Positions 1 to 64,000 of a stretch of DNA of 64,000 bases are shown piece after piece. The translations under genes were made by a program, and so were the position numbers. Source of the stretch: Bdellovibrionia bacterium (GTDB taxonomy: Bacteria > Bdellovibrionota > Bdellovibrionia > Bdellovibrionales > JAGQZY01); assembly GCA_030427805.1 (NCBI GenBank), contig JAUICP010000001.1, positions 744,001-808,000 on the forward strand. Reading direction: 5' to 3'. Under the pieces are notes generated by a model. It was not told the DNA's origin and did no database searches. It was given only the letters and a program-made list of their open reading frames with translations. Positions within the stretch are counted from its first letter, which is position 1. Every line of letters starts with the position of its first letter.

Positions 1-8
1 TGCGTTCC

Positions 9-530
9 ATGCTCGATGGGTCTGAGCCGATTTATTCTCCAGTTATAGTTGCTGGTGAAGGAAGAACTTTTGTTGAGGTCAATTCTGAGGAGTCAATTCC
101 CTTTGAAGTTCAATTATTGGGAGCTCTCTACTTGAGCAAAGACTTTCCAAAGAACCTTAGTTCCGAAGATCAGATGGTTGTAGATCAAATGTATCAAGCT
201 AATTTAGTCGCAATTCAAACTTTGCAAAAATTTGGCGATGAAAAAATAGATAGTCGTTCGAATCTGGTACTGAATCAAGTGGACCAGTTAATGAATCAAG
301 TTGAGAGAAACTTTGTTCGCTGGGCTCCATTGGTTCGTTGGTATAACTGCGAAAAATTGCGAATTGGACCAATGGACTTAAATGAGCTCATTGTAGCGAA
401 TTTGCGCGTCCACCAGTGTTTCCAAGATATCCTAAATTATTATCATTCTATATGTAATTCAATTTCTAAGGAGAGGGTTGAAAATGAAGACCGAAGTGAT
501 TACAAAAAATCATATACAAAAGAAGTTTAA
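9..530 (+). CDS. Unknown protein, possibly 5'-truncated by the window edge
   Basis: I do not recognise this 173-residue protein. The reading frame is still open to the left edge (two sense codons precede the ATG), so the true start may lie outside the window. The sequence is soluble-looking, with no signal peptide or membrane segment; the middle (about residues 60-100) is helical and the C-terminus is charged. It is followed with overlap by another unknown gene and then by a histidine kinase, response regulator and PilZ-like gene. A role linked to that signalling operon is possible but only by position. Confidence 0.6.
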   Translation: MLDGSEPIYSPVIVAGEGRTFVEVNSEESIPFEVQLLGALYLSKDFPKNLSSEDQMVVDQMYQANLVAIQTLQKFGDEKIDSRSNLVLNQVDQLMNQVERNFVRWAPLVRWYNCEKLRIGPMDLNELIVANLRVHQCFQDILNYYHSICNSISKERVENEDRSDYKKSYTKEV

Positions 531-1128
531 GACCTGTTCAACCTTCGGGGACCTAATTTCCTCACTCGAAGAGATTAAAGAGAAAGAAGGCAATGTCATT
601 TGCGGGATGCGAATTAACGGTCAAGAAGTCAGTCTTGATGACGAGAAATCAATGGCTCTTTCTGGCGTTGATTTTATCGAAACCATCGAGCTTAAGTTTG
701 AAAATTCTAGGGACCTGGTTTTCAATACTATGAACTCTCTAATTAGTTTTCTACAAGAGTTGAGAAAGCAGAGTAAGATCGTAGCTCTCTCCTTTAGAGA
801 GGGGCATCACAAGGACGGTATTCAACAGTTTGCTCAATTTATAGACTCCTGTGAATGGGCTAATGACTCTCTGTTTGAGCTTCGGGCTGCCTTTCACAGT
901 CAGGATATTAAGGTAAAGAGTGAAAGCCTCTGGATATCGACGAGCCAAACCTTCGCCGGGGTCCTAAAAGCCATGATTGGTACCTTTGAAGTCAGAGACT
1001 ATGTACTTCTTGCTGACCTCCTGGAATACGAGCTCACCGAAGTCATCGACTATTGGGTAGAGCTTTTGCAGGGTGAGTTTGATCATAATAAAAGAAAAGG
1101 ATTGATTTCAGATTCAAGCCTTGGTTGA
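484..1128 (+). CDS. Unknown cytoplasmic protein in signalling operon
   Basis: This 214-residue protein is not recognised. I chose the ATG at 484 over the TTG at 478 because AAGGAG at 468-473 sits 10 bases before the ATG but only 4 before the TTG. The gene overlaps the end of the preceding gene by 47 bases and ends 10 bases before the histidine kinase, so co-transcription is likely. The first 70 residues have a short alternating pattern (an INGQEV strand-turn) that could be a small beta-grasp-type fold; the rest looks helical. There is no signal peptide or transmembrane stretch. Function unknown. Confidence 0.7.
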   Translation: MKTEVITKNHIQKKFKTCSTFGDLISSLEEIKEKEGNVICGMRINGQEVSLDDEKSMALSGVDFIETIELKFENSRDLVFNTMNSLISFLQELRKQSKIVALSFREGHHKDGIQQFAQFIDSCEWANDSLFELRAAFHSQDIKVKSESLWISTSQTFAGVLKAMIGTFEVRDYVLLADLLEYELTEVIDYWVELLQGEFDHNKRKGLISDSSLG

Positions 1129-1138
1129 TTCTATATAG

Positions 1139-3172
1139 ATGGATATAGAGTCTCGGACCGATCAATTCGAAAATTCGAAAGTATTGTGGGTGAGCCCGAC
1201 GGAGCTCACCTCACACTTATTCGACCACATGCAGTCGAGTGGGTTTTCTGTTATTCATCACAAAAGTTTTTCTCAGCTCCAGGGTGAGTTGAAAAGTGGT
1301 ACTTTTTCACTCCTTTTTCTAGATTGGAATCTCGGTGCGGATGTTATCGGTGAGGTTCTTAATTTTGTGAAGCAGGCATCTGTATCTGTGGGGGTGATCT
1401 TACTCATCGAAAAACTCGATCCGGAACAGTTACAACGGTTTGTGAATAATTACGCCCCATTTGATATAATCATCAAGCCCATTGATAAAGACCATCTGCT
1501 AAATGCTTCCAACAAGGCTTATCGTCGATATCTTGCAAATGAAAATCGCAAGTCTCTGATCCTCAAGTTTAGAGAGCAAAATGACAAACTCGAAGAATTA
1601 ACATTTGGCCTAGAGCAAATAGTTCACGAAAGAACACTCAATGAGGAGAAGTCCAAGAAACAAGCCGAAGAGAAATTGAATCACGTCAGAAGTTTGGTGA
1701 GATTTATTAAAGAGCTCGCTTTTACCAATACGGTGGACGATTGGATTTTGTTGTTTAGAAAGAGCTTGAAGTCCTTTTCCTCCATTCGGCAGCCCATATT
1801 GTGCTACGCTACGCCCGATCGAAAGATGAACGTTGTCTATATGCAAAAGCAACAGGTGGTTGAGCGGCAGACAGAAGAGTTAATTAGACAGCGTTCTCGA
1901 ATTATTACTGACTCCGAAGAAGACCGCCACTTTCTAGCAAATTTTTTCGGTCGACCTTTTGGGAAGATTATTTCGATCCCCATTTTTTTATCAAATATTT
2001 ACTCTTCGAGTGAAGGATTTTCTTCTGTTCTTTTTATTGAACATGGAATGGACGATAAAGATGTTCAAGGGTTTCTTGATTACCTTTCTGATCGTCTACA
2101 ACCCTTGCAGATTTCATTGGAGAGAATTCTTCTCGAGTATCAGCTCAGATATACATCCTATCAATGGGCCTCAACCTTCGACGGTTTGGCAGAGCCTATT
2201 GCAATCGTTGATTATGACTACAATTTGATTCGGTCTAATAAAAAGTTCGAACTGACAGACTCGGGTTCGAAGTGTTTCAAGCGTTTTAACGACTCCGATG
2301 AATCGTGTAGGGGCTGCCCCGTAAAAAGGGCATTGAAGACCGGTAGACCGCAAAAAGCTCAGATTAAAAGAGGGGATAGTTATTTTGAAGTTCAATCCTA
2401 CCCCATTCGAGTCGGAGACAATACTAAACTGACGGCCGTCATTAATTATTACCTAGATATGACCCAGGCTTTGGCTTTAAGGGGGCGGGTGATACAAAAT
2501 GAAAAAATGGCAGCGATCGGCCTTCTTGCCGGGAATATTGCACATGAACTTAATAACCCGCTGACGGGTATTCGTTCTCTCTCACAGGTTTTAATTAGCA
2601 CTATTCAAGAGCAACAGGTAAAGGACGATCTGAAAGAAATCGAAGTGGCGGCTGAACGCTGTCAAAATATCATCGACAATTTGCTTTCTTTTTCGAATTC
2701 AGAAGAGACTCGAACAAAAACAAAAGTCGATATGAGTGATATTGTCAAAAAGACACTTCCTATTTTGAAGACAGCAATGCGTGATCACAATGTAGGAATT
2801 GAACTGAGTAGCGAAGAGATAATGATTGAGGTTGAAATTCAACTCTTCCAGCAAGTTATTTTTAATTTAATCAATAACGCCTGTCAGGCCATGGAGGATG
2901 GTGGCGAACTTATTGTAGAAACCTCAAAGCAAGGAAGTGAAGCGCAGTTCTTAGTGCGAGATACTGGGCCGGGTATTCCTCCTGAGATCTTATCCCAAAT
3001 ATTTGAACCTTTCTTTACAACAAAAGAAGAGGGAAAGGGTACTGGTTTGGGCTTGAGTATGAGTCGTTCGGTTATTGAATCTTTTGGTGGTAGGATTGAG
3101 GTTGATTCTCAGATTGGAACGGGAACGACTTTTAAAGTTTTGTTACCAATATATAGTGGAGATGTGAATTGA
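1139..3172 (+). CDS. Sensor histidine kinase with degenerate N-terminal receiver, PAS and kinase core
   Basis: A 677-residue cytoplasmic histidine kinase. Residues 12-125 look like a receiver domain with Asp62 (LFLDWN) and the conserved IIKPI lysine near residue 110. The acidic pair that normally binds magnesium is replaced by Ser19-Pro20, so phosphotransfer may be lost. A helical stretch (about 150-180) leads into a GAF-like region and a PAS-type domain carrying a C-x10-C-x2-CP motif, common in deltaproteobacterial kinases. The kinase core is complete: phospho-acceptor His469 in AHELNNP, N box NLINNA, G1 box DTGPGIP, and GTGLGLS. There is no membrane segment, so the signal is internal or comes through a partner. 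It overlaps the next response regulator gene by 4 bases, making them a probable cognate pair. Confidence 0.92.
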   Translation: MDIESRTDQFENSKVLWVSPTELTSHLFDHMQSSGFSVIHHKSFSQLQGELKSGTFSLLFLDWNLGADVIGEVLNFVKQASVSVGVILLIEKLDPEQLQRFVNNYAPFDIIIKPIDKDHLLNASNKAYRRYLANENRKSLILKFREQNDKLEELTFGLEQIVHERTLNEEKSKKQAEEKLNHVRSLVRFIKELAFTNTVDDWILLFRKSLKSFSSIRQPILCYATPDRKMNVVYMQKQQVVERQTEELIRQRSRIITDSEEDRHFLANFFGRPFGKIISIPIFLSNIYSSSEGFSSVLFIEHGMDDKDVQGFLDYLSDRLQPLQISLERILLEYQLRYTSYQWASTFDGLAEPIAIVDYDYNLIRSNKKFELTDSGSKCFKRFNDSDESCRGCPVKRALKTGRPQKAQIKRGDSYFEVQSYPIRVGDNTKLTAVINYYLDMTQALALRGRVIQNEKMAAIGLLAGNIAHELNNPLTGIRSLSQVLISTIQEQQVKDDLKEIEVAAERCQNIIDNLLSFSNSEETRTKTKVDMSDIVKKTLPILKTAMRDHNVGIELSSEEIMIEVEIQLFQQVIFNLINNACQAMEDGGELIVETSKQGSEAQFLVRDTGPGIPPEILSQIFEPFFTTKEEGKGTGLGLSMSRSVIESFGGRIEVDSQIGTGTTFKVLLPIYSGDVN

Positions 3173-3528
3173 AAGTCCTAGTTGTTGATGATGAGCAGCT
3201 TGTCAGGCGTTCTCTTGCACGAGCCTTCCGCCTAAAAAAGTACGAAGTCATTGAGGCAGAAGATGGTAAAAAGGGCCTAGAGTTGTGGATAGAGCATAAA
3301 CCTGAGATTGTAGTACTAGATGTCCTTATGCCTGGTTTAAGTGGTCCCCAGGTTGTATCAGAACGAGGCCCACAAAATGAGTCTAAGGTAATAATGATTT
3401 CTGCTTACTCTGGCGAGCACGATGTGACTACGATCACTGGAGAAGGAATCGATTTATTTATTCCTAAGCCTTTTGATGATATATTTAAAGTAGTTGAGCG
3501 TATTGAGGAGGTAGCGGGTGTCCGGTGA
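3169..3528 (+). CDS. Single-domain response regulator (CheY-like)
   Basis: A 119-residue receiver domain with no output domain. The acidic pocket (Asp7, Asp8), phospho-acceptor Asp51 in VVLDVLMPG, Ser78 and Lys100 (FIPKPF) are all present, so it should accept phosphate. The start is TTG at 3169, overlapping the histidine kinase stop by 4 bases, which suggests translational coupling. It overlaps the following PilZ-like gene by 11 bases. As a stand-alone receiver it must act through protein contact, perhaps on the PilZ-like protein or as a phosphorelay intermediate; that is inference. Confidence 0.9.
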   Translation: MKVLVVDDEQLVRRSLARAFRLKKYEVIEAEDGKKGLELWIEHKPEIVVLDVLMPGLSGPQVVSERGPQNESKVIMISAYSGEHDVTTITGEGIDLFIPKPFDDIFKVVERIEEVAGVR

Positions 3529-3907
3529 CTCTGATTCAAATAGAAACGTTGTTGTCAAAAAGGTTAAACCCTATCCAATTAAGATCTTTCTCGAAGATCA
3601 GACGGGGCAGCGACTTGGTTTTACAGCCCTTGAGTTGAATCTCAAAGGAATGATTATCGACACGGGTGAAGAACTTTTAACGGCGGGGCAAAAGTTCCTA
3701 GTTAATTTTGATCTGCCGTCCATCAAGTATCGAGTTCAGGAATACATCACCGTCATTAAGACCTATGATCAAATGGTAGAGTCGAAGGGTGAGAGCGAGC
3801 ACCAAAGACGTCGCCTTGCAGAAATTCAGTTCTCTTCTCTATCAGATTTAGGACGTAGAAAAATTGTAACTTTTCTTGTTGCTATTAAAGCGCCAGGGTT
3901 TAAGTAA
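3518..3907 (+). CDS. PilZ-like domain protein, probably not a c-di-GMP binder
   Basis: A 129-residue protein starting at GTG 3518 inside the end of the response regulator gene. Its beta-rich core resembles PilZ domains. However, the RxxxR motif is absent and the usual DxSxxG is replaced by a sequence around ELNLKGM, so both c-di-GMP contacts appear missing. It may be a degenerate PilZ adaptor, as in some pilus or motility proteins. The call is by pattern only; its place in a kinase-regulator operon supports a signalling role. It ends 6 bases before rsmD. Confidence 0.55.
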   Translation: MSGDSDSNRNVVVKKVKPYPIKIFLEDQTGQRLGFTALELNLKGMIIDTGEELLTAGQKFLVNFDLPSIKYRVQEYITVIKTYDQMVESKGESEHQRRRLAEIQFSSLSDLGRRKIVTFLVAIKAPGFK

Positions 3908-3913
3908 TAATGC

Positions 3914-4474
3914 ATGAGAATAATTTCAGGAAAATTTCGTGGACAAAATCTAGTCCCGTTTAATGCCGATCATATCCGTCCAACCACCGACCGAGTCAAA
4001 GAATCCCTTTTTAATAGGTTGCAGTTTGATATTGAGGGTTCGCGAGTTCTAGATTTATTTAGTGGAACCGGCAATCTTAGTTTCGAGTCTATTTCTCGTG
4101 GCGCTAAAGAGGTTCAAGCCGTCGAGTTGAATAAGAAGTCAGTTGAGATCTTTGAAAAGAATCGTCAGAAGTTAAAGGTCGGTAGGGAAGAACTAAAGCT
4201 CCATAAAATAGATGTATTTAAGTTCGTACAAAACTATTCGGGCCCTGCTTTTGATATCGTCTTTATAGACCCCCCTTTTACCGAAAAGTGGGGAGACAAA
4301 GTCATGCACGTAGTCGCCGAGTCACTTGTCTATGGACCTTCGACTCGAATAGCAATAGAAACCGCAAAGAAGGAGCCCTTTGCTGACAGCTATGGTCCCT
4401 TGGTGCTAGAACATCAAAAGGACTACGGCGATAAAAAGCTCAGTTTTTTTTGCAAGGAAACCTCAGAAGAGTAA
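3914..4474 (+). CDS. rsmD: 16S rRNA (guanine966-N2)-methyltransferase RsmD
   Basis: A 186-residue methyltransferase of the RsmD family, which methylates G966 of 16S rRNA using S-adenosylmethionine. It has the family's N-terminal RIISGKFRG, then IRPTTDRVKESLFN. The SAM-binding loop is at residues 46-55 (DLFSGTGNLS) and the catalytic DPPF at 119-122. Length matches the family (about 180-200). It follows the PilZ-like gene by 6 bases and may be transcribed with it, although the function is unrelated. Confidence 0.95.
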   Translation: MRIISGKFRGQNLVPFNADHIRPTTDRVKESLFNRLQFDIEGSRVLDLFSGTGNLSFESISRGAKEVQAVELNKKSVEIFEKNRQKLKVGREELKLHKIDVFKFVQNYSGPAFDIVFIDPPFTEKWGDKVMHVVAESLVYGPSTRIAIETAKKEPFADSYGPLVLEHQKDYGDKKLSFFCKETSEE

Positions 4475-4509
4475 GTCTCTGAATAACTTGTCCTCAAAAA
4501 GGAGAAAGC

Positions 4510-5706
4510 ATGCTCTCAAAATTAGTATCTCAATTACAGCCCTCTCCAACTCTTGCTCTAGCCGCCAAGGCAAAAGAGCTCAAAGCAAGCGGAAAAGATG
4601 TTATTTCACTCACCGTCGGAGAACCCGATTGGGAAACCTATGATGTAGCAAAAAAATCTGGGATCGAAGCTATTAACAAAGGGATCACTCGGTACACGCC
4701 AGCATCGGGGAGTGCAGAAATCAAAGATGCTGTTATTAAGCTCATAAACTCCCAGTTGGGTACCGCTTATAAGATAAATAATGTCACGGTGACAGCTGGA
4801 GCAAAGTTCATTTTATTTTCTGCTCTGAATTCCTTGTTAGACCCGGACGACGAAGTCATTTTGCCAGCACCTTTCTGGGTGAGTTACACGGCCATGGTCG
4901 ACCTCTGCCGTGCAAAGCCTGTCATCTTAGAGACGGGACTTGAAGCCAACTTTAAAGTCACAGCGGAGCAAATAGAAAAGGCAATAACGAGTAAAACAAA
5001 ATTGATCATGCTCAATTCACCTTCGAATCCGACCGGCATGGTTTACTCGAAAGATGAGTTGCGACAAATTGCTGACGTATTGATGAAACATCCAAATATT
5101 GCAATTGTTAGTGACGACATTTACAACCAGCTCTGTTTTAACGCCGATGGCTTTGCTCCCCATCTTTTGCAAGTTGAGCCAAGTTTAGGTGATCGCTGCG
5201 TTTGTGTGAACGGTGTTTCAAAAGCCTATGCAATGACGGGTTGGAGAATCGGTTGGGCGACAGGACCAGAGAACATAATCAAGGCAATGACAAACTTCCA
5301 AAGCCAAGCACTGGGAGCCGCATCGAGTATTTCCCAAATGGCTTCGGCGGCAGCTCTCAATGAAGCCCATAGCGATGTAAAAAATGCTCTGACTCAACTC
5401 AATCAAAGACGAGAATTTGGTTTTGAAAAGCTAAGTTCAGTCCCCGGTTTTAAATTGCTTAATCCTGAAGGGGCCTTTTATTTTTGGATTTCTATTTCTG
5501 ACTTGATGTCTAAATCAAATTCAAAGTTTACTTTGAACGACTCAAGAGCCTATTCGAATGCCCTCTTAGAAGAAAAAAACGTTGTCGTAGTACCCGGGCA
5601 AGAGTTTGGTTGCGATGGTTATATCCGAGTCAGCTACGCTGTTGAAAATGAAGCAATGTCTAAGGCCGTTGAACGCTTCACGGAATTCAATAAGAGTTTC
5701 TTATAG
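4510..5706 (+). CDS. Class I/II PLP aminotransferase (aspartate aminotransferase type)
   Basis: A 398-residue pyridoxal-phosphate aminotransferase resembling the AspB/AspC branch. It has the SLTVGEPDW opening, the NSPSNPTG loop around residues 169-176, Asp202 in the SDDIY motif, the PLP-binding lysine Lys238 in VSKAYAMTGWR, and the substrate-carboxylate arginine in YIRVSYA near the C-terminus. It likely interconverts aspartate and oxaloacetate with glutamate/2-oxoglutarate. Exact amino-acid preference cannot be read from the sequence. An AAGGAG ribosome site (4499-4504) precedes the ATG. Confidence 0.9.
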   Translation: MLSKLVSQLQPSPTLALAAKAKELKASGKDVISLTVGEPDWETYDVAKKSGIEAINKGITRYTPASGSAEIKDAVIKLINSQLGTAYKINNVTVTAGAKFILFSALNSLLDPDDEVILPAPFWVSYTAMVDLCRAKPVILETGLEANFKVTAEQIEKAITSKTKLIMLNSPSNPTGMVYSKDELRQIADVLMKHPNIAIVSDDIYNQLCFNADGFAPHLLQVEPSLGDRCVCVNGVSKAYAMTGWRIGWATGPENIIKAMTNFQSQALGAASSISQMASAAALNEAHSDVKNALTQLNQRREFGFEKLSSVPGFKLLNPEGAFYFWISISDLMSKSNSKFTLNDSRAYSNALLEEKNVVVVPGQEFGCDGYIRVSYAVENEAMSKAVERFTEFNKSFL

Positions 5707-5838
5707 CAGGACTCTCTATAGGTCTCGCTTTCACGACTTGGGTCAAGGAAATCGTCTAGACTTTGAGAGCGGGGACCTTAGTCAGCTTGTGTCTCCCTGT
5801 GCCTCCCACTAAACTCTTAGTGTCACATGGAGGCGACA

Positions 5839-6912
5839 GTGGAAATCATTCATATCATCCATTTCTTCATAGAAATAGTATTGGCAGGAAGCCTATTTGT
5901 AGTTGCATCGAAAGCCCTTAGAAAACAAAAAGATGATCCCCGTTTATCGAGTGGATTGCAGCTTCTGCAAAGTAAGATCGCTGTCCTTGAAGACTTATCG
6001 GATCGCACCGAAAGTCAGGTTTCTCAACTGATCAAGTTGTTAGAGGCCAAGGGTAAGGATGTTCAGAAAAAGATAAGTAAAGCCGAGCAGCAGATAGAGC
6101 TGATCAAACAGTCCATGGAAAAAAGTTTAGAAGTCGCCGAAATTTTTCAGGACAAGATTCCCCATGAAGAAATCATAGAACGTCAGAAGACCTATAATTA
6201 TATGAAAGCGGCCCGTATGGCCCACCAAGGACACGATATTAATGAAATTGCCCGAGTCGTTAACATCCCTTTTGGGGAATTGGAGATTCTGGTAAAAATG
6301 AATCGTGAGCAGCTTCTTGTCGATGAAAATCAAATGCCTGAGTGGGCCAAAATGAGGATGCAAAAGGAGCAGGAACAAGAGCGAGAGCAAGGTGAAGAGT
6401 CGGTTGAGGAAAGTCGCTATAGTAGCAATCACTTTGAAAGTGCCTTTGAAGTTCCGCAGTACGACAATCAGAGTTTAGAAGCCCTGGGTGAAAATTTTCG
6501 CAAGGCCTGTCAGGACTTCGCTCAAGAGACAGTGCCCGAGCAAGCGCCGATTAGTGAAAGAGTTAAGGAGCTTGCAGGAGACATAACAGAGTCTCTGGGG
6601 CAATTTCTCCAGCACCCCGATCAAAAAGTGTTGAGTCGTCCGAGTTTCTTTGAGGAGCCTCGAGTGGATGATGCTCATGCAGCCCAGGACGATTCTAATA
6701 AAGAGCAGAGTCGGGTGTCGAAAGTTGAGCTGAGCTCCAATCAAGTCGATGAATTCGATTTAGATGCTCTAAAGAAAAGTGCGACCGAAAGTCTTCTCGG
6801 AAGCAAAGGCATTCAAGCGCCAGCGGGAAGTGCTTCGAAAGTTGAAAATGAAAGTGTGAAGGCATCAAGTGCTAAGCCACTCGTGCGAAAAGTTGAGTTC
6901 CCTCGCATCTAG
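5839..6912 (+). CDS. Membrane-anchored coiled-coil protein, DUF2802-like
   Basis: A protein of about 357 residues with one N-terminal membrane helix (roughly residues 5-24), a coiled coil to about residue 115, a short helical segment (YNYMKAARMAHQGHDINEIARVVNIP) resembling the DUF2802 helix-turn-helix-like motif, and a long acidic, probably disordered tail. I prefer GTG at 5839 because GGAGG at 5829-5833 is 5 bases upstream; the ATG at 5827 would place that site inside the gene. It is followed 13 bases later by a small unknown gene. DUF2802 proteins are often near chemotaxis or motility genes, but none is visible here. Function unknown. Confidence 0.7.
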   Translation: MEIIHIIHFFIEIVLAGSLFVVASKALRKQKDDPRLSSGLQLLQSKIAVLEDLSDRTESQVSQLIKLLEAKGKDVQKKISKAEQQIELIKQSMEKSLEVAEIFQDKIPHEEIIERQKTYNYMKAARMAHQGHDINEIARVVNIPFGELEILVKMNREQLLVDENQMPEWAKMRMQKEQEQEREQGEESVEESRYSSNHFESAFEVPQYDNQSLEALGENFRKACQDFAQETVPEQAPISERVKELAGDITESLGQFLQHPDQKVLSRPSFFEEPRVDDAHAAQDDSNKEQSRVSKVELSSNQVDEFDLDALKKSATESLLGSKGIQAPAGSASKVENESVKASSAKPLVRKVEFPRI

Positions 6913-6925
6913 GAGACTTCTTTAA

Positions 6926-7162
6926 ATGTTTCAGAACTCCAAAAGTCTTCAGGTCGGTCAAAGAATTAGAGCTCGAGCCGTTGAGCTTCGGGGAGAAAAC
7001 AGGCTCATCGTCAGCATCGATGGCGATCTCTACGGAGTCGTTAATTCCAGTCAGAAGAAAATCGACCAAGGACAGTTTATTCACTTGGTTGTGACCCAGG
7101 TAAATCCACTGCAATTCAGTCTCTACGAACCAGATTCAAAAAGTTTTAATCGAGTTATTTAG
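6926..7162 (+). CDS. Small unknown protein
   Basis: A 78-residue protein, probably beta-rich, with a hydrophobic/charged alternation like a small OB or SH3-type barrel (RIRARAVELRGENRLIVSIDGD). AGGAG at 6911-6915 lies 10 bases before the ATG and the gene follows the coiled-coil gene by 13 bases, so the two probably form an operon. Its last 8 bases overlap the convergent gene at 7155-7676. Not assigned to a family. Confidence 0.6.
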   Translation: MFQNSKSLQVGQRIRARAVELRGENRLIVSIDGDLYGVVNSSQKKIDQGQFIHLVVTQVNPLQFSLYEPDSKSFNRVI

Positions 7163-7676
7163 AGCTTTCTCTAATAAATCGCGAGAGGTAGTAGCGAACC
7201 AAGTAATCTAACTTGATGGCTTGTTCCTGATAGGTCCAAATGAGATCGCCAAAGGGGCCCCAGCGGGCATAGAGAAGATCTTCTTGGGCCATTTCCGACT
7301 TTTCTTCACCACTTTGCTGAGGCACGAAATTAGCTCCTGCATATTGGTAGCGAATACTAATAACTCCAGGCTCCTTCATGGAGAAAATTAACTTAAATCC
7401 ATTTCTGAAAAGCATGAAGTCCGCGTGAGTATTGGAGATGCCGTAAATCTTGACCCGTCCAAGATTGGTGCCCTTCATTTGATTGAAGCTAGTGGCGGCC
7501 TGAACCATGGTTGATTTGACATCATCAAGATAGTGGATCGTTTCAGAGAAAAGGTGCTTATCCGGATCAAAGCCTAGGCTAAAGTCGACCATACCCGACT
7601 CTTCCATTTGTTGTTCTTCACGGACTAAATCTTTTATCCAAGTCAACTGATCCATATCCCTCCACTCCTTGCTCAA
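7155..7676 (-). CDS. Unknown cytoplasmic protein
   Basis: A 173-residue protein with no signal peptide or membrane segment and no motif I recognise. The middle (about 60-120) is a mixed alpha/beta pattern and the C-terminus is helical and charged. It lies 69 bases downstream of the ssb-like gene on the same strand and may share its transcript. Its 3' end overlaps the convergent small gene by 8 bases. Confidence 0.65.
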   Translation of the reverse strand: MSKEWRDMDQLTWIKDLVREEQQMEESGMVDFSLGFDPDKHLFSETIHYLDDVKSTMVQAATSFNQMKGTNLGRVKIYGISNTHADFMLFRNGFKLIFSMKEPGVISIRYQYAGANFVPQQSGEEKSEMAQEDLLYARWGPFGDLIWTYQEQAIKLDYLVRYYLSRFIRESSK

Positions 7677-7745
7677 TTAAATCAAAACTTCTAGGAAGTG
7701 GCCTGTCAAGAGTGGGAGGGCTTAGGATTGAGAAAAAGTGCTTAT

Positions 7746-8102
7746 TTAACCGGCTTCTTTTTGTTGCGCGTTACTTCGGCTTAAAAAGTGAACCTGATGG
7801 GCCGTAATTCCGGTCCGCCAGAGGCTTTCTCCTGTGGCGCTCGTGGCCTGGTAATTATCAATCGTACCCTCAATGGCGACGGCTGAACCCGTCTGTAAAT
7901 AGCTACAACAGGTTTCTGCTTTCTTGCCCCAGACAGTGATCGAGTGCCATTGGGTGATTTGAATAAACTCGTCGTTTTCGTTTTTCCGACTCTTTTGGGT
8001 TGCTACCTTGAGGTAGCAGAAAGGTTTTGAGTTTTTTGACCATTTGAGTTCGGGAGTGACACCGAGATGGCCTGCAATAAATACTTTGTTTAATCCGTTC
8101 AT
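7746..8102 (-). CDS. ssb: Single-stranded DNA-binding protein, short form
   Basis: A 118-residue OB-fold SSB. It has the family opening MNGLNKVFIAGHLG, then FCYLKVATQ, the WHSITVWGKKAE segment and GSAVAIEGTIDNY. I chose the ATG at 8102 because AGGAGG lies at 8107-8112 on this strand; a start at 8132 would put that site inside the gene. The protein ends about 10 residues after the OB fold and lacks the long linker and acidic DDDIPF-type tail that recruits replication and repair partners. It may be a secondary, specialised SSB. Confidence 0.88.
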   Translation of the reverse strand: MNGLNKVFIAGHLGVTPELKWSKNSKPFCYLKVATQKSRKNENDEFIQITQWHSITVWGKKAETCCSYLQTGSAVAIEGTIDNYQATSATGESLWRTGITAHQVHFLSRSNAQQKEAG

Positions 8103-8341
8103 TAGAACCTCCTGTTCCCCATTTGTTTTCAAGTTTTGAGCCGAAGCCTTTTTAGTGCTCTTTGCTGCTGAAGATGAATTGTTCAGAAGTCGAACACCCC
8201 CTCAATTTCGTAAACTATATTTACTCCCCCTGTATCAAAATTAGAAAAACGCGCCTTTTTGAGGCGGATAACTCCGATTTTGTCTCGATTCCAGATAACC
8301 TGGGTACAAGGGTCGGTAGGAAAGGACTATAGGGGTTAAGT

Positions 8342-9604
8342 ATGAAGTTTCGTTCTTTAGGAAGGGTTTTTACCCTTTTTGTTTCACTTTTGTTATTACA
8401 GGCCTGCGGAAATCAAGTTATTGATCAAAAACTATTGAATAAGAACTTGTCGGATCAGTCCTCATTGACTGATGATTCTGTTTCGATCTTATCTAATAAT
8501 TATGAACAAGTGATTTTCCGATCGATTTCTGACTCTCGACGTAGGTATTTTTATAGAATTCCGTCCTTAGTCACAGTCAACTCTAATAGGTACATCTTGG
8601 CGTTTGCCGAAGAAAGAGTCGCCAATAATACTGATTCTGGAGATATCAATGTCGTTGTCAAAGTCAGTTACAACGACGGAGATGAGTGGACCAGAAAAAT
8701 TAGAGTCTGCGAGCTCGGAGGTGATACCTGCGGAAACCCTACTGCCGTTGTCGATCAACGTAATGGTCACATTCATCTATTTATGATGTCGAATGATGGA
8801 GATCGAGAACAGTTTCACAAAAATCCAAGTATGCGATTTCGGGAGAGGGACCGGCGAATTCGATATCGAAAATTATGGTTTTCAGGGCGAACACTGAGAA
8901 TGGGCCCACTCTATGATTTGACTGATCCCCACCCGAAGGCTCCACAAGGGTTATATCTAAGTGGTATGAAAATGGATCTTATTGGACCGGGAGTGGGAAT
9001 TCAGTTAAGAAATAATCCTCATAAAAATAGACTCGTCATTCCTTCTGCACATAGAGTTTTTATTTCCGATGATGGAGGAAATTCGTGGCGTCTTGGCGAT
9101 AACTCTTTATCTCGAAGGTCAAGTGAGTCGAGTATTGTAGAGCTAGATAATGGGACGATTTTCAGAAATGACAGGTCATCAGGGGTCAATAAGTGTCTCA
9201 AAGATTCTGAGGGAAATTACCTTCCAGGAAGTCCTCCGTGTCGAAGAAGTTTGTCTTGGAGCCAGAATAAAGGCGAAAGTTTTACAACTCCTTCGATCAG
9301 TAACAGGCTTTATGATCCGATTGCTCAAGGAAGTATGTTGTATTATTCATCAGGAAATATTTTCTTTGCCAACTGTGATTCCACAGTTAATCGAAGAAAT
9401 ATGACAATTCGAAAAACGACCACAGGCAATAACTGGTTTTCTTCAAATCGAATTGATGCTTCATGTGGTTATAGTTCAATGGCCAAAACACGCGATTACC
9501 ATTTAGCAATAATATACGAGAGGAAATCGAGTAATTGGAATCTCAATCCAAGCCAGAAGCCTCAAGACATCGTGTTTAAAAAATTTAGACTCAATGAGCT
9601 CTAG
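8342..9604 (+). CDS. Exo-alpha-sialidase (GH33) lipoprotein
   Basis: A 420-residue sialidase with a lipoprotein signal (LLLQAC, lipidated Cys22). By family knowledge it should release terminal sialic acids from glycoconjugates. The catalytic set is visible. The arginine triad would be Arg72 (YRIP), Arg278 and Arg351/352 (NRRNMTI). The acid/base Asp is 98 or 101, Glu262 lies 16 residues before Arg278 as in known sialidases, Tyr377 is in CGYSS, and Glu393 in IIYE. Asp-box repeats appear at 109-116, 242-249 and about 307-314, the last being degenerate. It should sit on the outer membrane or be exported. It is monocistronic and convergent with the large surface protease gene. Confidence 0.9.
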   Translation: MKFRSLGRVFTLFVSLLLLQACGNQVIDQKLLNKNLSDQSSLTDDSVSILSNNYEQVIFRSISDSRRRYFYRIPSLVTVNSNRYILAFAEERVANNTDSGDINVVVKVSYNDGDEWTRKIRVCELGGDTCGNPTAVVDQRNGHIHLFMMSNDGDREQFHKNPSMRFRERDRRIRYRKLWFSGRTLRMGPLYDLTDPHPKAPQGLYLSGMKMDLIGPGVGIQLRNNPHKNRLVIPSAHRVFISDDGGNSWRLGDNSLSRRSSESSIVELDNGTIFRNDRSSGVNKCLKDSEGNYLPGSPPCRRSLSWSQNKGESFTTPSISNRLYDPIAQGSMLYYSSGNIFFANCDSTVNRRNMTIRKTTTGNNWFSSNRIDASCGYSSMAKTRDYHLAIIYERKSSNWNLNPSQKPQDIVFKKFRLNEL

Positions 9605-9626
9605 AAGGTACTAAGTACTTTCTAGA
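9600..9626. terminator. Hairpin spanning both stop codons of convergent genes
   Basis: The arms 9600-9611 and 9615-9626 pair over 12 bases (one G-T pair) around a TAA loop. The left arm contains the TAG stop of the sialidase gene and the right arm contains the complementary stop of the gene on the other strand. There is no strong T tract, so it may be a bidirectional end structure and not a classic intrinsic terminator. Confidence 0.5.
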
Positions 9627-12504
9627 AAGTAAAACTCACAAAAGGTGAGAATCCACCACCGGGTCGTTCATCGAGGCCGTAGTAAAGGCCAAGATTGATC
9701 CGTGCGGGTAATCCATAACCGAGTGTCAGGTCAAACCGGAGTTCCAGACCCGAACCATAAAACATATTTCCGTACTTGGTTGAGCGGAAGGTTCCGATAT
9801 CTTGGTCAAAGAAGAGTCCATCCAATGTCACGACATCAAAAAACAAGGCGCCGTGTATCTTGCGCAAAAATGCGGGTAAGGTTCCAAAGCCATCGTAAAC
9901 CCAGGTAATCGGAAAGCGATACTCGAGGTTGGCTGTCGAGAGGGTCTTTCCTAAAAAGACCCCGGATGGGTATCCGCGCATGAGGTTTCCACTGCCCACA
10001 AGAGTGGCTTGATAGTTACCGCCCGTAGTTGATGAACCGAGGGCCGGTATGTTGTTATTCGGCGCCCATATACTATTTGTAGTCAATGAGATTCCGTGGC
10101 GGCTCGGGAGAAAGCTCGATAGGTAAAGCGAAGTACTGAGTGATGTGGAGTCATAGGTGATGTTTCCCCATTCTTCGAGATAGCGAGTATAGCCGAGGCG
10201 AAATCCCTTTCCTTTCGATGGAGTGATGTCCTTCCCTTTCTGGGTGACTTTCGAATACGAAATGCTCACAGTGGGACCGCTTCGAGTCAGCTCAGCATTG
10301 CCAGTATTAAAACTGATCTTATTGTGAACAGCTCCAAGTCCCCAGCGCCAATTGTTAGAAAATGATGGGATGTATCCCGATGCAAAGTAAGAAGCCGTTT
10401 CATTTTCGCGAACTAAGTCACCGGTGTAGAGGTATTCGTAAAAGACACCACCGAGAATCGATTGCGAAATGGGAGTTTGATTGTTCGTGTAGTTAGCTGA
10501 GAACCCGACTTTTTCAGTCAGAGTGTCGTAACTGGCCTGAAGATTATAGCTATGGAGTCCCGCTGGATCAGACGCCCCGGTGATAGCCTGAAACAAATAG
10601 CCCTCATCAACAGCAAAAATAAAGGGAATCCAGTATCGAGGTAATAAATAACCCCAAGGGGAATAACTGTGTTCGGTGGTATCAACTTGTACGTTGGGAC
10701 GCGTATAAGGAGCAAACTCGTAGTCGCTAATATTTTTAACCTCGGGAAGCCTTCGCGGTAGCACATTCCACTGAGCAAACTTTAAAGTGTGAATTAAATC
10801 TCCGCGCCCCGTACGTTGGCTGAAGTAAAGGTTTTTAGACAGAGGGTGAATATCGCCATTATTTACGGAGGTCACTGTATTGGTTATGGCTCGAGCTGAT
10901 GTCAGTCGCGCATCGGCTAAGTAGAGATTGGGAACTCCGCTCTTTGTCGATTGAAAGACAATTCCCATGGCCGTTCTTCGTGGATAGGCGACGGGTGAAT
11001 ATTGTTCGAGAATTGTAATAGGTAGGGCATTCTCATCAGTATTTTTAAGATTGATGAGTTTGATGACTTCATTTTTTTCTGTATCTCTTTCGACAAAAAG
11101 GAGTCGGCTTTCGCTTAAAAATTCCGGATGAGAAACGCGGTGGGTTCGCGGTGGTTCGTAAAGAACTTTAAAGTTTTTCCCCTCAGAGTCGACCATGGAG
11201 ATTCGTGTACCGAAGGTATAATTCTCTCTGAAGGCAATTATTTTACCATCTGTCGAAATACTGGCCTCAGAAGCCCGTTTACCCCGAGTGAGTCGTGTCA
11301 CTTTTTCACTGAAGATATCTATCTTGTAGAGGTCAGAGAAATTGTAAGAGCGATCCCAGGTTCCGGTGTCATCGTAAAGAATGTGTTTATTATCAGGGAA
11401 CCATTCAACTCTCGAAATTCGAGATCCTTCGAATACCGTTTTACCCATAGTTCGGCGAAATTCAGTTTTTTTCTTTTCTTTGAGAACGCGGATGAAGGAA
11501 CCGATATTGTCAGTTTTACCGACATAGGCCAAATATTGGCCATTGGGGCTGAATCGCGGTGAGTGATTAGTGTATCCAGGCTGTCTGAGGCGTCCTCCTT
11601 TTTTTGTTCCCATTGCCGAAATAATTTTTGTCTGTTCAGCTGTAAGATCTTCAAATTTTGTAAAAACGCCGTTTAAAAGTTCTGAATAACTTTGCTCTAC
11701 TTTATCTTCGATGGGAGTATTCAGCAGATAAGGAATTCGCCGCGAATATGATTGGTTGAGATCATAGAAGATTTCTGGAGTTCCTGCTTTTTTGAGAACA
11801 TCATTGAGCAGAACGCCACCAAACATATAGGGGCGAAGTCCACCGGGCCAATCGGGTATGGCTTCATTAATGCGAGCCATGTTTTCTTCTCGAAGAGTAT
11901 TGTCGAGAACCATTGCCCGAATATTTGCTAGGTAGTCCGGCGACCTGAGGCGACCTCCATTGGAGTAGATCGTCTCTAAGTTCACACAAAGTCCTTCGTG
12001 ATACCAACGGGGGAGTAGAAAGTTTGGACGTGCAACCGAACCAAAAATATAGCGAAGTGGGGTGAAAACTCCATTAGTTGGTTCAAAAATGAAAATATGT
12101 CCGAGCTCATGGAGTACGAGTTCGTAAGCCCAGTTTCCATAGTCACTGACTGAATCGAGGTGCGATGGAAAGACGGGATAGATATTTATAAACGGAAATG
12201 GAAGTGACGTCGCAAAGGCATTCGCATTATCGGTATTGTCGTTAATGAGAATGGTGACTGTCTCTGGGGCTTCTTTAAATAGAGGTTCTAAAGCGAGCCA
12301 AGCTTGTTCCGCATAGACGGCGTAGAGCTTTGCCACTGGTTGTTGTGGTGCATCGTAAATGATGCGGAAATGCTCTGTGCGTATCTCTTTGAGATCGGCG
12401 GAATAAAAATGGGCTTGCCCTAAAACCGGAGCTAGGAAAGGCAAAACACCGAAAACTAAGTAAACTAAGCTTAAACGGAAAGTATAATTGAAGCTGCGTA
12501 ACAT
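9622..12504 (-). CDS. Surface protein: zinc metalloprotease, TolB-like propeller and outer-membrane barrel
   Basis: A 960-residue exported protein (signal peptide about 1-30, cleavage near LGQA). Residues 40-200 form a gluzincin-type peptidase: HELGH at 132-136 and a WYHEGL segment at 167-172 that would supply the third zinc ligand Glu170. Residues about 300-600 carry WD40/TolB-like blades (HSPRFSPNGQYLAYVG, VEWFPDNKHILY, ISTDGKIIAF). Residues about 640-960 look like a beta barrel with surface-antigen-like strands and a terminal phenylalanine, the usual outer-membrane signature. The whole would place a peptidase and propeller on an outer-membrane barrel. Substrate unknown. Confidence 0.85.
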   Translation of the reverse strand: MLRSFNYTFRLSLVYLVFGVLPFLAPVLGQAHFYSADLKEIRTEHFRIIYDAPQQPVAKLYAVYAEQAWLALEPLFKEAPETVTILINDNTDNANAFATSLPFPFINIYPVFPSHLDSVSDYGNWAYELVLHELGHIFIFEPTNGVFTPLRYIFGSVARPNFLLPRWYHEGLCVNLETIYSNGGRLRSPDYLANIRAMVLDNTLREENMARINEAIPDWPGGLRPYMFGGVLLNDVLKKAGTPEIFYDLNQSYSRRIPYLLNTPIEDKVEQSYSELLNGVFTKFEDLTAEQTKIISAMGTKKGGRLRQPGYTNHSPRFSPNGQYLAYVGKTDNIGSFIRVLKEKKKTEFRRTMGKTVFEGSRISRVEWFPDNKHILYDDTGTWDRSYNFSDLYKIDIFSEKVTRLTRGKRASEASISTDGKIIAFRENYTFGTRISMVDSEGKNFKVLYEPPRTHRVSHPEFLSESRLLFVERDTEKNEVIKLINLKNTDENALPITILEQYSPVAYPRRTAMGIVFQSTKSGVPNLYLADARLTSARAITNTVTSVNNGDIHPLSKNLYFSQRTGRGDLIHTLKFAQWNVLPRRLPEVKNISDYEFAPYTRPNVQVDTTEHSYSPWGYLLPRYWIPFIFAVDEGYLFQAITGASDPAGLHSYNLQASYDTLTEKVGFSANYTNNQTPISQSILGGVFYEYLYTGDLVRENETASYFASGYIPSFSNNWRWGLGAVHNKISFNTGNAELTRSGPTVSISYSKVTQKGKDITPSKGKGFRLGYTRYLEEWGNITYDSTSLSTSLYLSSFLPSRHGISLTTNSIWAPNNNIPALGSSTTGGNYQATLVGSGNLMRGYPSGVFLGKTLSTANLEYRFPITWVYDGFGTLPAFLRKIHGALFFDVVTLDGLFFDQDIGTFRSTKYGNMFYGSGLELRFDLTLGYGLPARINLGLYYGLDERPGGGFSPFVSFTF

Positions 12505-12544
12505 AAGACGAACTCTCCCTTGGAATAGCCTCTATTATATCTGT

Positions 12545-12572
12545 TTGACTTTAGAAAACGAAATTTTAAAAT
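12545..12572 (+). promoter_or_regulatory. Likely sigma-70-type promoter of the pal operon
   Basis: TTGACT (12545-12550) and TAAAAT (12567-12572) are separated by 16 bases and stand 27 bases upstream of the pal ATG. AAGGAG at 12586-12591 gives a 7-base ribosome-site spacing. The boxes are close to the consensus; no regulatory site was recognised. Confidence 0.6.
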
Positions 12573-12598
12573 AATTTCAGTCAATAAGGAGTGGACCA

Positions 12599-13111
12599 AT
12601 GTTGCGAACTATTATGATTGCATTGCTAGCGATGGCATTTATTACTGCTTGCGGATCTAAAGATACCAAGCCAGACGGTGAAAACCCCGATACAATGGGT
12701 GCGATGGACGATCCCGGAATTGAGTCAAAAGCGATGGGCACTATCGATCCAGGTGGATCTGATAGCGGAAACATCCCTGGACTCTCTTCTATTAACTTTG
12801 CTTACGACCAAGCGACTTTAGACAGTACGGCTAGAAATCAACTAGCTGAAAATGCTGAGTGGATTAGAGGAAACTCTAATATGACGATTCAGGTAGAAGG
12901 TCATTGTGATGAGCGTGGTTCGATCGAATACAACCTTTCTCTTGGAGAAAGAAGAGCTAAAGCGGTAAAGAACTACCTCGTTAGCTTGGGAGTTGATCCC
13001 GCTCGATTGACTATTATTAGCTATGGTGAAGAAAAGCCCCTAGAAAGAGGTTCTAGTGAATCTGCTTGGGCTAGAAATCGCCGCGCTAATTTTGTTCCAC
13101 TTCCTCAGTAA
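12599..13111 (+). CDS. pal: Peptidoglycan-associated lipoprotein Pal
   Basis: A 170-residue lipoprotein (lipobox FITAC, Cys18) with a flexible linker to about residue 60 and an OmpA-type peptidoglycan-binding domain at 65-170. It includes VEGHCDERGSIEYN and LGERRAKAVKNYL, the residues that hold the diaminopimelate side chain. Pal links the outer membrane to the cell wall and works with the Tol complex during constriction. tolQRAB are not in this window. It leads an operon with a small lipoprotein and cpoB. Confidence 0.95.
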   Translation: MLRTIMIALLAMAFITACGSKDTKPDGENPDTMGAMDDPGIESKAMGTIDPGGSDSGNIPGLSSINFAYDQATLDSTARNQLAENAEWIRGNSNMTIQVEGHCDERGSIEYNLSLGERRAKAVKNYLVSLGVDPARLTIISYGEEKPLERGSSESAWARNRRANFVPLPQ

Positions 13112-13133
13112 TGTCTGAGCCAAAGGGGGAGCT

Positions 13134-13448
13134 TTGTTGAATTCAATTAAACTTGTGTTTTTAGGAAGTTTATTGGTTCTTTGCTCCTCCTGTGTTGGCC
13201 CAGTTCCCGTCGAAGAATACACCCTTGCACGAACAGCTATCATTGTTGCTAAAGAGAAGAGTGCAGATCGTTACGCTCCTGGACTTTGGTTTAAGGCGGA
13301 ACAGTCGTATAAACGTGCTCAGAGATTGCTCAAAGAACGAGAAAATGACGAGGCTAAAGTCTATTTTGTGAGAGCAAAACAATTTGCTGAGCGGGCAGAA
13401 ACAGCGGCCCGGGTTAAAAAGTTTCAAACGGGAGATACGTTTCCATGA
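13134..13448 (+). CDS. Small lipoprotein, DUF4398-like
   Basis: A 104-residue exported protein with a hydrophobic signal ending in LCSSC (Cys20), then a helical, lysine/alanine-rich region (about 30-100) that resembles DUF4398 helices. It starts at TTG 13134 (or TTG 13137) behind an AAGGGGGA site. It lies between pal and cpoB and overlaps cpoB by 4 bases, so it is probably made with the Tol-Pal accessory proteins and may help them. The exact role is not known. Confidence 0.75.
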   Translation: MLNSIKLVFLGSLLVLCSSCVGPVPVEEYTLARTAIIVAKEKSADRYAPGLWFKAEQSYKRAQRLLKERENDEAKVYFVRAKQFAERAETAARVKKFQTGDTFP

Positions 13449-14146
13449 AACACATGAGAATTATCTTTTTACTATCGATGAGTTTGATTTTGAGTGTTGC
13501 GTGCTTGCAGACTCGAGACAAAATTGAAAATGATAAAGAAAAAAAGGTTCTTAAGGAACAAATGAAAAGCCTTCAGGCATCGACGGCAAATTCAACGGCT
13601 CAGATGCAGGAAATCAACGACGAATTCCGACGGCTTTACGGTAAAATCGAAGCGGTCGAAGCTTATCAAAATCGACAAAGACAGGGACAGAGTAATCAGA
13701 CAAAGTCTCTCCAAGAGCAGGTTCAAAGCATCAACGAAAAACAAAAGATTTTTCAAGAGGCGATTGGCAAGCTCGATGAACAAATGAAAACTCTCATCGA
13801 TCAGATGAATAAGCTGACGAATCAAGTAAATATTATTGGTGCTCGAAAAGCTTCGGCAAAAAAAAAAGTAAATAATTCTAGTAAGGTTCCCAAGGGTAAC
13901 TTTGCTGCGGGTCAATACCATTTCAAAAGAAAAAACTGGATCGAAGCGGCTCAGGCCTACGAAAAGTATCGCAGTATGAACCCAAGTGGTCGCCGATTTG
14001 CCCTGGCTACGCTCAATATTGGTATATCTTTTCAAAATGCTGGCGACCCAGAGGGTGCTAAGAGCTTCTATAATGAGCTCATTAAAAAGTTTCCTAAATC
14101 GGGTGAAGCCAAAACCGCACGAAACCTTCTTAAAAAGTTGAAGTAA
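13445..14146 (+). CDS. cpoB: Tol-Pal accessory protein CpoB/YbgF, lipoprotein form
   Basis: A 233-residue exported protein with lipobox SVAC (Cys20), a long coiled coil (about 30-135) and C-terminal TPR repeats (about 150-230, AAGQYHFKRKNWIEAAQAY and later LNIGISFQNAGDPEGAKSFY). This is the CpoB/YbgF architecture, which coordinates wall synthesis with outer-membrane constriction. Enteric CpoB is periplasmic; here it appears lipid-anchored. A run of ten A (13858-13867) lies between the two domains. It overlaps the small lipoprotein gene by 4 bases and tsaD by 1. Confidence 0.88.
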   Translation: MKHMRIIFLLSMSLILSVACLQTRDKIENDKEKKVLKEQMKSLQASTANSTAQMQEINDEFRRLYGKIEAVEAYQNRQRQGQSNQTKSLQEQVQSINEKQKIFQEAIGKLDEQMKTLIDQMNKLTNQVNIIGARKASAKKKVNNSSKVPKGNFAAGQYHFKRKNWIEAAQAYEKYRSMNPSGRRFALATLNIGISFQNAGDPEGAKSFYNELIKKFPKSGEAKTARNLLKKLK

Positions 14147-15186
14147 TGATTAAAAAAGTATTGGCCATCGAATCCAGCTGTGATGATACCTCAGTGGCCG
14201 TGGTTGATGATAAGGGTTTTGTACACTCCTGTCTTTCTCAGAGCCAGTACGAAGCCCACAAACCCTTTGGCGGCGTAGTTCCTGAGATAGCCAGTCGTAA
14301 TCATACTCACCATATACTCCCACTAATTGACGCCGTATTAAAACAAGCTGTTTGCACATGGGATGATATCGATGGCCTCGTCGTGACCTCTAGACCCGGT
14401 TTAGTCGGTTCCTTGATTGTTGGTTTGGTCACCGTAAAGACTCTAGCTTTGGTTTTTAACAAACCCTTTATTGGTGTAAATCATCTCGAGGGACACCTTG
14501 TTGCTCCACTTCTTTCAGATAGTACCTATAAGCCTTCGGAGGATTTTACGTATCCTTTTGTGGGGCTCACGGTGAGTGGCGGCCATAGTAGTCTTTATTT
14601 TGTTCCTTCATTTGGTACCTACCAGGAGTTGGGATCGACTATTGATGATGCCGCCGGTGAGGCCTTTGACAAATTTGCAAAGATGGTAGGGCTTGGCTAC
14701 CCAGGCGGAGTTCAAGTGGACCAGTGGTCGCAAAAAGGCGACAAGGCCCGCTATCAATTTCCGCGACCTCTTATTAAAGAGGACAATTTTCAATTTAGTT
14801 TTTCAGGTTTAAAAACTGCGGCTCTAAGAACTCTAGAGAAAATCCCAGAGGCAGAGAGAAAAGCAGAACTTCCACACCTTTGTGCCTCCTATCAAGAAGC
14901 CATTACCGATGTTCTCATTACGAAGTTAGGTCATGCTCTTAAGAAGCTGGGTTTAAAAAGAGCTGTAATCACGGGAGGAGTCAGTGCTAACTCTCGCCTC
15001 CGAGAAAAAGCTGACGAGCTCTCCCAAAGTGATGGTATCCAAATACAAATCCCACCGATTCGCTACTGCACAGACAATGCCGCCATGATTGGTTTTGCCG
15101 GGATTCAGCGTTTGAATCGCGGTGAGAGGTCGACCCAGAGTCTTGGCCCTAAACCTCGCGCGCCTCTTGACCAGGATCATTCGTGA
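14146..15186 (+). CDS. tsaD: tRNA N6-adenosine threonylcarbamoyltransferase TsaD
   Basis: A 346-residue Kae1/TsaD protein that transfers threonylcarbamate to A37 of ANN-decoding tRNAs with TsaB and TsaE. Visible motifs are the opening LAIESSCDDTSVA, PEIASRNHTHH, the metal-binding NHLEGH, the SGGHSSL nucleotide loop, DDAAGEAFDK and GGVSANSRLR. Length is typical. It overlaps cpoB by 1 base and rsmA by 4, so it belongs to the same transcriptional run though the function is unrelated to Tol-Pal. Confidence 0.97.
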   Translation: MIKKVLAIESSCDDTSVAVVDDKGFVHSCLSQSQYEAHKPFGGVVPEIASRNHTHHILPLIDAVLKQAVCTWDDIDGLVVTSRPGLVGSLIVGLVTVKTLALVFNKPFIGVNHLEGHLVAPLLSDSTYKPSEDFTYPFVGLTVSGGHSSLYFVPSFGTYQELGSTIDDAAGEAFDKFAKMVGLGYPGGVQVDQWSQKGDKARYQFPRPLIKEDNFQFSFSGLKTAALRTLEKIPEAERKAELPHLCASYQEAITDVLITKLGHALKKLGLKRAVITGGVSANSRLREKADELSQSDGIQIQIPPIRYCTDNAAMIGFAGIQRLNRGERSTQSLGPKPRAPLDQDHS

Positions 15187-16013
15187 CCGCTCGAGAACGG
15201 CTAAAAAGTAAGCTAGCAGAACTGGGGCACACTCCCAATAAATCCTTTGGACAAAACTTTTTAGTGTCCGATTCCGCCATCGAAAAAATATTGAAGTCGG
15301 CAGAGAAGTTTTCGGCCAATCATATCTACGAGATTGGTCCGGGCTTGGGGGCCATTACCGATTTGTTATTGCAACTACCTGGGCACAAGACGCTGATTGA
15401 ATTTGATAAGAACCTGGTCGGGTACTGGGAGCCACGGCTTTCTAGCGCTGATAAAATAATTCAGGTTGATGCTCTCAAGTATGATTGGAAAACAGTTTCT
15501 GATGATAACTGCATATTAGTGAGCAACCTTCCCTACCAAATTTCTGCTCCCTTGGTCATCGAGTTGACCGCTCAAGCTATTCCTTTTCGTGCCATGGTCC
15601 TAATGTTTCAAAAAGAAGTCGCACAAAGGATCACTGCCAGCATTTCGACAGAGGCCTTTGGAATTATTTCTGTTATAGCGCAAAACTTTTGGAAAATGAA
15701 AAAGCTGGTCGATTTAGGCCCTGGCGCTTTTTATCCACCTCCAAAGGTTGATAGTCAGGTACTCGAGTTTACACCCTTAGAAGACCCACCAGAAATTGAT
15801 CGCAAAAAATTTTTAAACTTTGTTAAGTCTGCTTTTTCACAAAGAAGAAAGAAAATGATTAAAAACTTAGGGCTAAAAAAGGAACAAAAAGAGCTCTTTG
15901 AAAAGGCTCTTGAAGAGCTGGGCTACCCAGAAACCGTTCGAGCCGAAGCCATAAAAGCCCCTGATTTCGTCACTTTATTTAACAGCTTGCAAAAAATCCG
16001 GAAAATGGGTTAA
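15183..16013 (+). CDS. rsmA: 16S rRNA dimethyladenosine transferase RsmA (KsgA)
   Basis: A 276-residue RsmA, which dimethylates A1518 and A1519 of 16S rRNA. Signature segments are KSFGQNFLVSD, the SAM loop YEIGPGLGAIT, the catalytic SNLPYQISAPL, the PPPKVDSQV segment and a C-terminal helical domain with SAFSQRRKKM. It starts at GTG 15183 within the end of tsaD and is followed 8 bases later by smpB. Confidence 0.96.
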   Translation: MTARERLKSKLAELGHTPNKSFGQNFLVSDSAIEKILKSAEKFSANHIYEIGPGLGAITDLLLQLPGHKTLIEFDKNLVGYWEPRLSSADKIIQVDALKYDWKTVSDDNCILVSNLPYQISAPLVIELTAQAIPFRAMVLMFQKEVAQRITASISTEAFGIISVIAQNFWKMKKLVDLGPGAFYPPPKVDSQVLEFTPLEDPPEIDRKKFLNFVKSAFSQRRKKMIKNLGLKKEQKELFEKALEELGYPETVRAEAIKAPDFVTLFNSLQKIRKMG

Positions 16014-16021
16014 ACAAGGGC

Positions 16022-16477
16022 ATGTCGATCAAGATTATTGCAGACAATAAAAAGGCTCGTTTTGATTACGAGCTTCTCGATAAGTTCGAGGCGGGACTTT
16101 CTTTACAAGGTTCAGAAGTGAAATCTCTGCGCAGTGGAAGTATACGCCTTAAGGATGCTTTTATCGCCATATATGGTGACGAGTTATTTCTGCAAAACTC
16201 CCATATATCGATCTACAAAGCTTCGAGTTATAACAACCATGAGCCAGAGCGAAGACGAAAGCTTCTTCTTCATAGAGAAGAAATCGACAAGATCCAGCGG
16301 GCTATGAACGAAAAAGGACTCACCTGTGTTCCAACTAAAATATACTGGAAGAAGGGGAGAGCAAAACTCGAAATTGCTTTAGCAAAAGGTAAGAAAAAGC
16401 ACGATAAGCGAGAGTCGATTAAGACACGCGACGTGAATCGAGATCTGCGGAAGCAGATGAAAAAGTCTCGCTCGTGA
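16022..16477 (+). CDS. smpB: SsrA-binding protein SmpB
   Basis: A 151-residue SmpB, the partner of tmRNA in rescuing stalled ribosomes. It opens with IIADNKKARFDYEL, has EAGLSLQGSEVKSLRSG and the SSYNNHEPERRRKLLLH segment that contacts tmRNA, and ends in a basic tail rich in K and R. Its last 59 bases overlap the convergent HAMP gene. No ssrA (tmRNA) gene was seen in the window. Confidence 0.96.
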   Translation: MSIKIIADNKKARFDYELLDKFEAGLSLQGSEVKSLRSGSIRLKDAFIAIYGDELFLQNSHISIYKASSYNNHEPERRRKLLLHREEIDKIQRAMNEKGLTCVPTKIYWKKGRAKLEIALAKGKKKHDKRESIKTRDVNRDLRKQMKKSRS

Positions 16478-17090
16478 TTTCTGGAGTGGGCAGTCCCAGC
16501 TGCTTTGATTTCGTTTCTAGAAGCTGCTTCCAAATCAAATAAGTATCTCTTTGTTTTTCATCGAGTTTAAAATTGATCAGAGCTTCAAGTTCACTCAGTG
16601 TATTAGCCTTGAGGGACTTGTAGAGATAATTATAACTTTGAATGAGTTCGTGGAATTCATCACCTTCCCTAAGACGGAGTTCCGGTTGATCCATGCGACC
16701 TTTGATGAGTCGCTCTATGTGATTTTCAAGAACCATCAAGGGACGAATGATTCGAGCTGTGATCTTCAGACCAAATAATAAACTCATGGTGGCGATACCA
16801 ATCAGAGTTGTAATCAGAAGACCATTAATCCATACCCGCTCTCGCTCGAGATTTTCGACTATTTCTGGCGAGGTTTTGTAAGCTAAAGAAATAAAAATAT
16901 CGTAATTTTGATTGAGAAAATAATAAACCGGCCCGGTACCAATTATTGTTGAAACGACCACAGCCATCAGAAGGTAGGTGGAGTAGCGCCATTGGAATCC
17001 ACTGCGAATGATCTGAATCTTTCGACTGCGGAAACGGTGGCCTGTTGGTCTTAATCGAGGCGGAGATATCATGAGATTAGAATAACTCAA
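16419..17090 (-). CDS. Two-helix membrane protein with HAMP domain
   Basis: A 223-residue protein with two membrane helices (about 36-58 and 90-113) joined by a short periplasmic loop, then a HAMP-type domain (about 112-165, ending around LREGDEFHEL) and a helical cytoplasmic tail with no recognised output domain. The same arrangement, including LRxGDEF, follows the peptidase domain in the LspA fusion protein at 25361-26380. It may relay a membrane signal to another protein. The 3' end overlaps smpB by 59 bases. Confidence 0.8.
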   Translation of the reverse strand: MSYSNLMISPPRLRPTGHRFRSRKIQIIRSGFQWRYSTYLLMAVVVSTIIGTGPVYYFLNQNYDIFISLAYKTSPEIVENLERERVWINGLLITTLIGIATMSLLFGLKITARIIRPLMVLENHIERLIKGRMDQPELRLREGDEFHELIQSYNYLYKSLKANTLSELEALINFKLDEKQRDTYLIWKQLLETKSKQLGLPTPEITSETFSSASADLDSRRVS

Positions 17091-17238
17091 ATTGCGGGAC
17101 GACTCGTGGACTTCTTTGTCTTGGAAGTGAACATGAACTTTTGACCCAGGAAATTTTAACCTAGACTTAGTTGGGGCTGGACTAGACGAGGCCTAGCCGA
17201 ATTGTTCAGAAGAATATAGGATAGAACCAGAGGTAAAA

Positions 17239-18021
17239 GTGTTTATAAGAATTCTTCTCATGTTGAGCATCATTTTGTCTGTCGCCTGTGAAGGTCTAAA
17301 CAAGAGACTTGAGCGCGAAGATAACAAAAAAGAGGCGGCGACTAATACTGAAGATTACGAAGTGAGCTTAGCCAAAGATCGTTCTCAGTACTCAGAGTTG
17401 AGACAGGATATTCCAGCGCAAAAGCAAAAAGAGAACGATGAATTGGCCTTTGTCCTCAATATGTTGCGCGAAGATAAACCCATTAACATTAACTCCGTTC
17501 GAAGCCGTTGGAATCGAGAAATTCGAAAGCGTCGCAAGAACTTTAATCGCGACACGAAAAAGGCTAGGGACGAATTCAATAAGAAACAAAAGAAAGCCAG
17601 AGAATCCTTTTTAGCGAAACAAAAATCCGAGAGAAATTCATTCAATCGCAGTTCAAAATCGAGGGAAAACTCTAAGGACTTCTATGCCGATCAAGATCAA
17701 ATTAGGAGAAGCTTTTTTGCCGATCAAAGAGATCGTTCAAATGCCTTTCGCGACGAACAAAGAGAAAAGCGCCGCGCTTTTGATGAAGTGATCCGTGGAA
17801 GAGTGAAGGAATTTAATGATCTCTACCGCGAATATCAACGTCGTCAGCGAGACCGAAAGACTGCTTTGCGCCTTGAAAAAAGAATGCAGCAAAAACAAAA
17901 GAAGATCATTCGAAATAATCAGAGAATGGGACTGTCCCCAGAGGACCAAAAAGCCCTTAATGATTTCAACAAAATTCCACCCGGCCTAGGTACCTTACTC
18001 AGCCCCCAAACCGGAAAGTAA
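17239..18021 (+). CDS. Lipoprotein with 11-residue helical repeats
   Basis: A 260-residue lipoprotein (lipobox LSVAC, Cys17) starting at GTG 17239 behind an AGAGG site. Residues about 95-200 are almost entirely charged with a phenylalanine every 11 residues (F-x3-Q/x-x6-F), broken once by a 13-residue spacing. Hendecad repeats of this kind usually form long straight helices or right-handed coiled coils. The mature protein is very basic and has no cysteine beyond the lipidated one. I know no family for it; a periplasmic spacer, wall-binding or outer-membrane tether role is possible. Confidence 0.75.
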   Translation: MFIRILLMLSIILSVACEGLNKRLEREDNKKEAATNTEDYEVSLAKDRSQYSELRQDIPAQKQKENDELAFVLNMLREDKPININSVRSRWNREIRKRRKNFNRDTKKARDEFNKKQKKARESFLAKQKSERNSFNRSSKSRENSKDFYADQDQIRRSFFADQRDRSNAFRDEQREKRRAFDEVIRGRVKEFNDLYREYQRRQRDRKTALRLEKRMQQKQKKIIRNNQRMGLSPEDQKALNDFNKIPPGLGTLLSPQTGK

Positions 18022-18032
18022 CGTCTTTACTC

Positions 18033-19178
18033 TTACCAGAGGCGGACTTTGACGGCGACCGGGAAGTGGTCTGAAAAACCAGCTTCGACAGGATTCAAAG
18101 TTTTAAAGTTGTAACGCTTTGGCGCTTGGGTTTCGCCAGTATCATAAGTCATTGTCATAAACGTCGGAGCGACGACCCGATAGGACTCAGGTAGGACTTC
18201 CATTCTTGATCCGTCTCGAAGATTTTTAGAAACAAGAATTTTGTCAAAGCGATTCCAAGCGTCGTCGCGAGCGAAGTAATAACTTCCGACCGGCATGACA
18301 CCATTCATGGGATTGTTTGATTGATCGGACATTTGATGAACATCGAGGAGAGCAAACTGCCACTGGGGACTTTGCAGAAAGTCGCGTACTGGGTGAGGTT
18401 GTTCGAGGGGAAGAACATTGTAGTCACCGATGGAAATGACGTGATAGTTATCATCACCAACGAAGATCATGCCTTCTTCAATGGCTTGTTGGGCAACTTG
18501 TGCGGCAACAATTCGATTCGCCGTCGGTCCACCTTGAGAAGGCCAGTGATTCACAAGAATCGTGAGAACATCAGCGGCTTCGATTCCTCGAAATTGAAAG
18601 TGAACTCTCAGAATGTCTCGAGTGTTACGGCCGAGTCTCTGGCTGACATCGATCGAGTCAAAGTGAAGGAGTTGCAAATTGCGTTCGCGGTACATGAGAG
18701 CGACATCAATTCCACGGTTGTCAGGTCCATCTACAAACACATATTTGTAACCGAGGGCATTGGATAAAAAGGCAACAACATCTTCGCTCTCTACCTCTTG
18801 GAGGCCAATAATATCGGGTAGGTCACCTTGAGCTTGAAGGGCCCGAGCAAATTGTTGGAGTTTTAGCATGAGGTGATTATCGGTCCAGTCCGTGGTTTCA
18901 CAGGCTTCTCTGTAGAAAGGATTGGATATCTCAGAGCATCGGGCTTTTAGAGGGTGAGCAATTGGTAGCCAAGTCCAGTCTCTTTTTCCTTCGTTGGATA
19001 CGGTGTTGAAGAGATTTTCAACGTTGTAGGACATGACTTTGATTTCATTTTCAGCGACGGGGACTTTGTATCCTTGATCCGAGTTAGCGAAAAACTGAGC
19101 TGATGCTTTTGATTGAAACTGTGTTGTTAAGAATAAACTGAATAATATCAAGACGATAATTCGGAATCCGAATTTCAT
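18033..19178 (-). CDS. Secreted endonuclease/exonuclease/phosphatase family protein
   Basis: A 381-residue exported protein (signal peptide about 1-28, SASA/QF). It carries the EEP fold markers: SYNVENLF, LQEVE with the metal-binding Glu, NHWPSQGG with a catalytic His, IGDYN, and SDHFPV at the C-terminus. These enzymes hydrolyse phosphodiester or phosphoester bonds, often as extracellular DNases. The substrate is inferred, not seen. It is convergent with the hendecad lipoprotein gene. Confidence 0.88.
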   Translation of the reverse strand: MKFGFRIIVLILFSLFLTTQFQSKASAQFFANSDQGYKVPVAENEIKVMSYNVENLFNTVSNEGKRDWTWLPIAHPLKARCSEISNPFYREACETTDWTDNHLMLKLQQFARALQAQGDLPDIIGLQEVESEDVVAFLSNALGYKYVFVDGPDNRGIDVALMYRERNLQLLHFDSIDVSQRLGRNTRDILRVHFQFRGIEAADVLTILVNHWPSQGGPTANRIVAAQVAQQAIEEGMIFVGDDNYHVISIGDYNVLPLEQPHPVRDFLQSPQWQFALLDVHQMSDQSNNPMNGVMPVGSYYFARDDAWNRFDKILVSKNLRDGSRMEVLPESYRVVAPTFMTMTYDTGETQAPKRYNFKTLNPVEAGFSDHFPVAVKVRLW

Positions 19179-19341
19179 TAGTACCCTCCCCTTACCTCTA
19201 AATTGTGGCCCTATATGAACTAAGCTTAGTCCTTTTGTCTAGGGCAAAAAAAAATTACGACGGAATCCTAACATTGTCAGGGAAGAAAAATATTTTTCTG
19301 AATATAGTATAGAAGGGAGAATTAATTAGGGAAAAAGCTAA

Positions 19342-20241
19342 TCATCTATTGCGGTTGCGAGAAGGATTACGAGAGGTCTTCTTTTTTCGACCTAAAGCTG
19401 TTCTTTTCTTTTTGGCCGATTTTTTTCGATTTGAGCTGACCGATTTACTGAGCTTTCGATTGTCTTTTTCTTGATCTTTCGAGGTATCCTCGAAAACTTT
19501 TTTCAGGCTCGATGCTGCCAAAACACGGTGATCCCCACGTTGCAACGCGCCAAGAGTGAGCTTTCCAATGGCTGTTCTTTGCAGTTTCTCTACGTCGAAA
19601 CCAATCTTTTCGAACATGCGACGAACCTGACGGTTTTTACCCTCAGTAATAACTATTTTTACCCAGGCCTTTTTGGAGTTCCCTTTTCCGCGAACGATAT
19701 TGGCTGACTTAGCCGCCACTCGGCCACCAACGATCGATACGCCTCGGGTGAGCTTCTGTAGCTGTTCAGCGCTAGGAACACCATCGAGCTTGGCGAGATA
19801 GGTTTTTGTGACTTCTCCTTTTGGGTGGGTCACTTCTTGAGAGAAGTCTCCATCATTGGTCATTAACAGGAGTCCCTCGGTATCCCAATCCAGTCGTCCC
19901 ACTGGAAATAGTCTCGTCGGGAAGTTTCGAAAATAATCAGCAACAGTCGGGCGCCCCTGAGGGTCACTCATCGAAGTTACAACGTTTCTCGGTTTGAAAA
20001 ATAGAACGTAGACCTTTTGGCTTTCAACCTTTACGGCCTTACCTTTAACGGTCACTCGGTCATTTTCAGGGTCAATTTTGATGCCAAGCTCGTAAACGGT
20101 TTTACCGTTAACTTTAACCAAGCCTTCATCGATGAGCTCATCGGCTTTTCTACGACTGGCGATTCCGCAGTCGGCAATGAATTTATTTAAGCGCGTCCGT
20201 CCTGAAGTGTTTTGTAATTTTTTTGTGCTTGATTGAGCCAT
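19342..20241 (-). CDS. rluB: 23S rRNA pseudouridine synthase, RluB/RsuA family
   Basis: A 299-residue protein with an N-terminal S4 RNA-binding domain (about 17-75) and a pseudouridine synthase domain. The catalytic Asp lies in GRLDWDTEGLLLMTNDG, and EGKNRQVRRMFEKIG is the family's RNA-contact segment. It should modify a uridine in the large rRNA; RluB (23S U2605) is the likeliest match. The last 60 residues form an unusual K/R/S-rich tail. Its 5' end overlaps the preceding gene by 55 bases. Confidence 0.9.
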   Translation of the reverse strand: MAQSSTKKLQNTSGRTRLNKFIADCGIASRRKADELIDEGLVKVNGKTVYELGIKIDPENDRVTVKGKAVKVESQKVYVLFFKPRNVVTSMSDPQGRPTVADYFRNFPTRLFPVGRLDWDTEGLLLMTNDGDFSQEVTHPKGEVTKTYLAKLDGVPSAEQLQKLTRGVSIVGGRVAAKSANIVRGKGNSKKAWVKIVITEGKNRQVRRMFEKIGFDVEKLQRTAIGKLTLGALQRGDHRVLAASSLKKVFEDTSKDQEKDNRKLSKSVSSNRKKSAKKKRTALGRKKKTSRNPSRNRNR

Positions 20242-21200
20242 TGATCACTTGATTCGTTTATAAGGGGAGTTTTCTCCAACTGCCCTTGATTTTTTAATGC
20301 AATTTCTAAGCTGTGTATCAAGAGACGAACCAGATTGTCATCAGGAAAAATTTGCTCGAGTGCTAATCGGCCCCGTTCATAGGCGGCTTTGGCAAATTTA
20401 TAGGCTTCTGGGTGTTGATTCCTTATAAGTTCAACAGCCTTTTCTAAAATTTGTACAAGTTCGATGTACATAGGGTCTGATTTTCGATTAATGAAAAATT
20501 GTTCGAGCCGCTTTACGGGGTAGAAAAGTGTCGGATAGCGATTGAGGCCACCACCATCAAATAGCCCCGCTTTCTGAAAGGTGTAACCGCGAATGAGTCG
20601 GCCCGTGCAACCTTTTGGTCCCATCGAGAACCGTGCCGTTAAAAAGGGATTGATTTGTAAGTGTTGAGGGCTTTCAGGGCGAAGCTGAAGATTGTTGTCG
20701 TAATTGAGTACGAGGTCTGTCGTGAGGGGTAAAAGTCGATTTCTTCGGATGTAAGCGAGTGAATTAAAGCATCGAACTTTTAAGGTTTCATCTCCCATGA
20801 GACTAATCACAACGAACAAGCCATCTTTGTCTTGAAAGACCTGGTGTTTGTTTTGGCCACTGAGTGAGCTTTGAATGATCTCTTCCATGGCCTTGCTATT
20901 TTCGATTCGGACGACCTGATAATCTTGTGGAAAAAGAATCTCCGAAAGATCGAGTTGAATTTGATGAGTGGTTAAAAAGTGTTCAAGGCTCTGGCGTAAC
21001 TCCTGATCGAGTTCCTTGCGGTGGTTTTGCCAGTGCTCGAAACTAAGCGCTCTGGTAATGAAGTTTTTGATCAATTCAGCATCGACAACTTGGCTACTCT
21101 GGCAGTGATTGATGAGGTAATGATAGAGCGCTAAGCGGGCCGCATTTTGATCGGGTTTGAGATAAAGCAAATGTTTGGCAAAATTTTGAACCGTACTCAT
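20187..21200 (-). CDS. Unknown cytoplasmic protein upstream of rluB
   Basis: A 337-residue soluble protein, mostly helical, with no recognised domain. The central part (about 110-230) has beta-strand content and a glycine-rich loop (MGPKGCTGRLIRGY). In many bacteria scpA and scpB precede rluB, but I see no kleisin or winged-helix motif that would justify that call. The gene overlaps rluB by 55 bases, so translation is probably coupled. Confidence 0.7.
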   Translation of the reverse strand: MSTVQNFAKHLLYLKPDQNAARLALYHYLINHCQSSQVVDAELIKNFITRALSFEHWQNHRKELDQELRQSLEHFLTTHQIQLDLSEILFPQDYQVVRIENSKAMEEIIQSSLSGQNKHQVFQDKDGLFVVISLMGDETLKVRCFNSLAYIRRNRLLPLTTDLVLNYDNNLQLRPESPQHLQINPFLTARFSMGPKGCTGRLIRGYTFQKAGLFDGGGLNRYPTLFYPVKRLEQFFINRKSDPMYIELVQILEKAVELIRNQHPEAYKFAKAAYERGRLALEQIFPDDNLVRLLIHSLEIALKNQGQLEKTPLINESSDQWLNQAQKNYKTLQDGRA

Positions 21201-21277
21201 ATAATAAAGATAGGAACATTTGAATTTTCAGTCCAGAGAAATTATGATTATTAGAGATTTTGTTTGAAAGGTTGAGT

Positions 21278-21802
21278 ATGCAACGTGAATTAGACCCAAA
21301 ACTTTTCGGAAACCCTGAAATTGCAGAAGATGAGCAAAAACTGTCACCACCGAGTTTAAATGCGAAGCCTTTTGACTCTTCATCGATTGGATTTCAATCC
21401 CTAGAAATCAAAGAACTGAAGCAACAACTTCAAATGAGCCAAAAAAGAGTGCAACTTTTAGAAGAAAAGCTCTCTCAAGTGATCTCAAAAATGAGTCAGG
21501 GGCTCGGAAGTCAGTCAACCTCCATCGAAAAGTTGCAAAAAAATGTAGAACGCAACAATAAGTTTATTGAGAGTCTCCACAAAGATCTTAATGAATCGAA
21601 GGCGGGTCTTTCATCAAAAATAAACGAGCGCAAAGTTCAAGAATCAAAGATTGAGGATCTTTTAGATCGGCAAAATATGGTTATTCGAAACTTCGAAAAT
21701 CGATTAACGGCCATGCAGAAAATCATTAATGAGAAAGAAATCCAACTCATGAATTACGCTTCGGTTTTACAAGAAGCGCAGAGAAGATTAGGGATGAAAT
21801 AG
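21278..21802 (+). CDS. Coiled-coil protein of unknown role
   Basis: A protein of about 174 residues. An extended coiled coil runs from roughly residue 45 to the C-terminus. I prefer ATG 21278 because AAGG at 21268-21271 precedes it by 6 bases; the in-frame TTG at 21260 has no ribosome site. There is no signal peptide. It lies between two convergently placed genes and is probably monocistronic. Function unknown. Confidence 0.6.
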   Translation: MQRELDPKLFGNPEIAEDEQKLSPPSLNAKPFDSSSIGFQSLEIKELKQQLQMSQKRVQLLEEKLSQVISKMSQGLGSQSTSIEKLQKNVERNNKFIESLHKDLNESKAGLSSKINERKVQESKIEDLLDRQNMVIRNFENRLTAMQKIINEKEIQLMNYASVLQEAQRRLGMK

Positions 21803-21808
21803 CCTGTT

Positions 21809-23602
21809 TTAAGGTCTGAGAGCGGTTTTCATTCGATCAATAAATTCTTTTGAACCTTCAAACTCCCTCAGTGTCAGTTCTTTTTTGACCTCGCCCTTGG
21901 GAGAAATAAAAATAAATGTGGGAAGACTGAGGACTCCAAAATCCTTCAGGGCTTGATCGGCAAGTGGATTAGGTTTGGTGTTATCAACCTTGATCATGAC
22001 AAATGATCGACTGAGTTCTATGACCTTTGGATCCTTAAAAGTTGAGCCAAGCATTTGAACGCAAACGGCACACCAGTCGGCATAAAAATCGATCATGACT
22101 GGCTTTGCTTGACCTTTGGCTTGCTTGAGTAATTTATCAGAATAGACCTGCCAGTGAATTCCATTGGGATCGTAACCATTATCAGAAATATCACCAGGAC
22201 TTTGGTTTGAAAACGACGAACCCCACAAGGGCTTGGTAGCGACTGCAATACCAAAGGCCAGAAGCGAAATCATAAATCCTTTACGCAGTTTGGGTATGAG
22301 TGACTTTCCTTTGATGGGGTCAAAGGCACCATAAACCGATGCGAATGCTATGGACGATAGTCCGGCTAAGACATACCAAAGTGTTTCAGGATATACGGGT
22401 TTTGTGAAATAAAAGGCCATGGCGAACATTATTCCACCGAAAAGAATTTTCACTGATTCCATCCACGCGCCAGAGCGTGGGAGTTTTGAAATAAGCCCAC
22501 TAAATGTACCGAGGAGAATAAAGAGTGAGCCCAGGCCAAGGGCGAATGTAAAGAGTAGACTGCCCCCGAGGACTACATTTTGGGTTTGGGAAATGAAGGT
22601 GAGAATGCTGAGAAGAACTGGGCCAACACAGGGGCTGGCGACAATACCAGCAACCAAGCCACTAAAAAAGGCGACTAAAAAATTACCCTTCTTCTGTTGA
22701 TTGAGTTTTTGGCTTAAGCGATCTGGGATTTTAATTTCAAAAAAGCCGAGCATACTAAAGCCCATAGCGATAAAGATTAGGGCGATCACTGAAACGGCCC
22801 AGATATTACCGAGAAGACCACCAAACATGGCACCGGTCAGGGCCGCAATTATTCCGAGAGCTGTATAGGTGAGAGCAATTCCTAGCACGTAAAAGATACT
22901 GAGTGTGAATCCCTTGAGGGGTGAAGGCTCAGAACTATTAGTGCCGAGAACGGCGAGGGTAATCGGTATCATTGGATAAATACAGGGAGTAAATGCCGTG
23001 AGTAAACCAAAAAGAAAGGCCAGAAAGAAGAGGGAGAGGTAGCCTTCTCCGAGCGCTTTGGCAAATCGACTATCGAGTTGGGTGGAATCAACTTTGTGGG
23101 CTTTGACAAGGCCCGAAGAGTTGGAATTAAAGAAGGTGTCGACGTTTGCGATCTCATATTTGAGGTCGAGTTCTATTGTTTTCGGAAACAAGCAAAATTT
23201 GACGGTGCAAGCCTGATAGCGAAGTAGAACCTTTCCACCTTCCCGGAGTTTGTTGTCCATCGAAGTTTCAAGAATGGTTTTAATTTGCCCTTTCCCTTTT
23301 AGGCCTTTCTTCATTTTTTTACTGACGACATCTTTAAATTCGACCAGGGGAGTAATATTTAGTGTTCCAGTGATTCCCTGAATTTCTTCGCTAAGCTTTA
23401 CCTTGAACTGATCTTCGTAGGCGATAAATGGAGGGTCTAAATTGAGATCAATAATGAGTTCGGCGGTCCCTCCTGGAGCGAGTTTAGCAGGTATAATCCG
23501 TGCCTCTGCATTAAGAGGATTGGTATTCAGCTCGGCCTTGTCTTGGCTGAAAGCAGATTGAGAAAATAGTAATAAAAAGCAGCAAAGAGCTGTTCGAATC
23601 AT
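21809..23602 (-). CDS. dsbD: Thiol:disulfide interchange protein DsbD
   Basis: A 597-residue DsbD, which carries electrons from cytoplasmic thioredoxin across the inner membrane to periplasmic disulfide isomerases and cytochrome maturation proteins. All three parts are present: signal peptide plus N-terminal domain with the cysteine pair in QACTVKFC, a membrane domain of about eight helices with FTPCIYP and ASPCVGP cysteines, and a C-terminal thioredoxin domain with ADWCAVC. All six functional cysteines are kept. It is convergent with the coiled-coil gene. Confidence 0.95.
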   Translation of the reverse strand: MIRTALCCFLLLFSQSAFSQDKAELNTNPLNAEARIIPAKLAPGGTAELIIDLNLDPPFIAYEDQFKVKLSEEIQGITGTLNITPLVEFKDVVSKKMKKGLKGKGQIKTILETSMDNKLREGGKVLLRYQACTVKFCLFPKTIELDLKYEIANVDTFFNSNSSGLVKAHKVDSTQLDSRFAKALGEGYLSLFFLAFLFGLLTAFTPCIYPMIPITLAVLGTNSSEPSPLKGFTLSIFYVLGIALTYTALGIIAALTGAMFGGLLGNIWAVSVIALIFIAMGFSMLGFFEIKIPDRLSQKLNQQKKGNFLVAFFSGLVAGIVASPCVGPVLLSILTFISQTQNVVLGGSLLFTFALGLGSLFILLGTFSGLISKLPRSGAWMESVKILFGGIMFAMAFYFTKPVYPETLWYVLAGLSSIAFASVYGAFDPIKGKSLIPKLRKGFMISLLAFGIAVATKPLWGSSFSNQSPGDISDNGYDPNGIHWQVYSDKLLKQAKGQAKPVMIDFYADWCAVCVQMLGSTFKDPKVIELSRSFVMIKVDNTKPNPLADQALKDFGVLSLPTFIFISPKGEVKKELTLREFEGSKEFIDRMKTALRP

Positions 23603-23687
23603 GATTCAATCACCTTTATTTCATGATACTAGATAGATCCTTATCTTCAGAAGTCCTATCTGTGAAATTAGGCCTTTTACTTTGTTT

Positions 23688-24485
23688 TTACATAATATCG
23701 CGAATGCTGAGGTGGATTCGATCGAGAAGGCGGTTAAATTCCCTGCGAGCCGCGTTCTTATGCTCTTTCTTGGGCTGTAAGAAAAAGCCCATTGTACCAA
23801 TGTGATCAAGAGCCAAATTAGCAATTTCTTGGCCCCACTTTTGGCTTTCTACATGGATCAGGCCGTCACTTGTGTCATGGTCTTTTGATTGCTTAGGCAA
23901 AACTCGATCAAGGACTCGAAAAGGTAAAGACCATTGGTCTTTGTCAGTATTGCAAATAAACGAACCGTAAGGGATACCGTAGAGATCGGGATAGCTGCTA
24001 TTAAATTGTTGAAGGGACTCTTCGGTAAACTGTCGGATGATATCTTTCTTTAAGTTAAGGTTGTAATTAAAGAGTCTAAGCCCACCCACGAGAAGAGGCT
24101 TTGAGTCGGTCCAATCCAATATTTTCTCAGCTCCAAAAAAGCCCCTGTGGGGAGTTCCCATGGTGTAAACAGCTTTGATTCGAGGCTTTAAGTCTGAATT
24201 ATGGGCAAGCATACGAGCAATGAGCCCGCCAGTACTCTGTCCCACCAAAACGAGAGAGTCTCGCGGAGGAAGCTTTTCTTTGATTTGGTAAACAGCCCTT
24301 TCGGTCATAGCTTCAAGGGACTCAAAGCCCATATTTCTAACACAAAAAATGGTGAGCCCTTTGGCTTCGAGTTCCTTGGATATGTGTTGGTAAAAATCGC
24401 CCAAGTTAAGGAGACCAAACCGGAGATTGTCATCTCCATAGGTATTGAGTCCTCTGAGCAATATAATTTGAGTCTTGCTTGCCAT
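23688..24485 (-). CDS. Alpha/beta-hydrolase, lipase/PGAP1-like
   Basis: A 265-residue alpha/beta hydrolase with nucleophile Ser84 in VGQSTGG, and the following TMGTPHRG segment typical of lipases and PGAP1-like esterases. I use ATG 24485 because a start at 24620 would overlap the divergent exonuclease gene by 80 bases and the extra N-terminus has no family features. There is no signal peptide, so it probably acts in the cytoplasm on an ester substrate that cannot be read from the sequence. Confidence 0.75.
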   Translation of the reverse strand: MASKTQIILLRGLNTYGDDNLRFGLLNLGDFYQHISKELEAKGLTIFCVRNMGFESLEAMTERAVYQIKEKLPPRDSLVLVGQSTGGLIARMLAHNSDLKPRIKAVYTMGTPHRGFFGAEKILDWTDSKPLLVGGLRLFNYNLNLKKDIIRQFTEESLQQFNSSYPDLYGIPYGSFICNTDKDQWSLPFRVLDRVLPKQSKDHDTSDGLIHVESQKWGQEIANLALDHIGTMGFFLQPKKEHKNAARREFNRLLDRIHLSIRDIM

Positions 24486-24538
24486 ACTTCTTATGGTTAT
24501 AAAATCTTCCAGAGGTACTGACAAATGGGGAGAGTAAA

Positions 24539-25375
24539 TTGTCGAATTTAGATCTTGAAAAACCCTGGGGCGAACACACTTTTGTGGCTTTTGACACAGA
24601 GACTTCCGGTAAATACCCATTATCAGCCCAGATTTGCGAAATCGGTGCAGTGAAGTGGCAGGGAGGCAAAGAAGTTGAGAGATTTGAGCGACTGATTAAG
24701 CCTGATGAGCCAATGAATGAAACGGTTATAAAAATCCATGGAATCACCAACGAGATGGTTGCCGATGCGCCGAAAGTCCACGAAGTCATTGGAGAGTTCT
24801 CAGAGTTCATCAAGGGAGCGGTCACCATTGCCCATCATGCCCCCTTTGACCTGGGTTTTTTAGCTCCAGAGCTTGAGTATAAAAAAATTGAGCTCCCCGA
24901 TGAACCGGTTATTTGTTCGAGCCTTCTATCGAGAAGAGTGATCCCAACAAGCCCTAACCATCGCCTGCAGACACTTGTAGAGTACTTGGGTTTAGAGCAG
25001 GGGACGGCTCACCGAGCGGGAGATGACGCCGCAGCTTGCTTACGAGTAACCATAGAGTGTATGAATCGACTTGGCCCTTTGACGAGTCTCAAGGATGTTT
25101 TGGATCGACAGGGGGGGGCCATTCAGTGGTCTCGCTTTTCGATTGACGAACTTATGCAAGAAGAAAAGTGGCGGAACCTTTTGACCGCTATCGAGAATAA
25201 GAAACGGGCTGAAATGATCTATAGTGGGGGCTCTAGGCCAGGGCGCTCAAGGATTGTATATCCTGAAGGTTTAGTCAGAAGTTTGAATGGTGATTTTCTG
25301 GTGGCTAAAGAAGAAGGGCAGATTCAAACTAAGCGCTACTATCTCGAAAAGGTAAAAGAGCTACTTATTGACTGA
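24539..25375 (+). CDS. DnaQ-type 3'-5' exonuclease fused to a WYL-like domain
   Basis: A 278-residue protein. Residues 12-175 are a DEDDh exonuclease: FDTETSG (Asp, Glu), HHAPFDLGF and HRAGDDAAA with the active-site His and Asp. After a linker coded by a run of eight G (25111-25118), residues about 205-275 match a WYL-type ligand-binding fold (AIENKKRAEMIY, SRIVYPEGLV, GDFLVA). It starts at TTG 24539 behind GGGGAGAG. It is probably a DNA-repair or processing exonuclease under ligand control, not the replicative epsilon subunit. The end overlaps lspA by 15 bases. Confidence 0.8.
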   Translation: MSNLDLEKPWGEHTFVAFDTETSGKYPLSAQICEIGAVKWQGGKEVERFERLIKPDEPMNETVIKIHGITNEMVADAPKVHEVIGEFSEFIKGAVTIAHHAPFDLGFLAPELEYKKIELPDEPVICSSLLSRRVIPTSPNHRLQTLVEYLGLEQGTAHRAGDDAAACLRVTIECMNRLGPLTSLKDVLDRQGGAIQWSRFSIDELMQEEKWRNLLTAIENKKRAEMIYSGGSRPGRSRIVYPEGLVRSLNGDFLVAKEEGQIQTKRYYLEKVKELLID

Positions 25376-26380
25376 GGCTTGCTCCTTAGTCTCAATATCT
25401 GTTTCGTCTTCATCAGGACTGATCAAAGGGTCTGTTACAGGTTCATCGGACTGCTCAACTGTCTGCCCGTGTTCTTCTCGCAGTTGTTTTATTTTTTGTG
25501 AGAGTTCCTCTGCAACTTCTTCGAGGTGTTTGAATTCGTCTCCGGCCCGCAATTTAAGGGGTCTTATTTTTCCCTCCATAAGATCATCAAGGAATCTTTC
25601 GAAGGCATAGAGAGGTCCTGCCGTTCTGTGGGATAATATTCGTCCGAGTAGAAAAAGGATCGCGATAAAGAAAAAGCTAACAATAGTAAAAGTAATAATG
25701 AATGGAATGAGGAACTGATCGAGAAGCCGTATATTATTGCCAACGAGATCAATAATCGTGACGCGAAGAAATGTGTAGGAATAGACCGCTGAGATCACAG
25801 AGAATCCGGCTCCGACTCCCATAAGAGTCAGACAATAACGTATTTGAAACTTCGGATTGACCCAATAACGTTTTCTAACATTGTTTGCCGGCCATAGTAT
25901 TTCACTTTCACGAATGAGAGCGAGGACAATCATCGCGTAGCCCACCCACTGGAGAGCATCGGCTAGGTTGAATGCAGGGCTTTTAAACTCTGGTGTTCCC
26001 AGGATTATAAAGTCGACGACATATCCCCAAATGATTCGATCGGTGACATTCCCGAGAATTCCTCCAAGAAGGATGGACATACCTGTCCTCAGCACGAGGG
26101 ATTTTATGGGAAGTAGATATTGGATGATGCCAAAAGAAAAAAGTAAGAAGGCTCCACCCGTCGATAGAGAAACAATTCGCAGAACTGGCGGGAGATCCGA
26201 GAATAAACCGAGCATGGCTCCGTGATTATGATGGAGCACGAGACCCAGGGGACCGTAAAAGTTGATACCCGTGATGTCGACTGCTAAGTATTTTGTTATT
26301 CGATCGATTCCCCAGGTTGCAAAAAGTGGCAGGAGAACGATTAACCATTCGCGCTTTTTCACTAAGGAAAAGTTTATCAA
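25361..26380 (-). CDS. lspA: Lipoprotein signal peptidase (LspA) fused to a HAMP module
   Basis: A 339-residue inner-membrane protein. Residues 1-165 are signal peptidase II, the aspartyl protease that removes lipoprotein signal peptides. It has NHGAMLG, GGILGNVTDR, catalytic Asp123 in YVVDFI and Asp141 in FNLADA. LspA normally ends near residue 165. Here two more membrane helices (about 183-203 and 225-247) and a HAMP-like domain (about 247-300, LRAGDEF) follow, then an acidic tail. The added part resembles the stand-alone HAMP protein at 16419-17090. The gene is convergent with the exonuclease-WYL gene. Confidence 0.9.
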   Translation of the reverse strand: MINFSLVKKREWLIVLLPLFATWGIDRITKYLAVDITGINFYGPLGLVLHHNHGAMLGLFSDLPPVLRIVSLSTGGAFLLFSFGIIQYLLPIKSLVLRTGMSILLGGILGNVTDRIIWGYVVDFIILGTPEFKSPAFNLADALQWVGYAMIVLALIRESEILWPANNVRKRYWVNPKFQIRYCLTLMGVGAGFSVISAVYSYTFLRVTIIDLVGNNIRLLDQFLIPFIITFTIVSFFFIAILFLLGRILSHRTAGPLYAFERFLDDLMEGKIRPLKLRAGDEFKHLEEVAEELSQKIKQLREEHGQTVEQSDEPVTDPLISPDEDETDIETKEQASVNK

Positions 26381-26463
26381 AAACAGAGCCGAGGCGGAAT
26401 CTTTTCCTTTCGGACTAGTTCAAGGCTTTGTATTAAAAGGATAAAAGATCAACTAAGGTCTTA

Positions 26464-27966
26464 TTAATTAGTTTTTCTGAGACTTTTTATACTGGCCTTT
26501 GCGATTCCTGAATAGTCACCAGACAAAGGTGGGTCAAACTCTGCAATTTTGTCATTGATTATAAAGACTTGCTTATCGTACCAAAGGGGAATGGTAGCGA
26601 GCTCGTCATAAGCAATTTGTTGAACTTCATTATAAATTTGTTTTCGTTCATTAAATGGAATTGTCTTCAGACCCAACTCTGTCAATTCATCGAATCGCTT
26701 GTTATTAAAATGTCCTCGGTTTCTACCAGGAGGTGTTTCACTACTGTGTAAGGTCAGGCGGTAAATATCGGGATCGATCGCGCCAATCCACTTCATCAGC
26801 GCCATTTGGAATCGCCCTTTTTTTATATCCTCGTAGTAGATACCCCATTCGTATGATTTCAAATTGACCTTGATTCCAGCCTTCTTAAACAAAAAGCTGA
26901 GTACTTTGGCATTTTCGACGGTGGAGGGATTAGAAGAGGTTTTAAGCTCGACCTCTAGATTTTTGATGCCAGTACGATCAAGAAGTTCCCTGGCCTTCTC
27001 CGGTGAATAAACTTGGGGTGAGAGCTTGTCGTTGAAGAAGGGGTTGCCAGGATTGAGAATTGATGTCGCCTTTTGGCTTAAACTTCGATGTTTGTATTTA
27101 ATAATCTCTTCGAGGTTCAGAGAGTGTTGAATAGCTTTTCGCACGGCTTTTTCTTTGAGGAGCGGGTCCCGATGATTGATCAAAAGATAGGTCATTGAAG
27201 GGCCAGTTCGGGTGAGCACTCTAAATTTCTCTTTGTGGTTTTGTCGGAGATAGTGAACCTTATCCGCAGGAAGGTCATTTTGTATGATATCGATTTCACC
27301 GCGAAGAATTTTTTGAAAACGAGTATTGTCATCTTTGATCAATTTGAATTGGATCGAGTTAAAGAGCTCAGGTTTTTTTGACTTCCTTGAAAGTACTAAG
27401 CTTTGTGGTGAAACACTTTTGTAATCAAAAGGGCCCGAGCCAAAGGGTTTCTTTAAAAAGCCCCCTTCATCGGCTTTAATTTCTTTAGCCGGTATGATTT
27501 TAATTGTGACCAAGTCCTGTAAAAACGGGGCAACCACCTGTTTGAGTTCCAGTTGAAGTTGCCAGTGGCTTTCTGTCTCTGAAACTTTGATGGATTTGAT
27601 ATTTTTCATGGTCGAGTAAAAGGGACTCTGCTGGGACTTGTGGTAGTTAAAACTGTAAAGAAGGTCTTCTTTGTCGACCCGGCGGTTGTTTGAGAATTGG
27701 ATATTTTTAGGAATTGAGAACTGGAAGCGATTTTTATCAATTTGCTCCCAGGTCTCAGCAGCATCTCCGACAATTTTTAGTTCAGAGTCTAGTTTTACCA
27801 AGGATTGAAAAATGAGGTGGGAGAGTCGCTGTCCCATGGCATCGGTCGTTCTTCTTGGATCATAGGTTTGCGGGAAGGCACTGACCCCCACAATTAGCTC
27901 CTGGCATGCCTCTTCGCCAGCTTGGGAGCAGCCTTCAGGCCCTTGAGAACATCCCAGAAAGGCCAA
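26464..27966 (-). CDS. Peptide/oligopeptide-binding lipoprotein (SBP family 5) with an abnormal 5' end
   Basis: About 500 residues resembling the solute-binding component of peptide ABC transporters. The family pattern is visible: RLSHLIFQSLV, NIQFSNNRRVDKEDLLYSF, FGSGPF, LINHRDPLLKEKAVRKAI, IPLWYDK. A lipobox (LAFLGC) lies right at the N-terminus. The only standard start in frame is TTG 27966, giving just five residues before the cysteine. The same frame runs on upstream to 28017 and codes a convincing hydrophobic signal (RLFLFFNIIS), with no ATG, GTG or TTG in that stretch. No permease or ATPase genes are adjacent. Confidence 0.8.
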   Translation of the reverse strand: MAFLGCSQGPEGCSQAGEEACQELIVGVSAFPQTYDPRRTTDAMGQRLSHLIFQSLVKLDSELKIVGDAAETWEQIDKNRFQFSIPKNIQFSNNRRVDKEDLLYSFNYHKSQQSPFYSTMKNIKSIKVSETESHWQLQLELKQVVAPFLQDLVTIKIIPAKEIKADEGGFLKKPFGSGPFDYKSVSPQSLVLSRKSKKPELFNSIQFKLIKDDNTRFQKILRGEIDIIQNDLPADKVHYLRQNHKEKFRVLTRTGPSMTYLLINHRDPLLKEKAVRKAIQHSLNLEEIIKYKHRSLSQKATSILNPGNPFFNDKLSPQVYSPEKARELLDRTGIKNLEVELKTSSNPSTVENAKVLSFLFKKAGIKVNLKSYEWGIYYEDIKKGRFQMALMKWIGAIDPDIYRLTLHSSETPPGRNRGHFNNKRFDELTELGLKTIPFNERKQIYNEVQQIAYDELATIPLWYDKQVFIINDKIAEFDPPLSGDYSGIAKASIKSLRKTN

Positions 27967-28077
27967 AATCGAGATAATGTTAAAGAAAAGAAAAAGTCTA
28001 AAGCAATTTATGGGATTTCACCTAACGCAATATATAATCTTCCTGATTTCACCGAATAAAAGGTCTATACTTTAAAT

Positions 28078-29535
28078 ATGACTCATTTACTTTATATTGC
28101 AACAGCCAGCCTGATTCTCTTCACAACATTATTGCCAACGAGCGCCCAAGCCGATTCAAAAACATGGCATCGGTCCATGCGCCAAGCTCTGCAAAACGAA
28201 GTCACTTCTTCGGGACTGACAAAGAGCGGATTGGGAATTTGGGTGGGCGAAGTTAAGGGTGAAGAGCTATTACCGATTTACACTCTTAATAATAATAAAC
28301 AGTTTGTGCCAGCTTCGTTGAGTAAGATACCAACGGCGGCAGCCGTATTGAAAAGTTTTGCGCCGGATATTGTTTTTAAGACCGAGGTTCTAGCGACGAC
28401 CCCAGTGCAAAATGGTGTACTTAGAGGTGATATCTTTTTGCGAGGTGGTGGCGACCCGGCTTTCGTATCCGAAAAAATGTGGTTTTTGGTCAACGAATTG
28501 CGACGGGAAGGAATCACTGCCATCGCTGGTGATTTAATCGTCGACGATAATCGCTTTGATAAAAAGAGAAGTAGTCGTCGCACGACGGATCCAGTGGATC
28601 GGGCCTATGATGCGCCCATTGGAGCGCTCTCATTCAATTGGAATTCTGTTAATGTTTATGTCCGGCCCGGTGACAAGGTTGGCGAGCGAGCAAAGGTCAT
28701 CATTGACCCTGTAAATGACTACATCCAAGTGAGAAATACGGCTAAAACAAAGTCTGCCGGAAGACGAACGATCCAAGTCAGTCGCAAGAGAATTAATTCC
28801 AGAGACGTTATAGAGGTCTCAGGAAAAATCGCACTCGGTGCCGATGAAATGGTTTCTTATAAAAACATTACCGAGCCCGATATTTGGACGGGCTACAACT
28901 TTAAAGAATTTCTCAGACAAAGAGGGATCGTCGTTCAAGGTCAGGTGAAGGCGGGAGTGACTCCTGCAGCAGCCCGAATTTTAGCAGTCAATGAGAGTAA
29001 GCCATTACGTCAGATCATTGCAGATATGTCGAAGTTTTCGAATAACTTTGTGGCTGAAATGCTGACTAAAAATCTAGCTGCTGAGGCCGGTGAGAGCCCA
29101 GCGACTCTTGGTCGAGGTGTTGAGCTTATTAATAATAAATTGGTATCGATGGGCTTGAGTCGCAATACTTTTGAATTTAACAACCCGTCAGGATTGAGCA
29201 CGGATAATAAATTTACTCCGGGGCAAATATCAACACTTCTGTTTGCAGCCCATAAAGATTTTAGTTTCTATCCGGAGTTTCTGACGGCTTTGCCCATTGC
29301 TGGGGTAGACGGAACACTTAAAAAAAGGATGAGCAACTCAACAGCCGAGCGATGGGTTCGGGCCAAAACGGGGCTTCTCAATGGTGTTGCCGCTTTGGCT
29401 GGATATGCCGGTAGACCCGATGGAACTCTTATTATTTTTTCATTTATTTACAATGGGTCCCAATCACTGAGTCACGTGAGGAATACATTTGATCAAATGG
29501 CCGTTCAGTTAACTTCAGGAGCGACTCTCCAGTGA
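28078..29535 (+). CDS. dacB: D-alanyl-D-alanine carboxypeptidase/endopeptidase, PBP4 (DacB)
   Basis: A 485-residue exported serine peptidase (signal peptide about 1-25, SAQA/DS). The three active-site motifs are SLSK (Ser80, Lys83), SNN (in SKFSNNF) and KTG (in RAKTGLLNG), in the order and spacing of class C penicillin-binding proteins such as PBP4. It should trim peptide stems and cut cross-links in peptidoglycan. It overlaps the following lytic transglycosylase by 4 bases, pairing two wall-cutting enzymes. Confidence 0.95.
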   Translation: MTHLLYIATASLILFTTLLPTSAQADSKTWHRSMRQALQNEVTSSGLTKSGLGIWVGEVKGEELLPIYTLNNNKQFVPASLSKIPTAAAVLKSFAPDIVFKTEVLATTPVQNGVLRGDIFLRGGGDPAFVSEKMWFLVNELRREGITAIAGDLIVDDNRFDKKRSSRRTTDPVDRAYDAPIGALSFNWNSVNVYVRPGDKVGERAKVIIDPVNDYIQVRNTAKTKSAGRRTIQVSRKRINSRDVIEVSGKIALGADEMVSYKNITEPDIWTGYNFKEFLRQRGIVVQGQVKAGVTPAAARILAVNESKPLRQIIADMSKFSNNFVAEMLTKNLAAEAGESPATLGRGVELINNKLVSMGLSRNTFEFNNPSGLSTDNKFTPGQISTLLFAAHKDFSFYPEFLTALPIAGVDGTLKKRMSNSTAERWVRAKTGLLNGVAALAGYAGRPDGTLIIFSFIYNGSQSLSHVRNTFDQMAVQLTSGATLQ

Positions 29536-30986
29536 AACAGTGGAAGTATTTAAAGTGGGTCCTACTGGGCCTCTTTGTATTTATGAGTTCCTATTCAGTC
29601 GCTAACTGGCGAAGATTTCCAGTCGCTCACCAGAATATGGATCAAGAGTTTGAATCAGATGAAGTCCCTTGGAGTCCCCCTAATTATCTGGAAAAGTCTC
29701 GCGATAGTTTAGGTTGGGACGAAAATACCTTTGCCGCCCCGGAGGGCATGAAGAAACGGGTCGGTTTCTGGGTTAAAATTTATTCTGAATATACGACCCT
29801 TCAAGGAGTTATTCACGACTCCAATCATGTACACATCATCTATGGAAGCGTTGATTTCAATGAAATCATGAACAATGAAAAGTTAAGTGATCGGGCTAAA
29901 AAGAAACAAAAAACGAAACTAGTTAAAGAAAAAAAGCTGGAAGTTACCAAGATGCTGAAAAAGCTTCATAAGGTCAAAGACCCGAGCGAGCTTCAAGGTG
30001 AAGAGTTGCGAATTTGGAAAGAATTCGAGACAGTTACTGAAAAGAATAAATTTTTACGGGCCGCTCGTCGCAATCGAGTTCGTTTTCAGCTCGGACAGTC
30101 GGACCGTTTTATAAAAGGAATTTTTTATTCCGGAAGATATCTCAAGCAAATGGAAGAGACTTTCATGGAAGAGAAGCTTCCGATTGAATTAACGAGACTT
30201 CCATTTGTGGAGAGTTCATTCAATATTTTTGCTCGGTCCCGTGTCGGTGCCAGCGGTATTTGGCAAATCATGCCCGGTACGGGGCGGGAATACCGCCTTC
30301 GAGTCAATTCACGAGTCGACGAGAGGAATGACCCGTTTAAAGCGACCGAAGCAGCGGCTCGAATATTAAAAGATAACTACCGTATGCTAAAGTCATGGCC
30401 GCTGGCTTTGACCGCCTATAATCATGGAGCCTTTGGGCTGCGCCGAATTGTCCGTCGAAGGCAAACCACTGATTTAGTCGAAATTATTGAGAAGGCAACA
30501 GCTCGCCGTTTTGGTTTTGCATCGGAAAATTTTTATGCATCCTTTTTAGCGGCCCTCGAAGTTGAGCAAAGTGCAAAGGACTTTTTTGGAGAAGTTAAGT
30601 GGAGTAAGAAACTTAATAAGTCACTTGTCGACCTCGATCGTTATCTTTCTTGGTCTCAGTTGGTTAAATGGTTTGATGGCGACGAAGAAATGACTCGCAT
30701 TTTTAACCCCCATATTCTTTATCGAGTTCGAAAAGGCTACCTCAAGATCCCTAAGGGTTCCTATATTCGAGTTCCCAGCAAGAACCTTGAGATTACGATG
30801 GAGTGGCTTAAGAAGAATCCAAAGGTTTTATCGGCAAAAGGTAGAACCTATCGCGTTCACCGGGGCGATACCTTAAGTCATATTGCCTCTAAATTTCGAA
30901 TTCGCATTTCAGCCCTTAAGGATGCCAATAATATTTCGGATCCTCGCCGCCTTCGCGTCGGTCAAAAGCTCGTAATTCCTGATTAA
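29532..30986 (+). CDS. mltD: Membrane-bound lytic transglycosylase, MltD type, with LysM
   Basis: A 484-residue protein with an N-terminal hydrophobic segment (about 8-24), a charged helical region, an SLT-type lysozyme-like domain (about 215-350) and one C-terminal LysM (about 438-483, YRVHRGDTLSHIASKF). The catalytic glutamate is in PFVESSFN, followed by GASGIWQIMPGTGR and the ALTAYNHG segment. It should cleave the glycan strand of peptidoglycan to anhydro-muropeptides. It starts at GTG 29532, overlapping dacB by 4 bases. Confidence 0.93.
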   Translation: MKQWKYLKWVLLGLFVFMSSYSVANWRRFPVAHQNMDQEFESDEVPWSPPNYLEKSRDSLGWDENTFAAPEGMKKRVGFWVKIYSEYTTLQGVIHDSNHVHIIYGSVDFNEIMNNEKLSDRAKKKQKTKLVKEKKLEVTKMLKKLHKVKDPSELQGEELRIWKEFETVTEKNKFLRAARRNRVRFQLGQSDRFIKGIFYSGRYLKQMEETFMEEKLPIELTRLPFVESSFNIFARSRVGASGIWQIMPGTGREYRLRVNSRVDERNDPFKATEAAARILKDNYRMLKSWPLALTAYNHGAFGLRRIVRRRQTTDLVEIIEKATARRFGFASENFYASFLAALEVEQSAKDFFGEVKWSKKLNKSLVDLDRYLSWSQLVKWFDGDEEMTRIFNPHILYRVRKGYLKIPKGSYIRVPSKNLEITMEWLKKNPKVLSAKGRTYRVHRGDTLSHIASKFRIRISALKDANNISDPRRLRVGQKLVIPD

Positions 30987-31000
30987 GTCTCTGAAAAGTA

Positions 31001-31029
31001 AAGTGCCGCTCCGATTGGAGCGGCAACTT
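31001..31029 (+). terminator. Hairpin after dacB-mltD
   Basis: GCCGCTCC (31005-31012) and GGAGCGGC (31017-31024) form a perfect 8-base stem with a GATT loop. Flanking AAGT and ACTT extend it to about 12 pairs with one bulged A. It starts 15 bases after the mltD stop. There is no clear T run, so it may be a factor-dependent terminator or a transcript-stabilising structure. Confidence 0.6.
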
Positions 31030-31072
31030 GTTAAGGGAGGGAAACAAATCTTATTGGTTCTGAGGTTCGTCC

Positions 31073-31103
31073 TTCAGGGGGTAAGAGGGAGTTACTCCCT
31101 GAA
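31073..31103 (+). other. Second hairpin, possible structured RNA
   Basis: Arms 31073-31084 and 31092-31103 pair over 12 bases (one G-T pair) around a 7-base loop GAGGGAG. No T run follows. It does not match a riboswitch consensus I know. It could be part of a small RNA or of the leader of the diguanylate cyclase gene. Confidence 0.4.
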
Positions 31104-31352
31104 AACAAGATTAATCTACCAAAGAAATATTGATTTGTTTGTAAAAGGGATGGGCATTTTTGTAAAACAGAAGGGAAATTGCCTATTTAGATCATAAGCT
31201 TATCTTATTTTGGTAACAAAAATGAGCCCTTTGAAAACTTATTGCAAAAGCCTCTATCACTTTCTTTTATATCAAGCCAAGGTCGAGGATACTTATTAGT
31301 GTCAGCACGTTCTTAAAAGCTCGCTCAAACAAACTACTAATAGGGGAATTCA

Positions 31353-32210
31353 ATGTCGTTCGTTGGTCAGACACCAATTGCGCTTTCTCGCGCGTCACTG
31401 AGTTTAAAAACGAAACTCATCTTGAGTCTTGGCTTCTTGCTTTTTACTGTTCAAGCGCTCAATATCTTTATTTTTAATCCTGAATTAGACTCACATAACT
31501 TAGTTCTCATTTCGTTAACTTCAATACTTGTTCTATTTTCAGTTTATCTATTGGTCAGCTACTTGGTCGCAAGACCCATCAGAAAGCTTCGACGTTTTAC
31601 CGATCAAATTAAGAAGGGGGATTGGGACCAGAAGCTGGAGATTAATAGCCAGGACGAGTTTGAAAGCCTCGGTTTGAGTATCAAGAGTCTACTTAAAGAT
31701 ATGAAAACAGATGGCCTCACGGGCCTCTATAACCGCAAATACTTCGATTGTAGGCTGGAGAGTTCCTATCGCAAGGCGAGTAGAAAAGAAAGCCTCCTCG
31801 GGCTGATCTTGATCGACATCGATAACTTCAAAAGAATCAATGATAACTACGGACATATTCAAGGGGACCGTGTTTTAAAAAGAATGGGGCGAATCTTAAA
31901 CGAAGAGTCTCGAAAAAAAGACATCGCTTTTCGCTACGGTGGAGAGGAGTTAGGTGTACTTGTTTATGATCTAGGGGCAGAAGATTTGCTGATGCTCGCA
32001 GAGCGAATTAGAAAGCGAATCGAGCAACAAGAATTTCAGTTTCAAGGACAGCTTATAAAAGTCACCAGTTCTCTAGGTTGCAGCCATCTTACTCCTCGAT
32101 TTAAAAGTCCAGAAGCCTTCGTGCAGGCGGCAGACTTCGCTCTTTATCAAGCGAAGTCTCAAGGAAAAAACCGCAGTTTAATAGCTGAATTTAAAAAGCT
32201 AGGGGCCTAG
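31353..32210 (+). CDS. Diguanylate cyclase with HAMP domain
   Basis: A 285-residue membrane protein with two helices (about 22-42 and 50-72), a HAMP domain (about 72-118, NSQDEFESL) and a GGDEF domain. The catalytic loop is GGEEL (196-200), the metal-binding Asp is in LIDIDNFK, and an RxxD inhibitory site (RKKD, 187-190) sits 5 residues before it. It should make c-di-GMP from two GTP with product inhibition. The short loop between helices offers little room for a periplasmic sensor. Its end overlaps the convergent endonuclease gene by 4 bases. Confidence 0.93.
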   Translation: MSFVGQTPIALSRASLSLKTKLILSLGFLLFTVQALNIFIFNPELDSHNLVLISLTSILVLFSVYLLVSYLVARPIRKLRRFTDQIKKGDWDQKLEINSQDEFESLGLSIKSLLKDMKTDGLTGLYNRKYFDCRLESSYRKASRKESLLGLILIDIDNFKRINDNYGHIQGDRVLKRMGRILNEESRKKDIAFRYGGEELGVLVYDLGAEDLLMLAERIRKRIEQQEFQFQGQLIKVTSSLGCSHLTPRFKSPEAFVQAADFALYQAKSQGKNRSLIAEFKKLGA

Positions 32211-33223
32211 AAGTCATCAACAACATCGACAAGATGTGGAAAGTCGATGAAAGGGTTTCTATTGCCTTGGATCTGAAAAATAAGCTGGTTTCGAAGAGCC
32301 TCGTCGTAATCAACAGGATCTTCTTCGTGCCATTTTCTTAAGTAAGCTTCCTCGGCTGGAGCAATTGGCATTTCGTATCGAACTGAAAAGTAGAACAGGG
32401 CGCGAGCGACATTTCCTTTATGGGCGCTTGGTGGCTCGTAGTATAGATTGCGATCACCTGCTGTCAGTTCTGGCATTCCTTCGATGGCCTTGATAGTTCC
32501 CTTGCGATTCATTTCACAGTCGAGACCACGTACAGTGACCTGACTAGAAGAAGTCACATCAACTTCAGCAAATTGCAAATTTCCGCGAGTTGAATTCATT
32601 CGGTTTGCGGTAGGGAAAAGGTGGTGAAGGTCACCCTTTTGAATGTCTTTTCCGTATTTTTCTTTGTTGAAACGTGATTGGGGCCACGTGTGCTCTGTAT
32701 TTACGACCTCGTGCCATGGAATCTCATTGAGACCAGGAGTTTTGTCACCAGTATTAAAGTCTTGAGCTGTATAAGAGTGCCCACAGTAAACATCTAAAAC
32801 TGAGAGTTCACCAGTTTCAGCCTGGTTAAGATGAAGGTGGCCAAAGAGCCACTTTCGAGCTGTTTTATAGGAGAGTGATTTATGTTCAAAGCACTCTTGT
32901 CCCGCTTGAGCTTCACGACAACTATCCACGAGTTGGTCGGCCTGACCAGGAACTTTGATATGAGCTTTAGAGATGTGATCTCTAATCATTTGTTTTTGAT
33001 CGTTGTTGTGACTGGCACTACAGCTATAGAGTTCTGGGGAGTAGTAGTCGGTTGCTTCTTGGTAGTAAAGAGTTAACTCTGGGTTGAGTTCTTCGAGTCC
33101 CTCTGACCAATCGAACTCGGGAACCTCGAGGCGATCCGTATAAAGAGCATGGGCATTTAAACTAATGCCGATTATTCCTAGACACAAAAATCTAACGAAA
33201 AGTGATTTTAAACTTTGATTCAT
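32207..33223 (-). CDS. endA: Secreted endonuclease I (EndA/NucM family)
   Basis: A 338-residue exported nuclease (signal peptide about 1-26, ending NAHA). The family's active site is present: NTEHTWPQSRF with the catalytic His, DLHHLFPT and NSTRGNLQF with the metal-binding Asn. Cysteine pairs fit disulfides in the periplasm or outside the cell. It should cut double- and single-stranded DNA, perhaps RNA. It lies next to the tdk-upp-hpt salvage operon on the same strand but downstream, separated by the hpt terminator. Confidence 0.93.
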   Translation of the reverse strand: MNQSLKSLFVRFLCLGIIGISLNAHALYTDRLEVPEFDWSEGLEELNPELTLYYQEATDYYSPELYSCSASHNNDQKQMIRDHISKAHIKVPGQADQLVDSCREAQAGQECFEHKSLSYKTARKWLFGHLHLNQAETGELSVLDVYCGHSYTAQDFNTGDKTPGLNEIPWHEVVNTEHTWPQSRFNKEKYGKDIQKGDLHHLFPTANRMNSTRGNLQFAEVDVTSSSQVTVRGLDCEMNRKGTIKAIEGMPELTAGDRNLYYEPPSAHKGNVARALFYFSVRYEMPIAPAEEAYLRKWHEEDPVDYDEALRNQLIFQIQGNRNPFIDFPHLVDVVDDF

Positions 33224-33377
33224 TTTGTTTACCTCGTTTCTTAACCCTGAACTTGCTATAGATCAGCATTAGGCAAAAGAAAACGAATATTTAGGTGTTT
33301 AGAAATAATTTCGAGAGAGGACAAATTAGACTGACAATCTACTGGAGAAACCGTCAGAAGAATTGAAAGCTTTATAG

Positions 33378-33398
33378 AAAAGGGCGCAATCTGCGCCC
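33378..33398 (-). terminator. Intrinsic terminator after hpt
   Basis: Read on the minus strand, GGGCGCA and TGCGCCC (33382-33398) form a 7-base stem with a 3-base loop, followed by TTTT (33378-33381). It begins 8 bases beyond the hpt stop and closes the tdk-upp-hpt operon. Confidence 0.75.
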
Positions 33399-33405
33399 CA
33401 TTACA

Positions 33406-33930
33406 CTAGTTGAGGTTCTCAGCTTGGGCAATATACGGGAGATTTCTGTAATATCCCTCGTAGTCGAGGCCGTAACCAACAACAAATTGGTTCTTAATTT
33501 CAAATCCAACCATGTCGACATGGCACTCTTCTTTGAGAGCTTCAGGCTTGAGAAGGAGGCTACAGGTCGTGAGCGACTTGGGTTTTCGGCTTTCGATAGT
33601 TCTTTTGAGGTAATTCATAGTCAATCCAGTGTCGACAATATCTTCGATCAAAAGAACGTTCTTGCCCTCCATCGTATGATTGAGGTCTAGAGTCACTCTG
33701 ACTTCACCAGACGAAGAGGTTCCTTCGTAGCTCGAAACACCAAAAAACTCGCAAGTCAGATCGAGGTCGACTTCGCGAATAAGGTCGGCAAAAAACATAA
33801 ATGAACCTTTTAGAACACAAATAGCGATAAGGTCTTCACCTTGAAATTTATCGGTGATGTCTTTTCCCAGCTGTTTAATTCTTTCAGAAAGCTGCTGCTC
33901 ATCGATCATTTTAGAAAGTTTCAATTCCAT
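33406..33930 (-). CDS. hpt: Hypoxanthine phosphoribosyltransferase
   Basis: A 174-residue purine salvage enzyme that joins hypoxanthine (or guanine) to PRPP. It has the PRPP-binding loop LLIEDIVDTGLTM, the LKGSFMFFADL segment and the C-terminal DYEGYYRNLPYIA that contacts the base. The length is standard. It is the last gene of a tdk-upp-hpt operon, 8 bases after upp. Confidence 0.95.
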   Translation of the reverse strand: MELKLSKMIDEQQLSERIKQLGKDITDKFQGEDLIAICVLKGSFMFFADLIREVDLDLTCEFFGVSSYEGTSSSGEVRVTLDLNHTMEGKNVLLIEDIVDTGLTMNYLKRTIESRKPKSLTTCSLLLKPEALKEECHVDMVGFEIKNQFVVGYGLDYEGYYRNLPYIAQAENLN

Positions 33931-33938
33931 AGTTCCGC

Positions 33939-34730
33939 CTAAACGTAAGAGTTATTCAAAAGTTCGCCGATTCCACCAGCTCCGGGAACAATATACTGTT
34001 TATCGTTAAGTCCCTTTTCCTGATCCCAAAGAGCGCCAGGTACAGACTTTAATGCTTCTTCGCTCGATAGTCCACGGTCCAAACGAACTGAATAAATAAT
34101 TACGTCTGGGTGGGCCTCGGTAATGCGCTTAAGGTATTCTGGGGTCACGATCAGGTGCAAGGCGATATATTTCTTGGCTGGCCCCTCAATGCAGTTTTTG
34201 TAGTAGTCCACAGCTTCAACAATGGTTCCGCCGGTGGCTCCCATGGGGTCGGGAAAAAGAACGATTCGGTCCTTCACATCGCCCCCAATTTTTGTAGCGC
34301 CAAGCTCGGTACCCGTTACAGCTTCTTCTTTATTAGTTTGACGTGAAGCAAGAATGTGATCCTGTCTCACGAAATCAGGGTTCAAGATATAGTTCAAAAG
34401 ATTGTAACAAATTTGACTGGGATAGGTGCCGGCTCGAGCGAGATTGACCGTTACGGCCTGTTGTTCTTGAACAATGATACTGGCATTTAACTTTTGATCG
34501 GGATGAAACTCGGTCATTCTTGTATCCCAATGGACACTCTGCCGCGGAAATTCGCCATTTATAACCGTCTGAACGAGTCCTCTGTAAATATATTCAATGA
34601 AATTATTAATCTGTGGTTGTTTGCAATTAGGGTGCGAAAGTTGTGCTAACCAAGTCGTAAGAGAAGGGTTATCGAGAATATGAACCTGGGGTCCATACTG
34701 ATGTTCCATTTCACTCAGTTTATACGACAT
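33939..34730 (-). CDS. upp: Uracil phosphoribosyltransferase family protein, atypical C-terminus
   Basis: A 263-residue UPRTase-like enzyme (standard Upp is near 208). The PRPP loop is in LFPDPMGATGGTI. The C-terminal uracil-binding loop, usually PGLGDAGDR, here reads PGAGGIGEL, so the base-binding Asp is missing. It may act on uracil poorly or on another base. I chose ATG 34730, which has AAGGAG about 9 bases upstream and overlaps the end of tdk by 11 bases; the longer start at 34757 lacks such a site. It lies between tdk and hpt. Confidence 0.85.
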   Translation of the reverse strand: MSYKLSEMEHQYGPQVHILDNPSLTTWLAQLSHPNCKQPQINNFIEYIYRGLVQTVINGEFPRQSVHWDTRMTEFHPDQKLNASIIVQEQQAVTVNLARAGTYPSQICYNLLNYILNPDFVRQDHILASRQTNKEEAVTGTELGATKIGGDVKDRIVLFPDPMGATGGTIVEAVDYYKNCIEGPAKKYIALHLIVTPEYLKRITEAHPDVIIYSVRLDRGLSSEEALKSVPGALWDQEKGLNDKQYIVPGAGGIGELLNNSYV

Positions 34731-35346
34731 GGTCCGCGACTCCTTGACTACCGCCATCTTGGGAAACCCGTTTTGCTGCGAGTTTCACCGAATGGGGGTT
34801 GTGATGTTTAAGGCATCGAGGTTCGTACTGCTCCTGTCCGCCCACTAAAATATCATCACTATTAGCAACAAGTCGTTGGGTTCGGCTAGCAGGACTTTGG
34901 CAAATGGCACAGTTTGCAAATTTTTTATCAACGCGATCAGCTTGGGCAAGAATTTGTGGCATCGGTCCGAAGCCCAAGCCCTGCCAATCCAGGTCTAAGC
35001 CCGATACGACGATATGGTATTCCTTGAGAACCCAGTGGTTGAGGATCTCAATAATTTCTTCGTCGAGAAATTGCACCTCATCAATGAGGATCAAGCGTGT
35101 TTCGGGTTTAATTCGGTGGCCGATTTCAGCGGCACGATCAACCGGGGTACAAACTATTTTTCCGCCATTGTGAGAAACAATTTCGGTGCGGCTGTAGCGA
35201 TCGTCAATTCGCGGTTTAAAGGCCTGATAGGCCGTGGTACCGAGCTCTTCGGCGCGCTTTATAAGAGACTCCGTTTTGCCCGAAAACATACATCCGGTGA
35301 TGACTTCTAAAATACCTTTAGTGGGTGCCTTATCATGAGTGTTCAA
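34720..35346 (-). CDS. tdk: Thymidine kinase
   Basis: A 208-residue type II thymidine kinase. It shows the P-loop GCMFSGKTE, the LIDEVQFLD Walker B segment, VVSGLDLDWQG and a zinc-ribbon cysteine set around CAICQ and the later Cys. It phosphorylates thymidine to dTMP. It is the first gene of the tdk-upp-hpt salvage operon. Confidence 0.96.
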   Translation of the reverse strand: MNTHDKAPTKGILEVITGCMFSGKTESLIKRAEELGTTAYQAFKPRIDDRYSRTEIVSHNGGKIVCTPVDRAAEIGHRIKPETRLILIDEVQFLDEEIIEILNHWVLKEYHIVVSGLDLDWQGLGFGPMPQILAQADRVDKKFANCAICQSPASRTQRLVANSDDILVGGQEQYEPRCLKHHNPHSVKLAAKRVSQDGGSQGVADHVV

Positions 35347-35419
35347 GTGTTCCCCCTCCCCGATATGATAGGACTATAGAGGAGGTCTCAAGTGGTCAAG
35401 TATTGCCGGCCGTCGGGCT

Positions 35420-36370
35420 CTAACGCGCGCCAGTAAGCGCTGAACGAATCATCAAAACGAACTCAGATTCTCCGGCTCGAAAATCGGGGGAATTAAAAAT
35501 GTCGTCAAAAACCGGGTTTCCGATTTCTGGAATGGTGTCTTCACTTTCTAAGATTTCTCGAGGAATAACTCCCAACACATAGATAGCGCCTTTGTGGGGG
35601 AGTTGGGCCTCCCACTCGGCGACCACTTCAAATTCGGTTTCGGACTCGGGGTCTGATCCAAATCGAAAGCCCCTGACCAGTCTGATCTGCAGCAGACTCG
35701 AGCTTTCTCGAATGAGACTGGTCGTAATAACGAGTTGAACACCTTCTCTAAACTCTTCTTGCTGGGCGCGGGAACCGAGAAAAAATCGAATTTCTTTTCC
35801 GGCCGTGTTGTTTCTAAAGGGGGCCGATGATCTCAGTCGCAATTGTCCCGACGCGAGGATTTCGGATTGGGTCCCTAAAACTCCAATGATGGAATCTAAA
35901 CCCTGGAATTCGTCTTTTCCCTGATTGCGAATGGAAGCAAGGGTATCTAGGCCTATTTCTCCAAACTGGTAGTAAAGATCAATTTGTCTTTGCGCATTCG
36001 CTGCAGGTGTTGCGCTGGGAGTGGGACTGGGGGTGGCTATCAAGTTTTCAGAAGGAACTTCGGTATCACTGCTGGTTTCTCTTTCGTCCTCAGGAAAAGA
36101 ATCCGAAGGCTCTTCGTCGATGGTGTAGTTTTGTTTGGCAGTTCTCGGTACTTCCACATCAAAAGCGCGATCGCTTCGTTGGCTGCGGATGAATAGGGCA
36201 GCGATGGACACAAGAAATACAAGGGCGATCAGTTGAAAGATCCAACTCTTAACAAGCCGATTAAAAAAGGGTGCCTTCTTCGGTTGATAGCGTTCCATAT
36301 CAACACCGCACGAAGCACAGTATTTATCTTCGGGTTGTTCAAAACCACATTTGGGGCAGTTCACCATCAT
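35420..36370 (-). CDS. Membrane protein with N-terminal zinc ribbon
   Basis: About 316 residues. A four-cysteine zinc ribbon (CPKCG and CASCG within the first 25 residues) is followed by one membrane helix (about 40-60), an acidic Ser/Pro/Thr linker and a C-terminal mixed domain of about 170 residues with no recognised motif. I chose ATG 36370: the ribbon starts right after it, while the longer frame to 36511 would add 47 residues with no features and run through the mraZ promoter region. It is divergent from mraZ. Function unknown. Confidence 0.7.
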   Translation of the reverse strand: MMVNCPKCGFEQPEDKYCASCGVDMERYQPKKAPFFNRLVKSWIFQLIALVFLVSIAALFIRSQRSDRAFDVEVPRTAKQNYTIDEEPSDSFPEDERETSSDTEVPSENLIATPSPTPSATPAANAQRQIDLYYQFGEIGLDTLASIRNQGKDEFQGLDSIIGVLGTQSEILASGQLRLRSSAPFRNNTAGKEIRFFLGSRAQQEEFREGVQLVITTSLIRESSSLLQIRLVRGFRFGSDPESETEFEVVAEWEAQLPHKGAIYVLGVIPREILESEDTIPEIGNPVFDDIFNSPDFRAGESEFVLMIRSALTGAR

Positions 36371-36440
36371 GGCGCACCCTTTCAGTCCTTTATCTAAGTC
36401 TAACACAGCCAGACACTGGCCAAGAAACGATCTATGACGC

Positions 36441-36469
36441 TTGACGCAAAGAATCGATATCCTTAATGT
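36441..36469 (+). promoter_or_regulatory. Likely promoter of the dcw cluster
   Basis: TTGACG (36441-36446) and TAATGT (36464-36469) are 17 bases apart, about 100 bases before the mraZ start. The first operator repeat begins at the -10 box, which would fit repression by MraZ. The -35 box is strong and the -10 box weak. Confidence 0.55.
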
Positions 36470-36504
36470 GGGTAAAGGTGGTGAAAAGTGGAATAATGTG
36501 GAAC
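36465..36504 (+). promoter_or_regulatory. MraZ operator: four GTGG repeats spaced 10 bases
   Basis: GTGG occurs at 36468, 36478, 36488 and 36498, exactly 10 bases apart, each with an A-rich run before it. MraZ is known to bind direct repeats of this type (TGGG or GTGG with one-turn spacing) in front of its own gene. Most described sites have three repeats; here there are four. The array overlaps the probable -10 box, as expected for self-repression of the dcw cluster. Confidence 0.8.
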
Positions 36505-36569
36505 TGACCAAAGGTCCATGGAAGGACCTGTTCCATCTTCCCCTTTATTAATTCTAGGACGGAGTTAAG

Positions 36570-37040
36570 GTGAAAGCAATTTTTCGCGGTCGATTTCATG
36601 CAAAGCTTGATGGTAAGGGGCGCTTATCCCTGCCGGCGGGATTGCGTGGTTGTTTTCAAGAAGACTCCATCCAGGCTGTTATTACGAATTCGATTTATAA
36701 AAAGTCCCCCTGTCTGGATATCTATTTACCGGATGAGTGGGAGAAGCTCGAGGCAAAGATCGACAAGCTCTCTAAATTGAAACCATCCGTTCAAGCTTAT
36801 CAGCGATTTTATATCTCTGGTGGCCAGTCAATAGAAGCCGACTCACAGTCTCGAATTTTACTTCCCAAAAGTCTTCGATCCTATGCGGGTCTCAAAGGTG
36901 AAGTCGTACTCGTGGGTATGGGTAATAAACTTGAGCTTTGGGATGAGAGCCAGTGGAATAAAGTTCACAGCAATCTTGCGCAGAACTTTGAAGAAACTTT
37001 GGCAGAAATTGCAGAACTAGAATTACAGGGAGGCGAATAG
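36570..37040 (+). CDS. mraZ: Transcriptional regulator MraZ
   Basis: A 156-residue MraZ, a DNA-binding protein with two SpoVT/AbrB-like halves, each with a DxxGR-type motif (KLDGKGRLSLP near the start, EADSQSRILLP near residue 90). It regulates the division and cell-wall cluster that it heads. It starts at GTG 36570 with GGAG at 36561-36564. A four-repeat operator lies 70-100 bases upstream. Its stop overlaps the rsmH start by 1 base. Confidence 0.95.
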   Translation: MKAIFRGRFHAKLDGKGRLSLPAGLRGCFQEDSIQAVITNSIYKKSPCLDIYLPDEWEKLEAKIDKLSKLKPSVQAYQRFYISGGQSIEADSQSRILLPKSLRSYAGLKGEVVLVGMGNKLELWDESQWNKVHSNLAQNFEETLAEIAELELQGGE

Positions 37041-37936
37041 TGGATCATGTTCCTGTTCTTCTCCAAGAAGTCATCGATGGCTTCAAAGATTCCCCGACTT
37101 CGAAATCGAGTTACTACGATGGTACCTTTGGGCGTGGAGGGCATTTTGCCGAAGTCCTCAAAGAGTTTAATCCGGAACTCTGCATTGGGAGTGACGGCGA
37201 TCTCGCTGCCATTGAGTTCGGTCGAGAACTCTTTAAAGAGCGAATTGCTTCGGGCCAAGTTCATTTGATCCAGGGAAGCTATACACAATTTGAAGAATTG
37301 AAAGAAGAGAATGAATTATTGCGTGCTCCTTTTGATTTAATGCTTCTCGATCTAGGAGTCAGTTCTCCTCAATTAGATCAAGGCGATAGAGGTTTTAGCT
37401 TTTATCACGAAGGTCCTCTCGATATGAGGATGGATCAAAGACAAAGTCAGACAGCGGCGGGTATAATTAACGACTGGCATGCCGACGATTTAATTCGCCT
37501 CTTCCAGGATTACGGAGAGATTCGTAGGCCCTATCGCGTAGTGCGAGCGATTGTAAATGATCGAGAAACAAAACCATTTGAGACGACAAAGCAGTTGAGC
37601 TCGATGATAGAAAGAATCGAGGGTTGGAGAAAAAAGGGGAGCCACCCGGCGACTCGCTTCTTTCTCGCATTAAGAATGGCTGTAAATAATGAGTTGAAGG
37701 GTCTTGAAGAGGGGTTACCCCAGCTTATGAAGTCATTAAGTGATGGCGGTAGACTTGCCATTATTAGTTTTCACTCTCTCGAAGACCGCATCGTCAAAAA
37801 TATATTTAGAGACGGGTTAGGTCTCGGCTTTGCCGTTAATAAAAAAGTAATCAAACCTTCCCAAGGGGAAGAGAAGAAAAATACAAGATCTCGCAGTTCA
37901 AAACTTAGGATTTTTCAACGAGGAGAAAAGCAATGA
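37040..37936 (+). CDS. rsmH: 16S rRNA (cytosine1402-N4)-methyltransferase RsmH
   Basis: A 298-residue RsmH (MraW). It shows HVPVLLQEVID, the SAM-binding DGTFGRGGH, LLDLGVSSPQLD, GFSFYHEGPLDMRMD and the C-terminal FHSLEDRIVKN. It methylates C1402 in the decoding centre. It starts at GTG 37040, overlaps mraZ by 1 base and ftsL by 4 bases, as in most dcw clusters. Confidence 0.97.
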   Translation: MDHVPVLLQEVIDGFKDSPTSKSSYYDGTFGRGGHFAEVLKEFNPELCIGSDGDLAAIEFGRELFKERIASGQVHLIQGSYTQFEELKEENELLRAPFDLMLLDLGVSSPQLDQGDRGFSFYHEGPLDMRMDQRQSQTAAGIINDWHADDLIRLFQDYGEIRRPYRVVRAIVNDRETKPFETTKQLSSMIERIEGWRKKGSHPATRFFLALRMAVNNELKGLEEGLPQLMKSLSDGGRLAIISFHSLEDRIVKNIFRDGLGLGFAVNKKVIKPSQGEEKKNTRSRSSKLRIFQRGEKQ

Positions 37937-38232
37937 GTTTTAAGGAATCGGGGCAAATGAAACCCCTTCTCAGTATTTTTATTTTTATCATGTGTCTGTT
38001 TACAATTGTTTTTTTTAGAATGGAGTCTCGACGGCTGGGATACACTGTTTTAAAGATGACCCATTCAGCCAATCAAATGAAGAGTCAATACCAATCGGAA
38101 TTGGTAAAGTTGGCGCGAATCAATGACCCGCAGAATTTACAACAGTATGCAATGTCTACGCTCACTCTAAAAAAGGCTAAGCAAGGTCAAATTATTCATA
38201 TGACAGAAGAAGGCTTTGCGGTAAGCCAGTAG
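37933..38232 (+). CDS. ftsL: Cell division protein FtsL
   Basis: A 99-residue bitopic protein with a short cytoplasmic start, one membrane helix (about 11-28) and a periplasmic coiled coil (about 30-75). Sequence alone would be weak, but size, topology and the position between rsmH and ftsI fit FtsL, which bridges the FtsQB complex to FtsWI. It overlaps both neighbours by 1-4 bases. Confidence 0.85.
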   Translation: MSFKESGQMKPLLSIFIFIMCLFTIVFFRMESRRLGYTVLKMTHSANQMKSQYQSELVKLARINDPQNLQQYAMSTLTLKKAKQGQIIHMTEEGFAVSQ

Positions 38233-40244
38233 TGAAAAACAGGATACTCTTACTTTTCTTTGGATTTATCTTTTTGTGGATTCTTCTTATTGCGAGAGGC
38301 GCTCAGCTGCAATTATTCCCCAGTGAAAAGTTATTGAGTATTAAGCAGCGACAATTTAATAAAAAAATTACGCTCAGTTCAAAACGTGGCGATATCCTCG
38401 ATCGAAATAATATTGAACTGGCAGTGTCGATAAATTCCTTTTCACTTTATGCAGACCCTTCATTAATAGATCAACCAAAGACGGTGGCTCGTAAGCTTTC
38501 GAAGGTGTTAAAAATTTCAAGAAAGCCGCTCTACAAAAAGCTCAAACAAAAGAAGAGTCGATTCAAATGGATCAAGCGCAAACTCGATCAAAAAACCTAC
38601 GAAGAAATTAAATCGTGGAAGGTCCGAGGATTGGCCTTTAAAAAAGAGCCGAAGAGAATTTATCCCAATGGTCGTCTTCTCTCACAAGTTTTAGGACTGG
38701 TTGGTTATGAACAACAAGGATTAGAGGGCTTAGAATCTCGGTACGAAGACCACCTTTCTGGAAACAAAAAAGAAGTCAGGGTTCATAAAGATGCGAGGGG
38801 CCGCCCACTCCTTGAAAATGGTCACGTTTTTATTTCTAATCCTAACGGAGGCGACATTCAACTTACTATTGATCGGGATCTTCAATTCACATTACAAGAA
38901 GAGCTCAATCAAGCCGTTCATGAACATCAGGCAGACCGAGCTTACGGAGTCGTTCTTGATGCGCAAACATCAGAAGTGCTAGCTATAGCGAGTACTCCGA
39001 CCTACGACAATAATAGGTCCCTTAAGGTACCATCGAGTCATCGCCGTATCCACAGTATATCCGATGCCTTTGAGCCAGGAAGTACGCTGAAGACTCTATT
39101 CGTTGCAGGAGCCCTGCAATCGGGTAAGTATAAGCCGAACACTGTCATAGATGCGGGTGATGGCTATATGCAAATTGGTCGTCGCCGTATTCACGAAGCC
39201 GATGATCATCATAAGTTTGGCAAGATCACGGTTTCAGAAGTACTAGCCCGTTCATCAAATGTCGGCGTATCTCGAATGGGGCTTGATTTGGGAAGTAAGA
39301 AGGTCCACGAAATTCTTTCAAGCTTTGGCTTTGGTCAAGAACTGGGAATTGAACTTCCAGGTGAAGCCAAGGGAATTCTCCATAAACCGCCTTACAATAA
39401 ACATTTGCTGGCAAGTATATCGTTTGGTCACGGTGTGACGGCGACGCCTCTGCAAATGGCATCAGCCTATTCAGTAATTGCAAATGGCGGCCTCCTCTAT
39501 CGACCGCGCATCGTAAAAGCCAATCGAAATCCTTTAACTGGAGAGTGGACCGAATCGAGTCCTGAGTTAATTCGCAGAGTAATTGATAAAAAAGTTGCCG
39601 CGCAAATGCGTTTAATGATGACATTCGTAACCGGACAGCTGGGCACAGGGCAAAATGCACGAGTCGAAGGGTTTCCTGTTTCTGGAAAGACCGGTACCGC
39701 ACAAAAGGTGAATCCTGAAGGCGGTGGTTACTTGGATGGTGCCTACATATCGAGTTTCGCCGGTTTTTTACCCGCCAATGACCCGCGCTTTGTTATTTAT
39801 ATTGCCATCGATTACCCCAAAGAGGAGTATTACGGATCTCAAGTTGCGGCCCCGGTTTTTTCAAGAGTTGCCAAGTACGCCATTCGAAAATTTGGCCTCG
39901 CTCCCGTTCTTCTCTCTAAAAAGCAGGTCATCGAGAAGGACCCCTTTAAAAAAATCAAAAAGAAAGTTTCAGGTAAAGTTGGTACTGACGTGGAGCCCGA
40001 TCAAATGGGTGATCTTATTGGGGAGAAATCTAAAATATATTCCAAAATGCCTAATCTCAATGGAAAGAGTCTACGGGAAGTTATTAGGAGTCTTCAAGGG
40101 TATCCCAATAAAGTACATATTTCTGGAAAAGGGGCGGTCGTCGTCGACACTCTACCGCGAAGTGGTAAGTCCATCGAAGGAAGGCCTATTACTCTAATAT
40201 TCGGAGCACAGCCGAAGGTCCCCAAGAATAGTCAGAATTTCTAG
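38232..40244 (+). CDS. ftsI: Septal transpeptidase FtsI (PBP3) with PASTA domain
   Basis: A 670-residue class B penicillin-binding protein. It has an N-terminal membrane helix (about 4-22), a pedestal domain with KRGDILDRN, and a transpeptidase domain with Ser284-x-x-Lys287 (STLK), SSN at 341-343 and KTG at 486-488. A single PASTA-like domain follows at about 610-665 (MPNLNGKSLREVIRSL). FtsI cross-links septal peptidoglycan. Enteric FtsI has no PASTA; this form is closer to SpoVD-like enzymes. Its start overlaps ftsL by 1 base. Confidence 0.95.
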   Translation: MKNRILLLFFGFIFLWILLIARGAQLQLFPSEKLLSIKQRQFNKKITLSSKRGDILDRNNIELAVSINSFSLYADPSLIDQPKTVARKLSKVLKISRKPLYKKLKQKKSRFKWIKRKLDQKTYEEIKSWKVRGLAFKKEPKRIYPNGRLLSQVLGLVGYEQQGLEGLESRYEDHLSGNKKEVRVHKDARGRPLLENGHVFISNPNGGDIQLTIDRDLQFTLQEELNQAVHEHQADRAYGVVLDAQTSEVLAIASTPTYDNNRSLKVPSSHRRIHSISDAFEPGSTLKTLFVAGALQSGKYKPNTVIDAGDGYMQIGRRRIHEADDHHKFGKITVSEVLARSSNVGVSRMGLDLGSKKVHEILSSFGFGQELGIELPGEAKGILHKPPYNKHLLASISFGHGVTATPLQMASAYSVIANGGLLYRPRIVKANRNPLTGEWTESSPELIRRVIDKKVAAQMRLMMTFVTGQLGTGQNARVEGFPVSGKTGTAQKVNPEGGGYLDGAYISSFAGFLPANDPRFVIYIAIDYPKEEYYGSQVAAPVFSRVAKYAIRKFGLAPVLLSKKQVIEKDPFKKIKKKVSGKVGTDVEPDQMGDLIGEKSKIYSKMPNLNGKSLREVIRSLQGYPNKVHISGKGAVVVDTLPRSGKSIEGRPITLIFGAQPKVPKNSQNF

Positions 40245-40267
40245 GTAGAAATGAGAATCGAAATTTA

Positions 40268-40870
40268 TCACTGGGTTTGTTTTTTTGGATCGTGAATCCG
40301 TCGTTCTCGAGAATAATCTCCATCTTGAATGGGATCGAGTGAAAGTTCATTGATCATCAGGTGCTTTGGTTGTTGGATTAACCAATCGATGAGCTCCGCA
40401 ATATACTCTGTATTGATTTTATTTTTATTGGGATGTTTCTCTTGGGTTTTTCCAGTGTCGACGTAGCCGGGAGAGAGAAGTGTCACTCGGATTCCAGTTC
40501 CTGCCAGGGCGTTGAGAGAGAGCTGACGACACAATTGTTTGAGTGCTACTTTTTCGACGGGATACATACGACTTCCACCGCGAATTCCAATATCGGCGGT
40601 TGACCCCAAGCAAATAATTAAGCCTTCTTTTTTTTCTTCGAGCCAGCGCTCGTAGACTTTGTGAAGGAGGAGGCTTTGGTGCATTCTCCACAGGGCCGAG
40701 TTATTGATAAACACATCGTATTCAAGTGACATTTCTGCCACCTTATCCCAGTTCTTACCTTGAGTGAGGTCAATGCCAGAGCTTCGACTTATACAAGTCA
40801 CATTCAGCCGATCATTGACAGCCTTGCAGATTCCATATTCCGGGTTACCGGTCATCAGTATTTTTGCCAT
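40268..40870 (-). CDS. Short-chain dehydrogenase/reductase inserted in the dcw cluster
   Basis: A 200-residue SDR. It has a glycine motif near residues 7-14 (TGNPEYGI), NNSAL, and the catalytic Ser90, Tyr103 and Lys107 in the classic order (LGS, YPVEK). It is shorter than the usual 240-250 residues. It is on the strand opposite to the dcw genes, 23 bases after ftsI. The substrate is unknown and there is no clear link to cell-wall synthesis. Confidence 0.85.
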   Translation of the reverse strand: MAKILMTGNPEYGICKAVNDRLNVTCISRSSGIDLTQGKNWDKVAEMSLEYDVFINNSALWRMHQSLLLHKVYERWLEEKKEGLIICLGSTADIGIRGGSRMYPVEKVALKQLCRQLSLNALAGTGIRVTLLSPGYVDTGKTQEKHPNKNKINTEYIAELIDWLIQQPKHLMINELSLDPIQDGDYSRERRIHDPKKQTQ

Positions 40871-41049
40871 GAACTAATTTCAACATTTGCCATTAAAAAG
40901 CTCAAGTTTAATTCCTCAAATACTCTCGAAGAGCAAGTTGCGGTGGACCCTGTATTTTCTACTCGAGTCCCAGGTCCCTTGTGCCTATCAGTTTAATTTC
41001 ACTGTGGAATAGGAGTTGCTCATTCTGGGCTCCATCGAAGGAGTTTCCG

Positions 41050-42306
41050 GTGCTCAGGTATTTATTGTTAGCGATCGTTCCAATTGTTTTGTTTGCACAA
41101 AATGGTCTTGCTTTAAACGCGGGAGATTTTCTTCGTTACCCTGTGAAGGTTAAGCCTAAGTTTTACGACCGTTGGATTTCTGACCGCTTTGTTCTGTATA
41201 CTCGTGAAGGTGTTCATGTCCCGGCCAACCTCTTGATGATGTTCTCTTTAAAAGTATGTGTCGACTTCAGCAAAGAATCCTGCACTACCACTTACGATAA
41301 TTTTGAGGCTGTGCAAAAGGCAGTCAAGCTAAGGTATGCGACGGCAGTCCTTCCGCAAAATAGACAAGATGATAGAGACCCTCTTCTCAGTATCACTGAA
41401 ATAATCGACCTCGGTATAAGAAACAGTATCGAAGACAAGACATTTACGACAACGAGTTCTTGGGTCATGATGTCGGATAGTTTGCGCCTTAATGTACGTA
41501 TGAGAGAAACTGACAATCGCACGGGTCAGGTCAAGACGATGACCACGCACGTGGACTTCGTTATAGATGAGCGTTTCGGTGACCTTGAGATGGAGTTTGT
41601 CGACGTTGTAAGAGACCGTCCTTTTTTACAAAGACCAAGTCAGCTCTCTCAAGATCACCATAAAGATTACGCCGAGTCGGTCGTTCGAATCATTAGCAAT
41701 TTCAATGACTCTAACGGAGTCGCGCGAGCCCAGAGTTCAACTGGATTCTTCTTTAAGAATAGAAATTATCTTGTGACGAATTGGCATGGTCTCGAGGATA
41801 ATCCCGATTGTCGATTTAATCGTAGATGTTTATTGCAATTCACACATACGGATCGCAATTCACGCGTGCGAAGTTTTAATAGCAACGCCAATGTTTTGTA
41901 TGTCAACGAAGAAGAGGATATTGCGTTCATAGAGGTTTCAACCCCTCAGAGTATCCCGGCCCGAATTTTGGGGCTCAATAAAAGTTCAGTCAGTTCTGGC
42001 CTCATTCTACTGGGGTATCCGGTAACCTCAATTGTCAGCAATGAATTGATTTTTTCATATGGTTTTCTTAATGGCAGTGTTGAAAAATGTCATTGTCTAC
42101 TTGCCTCGACCTACTCGTCGGTGGGCTTCAGTGGAGGCCCAATAGTTGGACAGGGCGGGCAAATAGTAGGTCTTTTGGTAAAACAGACCTTTCCTCTCGG
42201 CTATGACAATGAGTTTGGAGCATCTCGATTTATCCCAATTGGGCATGTCGAGTCTCTTATTCGTAGCCGCCTTGGTACCAGCTTAGATAGACTTGCCCTT
42301 AACTAA
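41050..42306 (+). CDS. Exported trypsin-like serine protease
   Basis: A 418-residue exported protein. I use GTG 41050: AAGGAG at 41039-41044 lies 5 bases before it and the next residues form a clear signal peptide (LRYLLLAIVPIVLF, ending near LALN). The N-terminal 200 residues are unfamiliar. The C-terminal half is a chymotrypsin-fold protease with His246 (TNWHG), Asp290 (EEDIAFI) and Ser361 (GFSGGPIV). It probably acts in the periplasm or outside. It separates ftsI from murE and is convergent to nothing nearby. Confidence 0.85.
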   Translation: MLRYLLLAIVPIVLFAQNGLALNAGDFLRYPVKVKPKFYDRWISDRFVLYTREGVHVPANLLMMFSLKVCVDFSKESCTTTYDNFEAVQKAVKLRYATAVLPQNRQDDRDPLLSITEIIDLGIRNSIEDKTFTTTSSWVMMSDSLRLNVRMRETDNRTGQVKTMTTHVDFVIDERFGDLEMEFVDVVRDRPFLQRPSQLSQDHHKDYAESVVRIISNFNDSNGVARAQSSTGFFFKNRNYLVTNWHGLEDNPDCRFNRRCLLQFTHTDRNSRVRSFNSNANVLYVNEEEDIAFIEVSTPQSIPARILGLNKSSVSSGLILLGYPVTSIVSNELIFSYGFLNGSVEKCHCLLASTYSSVGFSGGPIVGQGGQIVGLLVKQTFPLGYDNEFGASRFIPIGHVESLIRSRLGTSLDRLALN

Positions 42307-42349
42307 AATTTACTTTACCTCCTTGAGTGCATGAGTAACACTGAAAGCC

Positions 42350-43834
42350 ATGCAGTTATGTCAGCTTCTCTCTGTATTTTCGAGCTTTCATTTGGGCCCA
42401 GGTGGTTCCGAAGAAGTTGATTTCATTACATCGGATTCCCGTAAAATTAACTCTTCATCTATTTTTGTTGCTGTTAGAGGCAGCCGCCATGATGGCCACG
42501 ATTTTTTGCCGGAGGTTCTTAAAAAGTCACCACTTGCCGTCGTTGTCGAGGATTCTGCAAATATTCCCGAGAATTACGATGGAGGGCTTCTGGTCGTAGA
42601 GGACTCGCGACAAGCTTATAATATATTATCGGCCCGCTTTTTTGGACGCCCGGGAGATAGTCTCTTTAGCGTAGGTATTACTGGCACCAATGGTAAGACG
42701 ACGACGAGTTATATCGTTGAGAGTTTACTCAATGCTTTCTCTTGGCCAACCGGTGTTATCGGTACCATTAATCACCATCTTGGCGAAACGGTTTGGCAAA
42801 GTGAATTAACGACGCCCGACTGTTTTAGCTTTCAACAAAGACTGAGTGACTTTAAAAGTGCAGGGGCTGAAGCACTAGCCGTCGAGGTCTCGAGCCATGC
42901 TCTTGATCAAAAGCGAATCGGCGAAATCCCTTTTGACGTCGGAATTTTTCTCAATCTTTCTCGGGATCATCTCGATTATCACGATTCGATGGAGGATTAC
43001 TTCGAGGCCAAAGAAAAGTTATTTAACGAACATTTTCAAAACTCTGAGAAGCCTATCGCCATATTAAATTACGATGACCCTTGGGTGAAAAAAACAAAAG
43101 TGGCTGAGCACGCAAAAAAATTGGCCTTCGGCTTTGGTGAGCATCCGTTTCGGATTCACTTCTTAGGACAAACTGTTAGTGGTATGAACTTTACAATAGA
43201 AAGTGCTCAGTTCACCGAAGAATTCTTTTTACCGATGATTGGGCCATTCAATGCCATGAATGCTACTGCGGCTGTTCTTACTGCATGGTCAGCCGGAGCA
43301 AGTTTCGAGACGATTCGATCGGCATTAAAAAGCTTTAAGGGCGTACCGGGACGCTTGCAAAGGGTTCAAAACGATAAGGCCTATAATATCTTTGTCGACT
43401 ACGCTCACACGCCGGATGCTCTCAGTAATGTTTTAAATGGTCTCGTCGAACTAAAAAAGAAAGATAAAAATGTGAATCGTATTCTCTGCCTTTTTGGTTG
43501 TGGAGGGGATCGAGACAAGGGGAAGCGTCCTTTAATGATGGAAGCTGCGCTCAAATACTCAGATCAGATTTTTTTGACATCAGACAACCCCAGAACAGAA
43601 GATCCTAAAAAGATTATTGAGGATTGCCTCGAAAAATGTTCATCAAAAGAACGTCAATCAATTGTGAGTATTGAAAATAGAAGAGAAGCAATTCAAGCTT
43701 TAATCGAAAACTGCCAGCCAGGAGATGTTGCTTTGATCGCGGGTAAGGGGCATGAGGATTACCAGATTATCGGTACCAAGAAAATACATTTTAGCGACTA
43801 TGAAACGGCAAAGGAAATCGTCAATGGCCTGTAA
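42350..43834 (+). CDS. murE: UDP-MurNAc-tripeptide synthetase MurE (meso-DAP type)
   Basis: A 494-residue Mur ligase that adds the third stem residue. Visible are the N-terminal SDSRKI uridine site, ATP loop GTNGKTTTSY, the EVSSHALDQKR segment and DNPRTEDP. The DNPR motif marks ligases specific for meso-diaminopimelate. It overlaps murF by 11 bases, and it is the first gene after the ftsI-murE insertion. No obvious ribosome site precedes the ATG. Confidence 0.96.
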   Translation: MQLCQLLSVFSSFHLGPGGSEEVDFITSDSRKINSSSIFVAVRGSRHDGHDFLPEVLKKSPLAVVVEDSANIPENYDGGLLVVEDSRQAYNILSARFFGRPGDSLFSVGITGTNGKTTTSYIVESLLNAFSWPTGVIGTINHHLGETVWQSELTTPDCFSFQQRLSDFKSAGAEALAVEVSSHALDQKRIGEIPFDVGIFLNLSRDHLDYHDSMEDYFEAKEKLFNEHFQNSEKPIAILNYDDPWVKKTKVAEHAKKLAFGFGEHPFRIHFLGQTVSGMNFTIESAQFTEEFFLPMIGPFNAMNATAAVLTAWSAGASFETIRSALKSFKGVPGRLQRVQNDKAYNIFVDYAHTPDALSNVLNGLVELKKKDKNVNRILCLFGCGGDRDKGKRPLMMEAALKYSDQIFLTSDNPRTEDPKKIIEDCLEKCSSKERQSIVSIENRREAIQALIENCQPGDVALIAGKGHEDYQIIGTKKIHFSDYETAKEIVNGL

Positions 43835-45245
43835 ACTGACACTTTCTGAAATCCAAGAAGCGACCTCGGGAAAGATTCTTTCTGAAAAAAGTACCTCCTT
43901 TGAAGGGGTGGGCACAGATACAAGAAGAGATTTGAGTCACCAAGTATTCATAGCCCTCAAGGGCGAGAATTTTGATGCCCATAAATTTTTGGACTCCGCC
44001 GTCGAGAAAGGGGCTCAGTGCCTTCTTATTCACGATAATCAAGGAGCGAGCTCAGAACTTCTCGAAAAGGTCAGCGTCATTCTTGTCGATGATACTTTAA
44101 AGGCTTTGCAAGATTTAGGTCGCTTCGTAAGAAAAAGAGAAAACCCTCAAATTATTGCGATAACTGGGAGTAATGGGAAGACCTCTACCAAAGAGTTTGT
44201 CGCGCAGATTTTATCGACATGTAAAAAAACCCATTGGAGTAAGGGGAGTTTTAATAACCATTGGGGTGTTCCGTTAACTCTTCTCGATATGGATCAAGGT
44301 TGCGAAGTCGCTGTTGTCGAAATGGGCATGAATGACTATGGAGAAATTGAGCAACTCGTGGGAATAGCTGAGCCCAACTGTGTTTGTGTGACTAATGTGG
44401 GTTCAGCTCACATTGGATTTTTTAAATCCCTTGAAAATATCGCAAAAGCCAAAGAAGAAATATATCGCTTTAGTGCAGAGGGCACGACAGCTGTATTCAA
44501 TCTCGATAATTACTACACCTCCCAGATGTTGCAGAACTGGATAAAGCTCAGAGGTAAAGAAAAGGTATTAAAGTTTTCTAGGGCTAAAGATGCCCATGCC
44601 GATGTCAATCTCGATATTACTAAGCAATCCAAGCAAGGGATTGGTGTAAAAGGGCAAATTGGTGGAATTTCGGGTGAAGCGCAGATCCCACTTTTTGGAA
44701 GTCACAATCTTGAAAACATTATGGCGGCTGCTTGCTTAGCATTGAGTGCGGAAATCCCAGCCGAAAAAATTTGGCGGAGTCTTCCGAAATTAAAAACTGC
44801 TTGGGGGCGAAGCCAATGGCTCGATCACGCGACAACCGGAGCGCGAATTTTATTTGATGGTTACAATGCGAATCCCGACTCGTTTAAGAGTTTAATGAGT
44901 AACTTAAAATCGCTCGAGGAACCAGGAAAACTCATTGGCTGTTTTGGTGAAATGCTCGAGTTGGGTGACCTCAGTCTTGAGGCCCACGAAAACCTTGGCA
45001 CCGAGCTCGGGCGCTGTGGTTTTGAACGGCTTTGGTTTTTTGGCCCTTCAGCGGAGGCCTTTAGAAGGGGTTACCTGCGCGAGGGAAGTGAAAAGAGTCT
45101 TCTCACGAGTAAAAACTACGAAGAAGCCATAGCCCACAAACTTCATGGTGAAATTGGTGCCGACAGCTTAGTTGTTCTTAAAGGCTCGCGGGGGATGCGG
45201 GTAGAGCGACTGCTCCCAGAAAGCATCCCCGATAAGACTTCTTAG
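43824..45245 (+). CDS. murF: UDP-MurNAc-tripeptide:D-Ala-D-Ala ligase MurF
   Basis: A 473-residue Mur ligase that adds D-Ala-D-Ala to the tripeptide. It shows GVGTDTRRD, the ATP loop GSNGKTSTKE, NNHWGVPLTLLD, VEMGMNDYGEI and DGYNANPDS, all typical of MurF. I chose ATG 43824 (MACKLTLSEI) with AAAGGA at 43810-43815; the upstream frame to 43752 has no family features. It overlaps murE by 11 bases. Confidence 0.95.
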   Translation: MACKLTLSEIQEATSGKILSEKSTSFEGVGTDTRRDLSHQVFIALKGENFDAHKFLDSAVEKGAQCLLIHDNQGASSELLEKVSVILVDDTLKALQDLGRFVRKRENPQIIAITGSNGKTSTKEFVAQILSTCKKTHWSKGSFNNHWGVPLTLLDMDQGCEVAVVEMGMNDYGEIEQLVGIAEPNCVCVTNVGSAHIGFFKSLENIAKAKEEIYRFSAEGTTAVFNLDNYYTSQMLQNWIKLRGKEKVLKFSRAKDAHADVNLDITKQSKQGIGVKGQIGGISGEAQIPLFGSHNLENIMAAACLALSAEIPAEKIWRSLPKLKTAWGRSQWLDHATTGARILFDGYNANPDSFKSLMSNLKSLEEPGKLIGCFGEMLELGDLSLEAHENLGTELGRCGFERLWFFGPSAEAFRRGYLREGSEKSLLTSKNYEEAIAHKLHGEIGADSLVVLKGSRGMRVERLLPESIPDKTS

Positions 45246-45318
45246 AATGTAAAAAGCTTTGTAAATTCAGTTATTTACAAACTTTCGCTTGCGATCTTGT
45301 CCCGCTTTGTGCTAGAAG

Positions 45319-46437
45319 ATGACTCTATTATTAGTTTTCCATCTCCCGGGGGCACTGGCTTTGTTATATCAGTGGTTGTTTTCACTATCAGAAGACTTCA
45401 GTTTCTTTAACGTTTTTAGATATATAACTTTTAGAACCTTCATTGCTTTCTTTACGGCATTTCTAATGTGTTGGGCTTTTGGTCCCATGTTTATCCGCCG
45501 CTTAGTGAGAAAACAAATGGGTCAGTCCATTCGAGAGGATGGTCCTGAATCCCACAAGAAAAAGGCGGGGACACCGACCATGGGGGGAGGCTTAATCCTC
45601 GCATCAATTATGGCTCCATGTCTTTTGTGGATTGATCTAGGAAATGCCCTTGTCTGGGGTGCGATTATCGTGACTCTCAGTTTTGGAGCAATCGGATACA
45701 TTGATGACTCTCTCAAGGTACTCAAGAAAAACCACAAGGGACTCTCTGGTAAAATTCGACTCCTTCTCGAGTTTTTAATTTCTGGAGTCACGATCTTCTT
45801 TTTGATGGAATATCACAATTTATCTTCTGTTTTAACAATACCCTTTTTTAAAAATGTCGCCTTCGATTTAGGGTGGGCTTACATCCCGTTTGGTTGCTTG
45901 GTAGTTGTCGGTGCGGCCAATGCCGTGAATCTAACAGATGGTTTAGATGGTTTAGCCATAGTTCCAGTCATCATATCGGCGGGTACATTTGCACTTTTTG
46001 CCTATGTCGCTGGTCACTTTGAAATTGCCGAATATTTACAGATTCCCTTTATTAAAGGATCAGGTGAGCTTGCGCCGCTGGCTGCCTGTGTGGTTGCCGC
46101 TGGTTTAGGGTTTTTATGGTATAACACCTATCCTGCCCAGGTTTTTATGGGAGATGTGGGAAGTCTCAGTCTTGGTGGCTTCCTCGGTGTCATGGCTGTG
46201 ATCACAAAAAATGAATTGGTTTTATTAGTCCTCGGTGGCGTGTTTGTCGTCGAGGCACTTTCAGTAATAACTCAAGTAGCATCCTTCAAACTGACTGGAA
46301 AGCGAGTCTTCCGCATGGCTCCGATCCATCATCACTTTGAATTGAAGGGTCTTGATGAGACTAAAATCATCGTTCGATTTTGGATTATCTCGATTCTTTT
46401 GGCTGTATTGAGTTTAGCGACATTAAAGTTGAGGTAA
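45319..46437 (+). CDS. mraY: Phospho-MurNAc-pentapeptide transferase MraY
   Basis: A 372-residue polytopic enzyme (about 10 membrane helices) that makes lipid I. It has GTPTMGG, the catalytic Asp-Asp in [17 protein letters not shown] and the C-terminal [11 protein letters not shown]. Length matches the family. It follows murF by 73 bases and precedes murD by 4. Confidence 0.97.
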
Positions 46438-46441
46438 GAGA

Positions 46442-47830
46442 ATGTATTCTGAGGTGAGTGAATTACAGGGTAAAAAAATTATGGTTGTCGGTTTGGCAAA
46501 AACGGGAGTCTCTTTGGCTAAGTTTTTGTGTAAGCACGGCGCTAACGTCACGATCAGTGACCACAAATCAAAAGCTGAATTGGCTAACAATTTGGAACTC
46601 ATTGAAGATCTGCAACTAGAGTACGACCTCGGTGGGCATACGCCCAAGAAGTTTCTTGAGCAAGATTTAATTATCTTGTCTCCGGGTGTCCCTCCGACAC
46701 TCAAAATTTTCGACTATGCTCGTAGCCATGGAGTATTTGTTACGGGTGAGTTTGAGTTTGCGAATTGGTTTATCAAAGAACCAGTGATTGCGGTCACCGG
46801 GACCAATGGTAAAACGACGGTTGCCCGCCTCATCCACAAGATGCTCAAGTTGAGCAATGTCGATGTTTGGATCGGTGGAAATATTGGGACTCCGATGGTC
46901 GACTATTTGGCTCGCAGCCAACCGGCGCAAGTTTTGATTGCCGAAGTCTCTAGTTTTCAACTAGAGCACGTCCAGCGTTTTACACCACAAAATGTGGTCT
47001 TTACAAACCTGGCAGAGAATCACTTGGATCGATATAAGTCTATGGAAGATTATATCAACGCCAAGAGAAGAATTTTCTTAAACACGAATCAGGCGACCAC
47101 ATCAATTCTCGATGCCGATGATAATGCGGTAGTTGAACTCGCAAGAGATCCTTCTGTACAGAGAGGGCGAATTTTCTACTTCTCGAGAAAGCCATCTTTG
47201 GAACCACAAATTATGAATATCGGTGGTGCTGTTGCAATCAATGATGAGTTGCGAGTGAGAACGGGCCCCGAGATCGAGTACTTTACAACGAAGAATATGC
47301 GCATGCGCGGTTCTCACTCTATAGAGAATTTCATGGCAGCCATTCTTGCTGCCAGAGAGCACGGTGCAACCCATGAAGCCATCCAAGAAGTTATCAATGA
47401 GTTTCGTGGACTTGCCCACCGATTAGAGTATGTCCGTCGCGTTGGTGGAGTTGAGTTTTTCAACGATTCAAAGGCAACCAATGTCCATTCGGTGATAAGA
47501 GCACTTGAGTCTTTTGACGAAAACGTAATTCTTATCATGGGTGGTAAAGATACAAATCTTTGCTATGAACCTTTGCGCGATAAGATCAAAGCGAAAGTAA
47601 AGAACTTAATTCTTTGTGGTGAAGCCAAAGAACGAATCAATCGCGACATTGGTGATATGTCCGAAACATTCTTGATAGGAACCTTTGAAGAAGCCATCCT
47701 AATCGCCTATCAGAAATCGCGAATTGGCGACGTTGTACTATTGTCTCCGGGTTGTTCGAGTTTCGATATGTTCGATAGTTACGAAGAGCGTGGTGATTAC
47801 TTTAAAGGAATGGTAAAAAACTTTAGATAA
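46442..47830 (+). CDS. murD: UDP-MurNAc-L-alanine:D-glutamate ligase MurD
   Basis: A 462-residue Mur ligase that adds D-glutamate. It has the N-terminal VVGLAKTGVSLA nucleotide site, LSPGVPPT, the ATP loop GTNGKTTVAR, NLAENHLDRY and NDSKATN. It is the last gene of the murE-murF-mraY-murD run; a strong terminator follows 30 bases on, where most clusters would continue straight to ftsW. Confidence 0.97.
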   Translation: MYSEVSELQGKKIMVVGLAKTGVSLAKFLCKHGANVTISDHKSKAELANNLELIEDLQLEYDLGGHTPKKFLEQDLIILSPGVPPTLKIFDYARSHGVFVTGEFEFANWFIKEPVIAVTGTNGKTTVARLIHKMLKLSNVDVWIGGNIGTPMVDYLARSQPAQVLIAEVSSFQLEHVQRFTPQNVVFTNLAENHLDRYKSMEDYINAKRRIFLNTNQATTSILDADDNAVVELARDPSVQRGRIFYFSRKPSLEPQIMNIGGAVAINDELRVRTGPEIEYFTTKNMRMRGSHSIENFMAAILAAREHGATHEAIQEVINEFRGLAHRLEYVRRVGGVEFFNDSKATNVHSVIRALESFDENVILIMGGKDTNLCYEPLRDKIKAKVKNLILCGEAKERINRDIGDMSETFLIGTFEEAILIAYQKSRIGDVVLLSPGCSSFDMFDSYEERGDYFKGMVKNFR

Positions 47831-47860
47831 GTTTTAATTTTAAAGTTCATTTAAGAATTC

Positions 47861-47890
47861 AAAAACCTCAGCCAAGGCTGGGGTTTTTTT
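47861..47890. terminator. Intrinsic terminator after murD (likely bidirectional)
   Basis: The palindromic run from 47861 to 47888 (A5-CCTCAGC and GCTGGGG-T5) pairs over about 11-12 bases including one T-G pair, with a 4-base loop CAAG and a 7-base T run. Read on the other strand it also has a T5 run, so it can serve the convergent TIGR02147 gene too. Confidence 0.9.
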
Positions 47891-47918
47891 ATTGTGGTGG
47901 AGGTTCTGAGTCAGAGAC

Positions 47919-48734
47919 TTAAGGGGTCCAATTAAAGAGGTCAAAGTTGATTTGATAGACTGTTTTGGCGGGTGCAGAGCTAACGACTTCTTTCGCTTTT
48001 TTTAGAAACTTAATAAACTCGGCTTGAATTTGCGCCTTTGCTTCTGGTGAAGCAGAAAGTGTTGCCGAGAAAGAGTATTTCTCGTCTTCATCAAGTTCTG
48101 ATAGTCGGTGAATACTTCGCATTCGAATCAAAGACTGGTGTGCCCAGGTCATCGGTGATTGATTGTCTAGGTGAAATCCTTTCTGAAGAACTCGGTAGCT
48201 TCCTTTTGTGAACTCGACGAGTTCAAGTTTTTCAAGGGTGGCCAGAATAGATTGAACCTTCTTGCCACTCAGTTGCAGGTCTTGACCAATCTTTTTGGGA
48301 TCCTTTTGGTATTCGGGAATTCCCAAGAGGACGTGCACAATTTTATTTAATGGATCCGAGTAGTATTCCATTTGATAGGCGGGGCCAGAAGGTTTTTTTA
48401 GATCCAGGTTCTTTTCAGTACGTAAGTGGATTCGCCTAATACTTTCGATTTGGCTAAGTAGTTTCTCGCGGCGACTTTCTTTTGTGCAATGGTCTTTTTC
48501 CCGTAGAAGGATCAAGTAGTCCGTCTCGTTGTCATCGAGCTTCAAGGCTTCGGCCAGGGAGAAGCACTGATCACTACTCAAATTAGCCCTGGCTTTTAAG
48601 CAATTTGATAGGTAGGTCGGTTGAATTTCGGCTTCTTTTGCCAGCTTAGCCTGGGTAAATGAGGGGTATTTGAGCTTTCGTTCTTTGAGGGTATCCCTTA
48701 AAAAGTCTAAATGATTCAGGTACTTATAAATCAT
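47919..48734 (-). CDS. TIGR02147 family protein, putative regulator
   Basis: A 271-residue protein matching the TIGR02147 pattern. The N-terminal YLNHLDFLRD is followed by a helix-turn-helix-like segment (FTQAKLAKEAEIQPTYLSN), a helical middle, and a region that resembles a winged helix with the QLSGKKVQSILATLEKLELVEF segment. The family is expanded in Bdellovibrionota and Fibrobacteres and has no well-defined function; a DNA-binding role is suggested. It is divergent from an exported-protein gene, with a 119-base AT-rich space that could hold its own sites. Confidence 0.85.
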   Translation of the reverse strand: MIYKYLNHLDFLRDTLKERKLKYPSFTQAKLAKEAEIQPTYLSNCLKARANLSSDQCFSLAEALKLDDNETDYLILLREKDHCTKESRREKLLSQIESIRRIHLRTEKNLDLKKPSGPAYQMEYYSDPLNKIVHVLLGIPEYQKDPKKIGQDLQLSGKKVQSILATLEKLELVEFTKGSYRVLQKGFHLDNQSPMTWAHQSLIRMRSIHRLSELDEDEKYSFSATLSASPEAKAQIQAEFIKFLKKAKEVVSSAPAKTVYQINFDLFNWTP

Positions 48735-48853
48735 ATCTACCTTAGTTTATAAAAAATAAATTATTTCGACCTAAAATATTATTAATTAATTTATCAATAA
48801 TGCCCCGCGATGTACAGTCCGGATCCAAGATTAAACCTCATAAAGGAGAAATT
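48735..48853. promoter_or_regulatory. AT-rich divergent control region
   Basis: The 119 bases between the TIGR02147 gene and the exported-protein gene are strongly AT-rich, with TAAAAT near 48772 and a TTAATTAA palindrome around 48783-48790. This is where promoters for both directions should be. I cannot define an operator. Confidence 0.4.
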
Positions 48854-49654
48854 ATGAAATCCCCCATTTTATTAATCATTTTGTTGTTCACTTTTTCATT
48901 AAACTCACAAGCAGCACCTCCCTTTCCAGGGGGAGCCGATCCCTTACCTGACAATACGGTCGCAACTTGTGGCAATATCTATCTCATCAGTCATAAGGTT
49001 TCCGAACCCATCGGCCCTCGTCATCGAGTTTCTGGGATCGATACTAATGGTCGAAAGTTTTCGGTCCAAGTAGGCCAGGATGTCTTTGAAAATGTAGAAC
49101 TCTACGCATCTCAGGATCCTTACTTTACCCTTAACGATTTCGTTGGTGGGAGCACACTACAAATTTTTTGGGGTGGCTATAAAAAGGCCTTTATTTCTTT
49201 TGAAAATGAACCCCGAATTGAAATTGATTGTGAACTTGTAAGTACCCAAGAAAGTGCACAATGTGAAAGTGTTGCGCCAAAGACAGGCATTTCTTTAGCA
49301 GAATACGATGATTTGCAGGCTCCATTATGTTGTGGTGGTGCTAATAAGCGCTATCTCGAAAGGGTGATGGAAGCGCAACGTGTAACAAGTATGGAGCGAC
49401 TTAAATATGTAGAAGGGCGCAGAAGTAGTGGCTACGAACGACTCGTTGATAAATTAGGAGAAACGGCACCCGAAATGATGGTTTTTCTCGAAGAGAATCC
49501 CGACACTTTAATGGAAGCGGCATTGGTTAAAATTGCTGAATTACTCGGAGTAAACCCAATGTCGACTGTTGCGATCGGCTCTCTTGATTTAATGGCTTTG
49601 ATTATCGCCAATCAGAAAGATAAGAAGTGTGATGCTGAAGTATCGTCGAATTAA
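48854..49654 (+). CDS. Exported protein of unknown function
   Basis: A 266-residue protein with a signal peptide (about 1-20, NSQA/AP). I use ATG 48854, with AAAGGAG just upstream; the frame to 48800 adds residues with no signal character. The N-terminal half is beta-rich with several cysteines, including a CCGG sequence near the middle; the C-terminal half is helical and ends in a lone cysteine. No family recognised. A terminator follows at 49664. Confidence 0.75.
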   Translation: MKSPILLIILLFTFSLNSQAAPPFPGGADPLPDNTVATCGNIYLISHKVSEPIGPRHRVSGIDTNGRKFSVQVGQDVFENVELYASQDPYFTLNDFVGGSTLQIFWGGYKKAFISFENEPRIEIDCELVSTQESAQCESVAPKTGISLAEYDDLQAPLCCGGANKRYLERVMEAQRVTSMERLKYVEGRRSSGYERLVDKLGETAPEMMVFLEENPDTLMEAALVKIAELLGVNPMSTVAIGSLDLMALIIANQKDKKCDAEVSSN

Positions 49655-49663
49655 CATTGAATT

Positions 49664-49688
49664 AAAAAGCTCTTTTGGGCTTTTTTTT
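49664..49688 (+). terminator. Intrinsic terminator after exported protein gene
   Basis: AAAAAGCTC (49664-49672) pairs with GGGCTTTTT (49677-49685) around a TTTT loop, with T continuing to 49688. It insulates the 48854-49654 gene from the lipoprotein gene that starts at 49717. Confidence 0.85.
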
Positions 49689-49716
49689 GCATAGAGATTG
49701 TGAAGTAAGAGTCATC

Positions 49717-51498
49717 ATGAATATTAGAAATATTGTTTTATACAGCATATTTATCACTTTTTTCCTATCTGGTTGTCGGTCTTCAGAAGGAGGGGGTTCT
49801 GACATTAAAGGACCTGCTTTTTCGAGGAACCCGATGCTTCTCGGACAAGTGATTCCCGGAACTTCCGAAGAGACGCAAAATCAACACAACGGAATCCGAC
49901 CGTCCTCTCCCCAAGCCATGGGTGATTGGGAGAGTAGCGGCGGCGACGGAGTCGTTTGTGGTTCTGGTAACTCCGAAGAGATAAAGATTCTCGACGAGTG
50001 GGAGTTTCTTTCAAATTCCACGGACTACGAAACGCAGTACGATTTTTCGAGTTATTTTAGTGGAGAAAAACTCACACCTTATGAATTTACGAGTGGGATG
50101 ACTGGCAATGAAATCCTTGAGTTTGTTTTTACCCGGCTGTGGGAGCTGACGCCGCTTTTTGGACAACGTCTCGTGGATTTAAATCAGCGCTTCCCCTTAA
50201 AGGATTGGGTTGCCACCGAAGAAGACATCGAAGTCAACGATAGTCAGCCCATTGCAGAACTCCCAAGCGAATGTAAACTCGTGCAAATTGCCAATCGAAA
50301 AACGCTCTCTACTGAAGGGCAAGTCCCAGAAACTAAGATTTATTACAATAAATCCCTTTTTGACCGGCTCAATGAATTTCAAAAGGCGATGTTGATGACC
50401 CATGAGTTTATCTACCTTTTGGCCAAAGAAGGTGGGCACCCCACTTCGGATAGCATTAGGAGACTCATCGCCTTTGTCTTCTCCAAAGAGTTTCACGATG
50501 TCGATGTTCCCAGTGAAGGGAGTTTTTCGGGGCCCTACCGGGCCATGAGTTTTCGGCAAGTTCTCGACCCTCCCTTTGGCGATTACATGCGGTTTTTCTT
50601 ACAAGATGATGTTTACGGAGTCGATTCATCGGACAATCCGATTTACAAAGCAACCATTGAGTTGATGAATTTCTTTCGCGCCAAAATGAAAACGTGTTTG
50701 GGTGAAGATTTTGATTCTCTTCCAGATTCCCAAGATAAAAGAAGAACGAGAGGGAGATGTCAAAGTGAGGTTTTTTCCGATCAGGGAGTTTATACGGACC
50801 TGTCCCCTGAAGCCAATTTCGTCTATGTGACTCGATTTGTTGATGATCGTGATTGGTTGCGACGGACCTGGAATTCCGAATGGATGTCCCTTCCTAAAAA
50901 ATCAATGCTCGAAGAACGTGATAGCGATTGGCTCGGTCTTGTGGAGAAGTCCTGTGAACATCTTGATAATAATACGGACTTTCAATTTATGGAACATCAA
51001 GAAAAGGCAAAGTTGTTCTGTCGAAATCTCGACATTGAAGTCAGTCTTCTGAGTGAGCGAGATGTGACCAGGAATTACTCCTGTGTCACCGACCCTTTAA
51101 TGTTTCACTCCGGACAAAGTGAATCCATGTTAGTTTATCACGTGTCAGATCCGATGAATGGTGTCTACGTTGTCCATGAATTTAGTAAGCCCTTTGAAAT
51201 CGTCGAAGAAAGTATTAGAAGTGTTTGGAAAGAGCATGGCTACCGCAACCGAGAGTTTTACGCGGATTTTGTTTTCAAGTTCGCGGTGGATTCCGCTGAC
51301 GATCTATTGAATTTGCAGTTCCTGGTGCAAAATAACCCAGATATTATTGAGCGTGTTACCGACCAAAATGGAGAGAAAATTGATTCGGGTCAATGGTCAA
51401 TCATTGGTTCTACTTCTGAAGTCAGTCATTTGCAAATCAAAACCGATTGCTTTGTCAGGGAACTCACGGCCAATAAAGAGGCGGCCTATATTCGATAA
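49717..51498 (+). CDS. Large lipoprotein of unknown function with GGDGVVC motif
   Basis: A 593-residue lipoprotein (lipobox FLSGC, Cys19 or so). I use ATG 49717, which begins the signal peptide; the frame to 49675 runs back into the terminator. A glycine-rich GGDGVVCGSG followed by ILDEWEF resembles the GGDVVVC...LLDLYE motif I have seen in exported proteins of this bacterial group. Further on MTHEFIYLL, with S..IRRLIAFVFS after it, recalls the HE-containing core of the same proteins. It is not a canonical HExxH protease. Function unknown. Confidence 0.75.
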   Translation: MNIRNIVLYSIFITFFLSGCRSSEGGGSDIKGPAFSRNPMLLGQVIPGTSEETQNQHNGIRPSSPQAMGDWESSGGDGVVCGSGNSEEIKILDEWEFLSNSTDYETQYDFSSYFSGEKLTPYEFTSGMTGNEILEFVFTRLWELTPLFGQRLVDLNQRFPLKDWVATEEDIEVNDSQPIAELPSECKLVQIANRKTLSTEGQVPETKIYYNKSLFDRLNEFQKAMLMTHEFIYLLAKEGGHPTSDSIRRLIAFVFSKEFHDVDVPSEGSFSGPYRAMSFRQVLDPPFGDYMRFFLQDDVYGVDSSDNPIYKATIELMNFFRAKMKTCLGEDFDSLPDSQDKRRTRGRCQSEVFSDQGVYTDLSPEANFVYVTRFVDDRDWLRRTWNSEWMSLPKKSMLEERDSDWLGLVEKSCEHLDNNTDFQFMEHQEKAKLFCRNLDIEVSLLSERDVTRNYSCVTDPLMFHSGQSESMLVYHVSDPMNGVYVVHEFSKPFEIVEESIRSVWKEHGYRNREFYADFVFKFAVDSADDLLNLQFLVQNNPDIIERVTDQNGEKIDSGQWSIIGSTSEVSHLQIKTDCFVRELTANKEAAYIR

Positions 51499-51529
51499 AA
51501 AAAGCCTTAGTTGACCCTAAGGCTTTTTT
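51498..51529. terminator. Strong bidirectional terminator
   Basis: AAAAAAGCCTTAG (51498-51510) pairs perfectly with CTAAGGCTTTTTT (51517-51529) around a TTGACC loop. The T6 runs on both strands suit the two converging genes on either side. Confidence 0.92.
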
Positions 51530-51565
51530 GAATTCTCTCGCTATAAGAGTTTTCTTAAATACCAA

Positions 51566-51985
51566 TTAAATTTTTGGCTCTGGAATTCGTTGGCAATTAG
51601 CAGAAAAAAGGTAGTTACCAAATTGCTGATGAAGAGATTGCCCGGGGCGAAGAATAATACGATCGAAAATATTTTCGGCATTACAATTCTTAAGAAGTGA
51701 TTGTTGGCTGTTGTTACAAAGGTAGGCTTCGAAAACTGGGTTTTCGCCACCAGTAAAAGTGTAAGCAATTCCAACTTCAGCGCCAAACTCAGGAATATCA
51801 ACAAGTTTTTGATACTCTCTAAGGTCTGCTCGGTTATCAAATGAGTAACCTAAGCTGATTAAAAAGTTCCAACCAAAGCCACGATCTGGGCTCTTCGCTT
51901 TTAATGCGGTTACTGAACAGAGTAAATCTGCCTGAGCCGATAAACTGGCCATTACAATTGCGCCAATAAGAATAAGTTTTTTCAT
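51566..51985 (-). CDS. Small exported protein of unknown function
   Basis: A 139-residue protein with a signal peptide (about 1-19, SAQA/DL) and several cysteines that could form disulfides (LLCSV, LCNN, NCNA, NCQR). The middle has beta-strand character. No family recognised. It is the last gene of the block that separates murD from ftsW and is divergent from ftsW. Confidence 0.65.
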   Translation of the reverse strand: MKKLILIGAIVMASLSAQADLLCSVTALKAKSPDRGFGWNFLISLGYSFDNRADLREYQKLVDIPEFGAEVGIAYTFTGGENPVFEAYLCNNSQQSLLKNCNAENIFDRIILRPGQSLHQQFGNYLFSANCQRIPEPKI

Positions 51986-52150
51986 AAAGCCTCCCTACTT
52001 GAGTGCCCAGAGGCTACTGGCCTATGGTCGGGTTGTCGAGAATTTAGGCCTATGACGCAAAGAAAACCGAGCCAGGAAACAATGCAAAAGCTTTGTACTA
52101 AATTCTAGTCCAGGATCGACGGAGCTTGTCTAAGGGCATAAAATAATTAG

Positions 52151-53266
52151 GTGAAATCTGACTTTAAATACGATCCCGTACTATTATTCTCCTGCCTTGC
52201 CCTTATGGGCCTCGGCTTAGTTCAGGTTTATTCATCGTCCTATATCTTTGCCATCGAGAAGTATAACGATGGTTTTTTCTTTATAAAGAAGCAGTTTCTC
52301 TTCAGCTTTTTGGGAATTTTGATGATTTTTCTCATTCCTCGGATTCCTTTTAAGCACATTAAGAACTATTCATTTCTTTTGTGGATCCTAGCGAGTTTTC
52401 TGATGGCTTTGACCTTTGTTCCCGGTATGGGCATTAAGGCGGGGGGAGCGACGCGTTGGTTGTCCCTGTTTGGAGGACTGCGTTTTGAGCCGGCTGAGCT
52501 TATGAAAATCGGGCTCGTCGCAATTCTAAGTACCTACATTATCCATAGGGACCATGTTTGGGGGCAGTGGAAATGGCCCATGCGAGTCATGGTTATTCTT
52601 TTCCCCATGGTCGGCCTATTGTTGCAGCCTGATTTTGGAAGTTTCGTTCTGTGTTTAGCGGTCGTGCTCGCCCTGAGCTTTGCTTTTGGTCTACCGTGGA
52701 AACATATTATTACCTCTGCTTTAATTGTCATACCGAGTATTACGGCGCTCATATTAATGGCTCCCTATCGTAGAAAGCGTATCTTTGCCTTTCTCGACCC
52801 ATGGTCGAATCCCGATAGCTCTGGCTTTCAGTTGATTCAAAGTATGATGAGTTTTCACTCTGGTGGACTGACTGGAGAAGGTTTGGGAGAGGGGCAGGGA
52901 AAGCTTTTCTTTTTACCCGAGGCCCATACCGATTTTACTCTCGCCGTACTCGGTGAAGAAATGGGTTACATTGGATTCTTAGCACTATTAGCCCTCTATG
53001 CCTTGATCATTCTAAGGGGCTTTCAAATTTCATTTAATGCTAAGGATACTTTTTTAAAAGCCTTTTCCCTCGGGTTAACAATCGTTTTTGGATTATCCGT
53101 TTTTACAAATGTCGGCGTTGTATTAGGCCTTCTGCCAACTAAAGGATTAACTTTACCCTTTATGAGCTATGGTGGAAGCTCCCTGATATCGATGTGTTTT
53201 TTACTATCTCTTTTATTGAATGCCGAAGCCGAATATCGTAGAAACAATTCCTATGCAGGACGCTGA
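52151..53266 (+). CDS. ftsW: Septal peptidoglycan glycosyltransferase FtsW
   Basis: A 371-residue SEDS protein with about ten membrane helices. Family marks include YSSSYIFA near the start, GGATRWL, LQPDFGSFV, GEGLGEGQGK followed by PEAHTDFTLAVLGEE, and MSYGGSSLI. It polymerises lipid II at the septum with FtsI. It starts at GTG 52151 with only a weak ribosome site. It restarts the dcw run after the inserted block and overlaps murG. Confidence 0.95.
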   Translation: MKSDFKYDPVLLFSCLALMGLGLVQVYSSSYIFAIEKYNDGFFFIKKQFLFSFLGILMIFLIPRIPFKHIKNYSFLLWILASFLMALTFVPGMGIKAGGATRWLSLFGGLRFEPAELMKIGLVAILSTYIIHRDHVWGQWKWPMRVMVILFPMVGLLLQPDFGSFVLCLAVVLALSFAFGLPWKHIITSALIVIPSITALILMAPYRRKRIFAFLDPWSNPDSSGFQLIQSMMSFHSGGLTGEGLGEGQGKLFFLPEAHTDFTLAVLGEEMGYIGFLALLALYALIILRGFQISFNAKDTFLKAFSLGLTIVFGLSVFTNVGVVLGLLPTKGLTLPFMSYGGSSLISMCFLLSLLLNAEAEYRRNNSYAGR

Positions 53267-54374
53267 AATATTGAAAAAAGAAAAACGCGAAAGAGTAATC
53301 ATAGCTGGTGGTGGTACGGGCGGACATATCTACCCAGGAATTGCCATTGCCAAGTCGATTCAAGAAAATCATCCAAATATTGAGGTTCATTTTGTTGGGG
53401 CCCACGGGGGACTTGAAGAGAAGATTATCCCCCAAGAAGGGTTTCCACTTCACTTGGTCCCCATTGGTAAACTTCACAGTAGTGTAGGGCGCCTGCAACA
53501 GCTTAAAACTCTCATTGGTTTACCCTTTGCGTTTCTTAAGAGTTTGTTTCTACTCATACGTCTACGACCAAAGGCCCTTTTAGGAGTCGGTGGTTTTGCT
53601 TCGGGTCCCATTATTTTTGTAGCTTCTCTTTTAAACTTTCGAACCGTTCTCTGGGAACCCAATGCCGTTCCCGGTCTTGCCAATAGACTCCTCGCCCGGT
53701 GGGTTGATCTATGTCTCGTGGTGTTTAAGGATGCCACCAAGCATCTGAAAAATCCAAAGGTTCTACAATCGGGATTGCCGGTTCGACCCAACATGCAGCC
53801 TCATCCGAAGAAAAGAGACAAGTCCTATGGACCCATTCGAATTTTAGTTTTTGGTGGCAGCCAAGGGGCCCACGCCATTAACGATGTTCTTTGTCGTCTA
53901 TTGATCTCTAAACCGGCTTGGTTGGATCAAGTCGAAATCGTCCATCAAACAGGCCCCAAAGATTTTTCTGAAATCAATCAAGCCTACAAGGATTTGCCCA
54001 AGACAATATCAGTCTTTGAATATTTGCACGATATGGATGCCAGAATGGCTTGGGCTGATTTTGTGATTTGCAGAGCTGGGGCGAGTACGGTGGCCGAAAT
54101 TTGTGCTTGTGAGAAAGCTGCCCTATTTATTCCGCTACCAACGGCAGCGGATAATCACCAACAAAAAAATGCAGAAGTTCTCGCTGTCCAAGGGGCAGCC
54201 CGAATTATTTTACAAAGAGATCTCAGCGAATCGAAACTCGAGGAAGTCATTAAGGACCTCATTGAAAATCCAGAGAGAATTAATGTCCTCGAAGAACGAG
54301 TTCGTGACTTTCAATATCCCAATGCTGCAGACCGGATTACGAGACAGCTCTTAGAGGAGGGTCTTAATGAGTAG
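53253..54374 (+). CDS. murG: UDP-GlcNAc:lipid I transferase MurG
   Basis: About 373 residues. It has the GGGTGGHIYPG lipid-contact loop, GVGGFASGP, WEPNAVPG, GGSQGAHAIN and CRAGASTVAE motifs. MurG makes lipid II. The start is uncertain: ATG 53253 and ATG 53220 are both inside the end of ftsW and neither has a clear ribosome site; translational coupling to ftsW is likely. It overlaps murC by 8 bases. Confidence 0.94.
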   Translation: MQDAEILKKEKRERVIIAGGGTGGHIYPGIAIAKSIQENHPNIEVHFVGAHGGLEEKIIPQEGFPLHLVPIGKLHSSVGRLQQLKTLIGLPFAFLKSLFLLIRLRPKALLGVGGFASGPIIFVASLLNFRTVLWEPNAVPGLANRLLARWVDLCLVVFKDATKHLKNPKVLQSGLPVRPNMQPHPKKRDKSYGPIRILVFGGSQGAHAINDVLCRLLISKPAWLDQVEIVHQTGPKDFSEINQAYKDLPKTISVFEYLHDMDARMAWADFVICRAGASTVAEICACEKAALFIPLPTAADNHQQKNAEVLAVQGAARIILQRDLSESKLEEVIKDLIENPERINVLEERVRDFQYPNAADRITRQLLEEGLNE

Positions 54375-55722
54375 ATTAAGCCAATCGCGCTTTCATTTTA
54401 TTGGTATCGGTGGAATCGGTATGTCGGGTCTGGCGGAGTTACTTAAAAACATGGGAGCTAAGGTCACGGGGAGTGATCTCAGTGAAAACGCTCAGGTCCA
54501 AAGGTTAAAAGCGCTCGGTATTCCGATCAAAAAGGGGCATGCGGCTGACAATTTAAGAGACCCTGATGTTGTTGTCTATTCGAGCGCCGTTAAATTGGAT
54601 AACCCCGAAATACAAGCGGCCCGAGAAAATAAAATTCCTATTATCAGAAGAGCCGAGGCTTTGGCTGAAATCATGCGATTAAAGCGGGGTATCGCCGTAG
54701 GTGGAACCCATGGCAAAACGACAACGACAAGTCTTATGGCATCGGTGTTTATCGAAGCTCAATGGAGTCCGACGGTTGTTGTTGGTGGAAGGCTTGATCT
54801 TATTAAGTCCACATCCTTTTTAGGACAGGGTGAATGGTTGATTGCTGAGGCTGATGAAAGTGATGGAAGTTTTAATCTTCTGAGTCCAGAGATTGCCGTC
54901 ATTACAAATATCGATAAGGATCACCTCGATCACTATAAGAACTTTGCGGCCGTTCAAGAAGCTTTTTACAATTTCGCCGAGAAGATTCCATTTTATGGAT
55001 CTGTTATCGCTTGTGGTGATGACCCTATTGTTCGATCAGTCTTCAAAGATTTTTCGAAACGGATTGTATACTATGGTTTCAATGAGGATAACGACCTCAT
55101 TCTTAAAAAGTCTCGAGGGCAGTATTCGATTTTTAAAGAGAGTATTGAGCTTGGTACCTTTCGTTTACAGGTACCAGGGGAGCACAATGCACTCAATGGC
55201 TTAGCAGCATTTGCCGCGGCGATGGAGGCTGGAATTTCCCCTGAAAGTGCTATCAAAGGTTTGTATTCCTTTGCCGGTGTTGACCGGCGCTTTCATCACA
55301 AGGGTCGTGAACAAGAAGTGGATTTTTACGATGATTATGGTCATCATCCCACCGAAGTGCGTGCGACCTTAAAAGGATTCCGCGAGCGTTTTCCGGATCG
55401 AAGACTCGTCGTATTGTTTCAACCCCATAGGTACTCAAGAACTGAAGCCTGTTGGGATGACTTTAGAGAGTGTTTTTCAGATTGCGATGAGCTTTTTATC
55501 ACGGATATTTATGCCGCCGGAGAAAAGCCCTTGCCAGAAATTACCAGTGAAACCATGGTTTCCGTTAATAGTCACGGCAGGGCTCAATACATTCCGCGAT
55601 CTGAAGCTACGGCCTCAGAGCTTAAGGCAATACTCAAAGAGGGAGATGTCTTTCTCACTCTCGGGGCAGGTGATGTCTGGAAAATTGGCGAAGAAGTAAA
55701 ATCCTTAAAAGCACAAGGCTAA
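54367..55722 (+). CDS. murC: UDP-MurNAc:L-alanine ligase MurC
   Basis: A 451-residue Mur ligase that adds the first stem residue. It shows GIGGIGMSGLAELL, the ATP loop GGTHGKTTTTS, EADESDGSF, NIDKDHLDHY, and YDDYGHHPTEV with the HHP segment typical of MurC. It starts within the end of murG and precedes murB by 38 bases. Confidence 0.97.
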   Translation: MSRLSQSRFHFIGIGGIGMSGLAELLKNMGAKVTGSDLSENAQVQRLKALGIPIKKGHAADNLRDPDVVVYSSAVKLDNPEIQAARENKIPIIRRAEALAEIMRLKRGIAVGGTHGKTTTTSLMASVFIEAQWSPTVVVGGRLDLIKSTSFLGQGEWLIAEADESDGSFNLLSPEIAVITNIDKDHLDHYKNFAAVQEAFYNFAEKIPFYGSVIACGDDPIVRSVFKDFSKRIVYYGFNEDNDLILKKSRGQYSIFKESIELGTFRLQVPGEHNALNGLAAFAAAMEAGISPESAIKGLYSFAGVDRRFHHKGREQEVDFYDDYGHHPTEVRATLKGFRERFPDRRLVVLFQPHRYSRTEACWDDFRECFSDCDELFITDIYAAGEKPLPEITSETMVSVNSHGRAQYIPRSEATASELKAILKEGDVFLTLGAGDVWKIGEEVKSLKAQG

Positions 55723-55760
55723 ACGGATTGTTCCGACTGGGTTTAAGTTAAGAGAGAATT

Positions 55761-56672
55761 ATGAGTGAATCCTTAGAGATAAAAGAAAATGTCACTTTAG
55801 CTCCATTCACTTCGTGGCAAGTGGGTGGATCGGCTGAATTCTTTTGCCTGCCGGAGACACTAGAGCAACTTAAGGACGCTTTGCGATTTGCAAAAGACAA
55901 AGGCCATAAGCTTACGATTTTAGGAAGTGGAAGTAATGTTCTTATTTCTGATCACGGGATTCAGGGACTCACCCTTTGTACGAAGAAGTTAAAGGCCAAA
56001 GAAATAAACAAAACTGAGACTCGCCTTGAAGTCATTTGCGAATCGGGCCTTTTGAAAACTGAACTGCTGAAAACGTTCTTAAAAGAGAAGTTGCCGCCAG
56101 CAGAATTTTTAGCGGGTGTGCCCGGTGATGTGGGCGGTGGCGTTGTTATGAATGCCGGCGTTGGAGAACAAATTCGCCCTCGAGAATTTGTTGAAATCAC
56201 AGACTGGATCGAAGTTCTTTCGCTCGAAGAAGAAAGCTTCTTAGAATTAAAGCACTATAATCGAGATGACCTTTCTTGGTCCTATCGTCATTGCCGAGGT
56301 TGGGAGCCAGGGCTCATCTATAGAGCACAAATATCTTGGCCATTATCTGATGCCGACCCAGAAATCATTCAACGGGTCCGATCGGCCAATCAAATTCGTC
56401 TTAAAAAGCAGCCCTTGGATATGCCGAGTTGTGGGTCGGTTTTCGTAAATCCAGAGGGGCATAAATCCGGTCAGTTAATCGACCAGAGTGGTTTGCGGGG
56501 CTTTCAAGTGGGGCAGGCCCAAGTTTCAGAAAAGCATGCTAACTTTATCGTGAATTTGGGTGGAGCAACTGCCGAAAATATTGATGCGGTCATCAAGCAC
56601 GTTCAAAAAACAGTCCTTGAAAAAAAAGGTGTGCAGTTGCGAACTGAAGTTGTTTATTTAGGAAGTTGGTAG
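55761..56672 (+). CDS. murB: UDP-N-acetylenolpyruvoylglucosamine reductase MurB
   Basis: A 303-residue FAD enzyme that reduces UDP-GlcNAc-enolpyruvate to UDP-MurNAc. The FAD-binding LGSGSNVLIS, GVPGDVGGGVVMNAG, catalytic Ser in SCGSVFVNPEG and the C-terminal Glu in LRTEVVYLG are present. Length fits the short type II form. In many bacteria ddl lies between murB and ftsQ; here there is none. Confidence 0.96.
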   Translation: MSESLEIKENVTLAPFTSWQVGGSAEFFCLPETLEQLKDALRFAKDKGHKLTILGSGSNVLISDHGIQGLTLCTKKLKAKEINKTETRLEVICESGLLKTELLKTFLKEKLPPAEFLAGVPGDVGGGVVMNAGVGEQIRPREFVEITDWIEVLSLEEESFLELKHYNRDDLSWSYRHCRGWEPGLIYRAQISWPLSDADPEIIQRVRSANQIRLKKQPLDMPSCGSVFVNPEGHKSGQLIDQSGLRGFQVGQAQVSEKHANFIVNLGGATAENIDAVIKHVQKTVLEKKGVQLRTEVVYLGSW

Positions 56673-56816
56673 GGGCCAACGAAGGGTCACCGGTGCCCAA
56701 GTGTCAGAACGAATAGAGTCATGGCCGTCCATCAATTCTTCATCTTTAAGCCCTACCTTAGCCTAAAATTCTTTTTATATATCTTCAGCCCATTTGATCT
56801 CCGATAAAATAGAGAG

Positions 56817-57557
56817 ATGAAGGCGTCTCGAAGAATTTTTGTGCTCTTATTTTTAGTGGTGATGGTGGTCGCAGGTATTCAGTACTTTCGCGAGAATCAC
56901 GACATATTCAAAGTGCGTACAATTCCAGTTTACGTTTCGGGGTTCCAGTCAGACTTACCAATATATAGAGACTTAAGATCCAGACTTTTAAATCGAGTTA
57001 AAGAGTTTCAAGAGATGTACATTTGGGAAATCAGCCTTTCTCAACTGGAAGAAACATTGGAGCAAGATGCTTGGGTACAAAAAACCGAGGTCTTTCGCGG
57101 TTTGCCCAATAAGTTGAGCGTTAAGATCTTTCCAAAAGAAGCGGTTGCCCTTTATGTGAGTCCCCACGGAAAGGTTTTTCCCATTGCAGTGGATGGAAGT
57201 CCCTTAGCTTCTGTGCAAATTACTCAAGCACCAGATGCACCGATTACTAGACAAAAGTCTTTATTTAAAGACGAAGACCTGCGCAAAAAAATGGCACTTC
57301 TCGTTTCTTTTTTGATAGAAGGGACAAGCATAAGTCGATCAAACATCAAAGAGATATCCTATAAAAAGGACAATGGCTTTGAGTTAGAGCTAATGAAACC
57401 ACAATTAAAAGTGGTTTTAGGCCATGGCAATTTTCACAAACGAATCCAAAGAGTCCGTCGAGTCCTCGACTATATTGAGTTCCACAAATTGAATGGTCGC
57501 GTTATTGATTCAACTTTCTCAAAGAAAGTCCTTGTCAGACTGCGTAAGGAGTCCTAG
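56817..57557 (+). CDS. ftsQ: Cell division protein FtsQ
   Basis: A 246-residue bitopic protein with an N-terminal membrane helix (about 7-23), a POTRA-type domain (about 33-100, containing YIWEISLSQLEE and AWVQKTEVFRGLPNKLSV) and a beta-rich C-terminal domain. FtsQ recruits FtsL/FtsB to the septum. The gene is separated from murB by 144 bases with a CACCGGTG palindrome near 56688 but no clear promoter. It precedes ftsA. Confidence 0.88.
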   Translation: MKASRRIFVLLFLVVMVVAGIQYFRENHDIFKVRTIPVYVSGFQSDLPIYRDLRSRLLNRVKEFQEMYIWEISLSQLEETLEQDAWVQKTEVFRGLPNKLSVKIFPKEAVALYVSPHGKVFPIAVDGSPLASVQITQAPDAPITRQKSLFKDEDLRKKMALLVSFLIEGTSISRSNIKEISYKKDNGFELELMKPQLKVVLGHGNFHKRIQRVRRVLDYIEFHKLNGRVIDSTFSKKVLVRLRKES

Positions 57558-57652
57558 CCTTTAATAGGAAGACTAAAGACCTAAGCCGTAAGAATTGTTA
57601 GCTTTTTTATCTTTGTCTTCACTATGATGGAGGGGAAACCCAGGGATTCTTA

Positions 57653-58900
57653 ATGTCAACGCAACACCATCGCAGACAACGGATTGTCGCTGGTCTTGAT
57701 CTTGGGACTAGCAAAATAGCGGTACTCATTGGCTCTATTCGTGAGAATGAAGAGGGCGTTGATGTTATTGGAGTGGGTGTCGCCCCAAGCACAGGCATTC
57801 GTCAAGGTGTCGTCGTCAATATCGAAGCAACAACAGAAGCGATTCGCAAAGCACGTCTTGAGGCAGAACTCATGGCCGGTGTTGAAATCGATAATGTTTG
57901 GTTAGGCGTTTCGGGTAATCACATTCAATCATTCGATAGTAAGGGAATGATTGCGATTAAGAATAAAGAAGTAAACCAAGACGATGTGGCACGTGTTTTA
58001 GAAACGGCCAAGAGCGTGAATGTTCCCAATGAGCGTGAAGTTCTTCACGTCTTGCCCCGCGAGTTTATAATTGATGAACAACAAGGTGTTGCGGATCCCA
58101 TCGGTATGACAGGAGTTCGTTTAGAGGCCTCTGTCCATATTATTACTGGCAGTCAGACCGCTTTGCAGAACTCTATTAAATGTTGTGAAAAATCGGGATT
58201 AAAAATTAATGGGCTGGTTCTTCAGTCTTTAGCCTCTTCATTGGCAGTGCTAAGTCCTGACGAGAAAAACCTGGGTGTTGCTCTCGTCGATATTGGTGGT
58301 GGACACGTTGAGCTTCTTTGTTTTGACCAAGGCGCTGCAAGTTTCACTGGCATGGTTCCCGTCGGTGGCAATCATTTTACTCACGATGTGGCTGTTGGAT
58401 TGCGAACGCCTCAGGTGAGTGCTGAAAAAATTAAACAACAATACGGATGCGCCATGAGTGAAATGGTCTCCGATGATGAAAGTATTGAAGTTGAAGGTGT
58501 TGGTGGCAGGAAGTCTCGATCCGTGCGCAGAAAGTATCTCTGCGAGGTGATTGAGCCAAGGGCCGAAGAAACATTAGCACTGATAAAGAATGCCCTTGAA
58601 AAAGAAGGATTAATTGATCGACTGGGTTCAGGTGTCGTTATCACCGGAGGAGCCAGTCAACTTGATGGACTTGTGGAGCTTGGAGAATTTGTTTTTGATA
58701 TTCCAGTTCGTTTGGGAGCACCTGCTAATACCGGGGGCTTGAAAGATGCGGTTCGCTCTCCAGCTTTTGCAACTTCATTTGGATTATTATTATATGGATT
58801 AGAACAGGAGAGGGCTCGCCATAGCGAGAAGTCTGACGAGATGGGAATTTTCAAAGGTATTTCCCGTAGACTTAAGGGGCTTCTCGGTGGTGCACTCTAG
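57653..58900 (+). CDS. ftsA: Cell division protein FtsA
   Basis: A 415-residue actin-like protein that ties FtsZ filaments to the membrane. It has [15 protein letters not shown], the [13 protein letters not shown] phosphate loop, GGASQLDGL and, at the C-terminus, an amphipathic basic helix ([14 protein letters not shown]) for membrane targeting. It starts 95 bases after ftsQ and ends 14 bases before ftsZ. Confidence 0.96.
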
Positions 58901-58914
58901 TAAGAGGGGGTCGA

Positions 58915-60465
58915 ATGTTTGAGCTCGAAGAAAATGTTAACATAGGCGCGAATATCAAGGTTGTTGGTATTGGTGGTGGCGGAAACAACGCCGTATCGAC
59001 GATGATCGAAGGCGGTTTGTCTGGTGTCGAATTTATCGTAGCCAATACCGATAAACAGGCTTTAGAAAGTCATTCCGCTACAAAAAAGATTCAACTCGGA
59101 TCAGAACTCACAAAGGGTCTTGGTGCTGGGGCGAATCCAGAAATTGGTAAGCGGGCCGCGATCGAGTCCTATAATGACATTGTCGAAGCGCTCGAGGGTG
59201 CAGACATGGTTTTTGTAACCGCTGGAATGGGCGGAGGAACCGGAACGGGTGGTGCTCCCATCGTCGCAAAAATTGCGAGAGAACTTGGTGCTCTAACAAT
59301 TGGTGTGGTGACAAAGCCTTTTATGTTCGAAGGCCGCAAGCGTATGAAGCACGCCAATGGCGGGATTCACGAGCTTAAAGAGAATGTAGATACACTCATT
59401 GTTATTCCAAACCAAAAACTTCTTTCGATATCTAGTGAGAAGACTCCACTTTTAGAAACCTTTAAAAAGGCCGACGAAGTTCTTCTTCAGGCGGTAAAAG
59501 GGATTTCAGACCTCATTAATATTCGCGGTCTTATCAACCTGGATTTTGCTGATATTCGAACAGTTATGTCGGCTCAAGGTATGGCAATTATGGGTGCCGG
59601 TGTGGCTGAAGGTGATAACCGAGCCATCGAAGCAGCCACTGCGGCCATTTCTTCTCCACTTCTCGAAAACATTTCGATCGATGGTGCCACTGGTATCATC
59701 ATCAATATTACGGGTGGTGAGGCCCTCAGCTTGCACGAAGTGAATGAGGCATCAACTCTCATTACTGAGGCGGCCCATGAAGAAGCTGAAATTATTTTTG
59801 GTGCAGTGATTGATAAAAACCTTGGTGATGAACAGGTTCAAGTCACAGTTATTGCAACTGGTTTTGGGCAAGAAGAAAATAATGCCGTATTGAATCCTTA
59901 CCAACAGATGAGTCAGTTGAATCAGCAAATTCAACAGACGGCGCAAATGAATCAAGGACTTCAGCAAGGCGGTCAGCAGTTTTACCAGGACCCCAATCAG
60001 ATGGGTCAGGGTCAGGGTCAGCCGCGAAATATGATCTCATCTAATGGTGAGCCGCAGTGGCAACATCAGCCCCAGCAGTCGGGTGGGGTACCAGTTTCGG
60101 CTCAACAAGAAGTACAAAAGATTCAGCCTCTTCCGCAAGAAGCTATTCAACAGGCTGTGGATCAAACAATTCACCAGCAATTGAGTCAGCAAGAGCAGGC
60201 CCAAGGGGATGATAAGAAATTGCCAAGAGATATCTTATTAGAGAAGGCAAAGCAATTTCGTGAAACCCAAGAGCGTGTCGCCAGCGAACCGGCTCCCGAG
60301 CAGCTTTCTATGAATGTTGAAAACTCAGAGTCGACTCTTGATAAAGCCAAGCAAATGGCTGAAGAAGTTCTTAAAGCTCCGTTTATCGACAGCGGAGATG
60401 CGGACCTCGATGTGCCAGCTTACTTGCGCAAGAAGCAAAACGAGAATTCTCCGGAATCTCCTTAA
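58915..60465 (+). CDS. ftsZ: Cell division protein FtsZ with long Gln-rich linker
   Basis: A 516-residue tubulin-like GTPase that forms the division ring. The GTPase core (about 1-320) has [12 protein letters not shown], the [13 protein letters not shown] phosphate loop and the [12 protein letters not shown]7 loop. An unusually long linker (about 325-490) follows, very rich in Gln, and the C-terminal peptide [12 protein letters not shown] binds FtsA and other partners. The gene has AAGAGGGGG just upstream and ends the dcw cluster. Confidence 0.97.
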
Positions 60466-60492
60466 GTTTCAGGGGGCAGAGTCTCAATAAAT

Positions 60493-61245
60493 ATGAGTCA
60501 TAAACTCATCTTTTTATCAGATATCCATTTAGAAACAGGGCACGAGTCAAAAGCACGTGCCCTGATTGCGTTTTTGGAGGAGTTGCCTTCGAAAAACGTG
60601 ACCGATCTCTTTTTAGTCGGAGATATTTTTGACCTTTGGATTGCCCGCCACAAGTACTTTGAGGAGCGTTACTCTGACGTGGTAGCAGCCATTCGCAAGG
60701 TTTGTGATCAAGGAATAAAAGTTCACTACTTCGAAGGGAATCACGATCTTTATTTAAAGACCTATTGGACTCAGTTTAAAAACCTTAAAGTTTACCCTGG
60801 GCCAGAAAATTTCGAATATTCTGGTAAAAAAATTCGCGTTGAGCACGGCGATCAAGCTAATCCCAACGACAAAGGTTACTTGTTTCTTCGCTGGTTTTTG
60901 CGAACCTTTATTATGAAGCTCATTGCTCGATTCCTTCCGGGTGGGATCGTTTCGTGGATTGGTAATAAAGCGAGCCATTCATCGCGAAAGTACACCTCTA
61001 CCGCTAAAAAAATTGAAGAAGATGATACTATTAATATGCTTCGCGATTATGCCAAGAACCGCTTTGATCAAGAGGCATTTGACCTATTGGTTACTGGCCA
61101 TGTTCACGTTCAAGACGATTGGCAAATTATGGCTGATGGCTTCGAAGGTCGCTCTGTAAACCTCGGCACCTGGCTCAAAAAACCCATTGCCTTCGAATGG
61201 GTCCCAAATGGTGCTAGTCGGTGGATTGAAATCGACTCGGAGTAG
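60493..61245 (+). CDS. lpxH: LpxH-like UDP-2,3-diacylglucosamine diphosphatase
   Basis: A 250-residue calcineurin-like metallophosphoesterase. The metal-binding motifs are SDIHLE, VGDIFDLW, EGNHD, VEHGDQ and TGHVH. The arrangement is that of LpxH, which splits UDP-diacylglucosamine to lipid X in lipid A synthesis. An LpxH-related phosphatase with another substrate cannot be excluded. It follows ftsZ by 27 bases and may share its transcript. Confidence 0.8.
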   Translation: MSHKLIFLSDIHLETGHESKARALIAFLEELPSKNVTDLFLVGDIFDLWIARHKYFEERYSDVVAAIRKVCDQGIKVHYFEGNHDLYLKTYWTQFKNLKVYPGPENFEYSGKKIRVEHGDQANPNDKGYLFLRWFLRTFIMKLIARFLPGGIVSWIGNKASHSSRKYTSTAKKIEEDDTINMLRDYAKNRFDQEAFDLLVTGHVHVQDDWQIMADGFEGRSVNLGTWLKKPIAFEWVPNGASRWIEIDSE

Positions 61246-61254
61246 GAGAAACTA

Positions 61255-62121
61255 GTGAAAACAGGATTGATCATTGGGTTTTTTGTAGGTGTTCTGTCTT
61301 TCTGGCTCGCCCAATCCCTTTTAGTGACTTCAAAAAATAGGATTGATTCAGAGCCAAACATGGCTGAACAAATGGAATCCCCTGCCGAATGCGGACTGGG
61401 AAATGGTGAAGTTAATGAAATTAATCAAAGCCGAGATCAGACGGATTTAAAGGATCCAATAAGTGAAAAACTCCAGTCTAAAAATACTCAAAAGGACAAA
61501 ATTGAGGACAAGGAATCTTCGCAAAGTGATTTTAGCCAAAAAGTTAATAGCTCTCGACTCGATCGTCAAGCGTGCTTAGAAGTTTTAAAACCATCTGACC
61601 TTCCCGATCTTCATAAGCAGATTGAGCTGAAAATCACAGATTTTTTAACGACAAATGACAAAATTTTTGTCACAGATCTCACGCGGGGGGGACATTACAC
61701 ACGCGACGTGGGAATGCTCAATCGAATGCGCGGGAAGTACAAATTTAAAGCTTCTTATTTTAATGAGCCCGGTATCGAAACAACAGGAGAACTCGAAATC
61801 AAGAGTGCTACTGATGGTAGAGTCGACGGGGGAATGAGTTTAAAGACCTATGAGAAAAACAAAGGTGGAAAAGGTGGAGCAACTATGAGTTCGAGCGGAG
61901 GAATTGATTTTAATGTCCTCGGAACAGACTCCACCAATGAACATCTCAATTTTGTTTGGAATAATGGTTACACCAGCAAATGGCCTAAAATAATTCGTTT
62001 TGCCATTCAAATTCCTGCTGATATGAGTCGGAATGAACGAAGAGATATTCGTCTCTATTCTCTCAACGAAGAATTTATCTGGAACGAGATAGGTGAAGCC
62101 ACCATCGAAAGAGTGGAATAA
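61255..62121 (+). CDS. Membrane-anchored protein of unknown function
   Basis: A 288-residue protein starting at GTG 61255 behind AGGAG (61243-61247). One N-terminal membrane helix (about 4-24) is followed by an acidic, probably disordered stretch (about 30-105) and a C-terminal beta-rich domain of about 160 residues with no known motif. It is probably exposed to the periplasm. It follows the lpxH-like gene by 9 bases. Confidence 0.7.
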   Translation: MKTGLIIGFFVGVLSFWLAQSLLVTSKNRIDSEPNMAEQMESPAECGLGNGEVNEINQSRDQTDLKDPISEKLQSKNTQKDKIEDKESSQSDFSQKVNSSRLDRQACLEVLKPSDLPDLHKQIELKITDFLTTNDKIFVTDLTRGGHYTRDVGMLNRMRGKYKFKASYFNEPGIETTGELEIKSATDGRVDGGMSLKTYEKNKGGKGGATMSSSGGIDFNVLGTDSTNEHLNFVWNNGYTSKWPKIIRFAIQIPADMSRNERRDIRLYSLNEEFIWNEIGEATIERVE

Positions 62122-62146
62122 AGAAAGAGTCAGTTAAAACAGAATA

Positions 62147-63835
62147 CTATGGATTAAGAAGCTCTCTTGCGTGGGCGCGGGACGTGTCGGTGATTTTTTC
62201 GCCTGAGATCAAGCGGGCGATTTCGTCCACACGTCTTTCTTTATCCAGTTCATTCACACTCATAATCGCTCGGCCCTTGAGGGTTTGCTTTTCGATATAA
62301 AAGTGGTGATCTCCAAAAGCCGCCACTTGTGGTAAGTGAGTCACGCAAATGACCTGCTGGCCCTTGGCGATGTTTTTTAATTTTATACCAACACGCTCGG
62401 CGGTCTCCCCAGAAACACCTGTGTCGACTTCGTCAAAAAGATAGGTGCGAGGAAACTGTGATTCGCTAGCTACTTGTTTAAGAGAAAGTAGGATTCGCGA
62501 CAATTCCCCACCACTGGCAAATTTTGCCAGGGGACGAAAACTATCCTTTGCCGAAGTCTTAGTTTGAAACTCGATATCATCCATACCAGTGGGAGTGAAC
62601 TGGTCAATCGGAAGAATTTTTACGGCAAACTTTAGCCCCTTCATGTTGAGTTCTAAAAGCTCGTCATTAACACCCGCTGAAAGGAGCTTAGCGCCTTCAA
62701 TACGGCGTTTTCTCAGTCGTTTTGCAATAGCCATTAGGGTGTCGGTGAGTTCTTCTCTTTCGGTTTCGAGTTCTTTTATAAGTACGCTGCGATTTTCGAT
62801 TCGATTAATTTCATCACAGATTTGCTCGTAATGGCTTTGGATAGAATCAAAATCACCGCCGAGTTTTTTCTGCAGACGTCTAATCCGTGACAGTCGATCT
62901 TCGAGAGAGTCTAAGTCTTCCTCGTCTTCTCCTAATTCGGATACATACTTTTGAAACTCGTAGTGAACATCCTCGATTTGCAGGCGGATCTCATGGAGAG
63001 GACCAAATACACCACCAAGTTTTGAGTCGTGTTTTTCAATATCAGTAGCTTCATGGCTCAATCGGTCGAGTCGAGACAGTACAGAACCCTCATCATCAGA
63101 AAGCCAGCTCTCTGCCATTTGGATAAAATCGCTTATTTTGCGGGAACCCTTAAGGCGTTTGATTTTTTCTGAGAGCTCTTGGTCTTCATTTTCTTTGAGG
63201 TCGAGAGTTTCTATCTCTTCTTTTTGAAATACTAAATAGTCGAGTTTCTGCTGGTTCTCTTGTTCCCCTTGGGTGAGTTCCTCAATTTCCTCTTCTATTT
63301 CTCTGAGGCGATTAAAACCCTCTTGATACTCTTTGCGAATTTTATAGGCTCCTGAATAGTTATCCAGAAGTTCTAAGTGGTAAGACTTAGTCATTAGATT
63401 TTTGTTTTCGTGCTGACCTGTCATTTCGATGAGCGGAATAGAACGACCAGTAACCTCAACCATCGGAGAAATAAGACTGCGTAAACTATTTAAAGTCGAA
63501 AGCGAGTTATTGAGGTAAATTCGACTCTTGCCCTGCTGGGTAATACTTCGACGAACAATTAATAGGTCGTCTTCGACGGGAATTCCCATTTCTTCCATTT
63601 GCTTTTTAATATCAGGGCGATCGGCAATATCAAAGCAACCTTCGATTGTCGCTTGCTCCGCTCCTGTTCGAACAGATTCAGAGCGAGCCTTCGCTCCCAT
63701 GAGTAGCCCAAGGCTTTTTAGAAGAATAGACTTACCGGCTCCGGTCTCACCACTAATAATATTGAAGCCCGATTTAAAATGCAGGTGAACTTGGTCAATA
63801 ATTGCAAAGTCAGAAACTTTTAATTCTAAAAGCAC
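62147..63835 (-). CDS. recN: DNA repair protein RecN
   Basis: A 562-residue SMC-like ATPase used in double-strand break repair. It has the Walker A GETGAGKSIL, long coiled coils (about 150-370), the signature region FASGGELSRILL and the Walker B segment YLFDEVDTG. It starts at GTG 63835 behind GGGAGGGG. It lies 20 bases after nadK on this strand, a common bacterial pairing. Confidence 0.96.
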   Translation of the reverse strand: MLLELKVSDFAIIDQVHLHFKSGFNIISGETGAGKSILLKSLGLLMGAKARSESVRTGAEQATIEGCFDIADRPDIKKQMEEMGIPVEDDLLIVRRSITQQGKSRIYLNNSLSTLNSLRSLISPMVEVTGRSIPLIEMTGQHENKNLMTKSYHLELLDNYSGAYKIRKEYQEGFNRLREIEEEIEELTQGEQENQQKLDYLVFQKEEIETLDLKENEDQELSEKIKRLKGSRKISDFIQMAESWLSDDEGSVLSRLDRLSHEATDIEKHDSKLGGVFGPLHEIRLQIEDVHYEFQKYVSELGEDEEDLDSLEDRLSRIRRLQKKLGGDFDSIQSHYEQICDEINRIENRSVLIKELETEREELTDTLMAIAKRLRKRRIEGAKLLSAGVNDELLELNMKGLKFAVKILPIDQFTPTGMDDIEFQTKTSAKDSFRPLAKFASGGELSRILLSLKQVASESQFPRTYLFDEVDTGVSGETAERVGIKLKNIAKGQQVICVTHLPQVAAFGDHHFYIEKQTLKGRAIMSVNELDKERRVDEIARLISGEKITDTSRAHARELLNP

Positions 63836-63855
63836 AGGGTCCCCTCCCGAATTTC

Positions 63856-64000
63856 TTAGGCTCGTTCGCCAAACTTAAGCTTCTCGCGAAGCAGACTAAA
63901 ATAGTTGTGACCAGGTCTTCGAACCACCATATGATCCTTGGAGCTTCGTTTTATTAAAACTTCATCCGCATGATTTAAGTCCGCCCCTTTTTGCCCGTCG
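63856..64000 (-). CDS. nadK: NAD kinase, C-terminal fragment (5' end outside window)
   Basis: The frame enters from the right edge and codes 47 residues ending in LLREKLKFGERA. This matches the NAD kinase C-terminus (DGQ near the start, a D-E-V-L-I-K strand, then the LxxKLxxGxR end). It phosphorylates NAD to NADP. The 5' part is outside the window. It precedes recN by 20 bases. Confidence 0.85.
   Translation of the reverse strand, partial: DGQKGADLNHADEVLIKRSSKDHMVVRRPGHNYFSLLREKLKFGERA

Follow-up and report, generated by a model that had tools for sequence, protein, structure and literature searches.

Sortases, exosortases, and myxosortases are membrane peptidases whose genes lie beside, or co-occur with, substrates that bear a short motif of their own. 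The protein described here would resemble them in the combination of a membrane peptidase with a matching substrate motif, but it belongs to an unrelated enzyme family, and its motif is an N-terminal lipobox rather than a C-terminal tag. The lipobox is usually regarded as an almost universal rule, and LspA (SPase II; MEROPS A8; PF01252) as a single constitutive enzyme. According to the consensus, canonical LspA requires a small residue at position −1 of the lipobox (PMC6952399, PMC8048626), and 14 residues are conserved in LspA (PMC6952399). In a literature search, no description of an LspA-HAMP fusion and no paper with an FQNC lipobox were found.

The fusion gene lies on the minus strand (25361..26380) of the window, the 64,000-nucleotide stretch of Bdellovibrionia DNA analyzed here, and encodes 339 amino acids from a TTG start. 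A GTG at codon 7 (base 26362), which would give 333 amino acids, may be the true start, since orthologues begin at an MKK(R/K)(D/E)W motif. The ORF was confirmed, and, as the earlier note had claimed, it encodes a complete LspA domain followed by two membrane helices and a HAMP-like domain. The LspA (Peptidase_A8) domain (residues 9–160; 25901..26356, minus strand) was assigned by Pfam, the structure model, PDB matches, and residue comparison; it has the LspA fold, with four transmembrane helices and the beta-cradle. The PF01252 match covered residues 21–156 (6.3e-21; 75.5 bits against a cut-off of 25). In Foldseek, the significant PDB matches of the model were to LspA only (5dir, 6ryo, and 6ryp; target TM-score 0.70–0.73, probability 1.00). 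All 14 hallmark residues were present (D26, K30, N52, G54, G107, N111, D114, R115, V121, D123, F137, N138, A140, and D141), and residue alignment placed the catalytic aspartates where they had been proposed, at Asp123 (VVDF; 26012..26014, minus strand) and Asp141 (FNLAD; 25958..25960, minus strand). However, unlike canonical LspA, the fusion missed the NCBIfam lspA equivalog cut-off (TIGR00077; 44.5 versus 73.95 bits) and carried an additional 2TM-HAMP module and acidic tail.

The AlphaFold2 monomer model (mean pLDDT 83) showed the LspA helices, two long extra helices, and the AS1 and AS2 helices. Behind the LspA part, helices were predicted at residues 176–213, 217–268, and 285–303, with a short connector between the last two. 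TM5 and TM6 span residues 176–247 (25640..25855, minus strand), the HAMP-like domain covers residues 248–302 (25475..25639, minus strand; SHRxAGPLYAFERFL ... LKLRAGDEFKHLEE), and the disordered C-terminal tail (25364..25474, minus strand) had a pLDDT below 50 at residues 320–339. In both the sequence and the model, no output domain was found behind the HAMP-like domain, only the acidic tail. PF00672 matched neither the window protein nor any of 24 orthologues in Pfam, so the expected HAMP profile match failed; by hhalign, however, the family profile of the C-terminal module aligned with a genuine HAMP domain encoded in the window's genome (probability 93.5, E 2.3e-7). It also aligned, over residues 158–306, with the phylum's stand-alone 2TM-HAMP proteins (E 6.1e-24), and Pfam recognized HAMP in 7 of 10 of the latter. 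Because of these two profile matches, we accept the tail as remotely homologous to HAMP. It shares with HAMP signaling proteins the transmembrane helix running into AS1, the Pro after the membrane, the connector, the D-E/F motif, and AS2, but it has no kinase, MCP, or cyclase output, and its partner domain is a protease. The stand-alone proteins, which lack a peptidase domain, are likely the donors of the tail. They are 150–200 amino acids long without an output domain, and several copies per genome occur in many Bdellovibrionota (L036–L042, L048–L050). Roughly 5 kb away from the fusion, at 31554–31694 on the plus strand, another HAMP domain was observed in a 2TM-HAMP-GGDEF-like protein.

Intact orthologues were found, alongside a separate ordinary LspA, in approximately 123 of 144 genomes of the class Bdellovibrionia, most of them scored by full-length profile matches and a fetched subset checked at the residue level, and in nearly every Bdellovibrionales genome. 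Outside the class, profile matches were patchy in Bacteriovorax-type and other Bdellovibrionota families. Among the named organisms with the fusion, inside and outside the class, are Bdellovibrio bacteriovorus, B. qaytius, and Bacteriovorax. An assembly error joining two genes was excluded, as the same fusion recurs in dozens of genera and is present on chromosomes assembled as a single contig. In the phylogenetic tree, one branch separated fused from free LspA (support 100/99), a split compatible with a single fusion event. Some genomes carried a second, divergent LspA-HAMP copy (L043 in G077, L184 in G254, and L191 in G348), and in some genomes free-standing LspA fell into a third clade, deeply separated and with an EN.GAFLS motif (L035, L176, L237, and L240).

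A separate canonical LspA is encoded in the window's genome (G000:C1:524135-524611), of which the fusion is a paralogue; the idea that the fusion is the cell's only LspA was rejected, and general lipoprotein maturation hence need not be under its control. The earlier note had proposed a regulated LspA, with lipoprotein maturation responding to, or reporting on, membrane state; HAMP would then switch ordinary maturation. The fusion itself stood as real, conserved, and order-wide, the HAMP-like domain sits directly behind the membrane protease in the model, and homologous stand-alone 2TM-HAMP proteins exist in the phylum. Nevertheless, the canonical LspA, whose gene often adjoins an Lgt gene in relatives, can handle the canonical class, and linkage ties the fusion gene to a noncanonical lipobox class. 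HAMP control of general maturation is thus quite unlikely, and a regulated LspA, although possible, takes second place to the better supported reading, a peptidase dedicated to a new class of lipobox.

Comparison of fused and free LspA of the phylum showed three differences near the active site. After the second catalytic Asp, Q144 was present in 25/29 fused sequences versus I in 18/18 free ones, and W145 in 28/29 versus V in 15/18; after the conserved N-x-G loop, M or I occupied position 56 in 24/29 fused sequences (M in the window protein) versus A or F in 18/18. These substitutions fit, without proving, a pocket remodeled for bulky lipobox residues. The active-site residues were intact in 136 of 145 fusion sequences; the remaining nine comprised one truncated copy, with most of the others from reduced-genome lineages.

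In the FQNC lipobox, Asn occupies −1, Gln −2, and Phe −3. The hydrophobic-[FY]xxC pattern had 37 matches in the window's genome, mostly [FY]QNC, versus 8 in the control, the sequence read backward; as the patterns need two to four fixed hydrophobic positions, true signals are undercounted. Among 22 distinct [FY]QNC places, 21 were N-terminal signals with a basic start, a hydrophobic core, and a long secreted remainder, giving at least 21 predicted [FY]QNC lipoproteins, as against the ordinary L[AS][GAS]C. Ordinary lipoboxes were likewise common, so two lipobox classes coexist in this genome. No FQNC lipoprotein was detected within the 64-kb window itself. Ten of the [FY]QNC proteins included astacin protease, polysaccharide lyase 14, BD-FAE/alpha-beta hydrolase, RTX repeat, and SOD-like domains. 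Several of the sampled candidate substrates are predicted exoenzymes and surface proteins, a domain set that would be expected for the outward-acting proteins of a predator.

Across the 123 genomes with an intact fusion, FQNC had 1585 matches versus 180 in the control (4.08 versus 0.46 per Mb, approximately 9-fold). In ten reduced genomes with a degenerate or absent fusion, the counts were 20 versus 17 (1.28 versus 1.09 per Mb), whereas size-matched intact genomes had 115 versus 11 (3.82 versus 0.37 per Mb; reduced versus size-matched, Mann-Whitney p 2e-4, Fisher p 1.5e-6), although the ten may represent one or two independent losses only. Co-occurrence at the class level is phylogenetically confounded, because the fusion and FQNC are both class-wide traits. 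The main counter-evidence to a dedicated peptidase came from eleven Bdellovibrionia genomes with no detected fusion, in which FQNC was still enriched (94 versus 18 in the control); most of these are incomplete, and two (G003 and G247) are listed as 98–99% complete.

Outside Bdellovibrionia, a lipoprotein gene with an [FYL][QNTH][NQH]C signal lay within two genes of the fusion in 24 of 41 loci (23/40 by genome, as L135 and L159 belong to one genome), versus none among 382 ORFs in randomly chosen regions of f12 genomes that have the fusion; in the other 17 loci, no such lipoprotein adjoined the fusion. The signals of the secreted neighbors ended in GYNQC, AFNQC, SFNHC, GYTHC, TYTQC, TYQNC, or FQNC. 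Of 30 lipoprotein signals near the fusion, 23 had H, Q, or N at −1, whereas 14 of the 20 signals detected in random f12 regions had S, G, or A there (Fisher p 6e-6). Lipoproteins that are linked to the fusion or co-occur with it carry F/Y-Q/N/T-N/H/Q-C, without the small −1 residue of canonical L[AS][GAS]C. Part of the linkage signal is shared ancestry of one operon. However, linkage recurred in families f12, f14, f22, and f26: in f14, f22, f26, and those f12 genomes whose copy is Bdellovibrionia-like (L161 and L162), the lipoproteins differ yet share this type of motif, and f22 showed a one-gene pair in which an FQNC|GRT lipoprotein adjoins the fusion. Genome-wide in f12, the variant [FY][NT][QH]C was not clearly enriched, and the variant class there therefore seems limited to a few fusion-linked genes.

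Taken together, the linkage and the motif suggest a separate maturation route for surface proteins. From these sequence data, we assign a probability of roughly 0.6 to the reading that the fusion is a second type II signal peptidase, an LspA paralogue dedicated to [FY]-[QNT]-[NQH]-C prolipoproteins (FQNC in this lineage). We infer cleavage of FQNC by the fusion, dimerization, and any regulation as follows. An FQNC precursor would be exported, and an Lgt would then attach lipid to its Cys; the remodeled pocket of LspA would accommodate a bulky polar residue at both −1 and −2 as well as an aromatic one at −3, and D123 and D141 would cut before the lipobox Cys. On the cytoplasmic side, the two extra helices and HAMP would dimerize the enzyme, and the tail, presumably a dimerization or regulatory module, would link it to a partner or state in the cytoplasm. 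FQNC might also be a substrate of the ordinary LspA. A broader model, which we put forward tentatively, has two parallel routes in Bdellovibrionota: Lgt and LspA for L[AS][GAS]C; and the HAMP-tailed LspA, possibly with a second Lgt, for FQNC, which would mark predator surface and degradative proteins, HAMP tying their processing to cytoplasmic signaling (in some lineages c-di-GMP). If a second LspA with its own lipobox is confirmed, substrate classes would be separable at the signal-peptide step, and prediction tools that rely on [LVI][ASTVI][GAS]C may be overlooking dozens of surface enzymes in each genome of a bacterial predator. The fusion would also offer a concrete way into the study of a protease coupled to HAMP.

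With regard to possible cytoplasmic partners, an REC-GGDEF gene lies 4–65 bp upstream of the fusion in six loci (L092, L108, and L113–L116) and directly upstream in L104, making seven loci, three of which carry the assignment from a Pfam run; the two genes probably form one operon. A CheY-like gene is two genes upstream of the fusion in L118/L183. Such neighbors would suit a signal transducer in which the LspA domain binds prolipoproteins or signal peptides and HAMP relays occupancy to a partner, for example, an REC-GGDEF diguanylate cyclase, with catalysis secondary. Degenerate copies point the same way, as the reduced genomes G064, G073, G089, and G097 keep the 6TM-HAMP architecture after loss of the active-site residues, and HAMP is better conserved than LspA in the three reduced-genome copies compared. 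In intact orthologues, however, the LspA part is more conserved (~75%) than the tail (~60%), and the large majority of active sites described above are intact; moreover, no output domain is fused, and a signaling gene adjoins the fusion in a minority of loci, the window not among them. We therefore regard a primary role in signal transduction as unlikely. Pseudo-peptidase LspA-HAMP copies that have lost active-site residues and kept HAMP were observed in reduced Bdellovibrionales genomes at L045, L046, L047, L233, and L142.

Producer myxobacteria carry extra LspA copies, raising the alternative that the fusion is a spare LspA for resistance to LspA-directed antibiotics, with a decorative tail. 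LspA is indeed the target of globomycin and myxovirescin (PMC6952399). The near-universal presence of the fusion in the class, the lack of any resistance context seen at the loci, and the linkage to particular lipoproteins nevertheless make this explanation very improbable.

Most Bdellovibrionales have two Lgt genes, one of approximately 260 amino acids, often beside canonical lspA in relatives, and one of 350–440 amino acids; those of the window's genome are at G000:C7:488061-488789 and G000:C3:385709-386734, and one Lgt is shown for the reduced genome G056. A second Lgt as the obligate partner of the fusion was unsupported, as G058 has one detected Lgt yet 36 FQNC matches, and G003 has two Lgts and no detected fusion.

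In Bdellovibrionia, the fusion belongs to a conserved block with a divergent dacB and a convergent DnaQ-like gene, often with an SBP_bac_5 gene upstream. In the window, the RNase_T/DnaQ-like exonuclease gene (24539..25375, plus strand; ORF and Pfam) overlaps the 3′ end of the fusion by 15 bp, and the dacB-type D-Ala-D-Ala carboxypeptidase gene (Peptidase_S13 by Pfam; 28078..29535, plus strand) has counterparts in 42 of 56 related loci. Upstream of the fusion lies the gene of a peptide-binding SBP_bac_5 lipoprotein (26464..27966, minus strand; Pfam) with an ordinary LAFLGC lipobox, a family found in 14 of the 56 loci. Its signal peptide runs upstream of the TTG codon (27966–28060, minus strand) with no in-frame ATG, GTG, or TTG, which makes a rare start codon, or else an error, likely.

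In Bacteriovorax-type genomes, a conserved operon encodes a CxxCH protein, an FNQC lipoprotein, a protein of approximately 500 amino acids with an N-terminal RRDFL motif, a YNQC lipoprotein, and then LspA-HAMP (L132 2894–8831; homologues in L134–L136, L138, L145–L147, L150–L152, and L158). Three members of the L132 operon had no Pfam match. At L149, the signal of a fusion neighbor (7043–8467) ends in FTAFQNF, with the Cys replaced by Phe.
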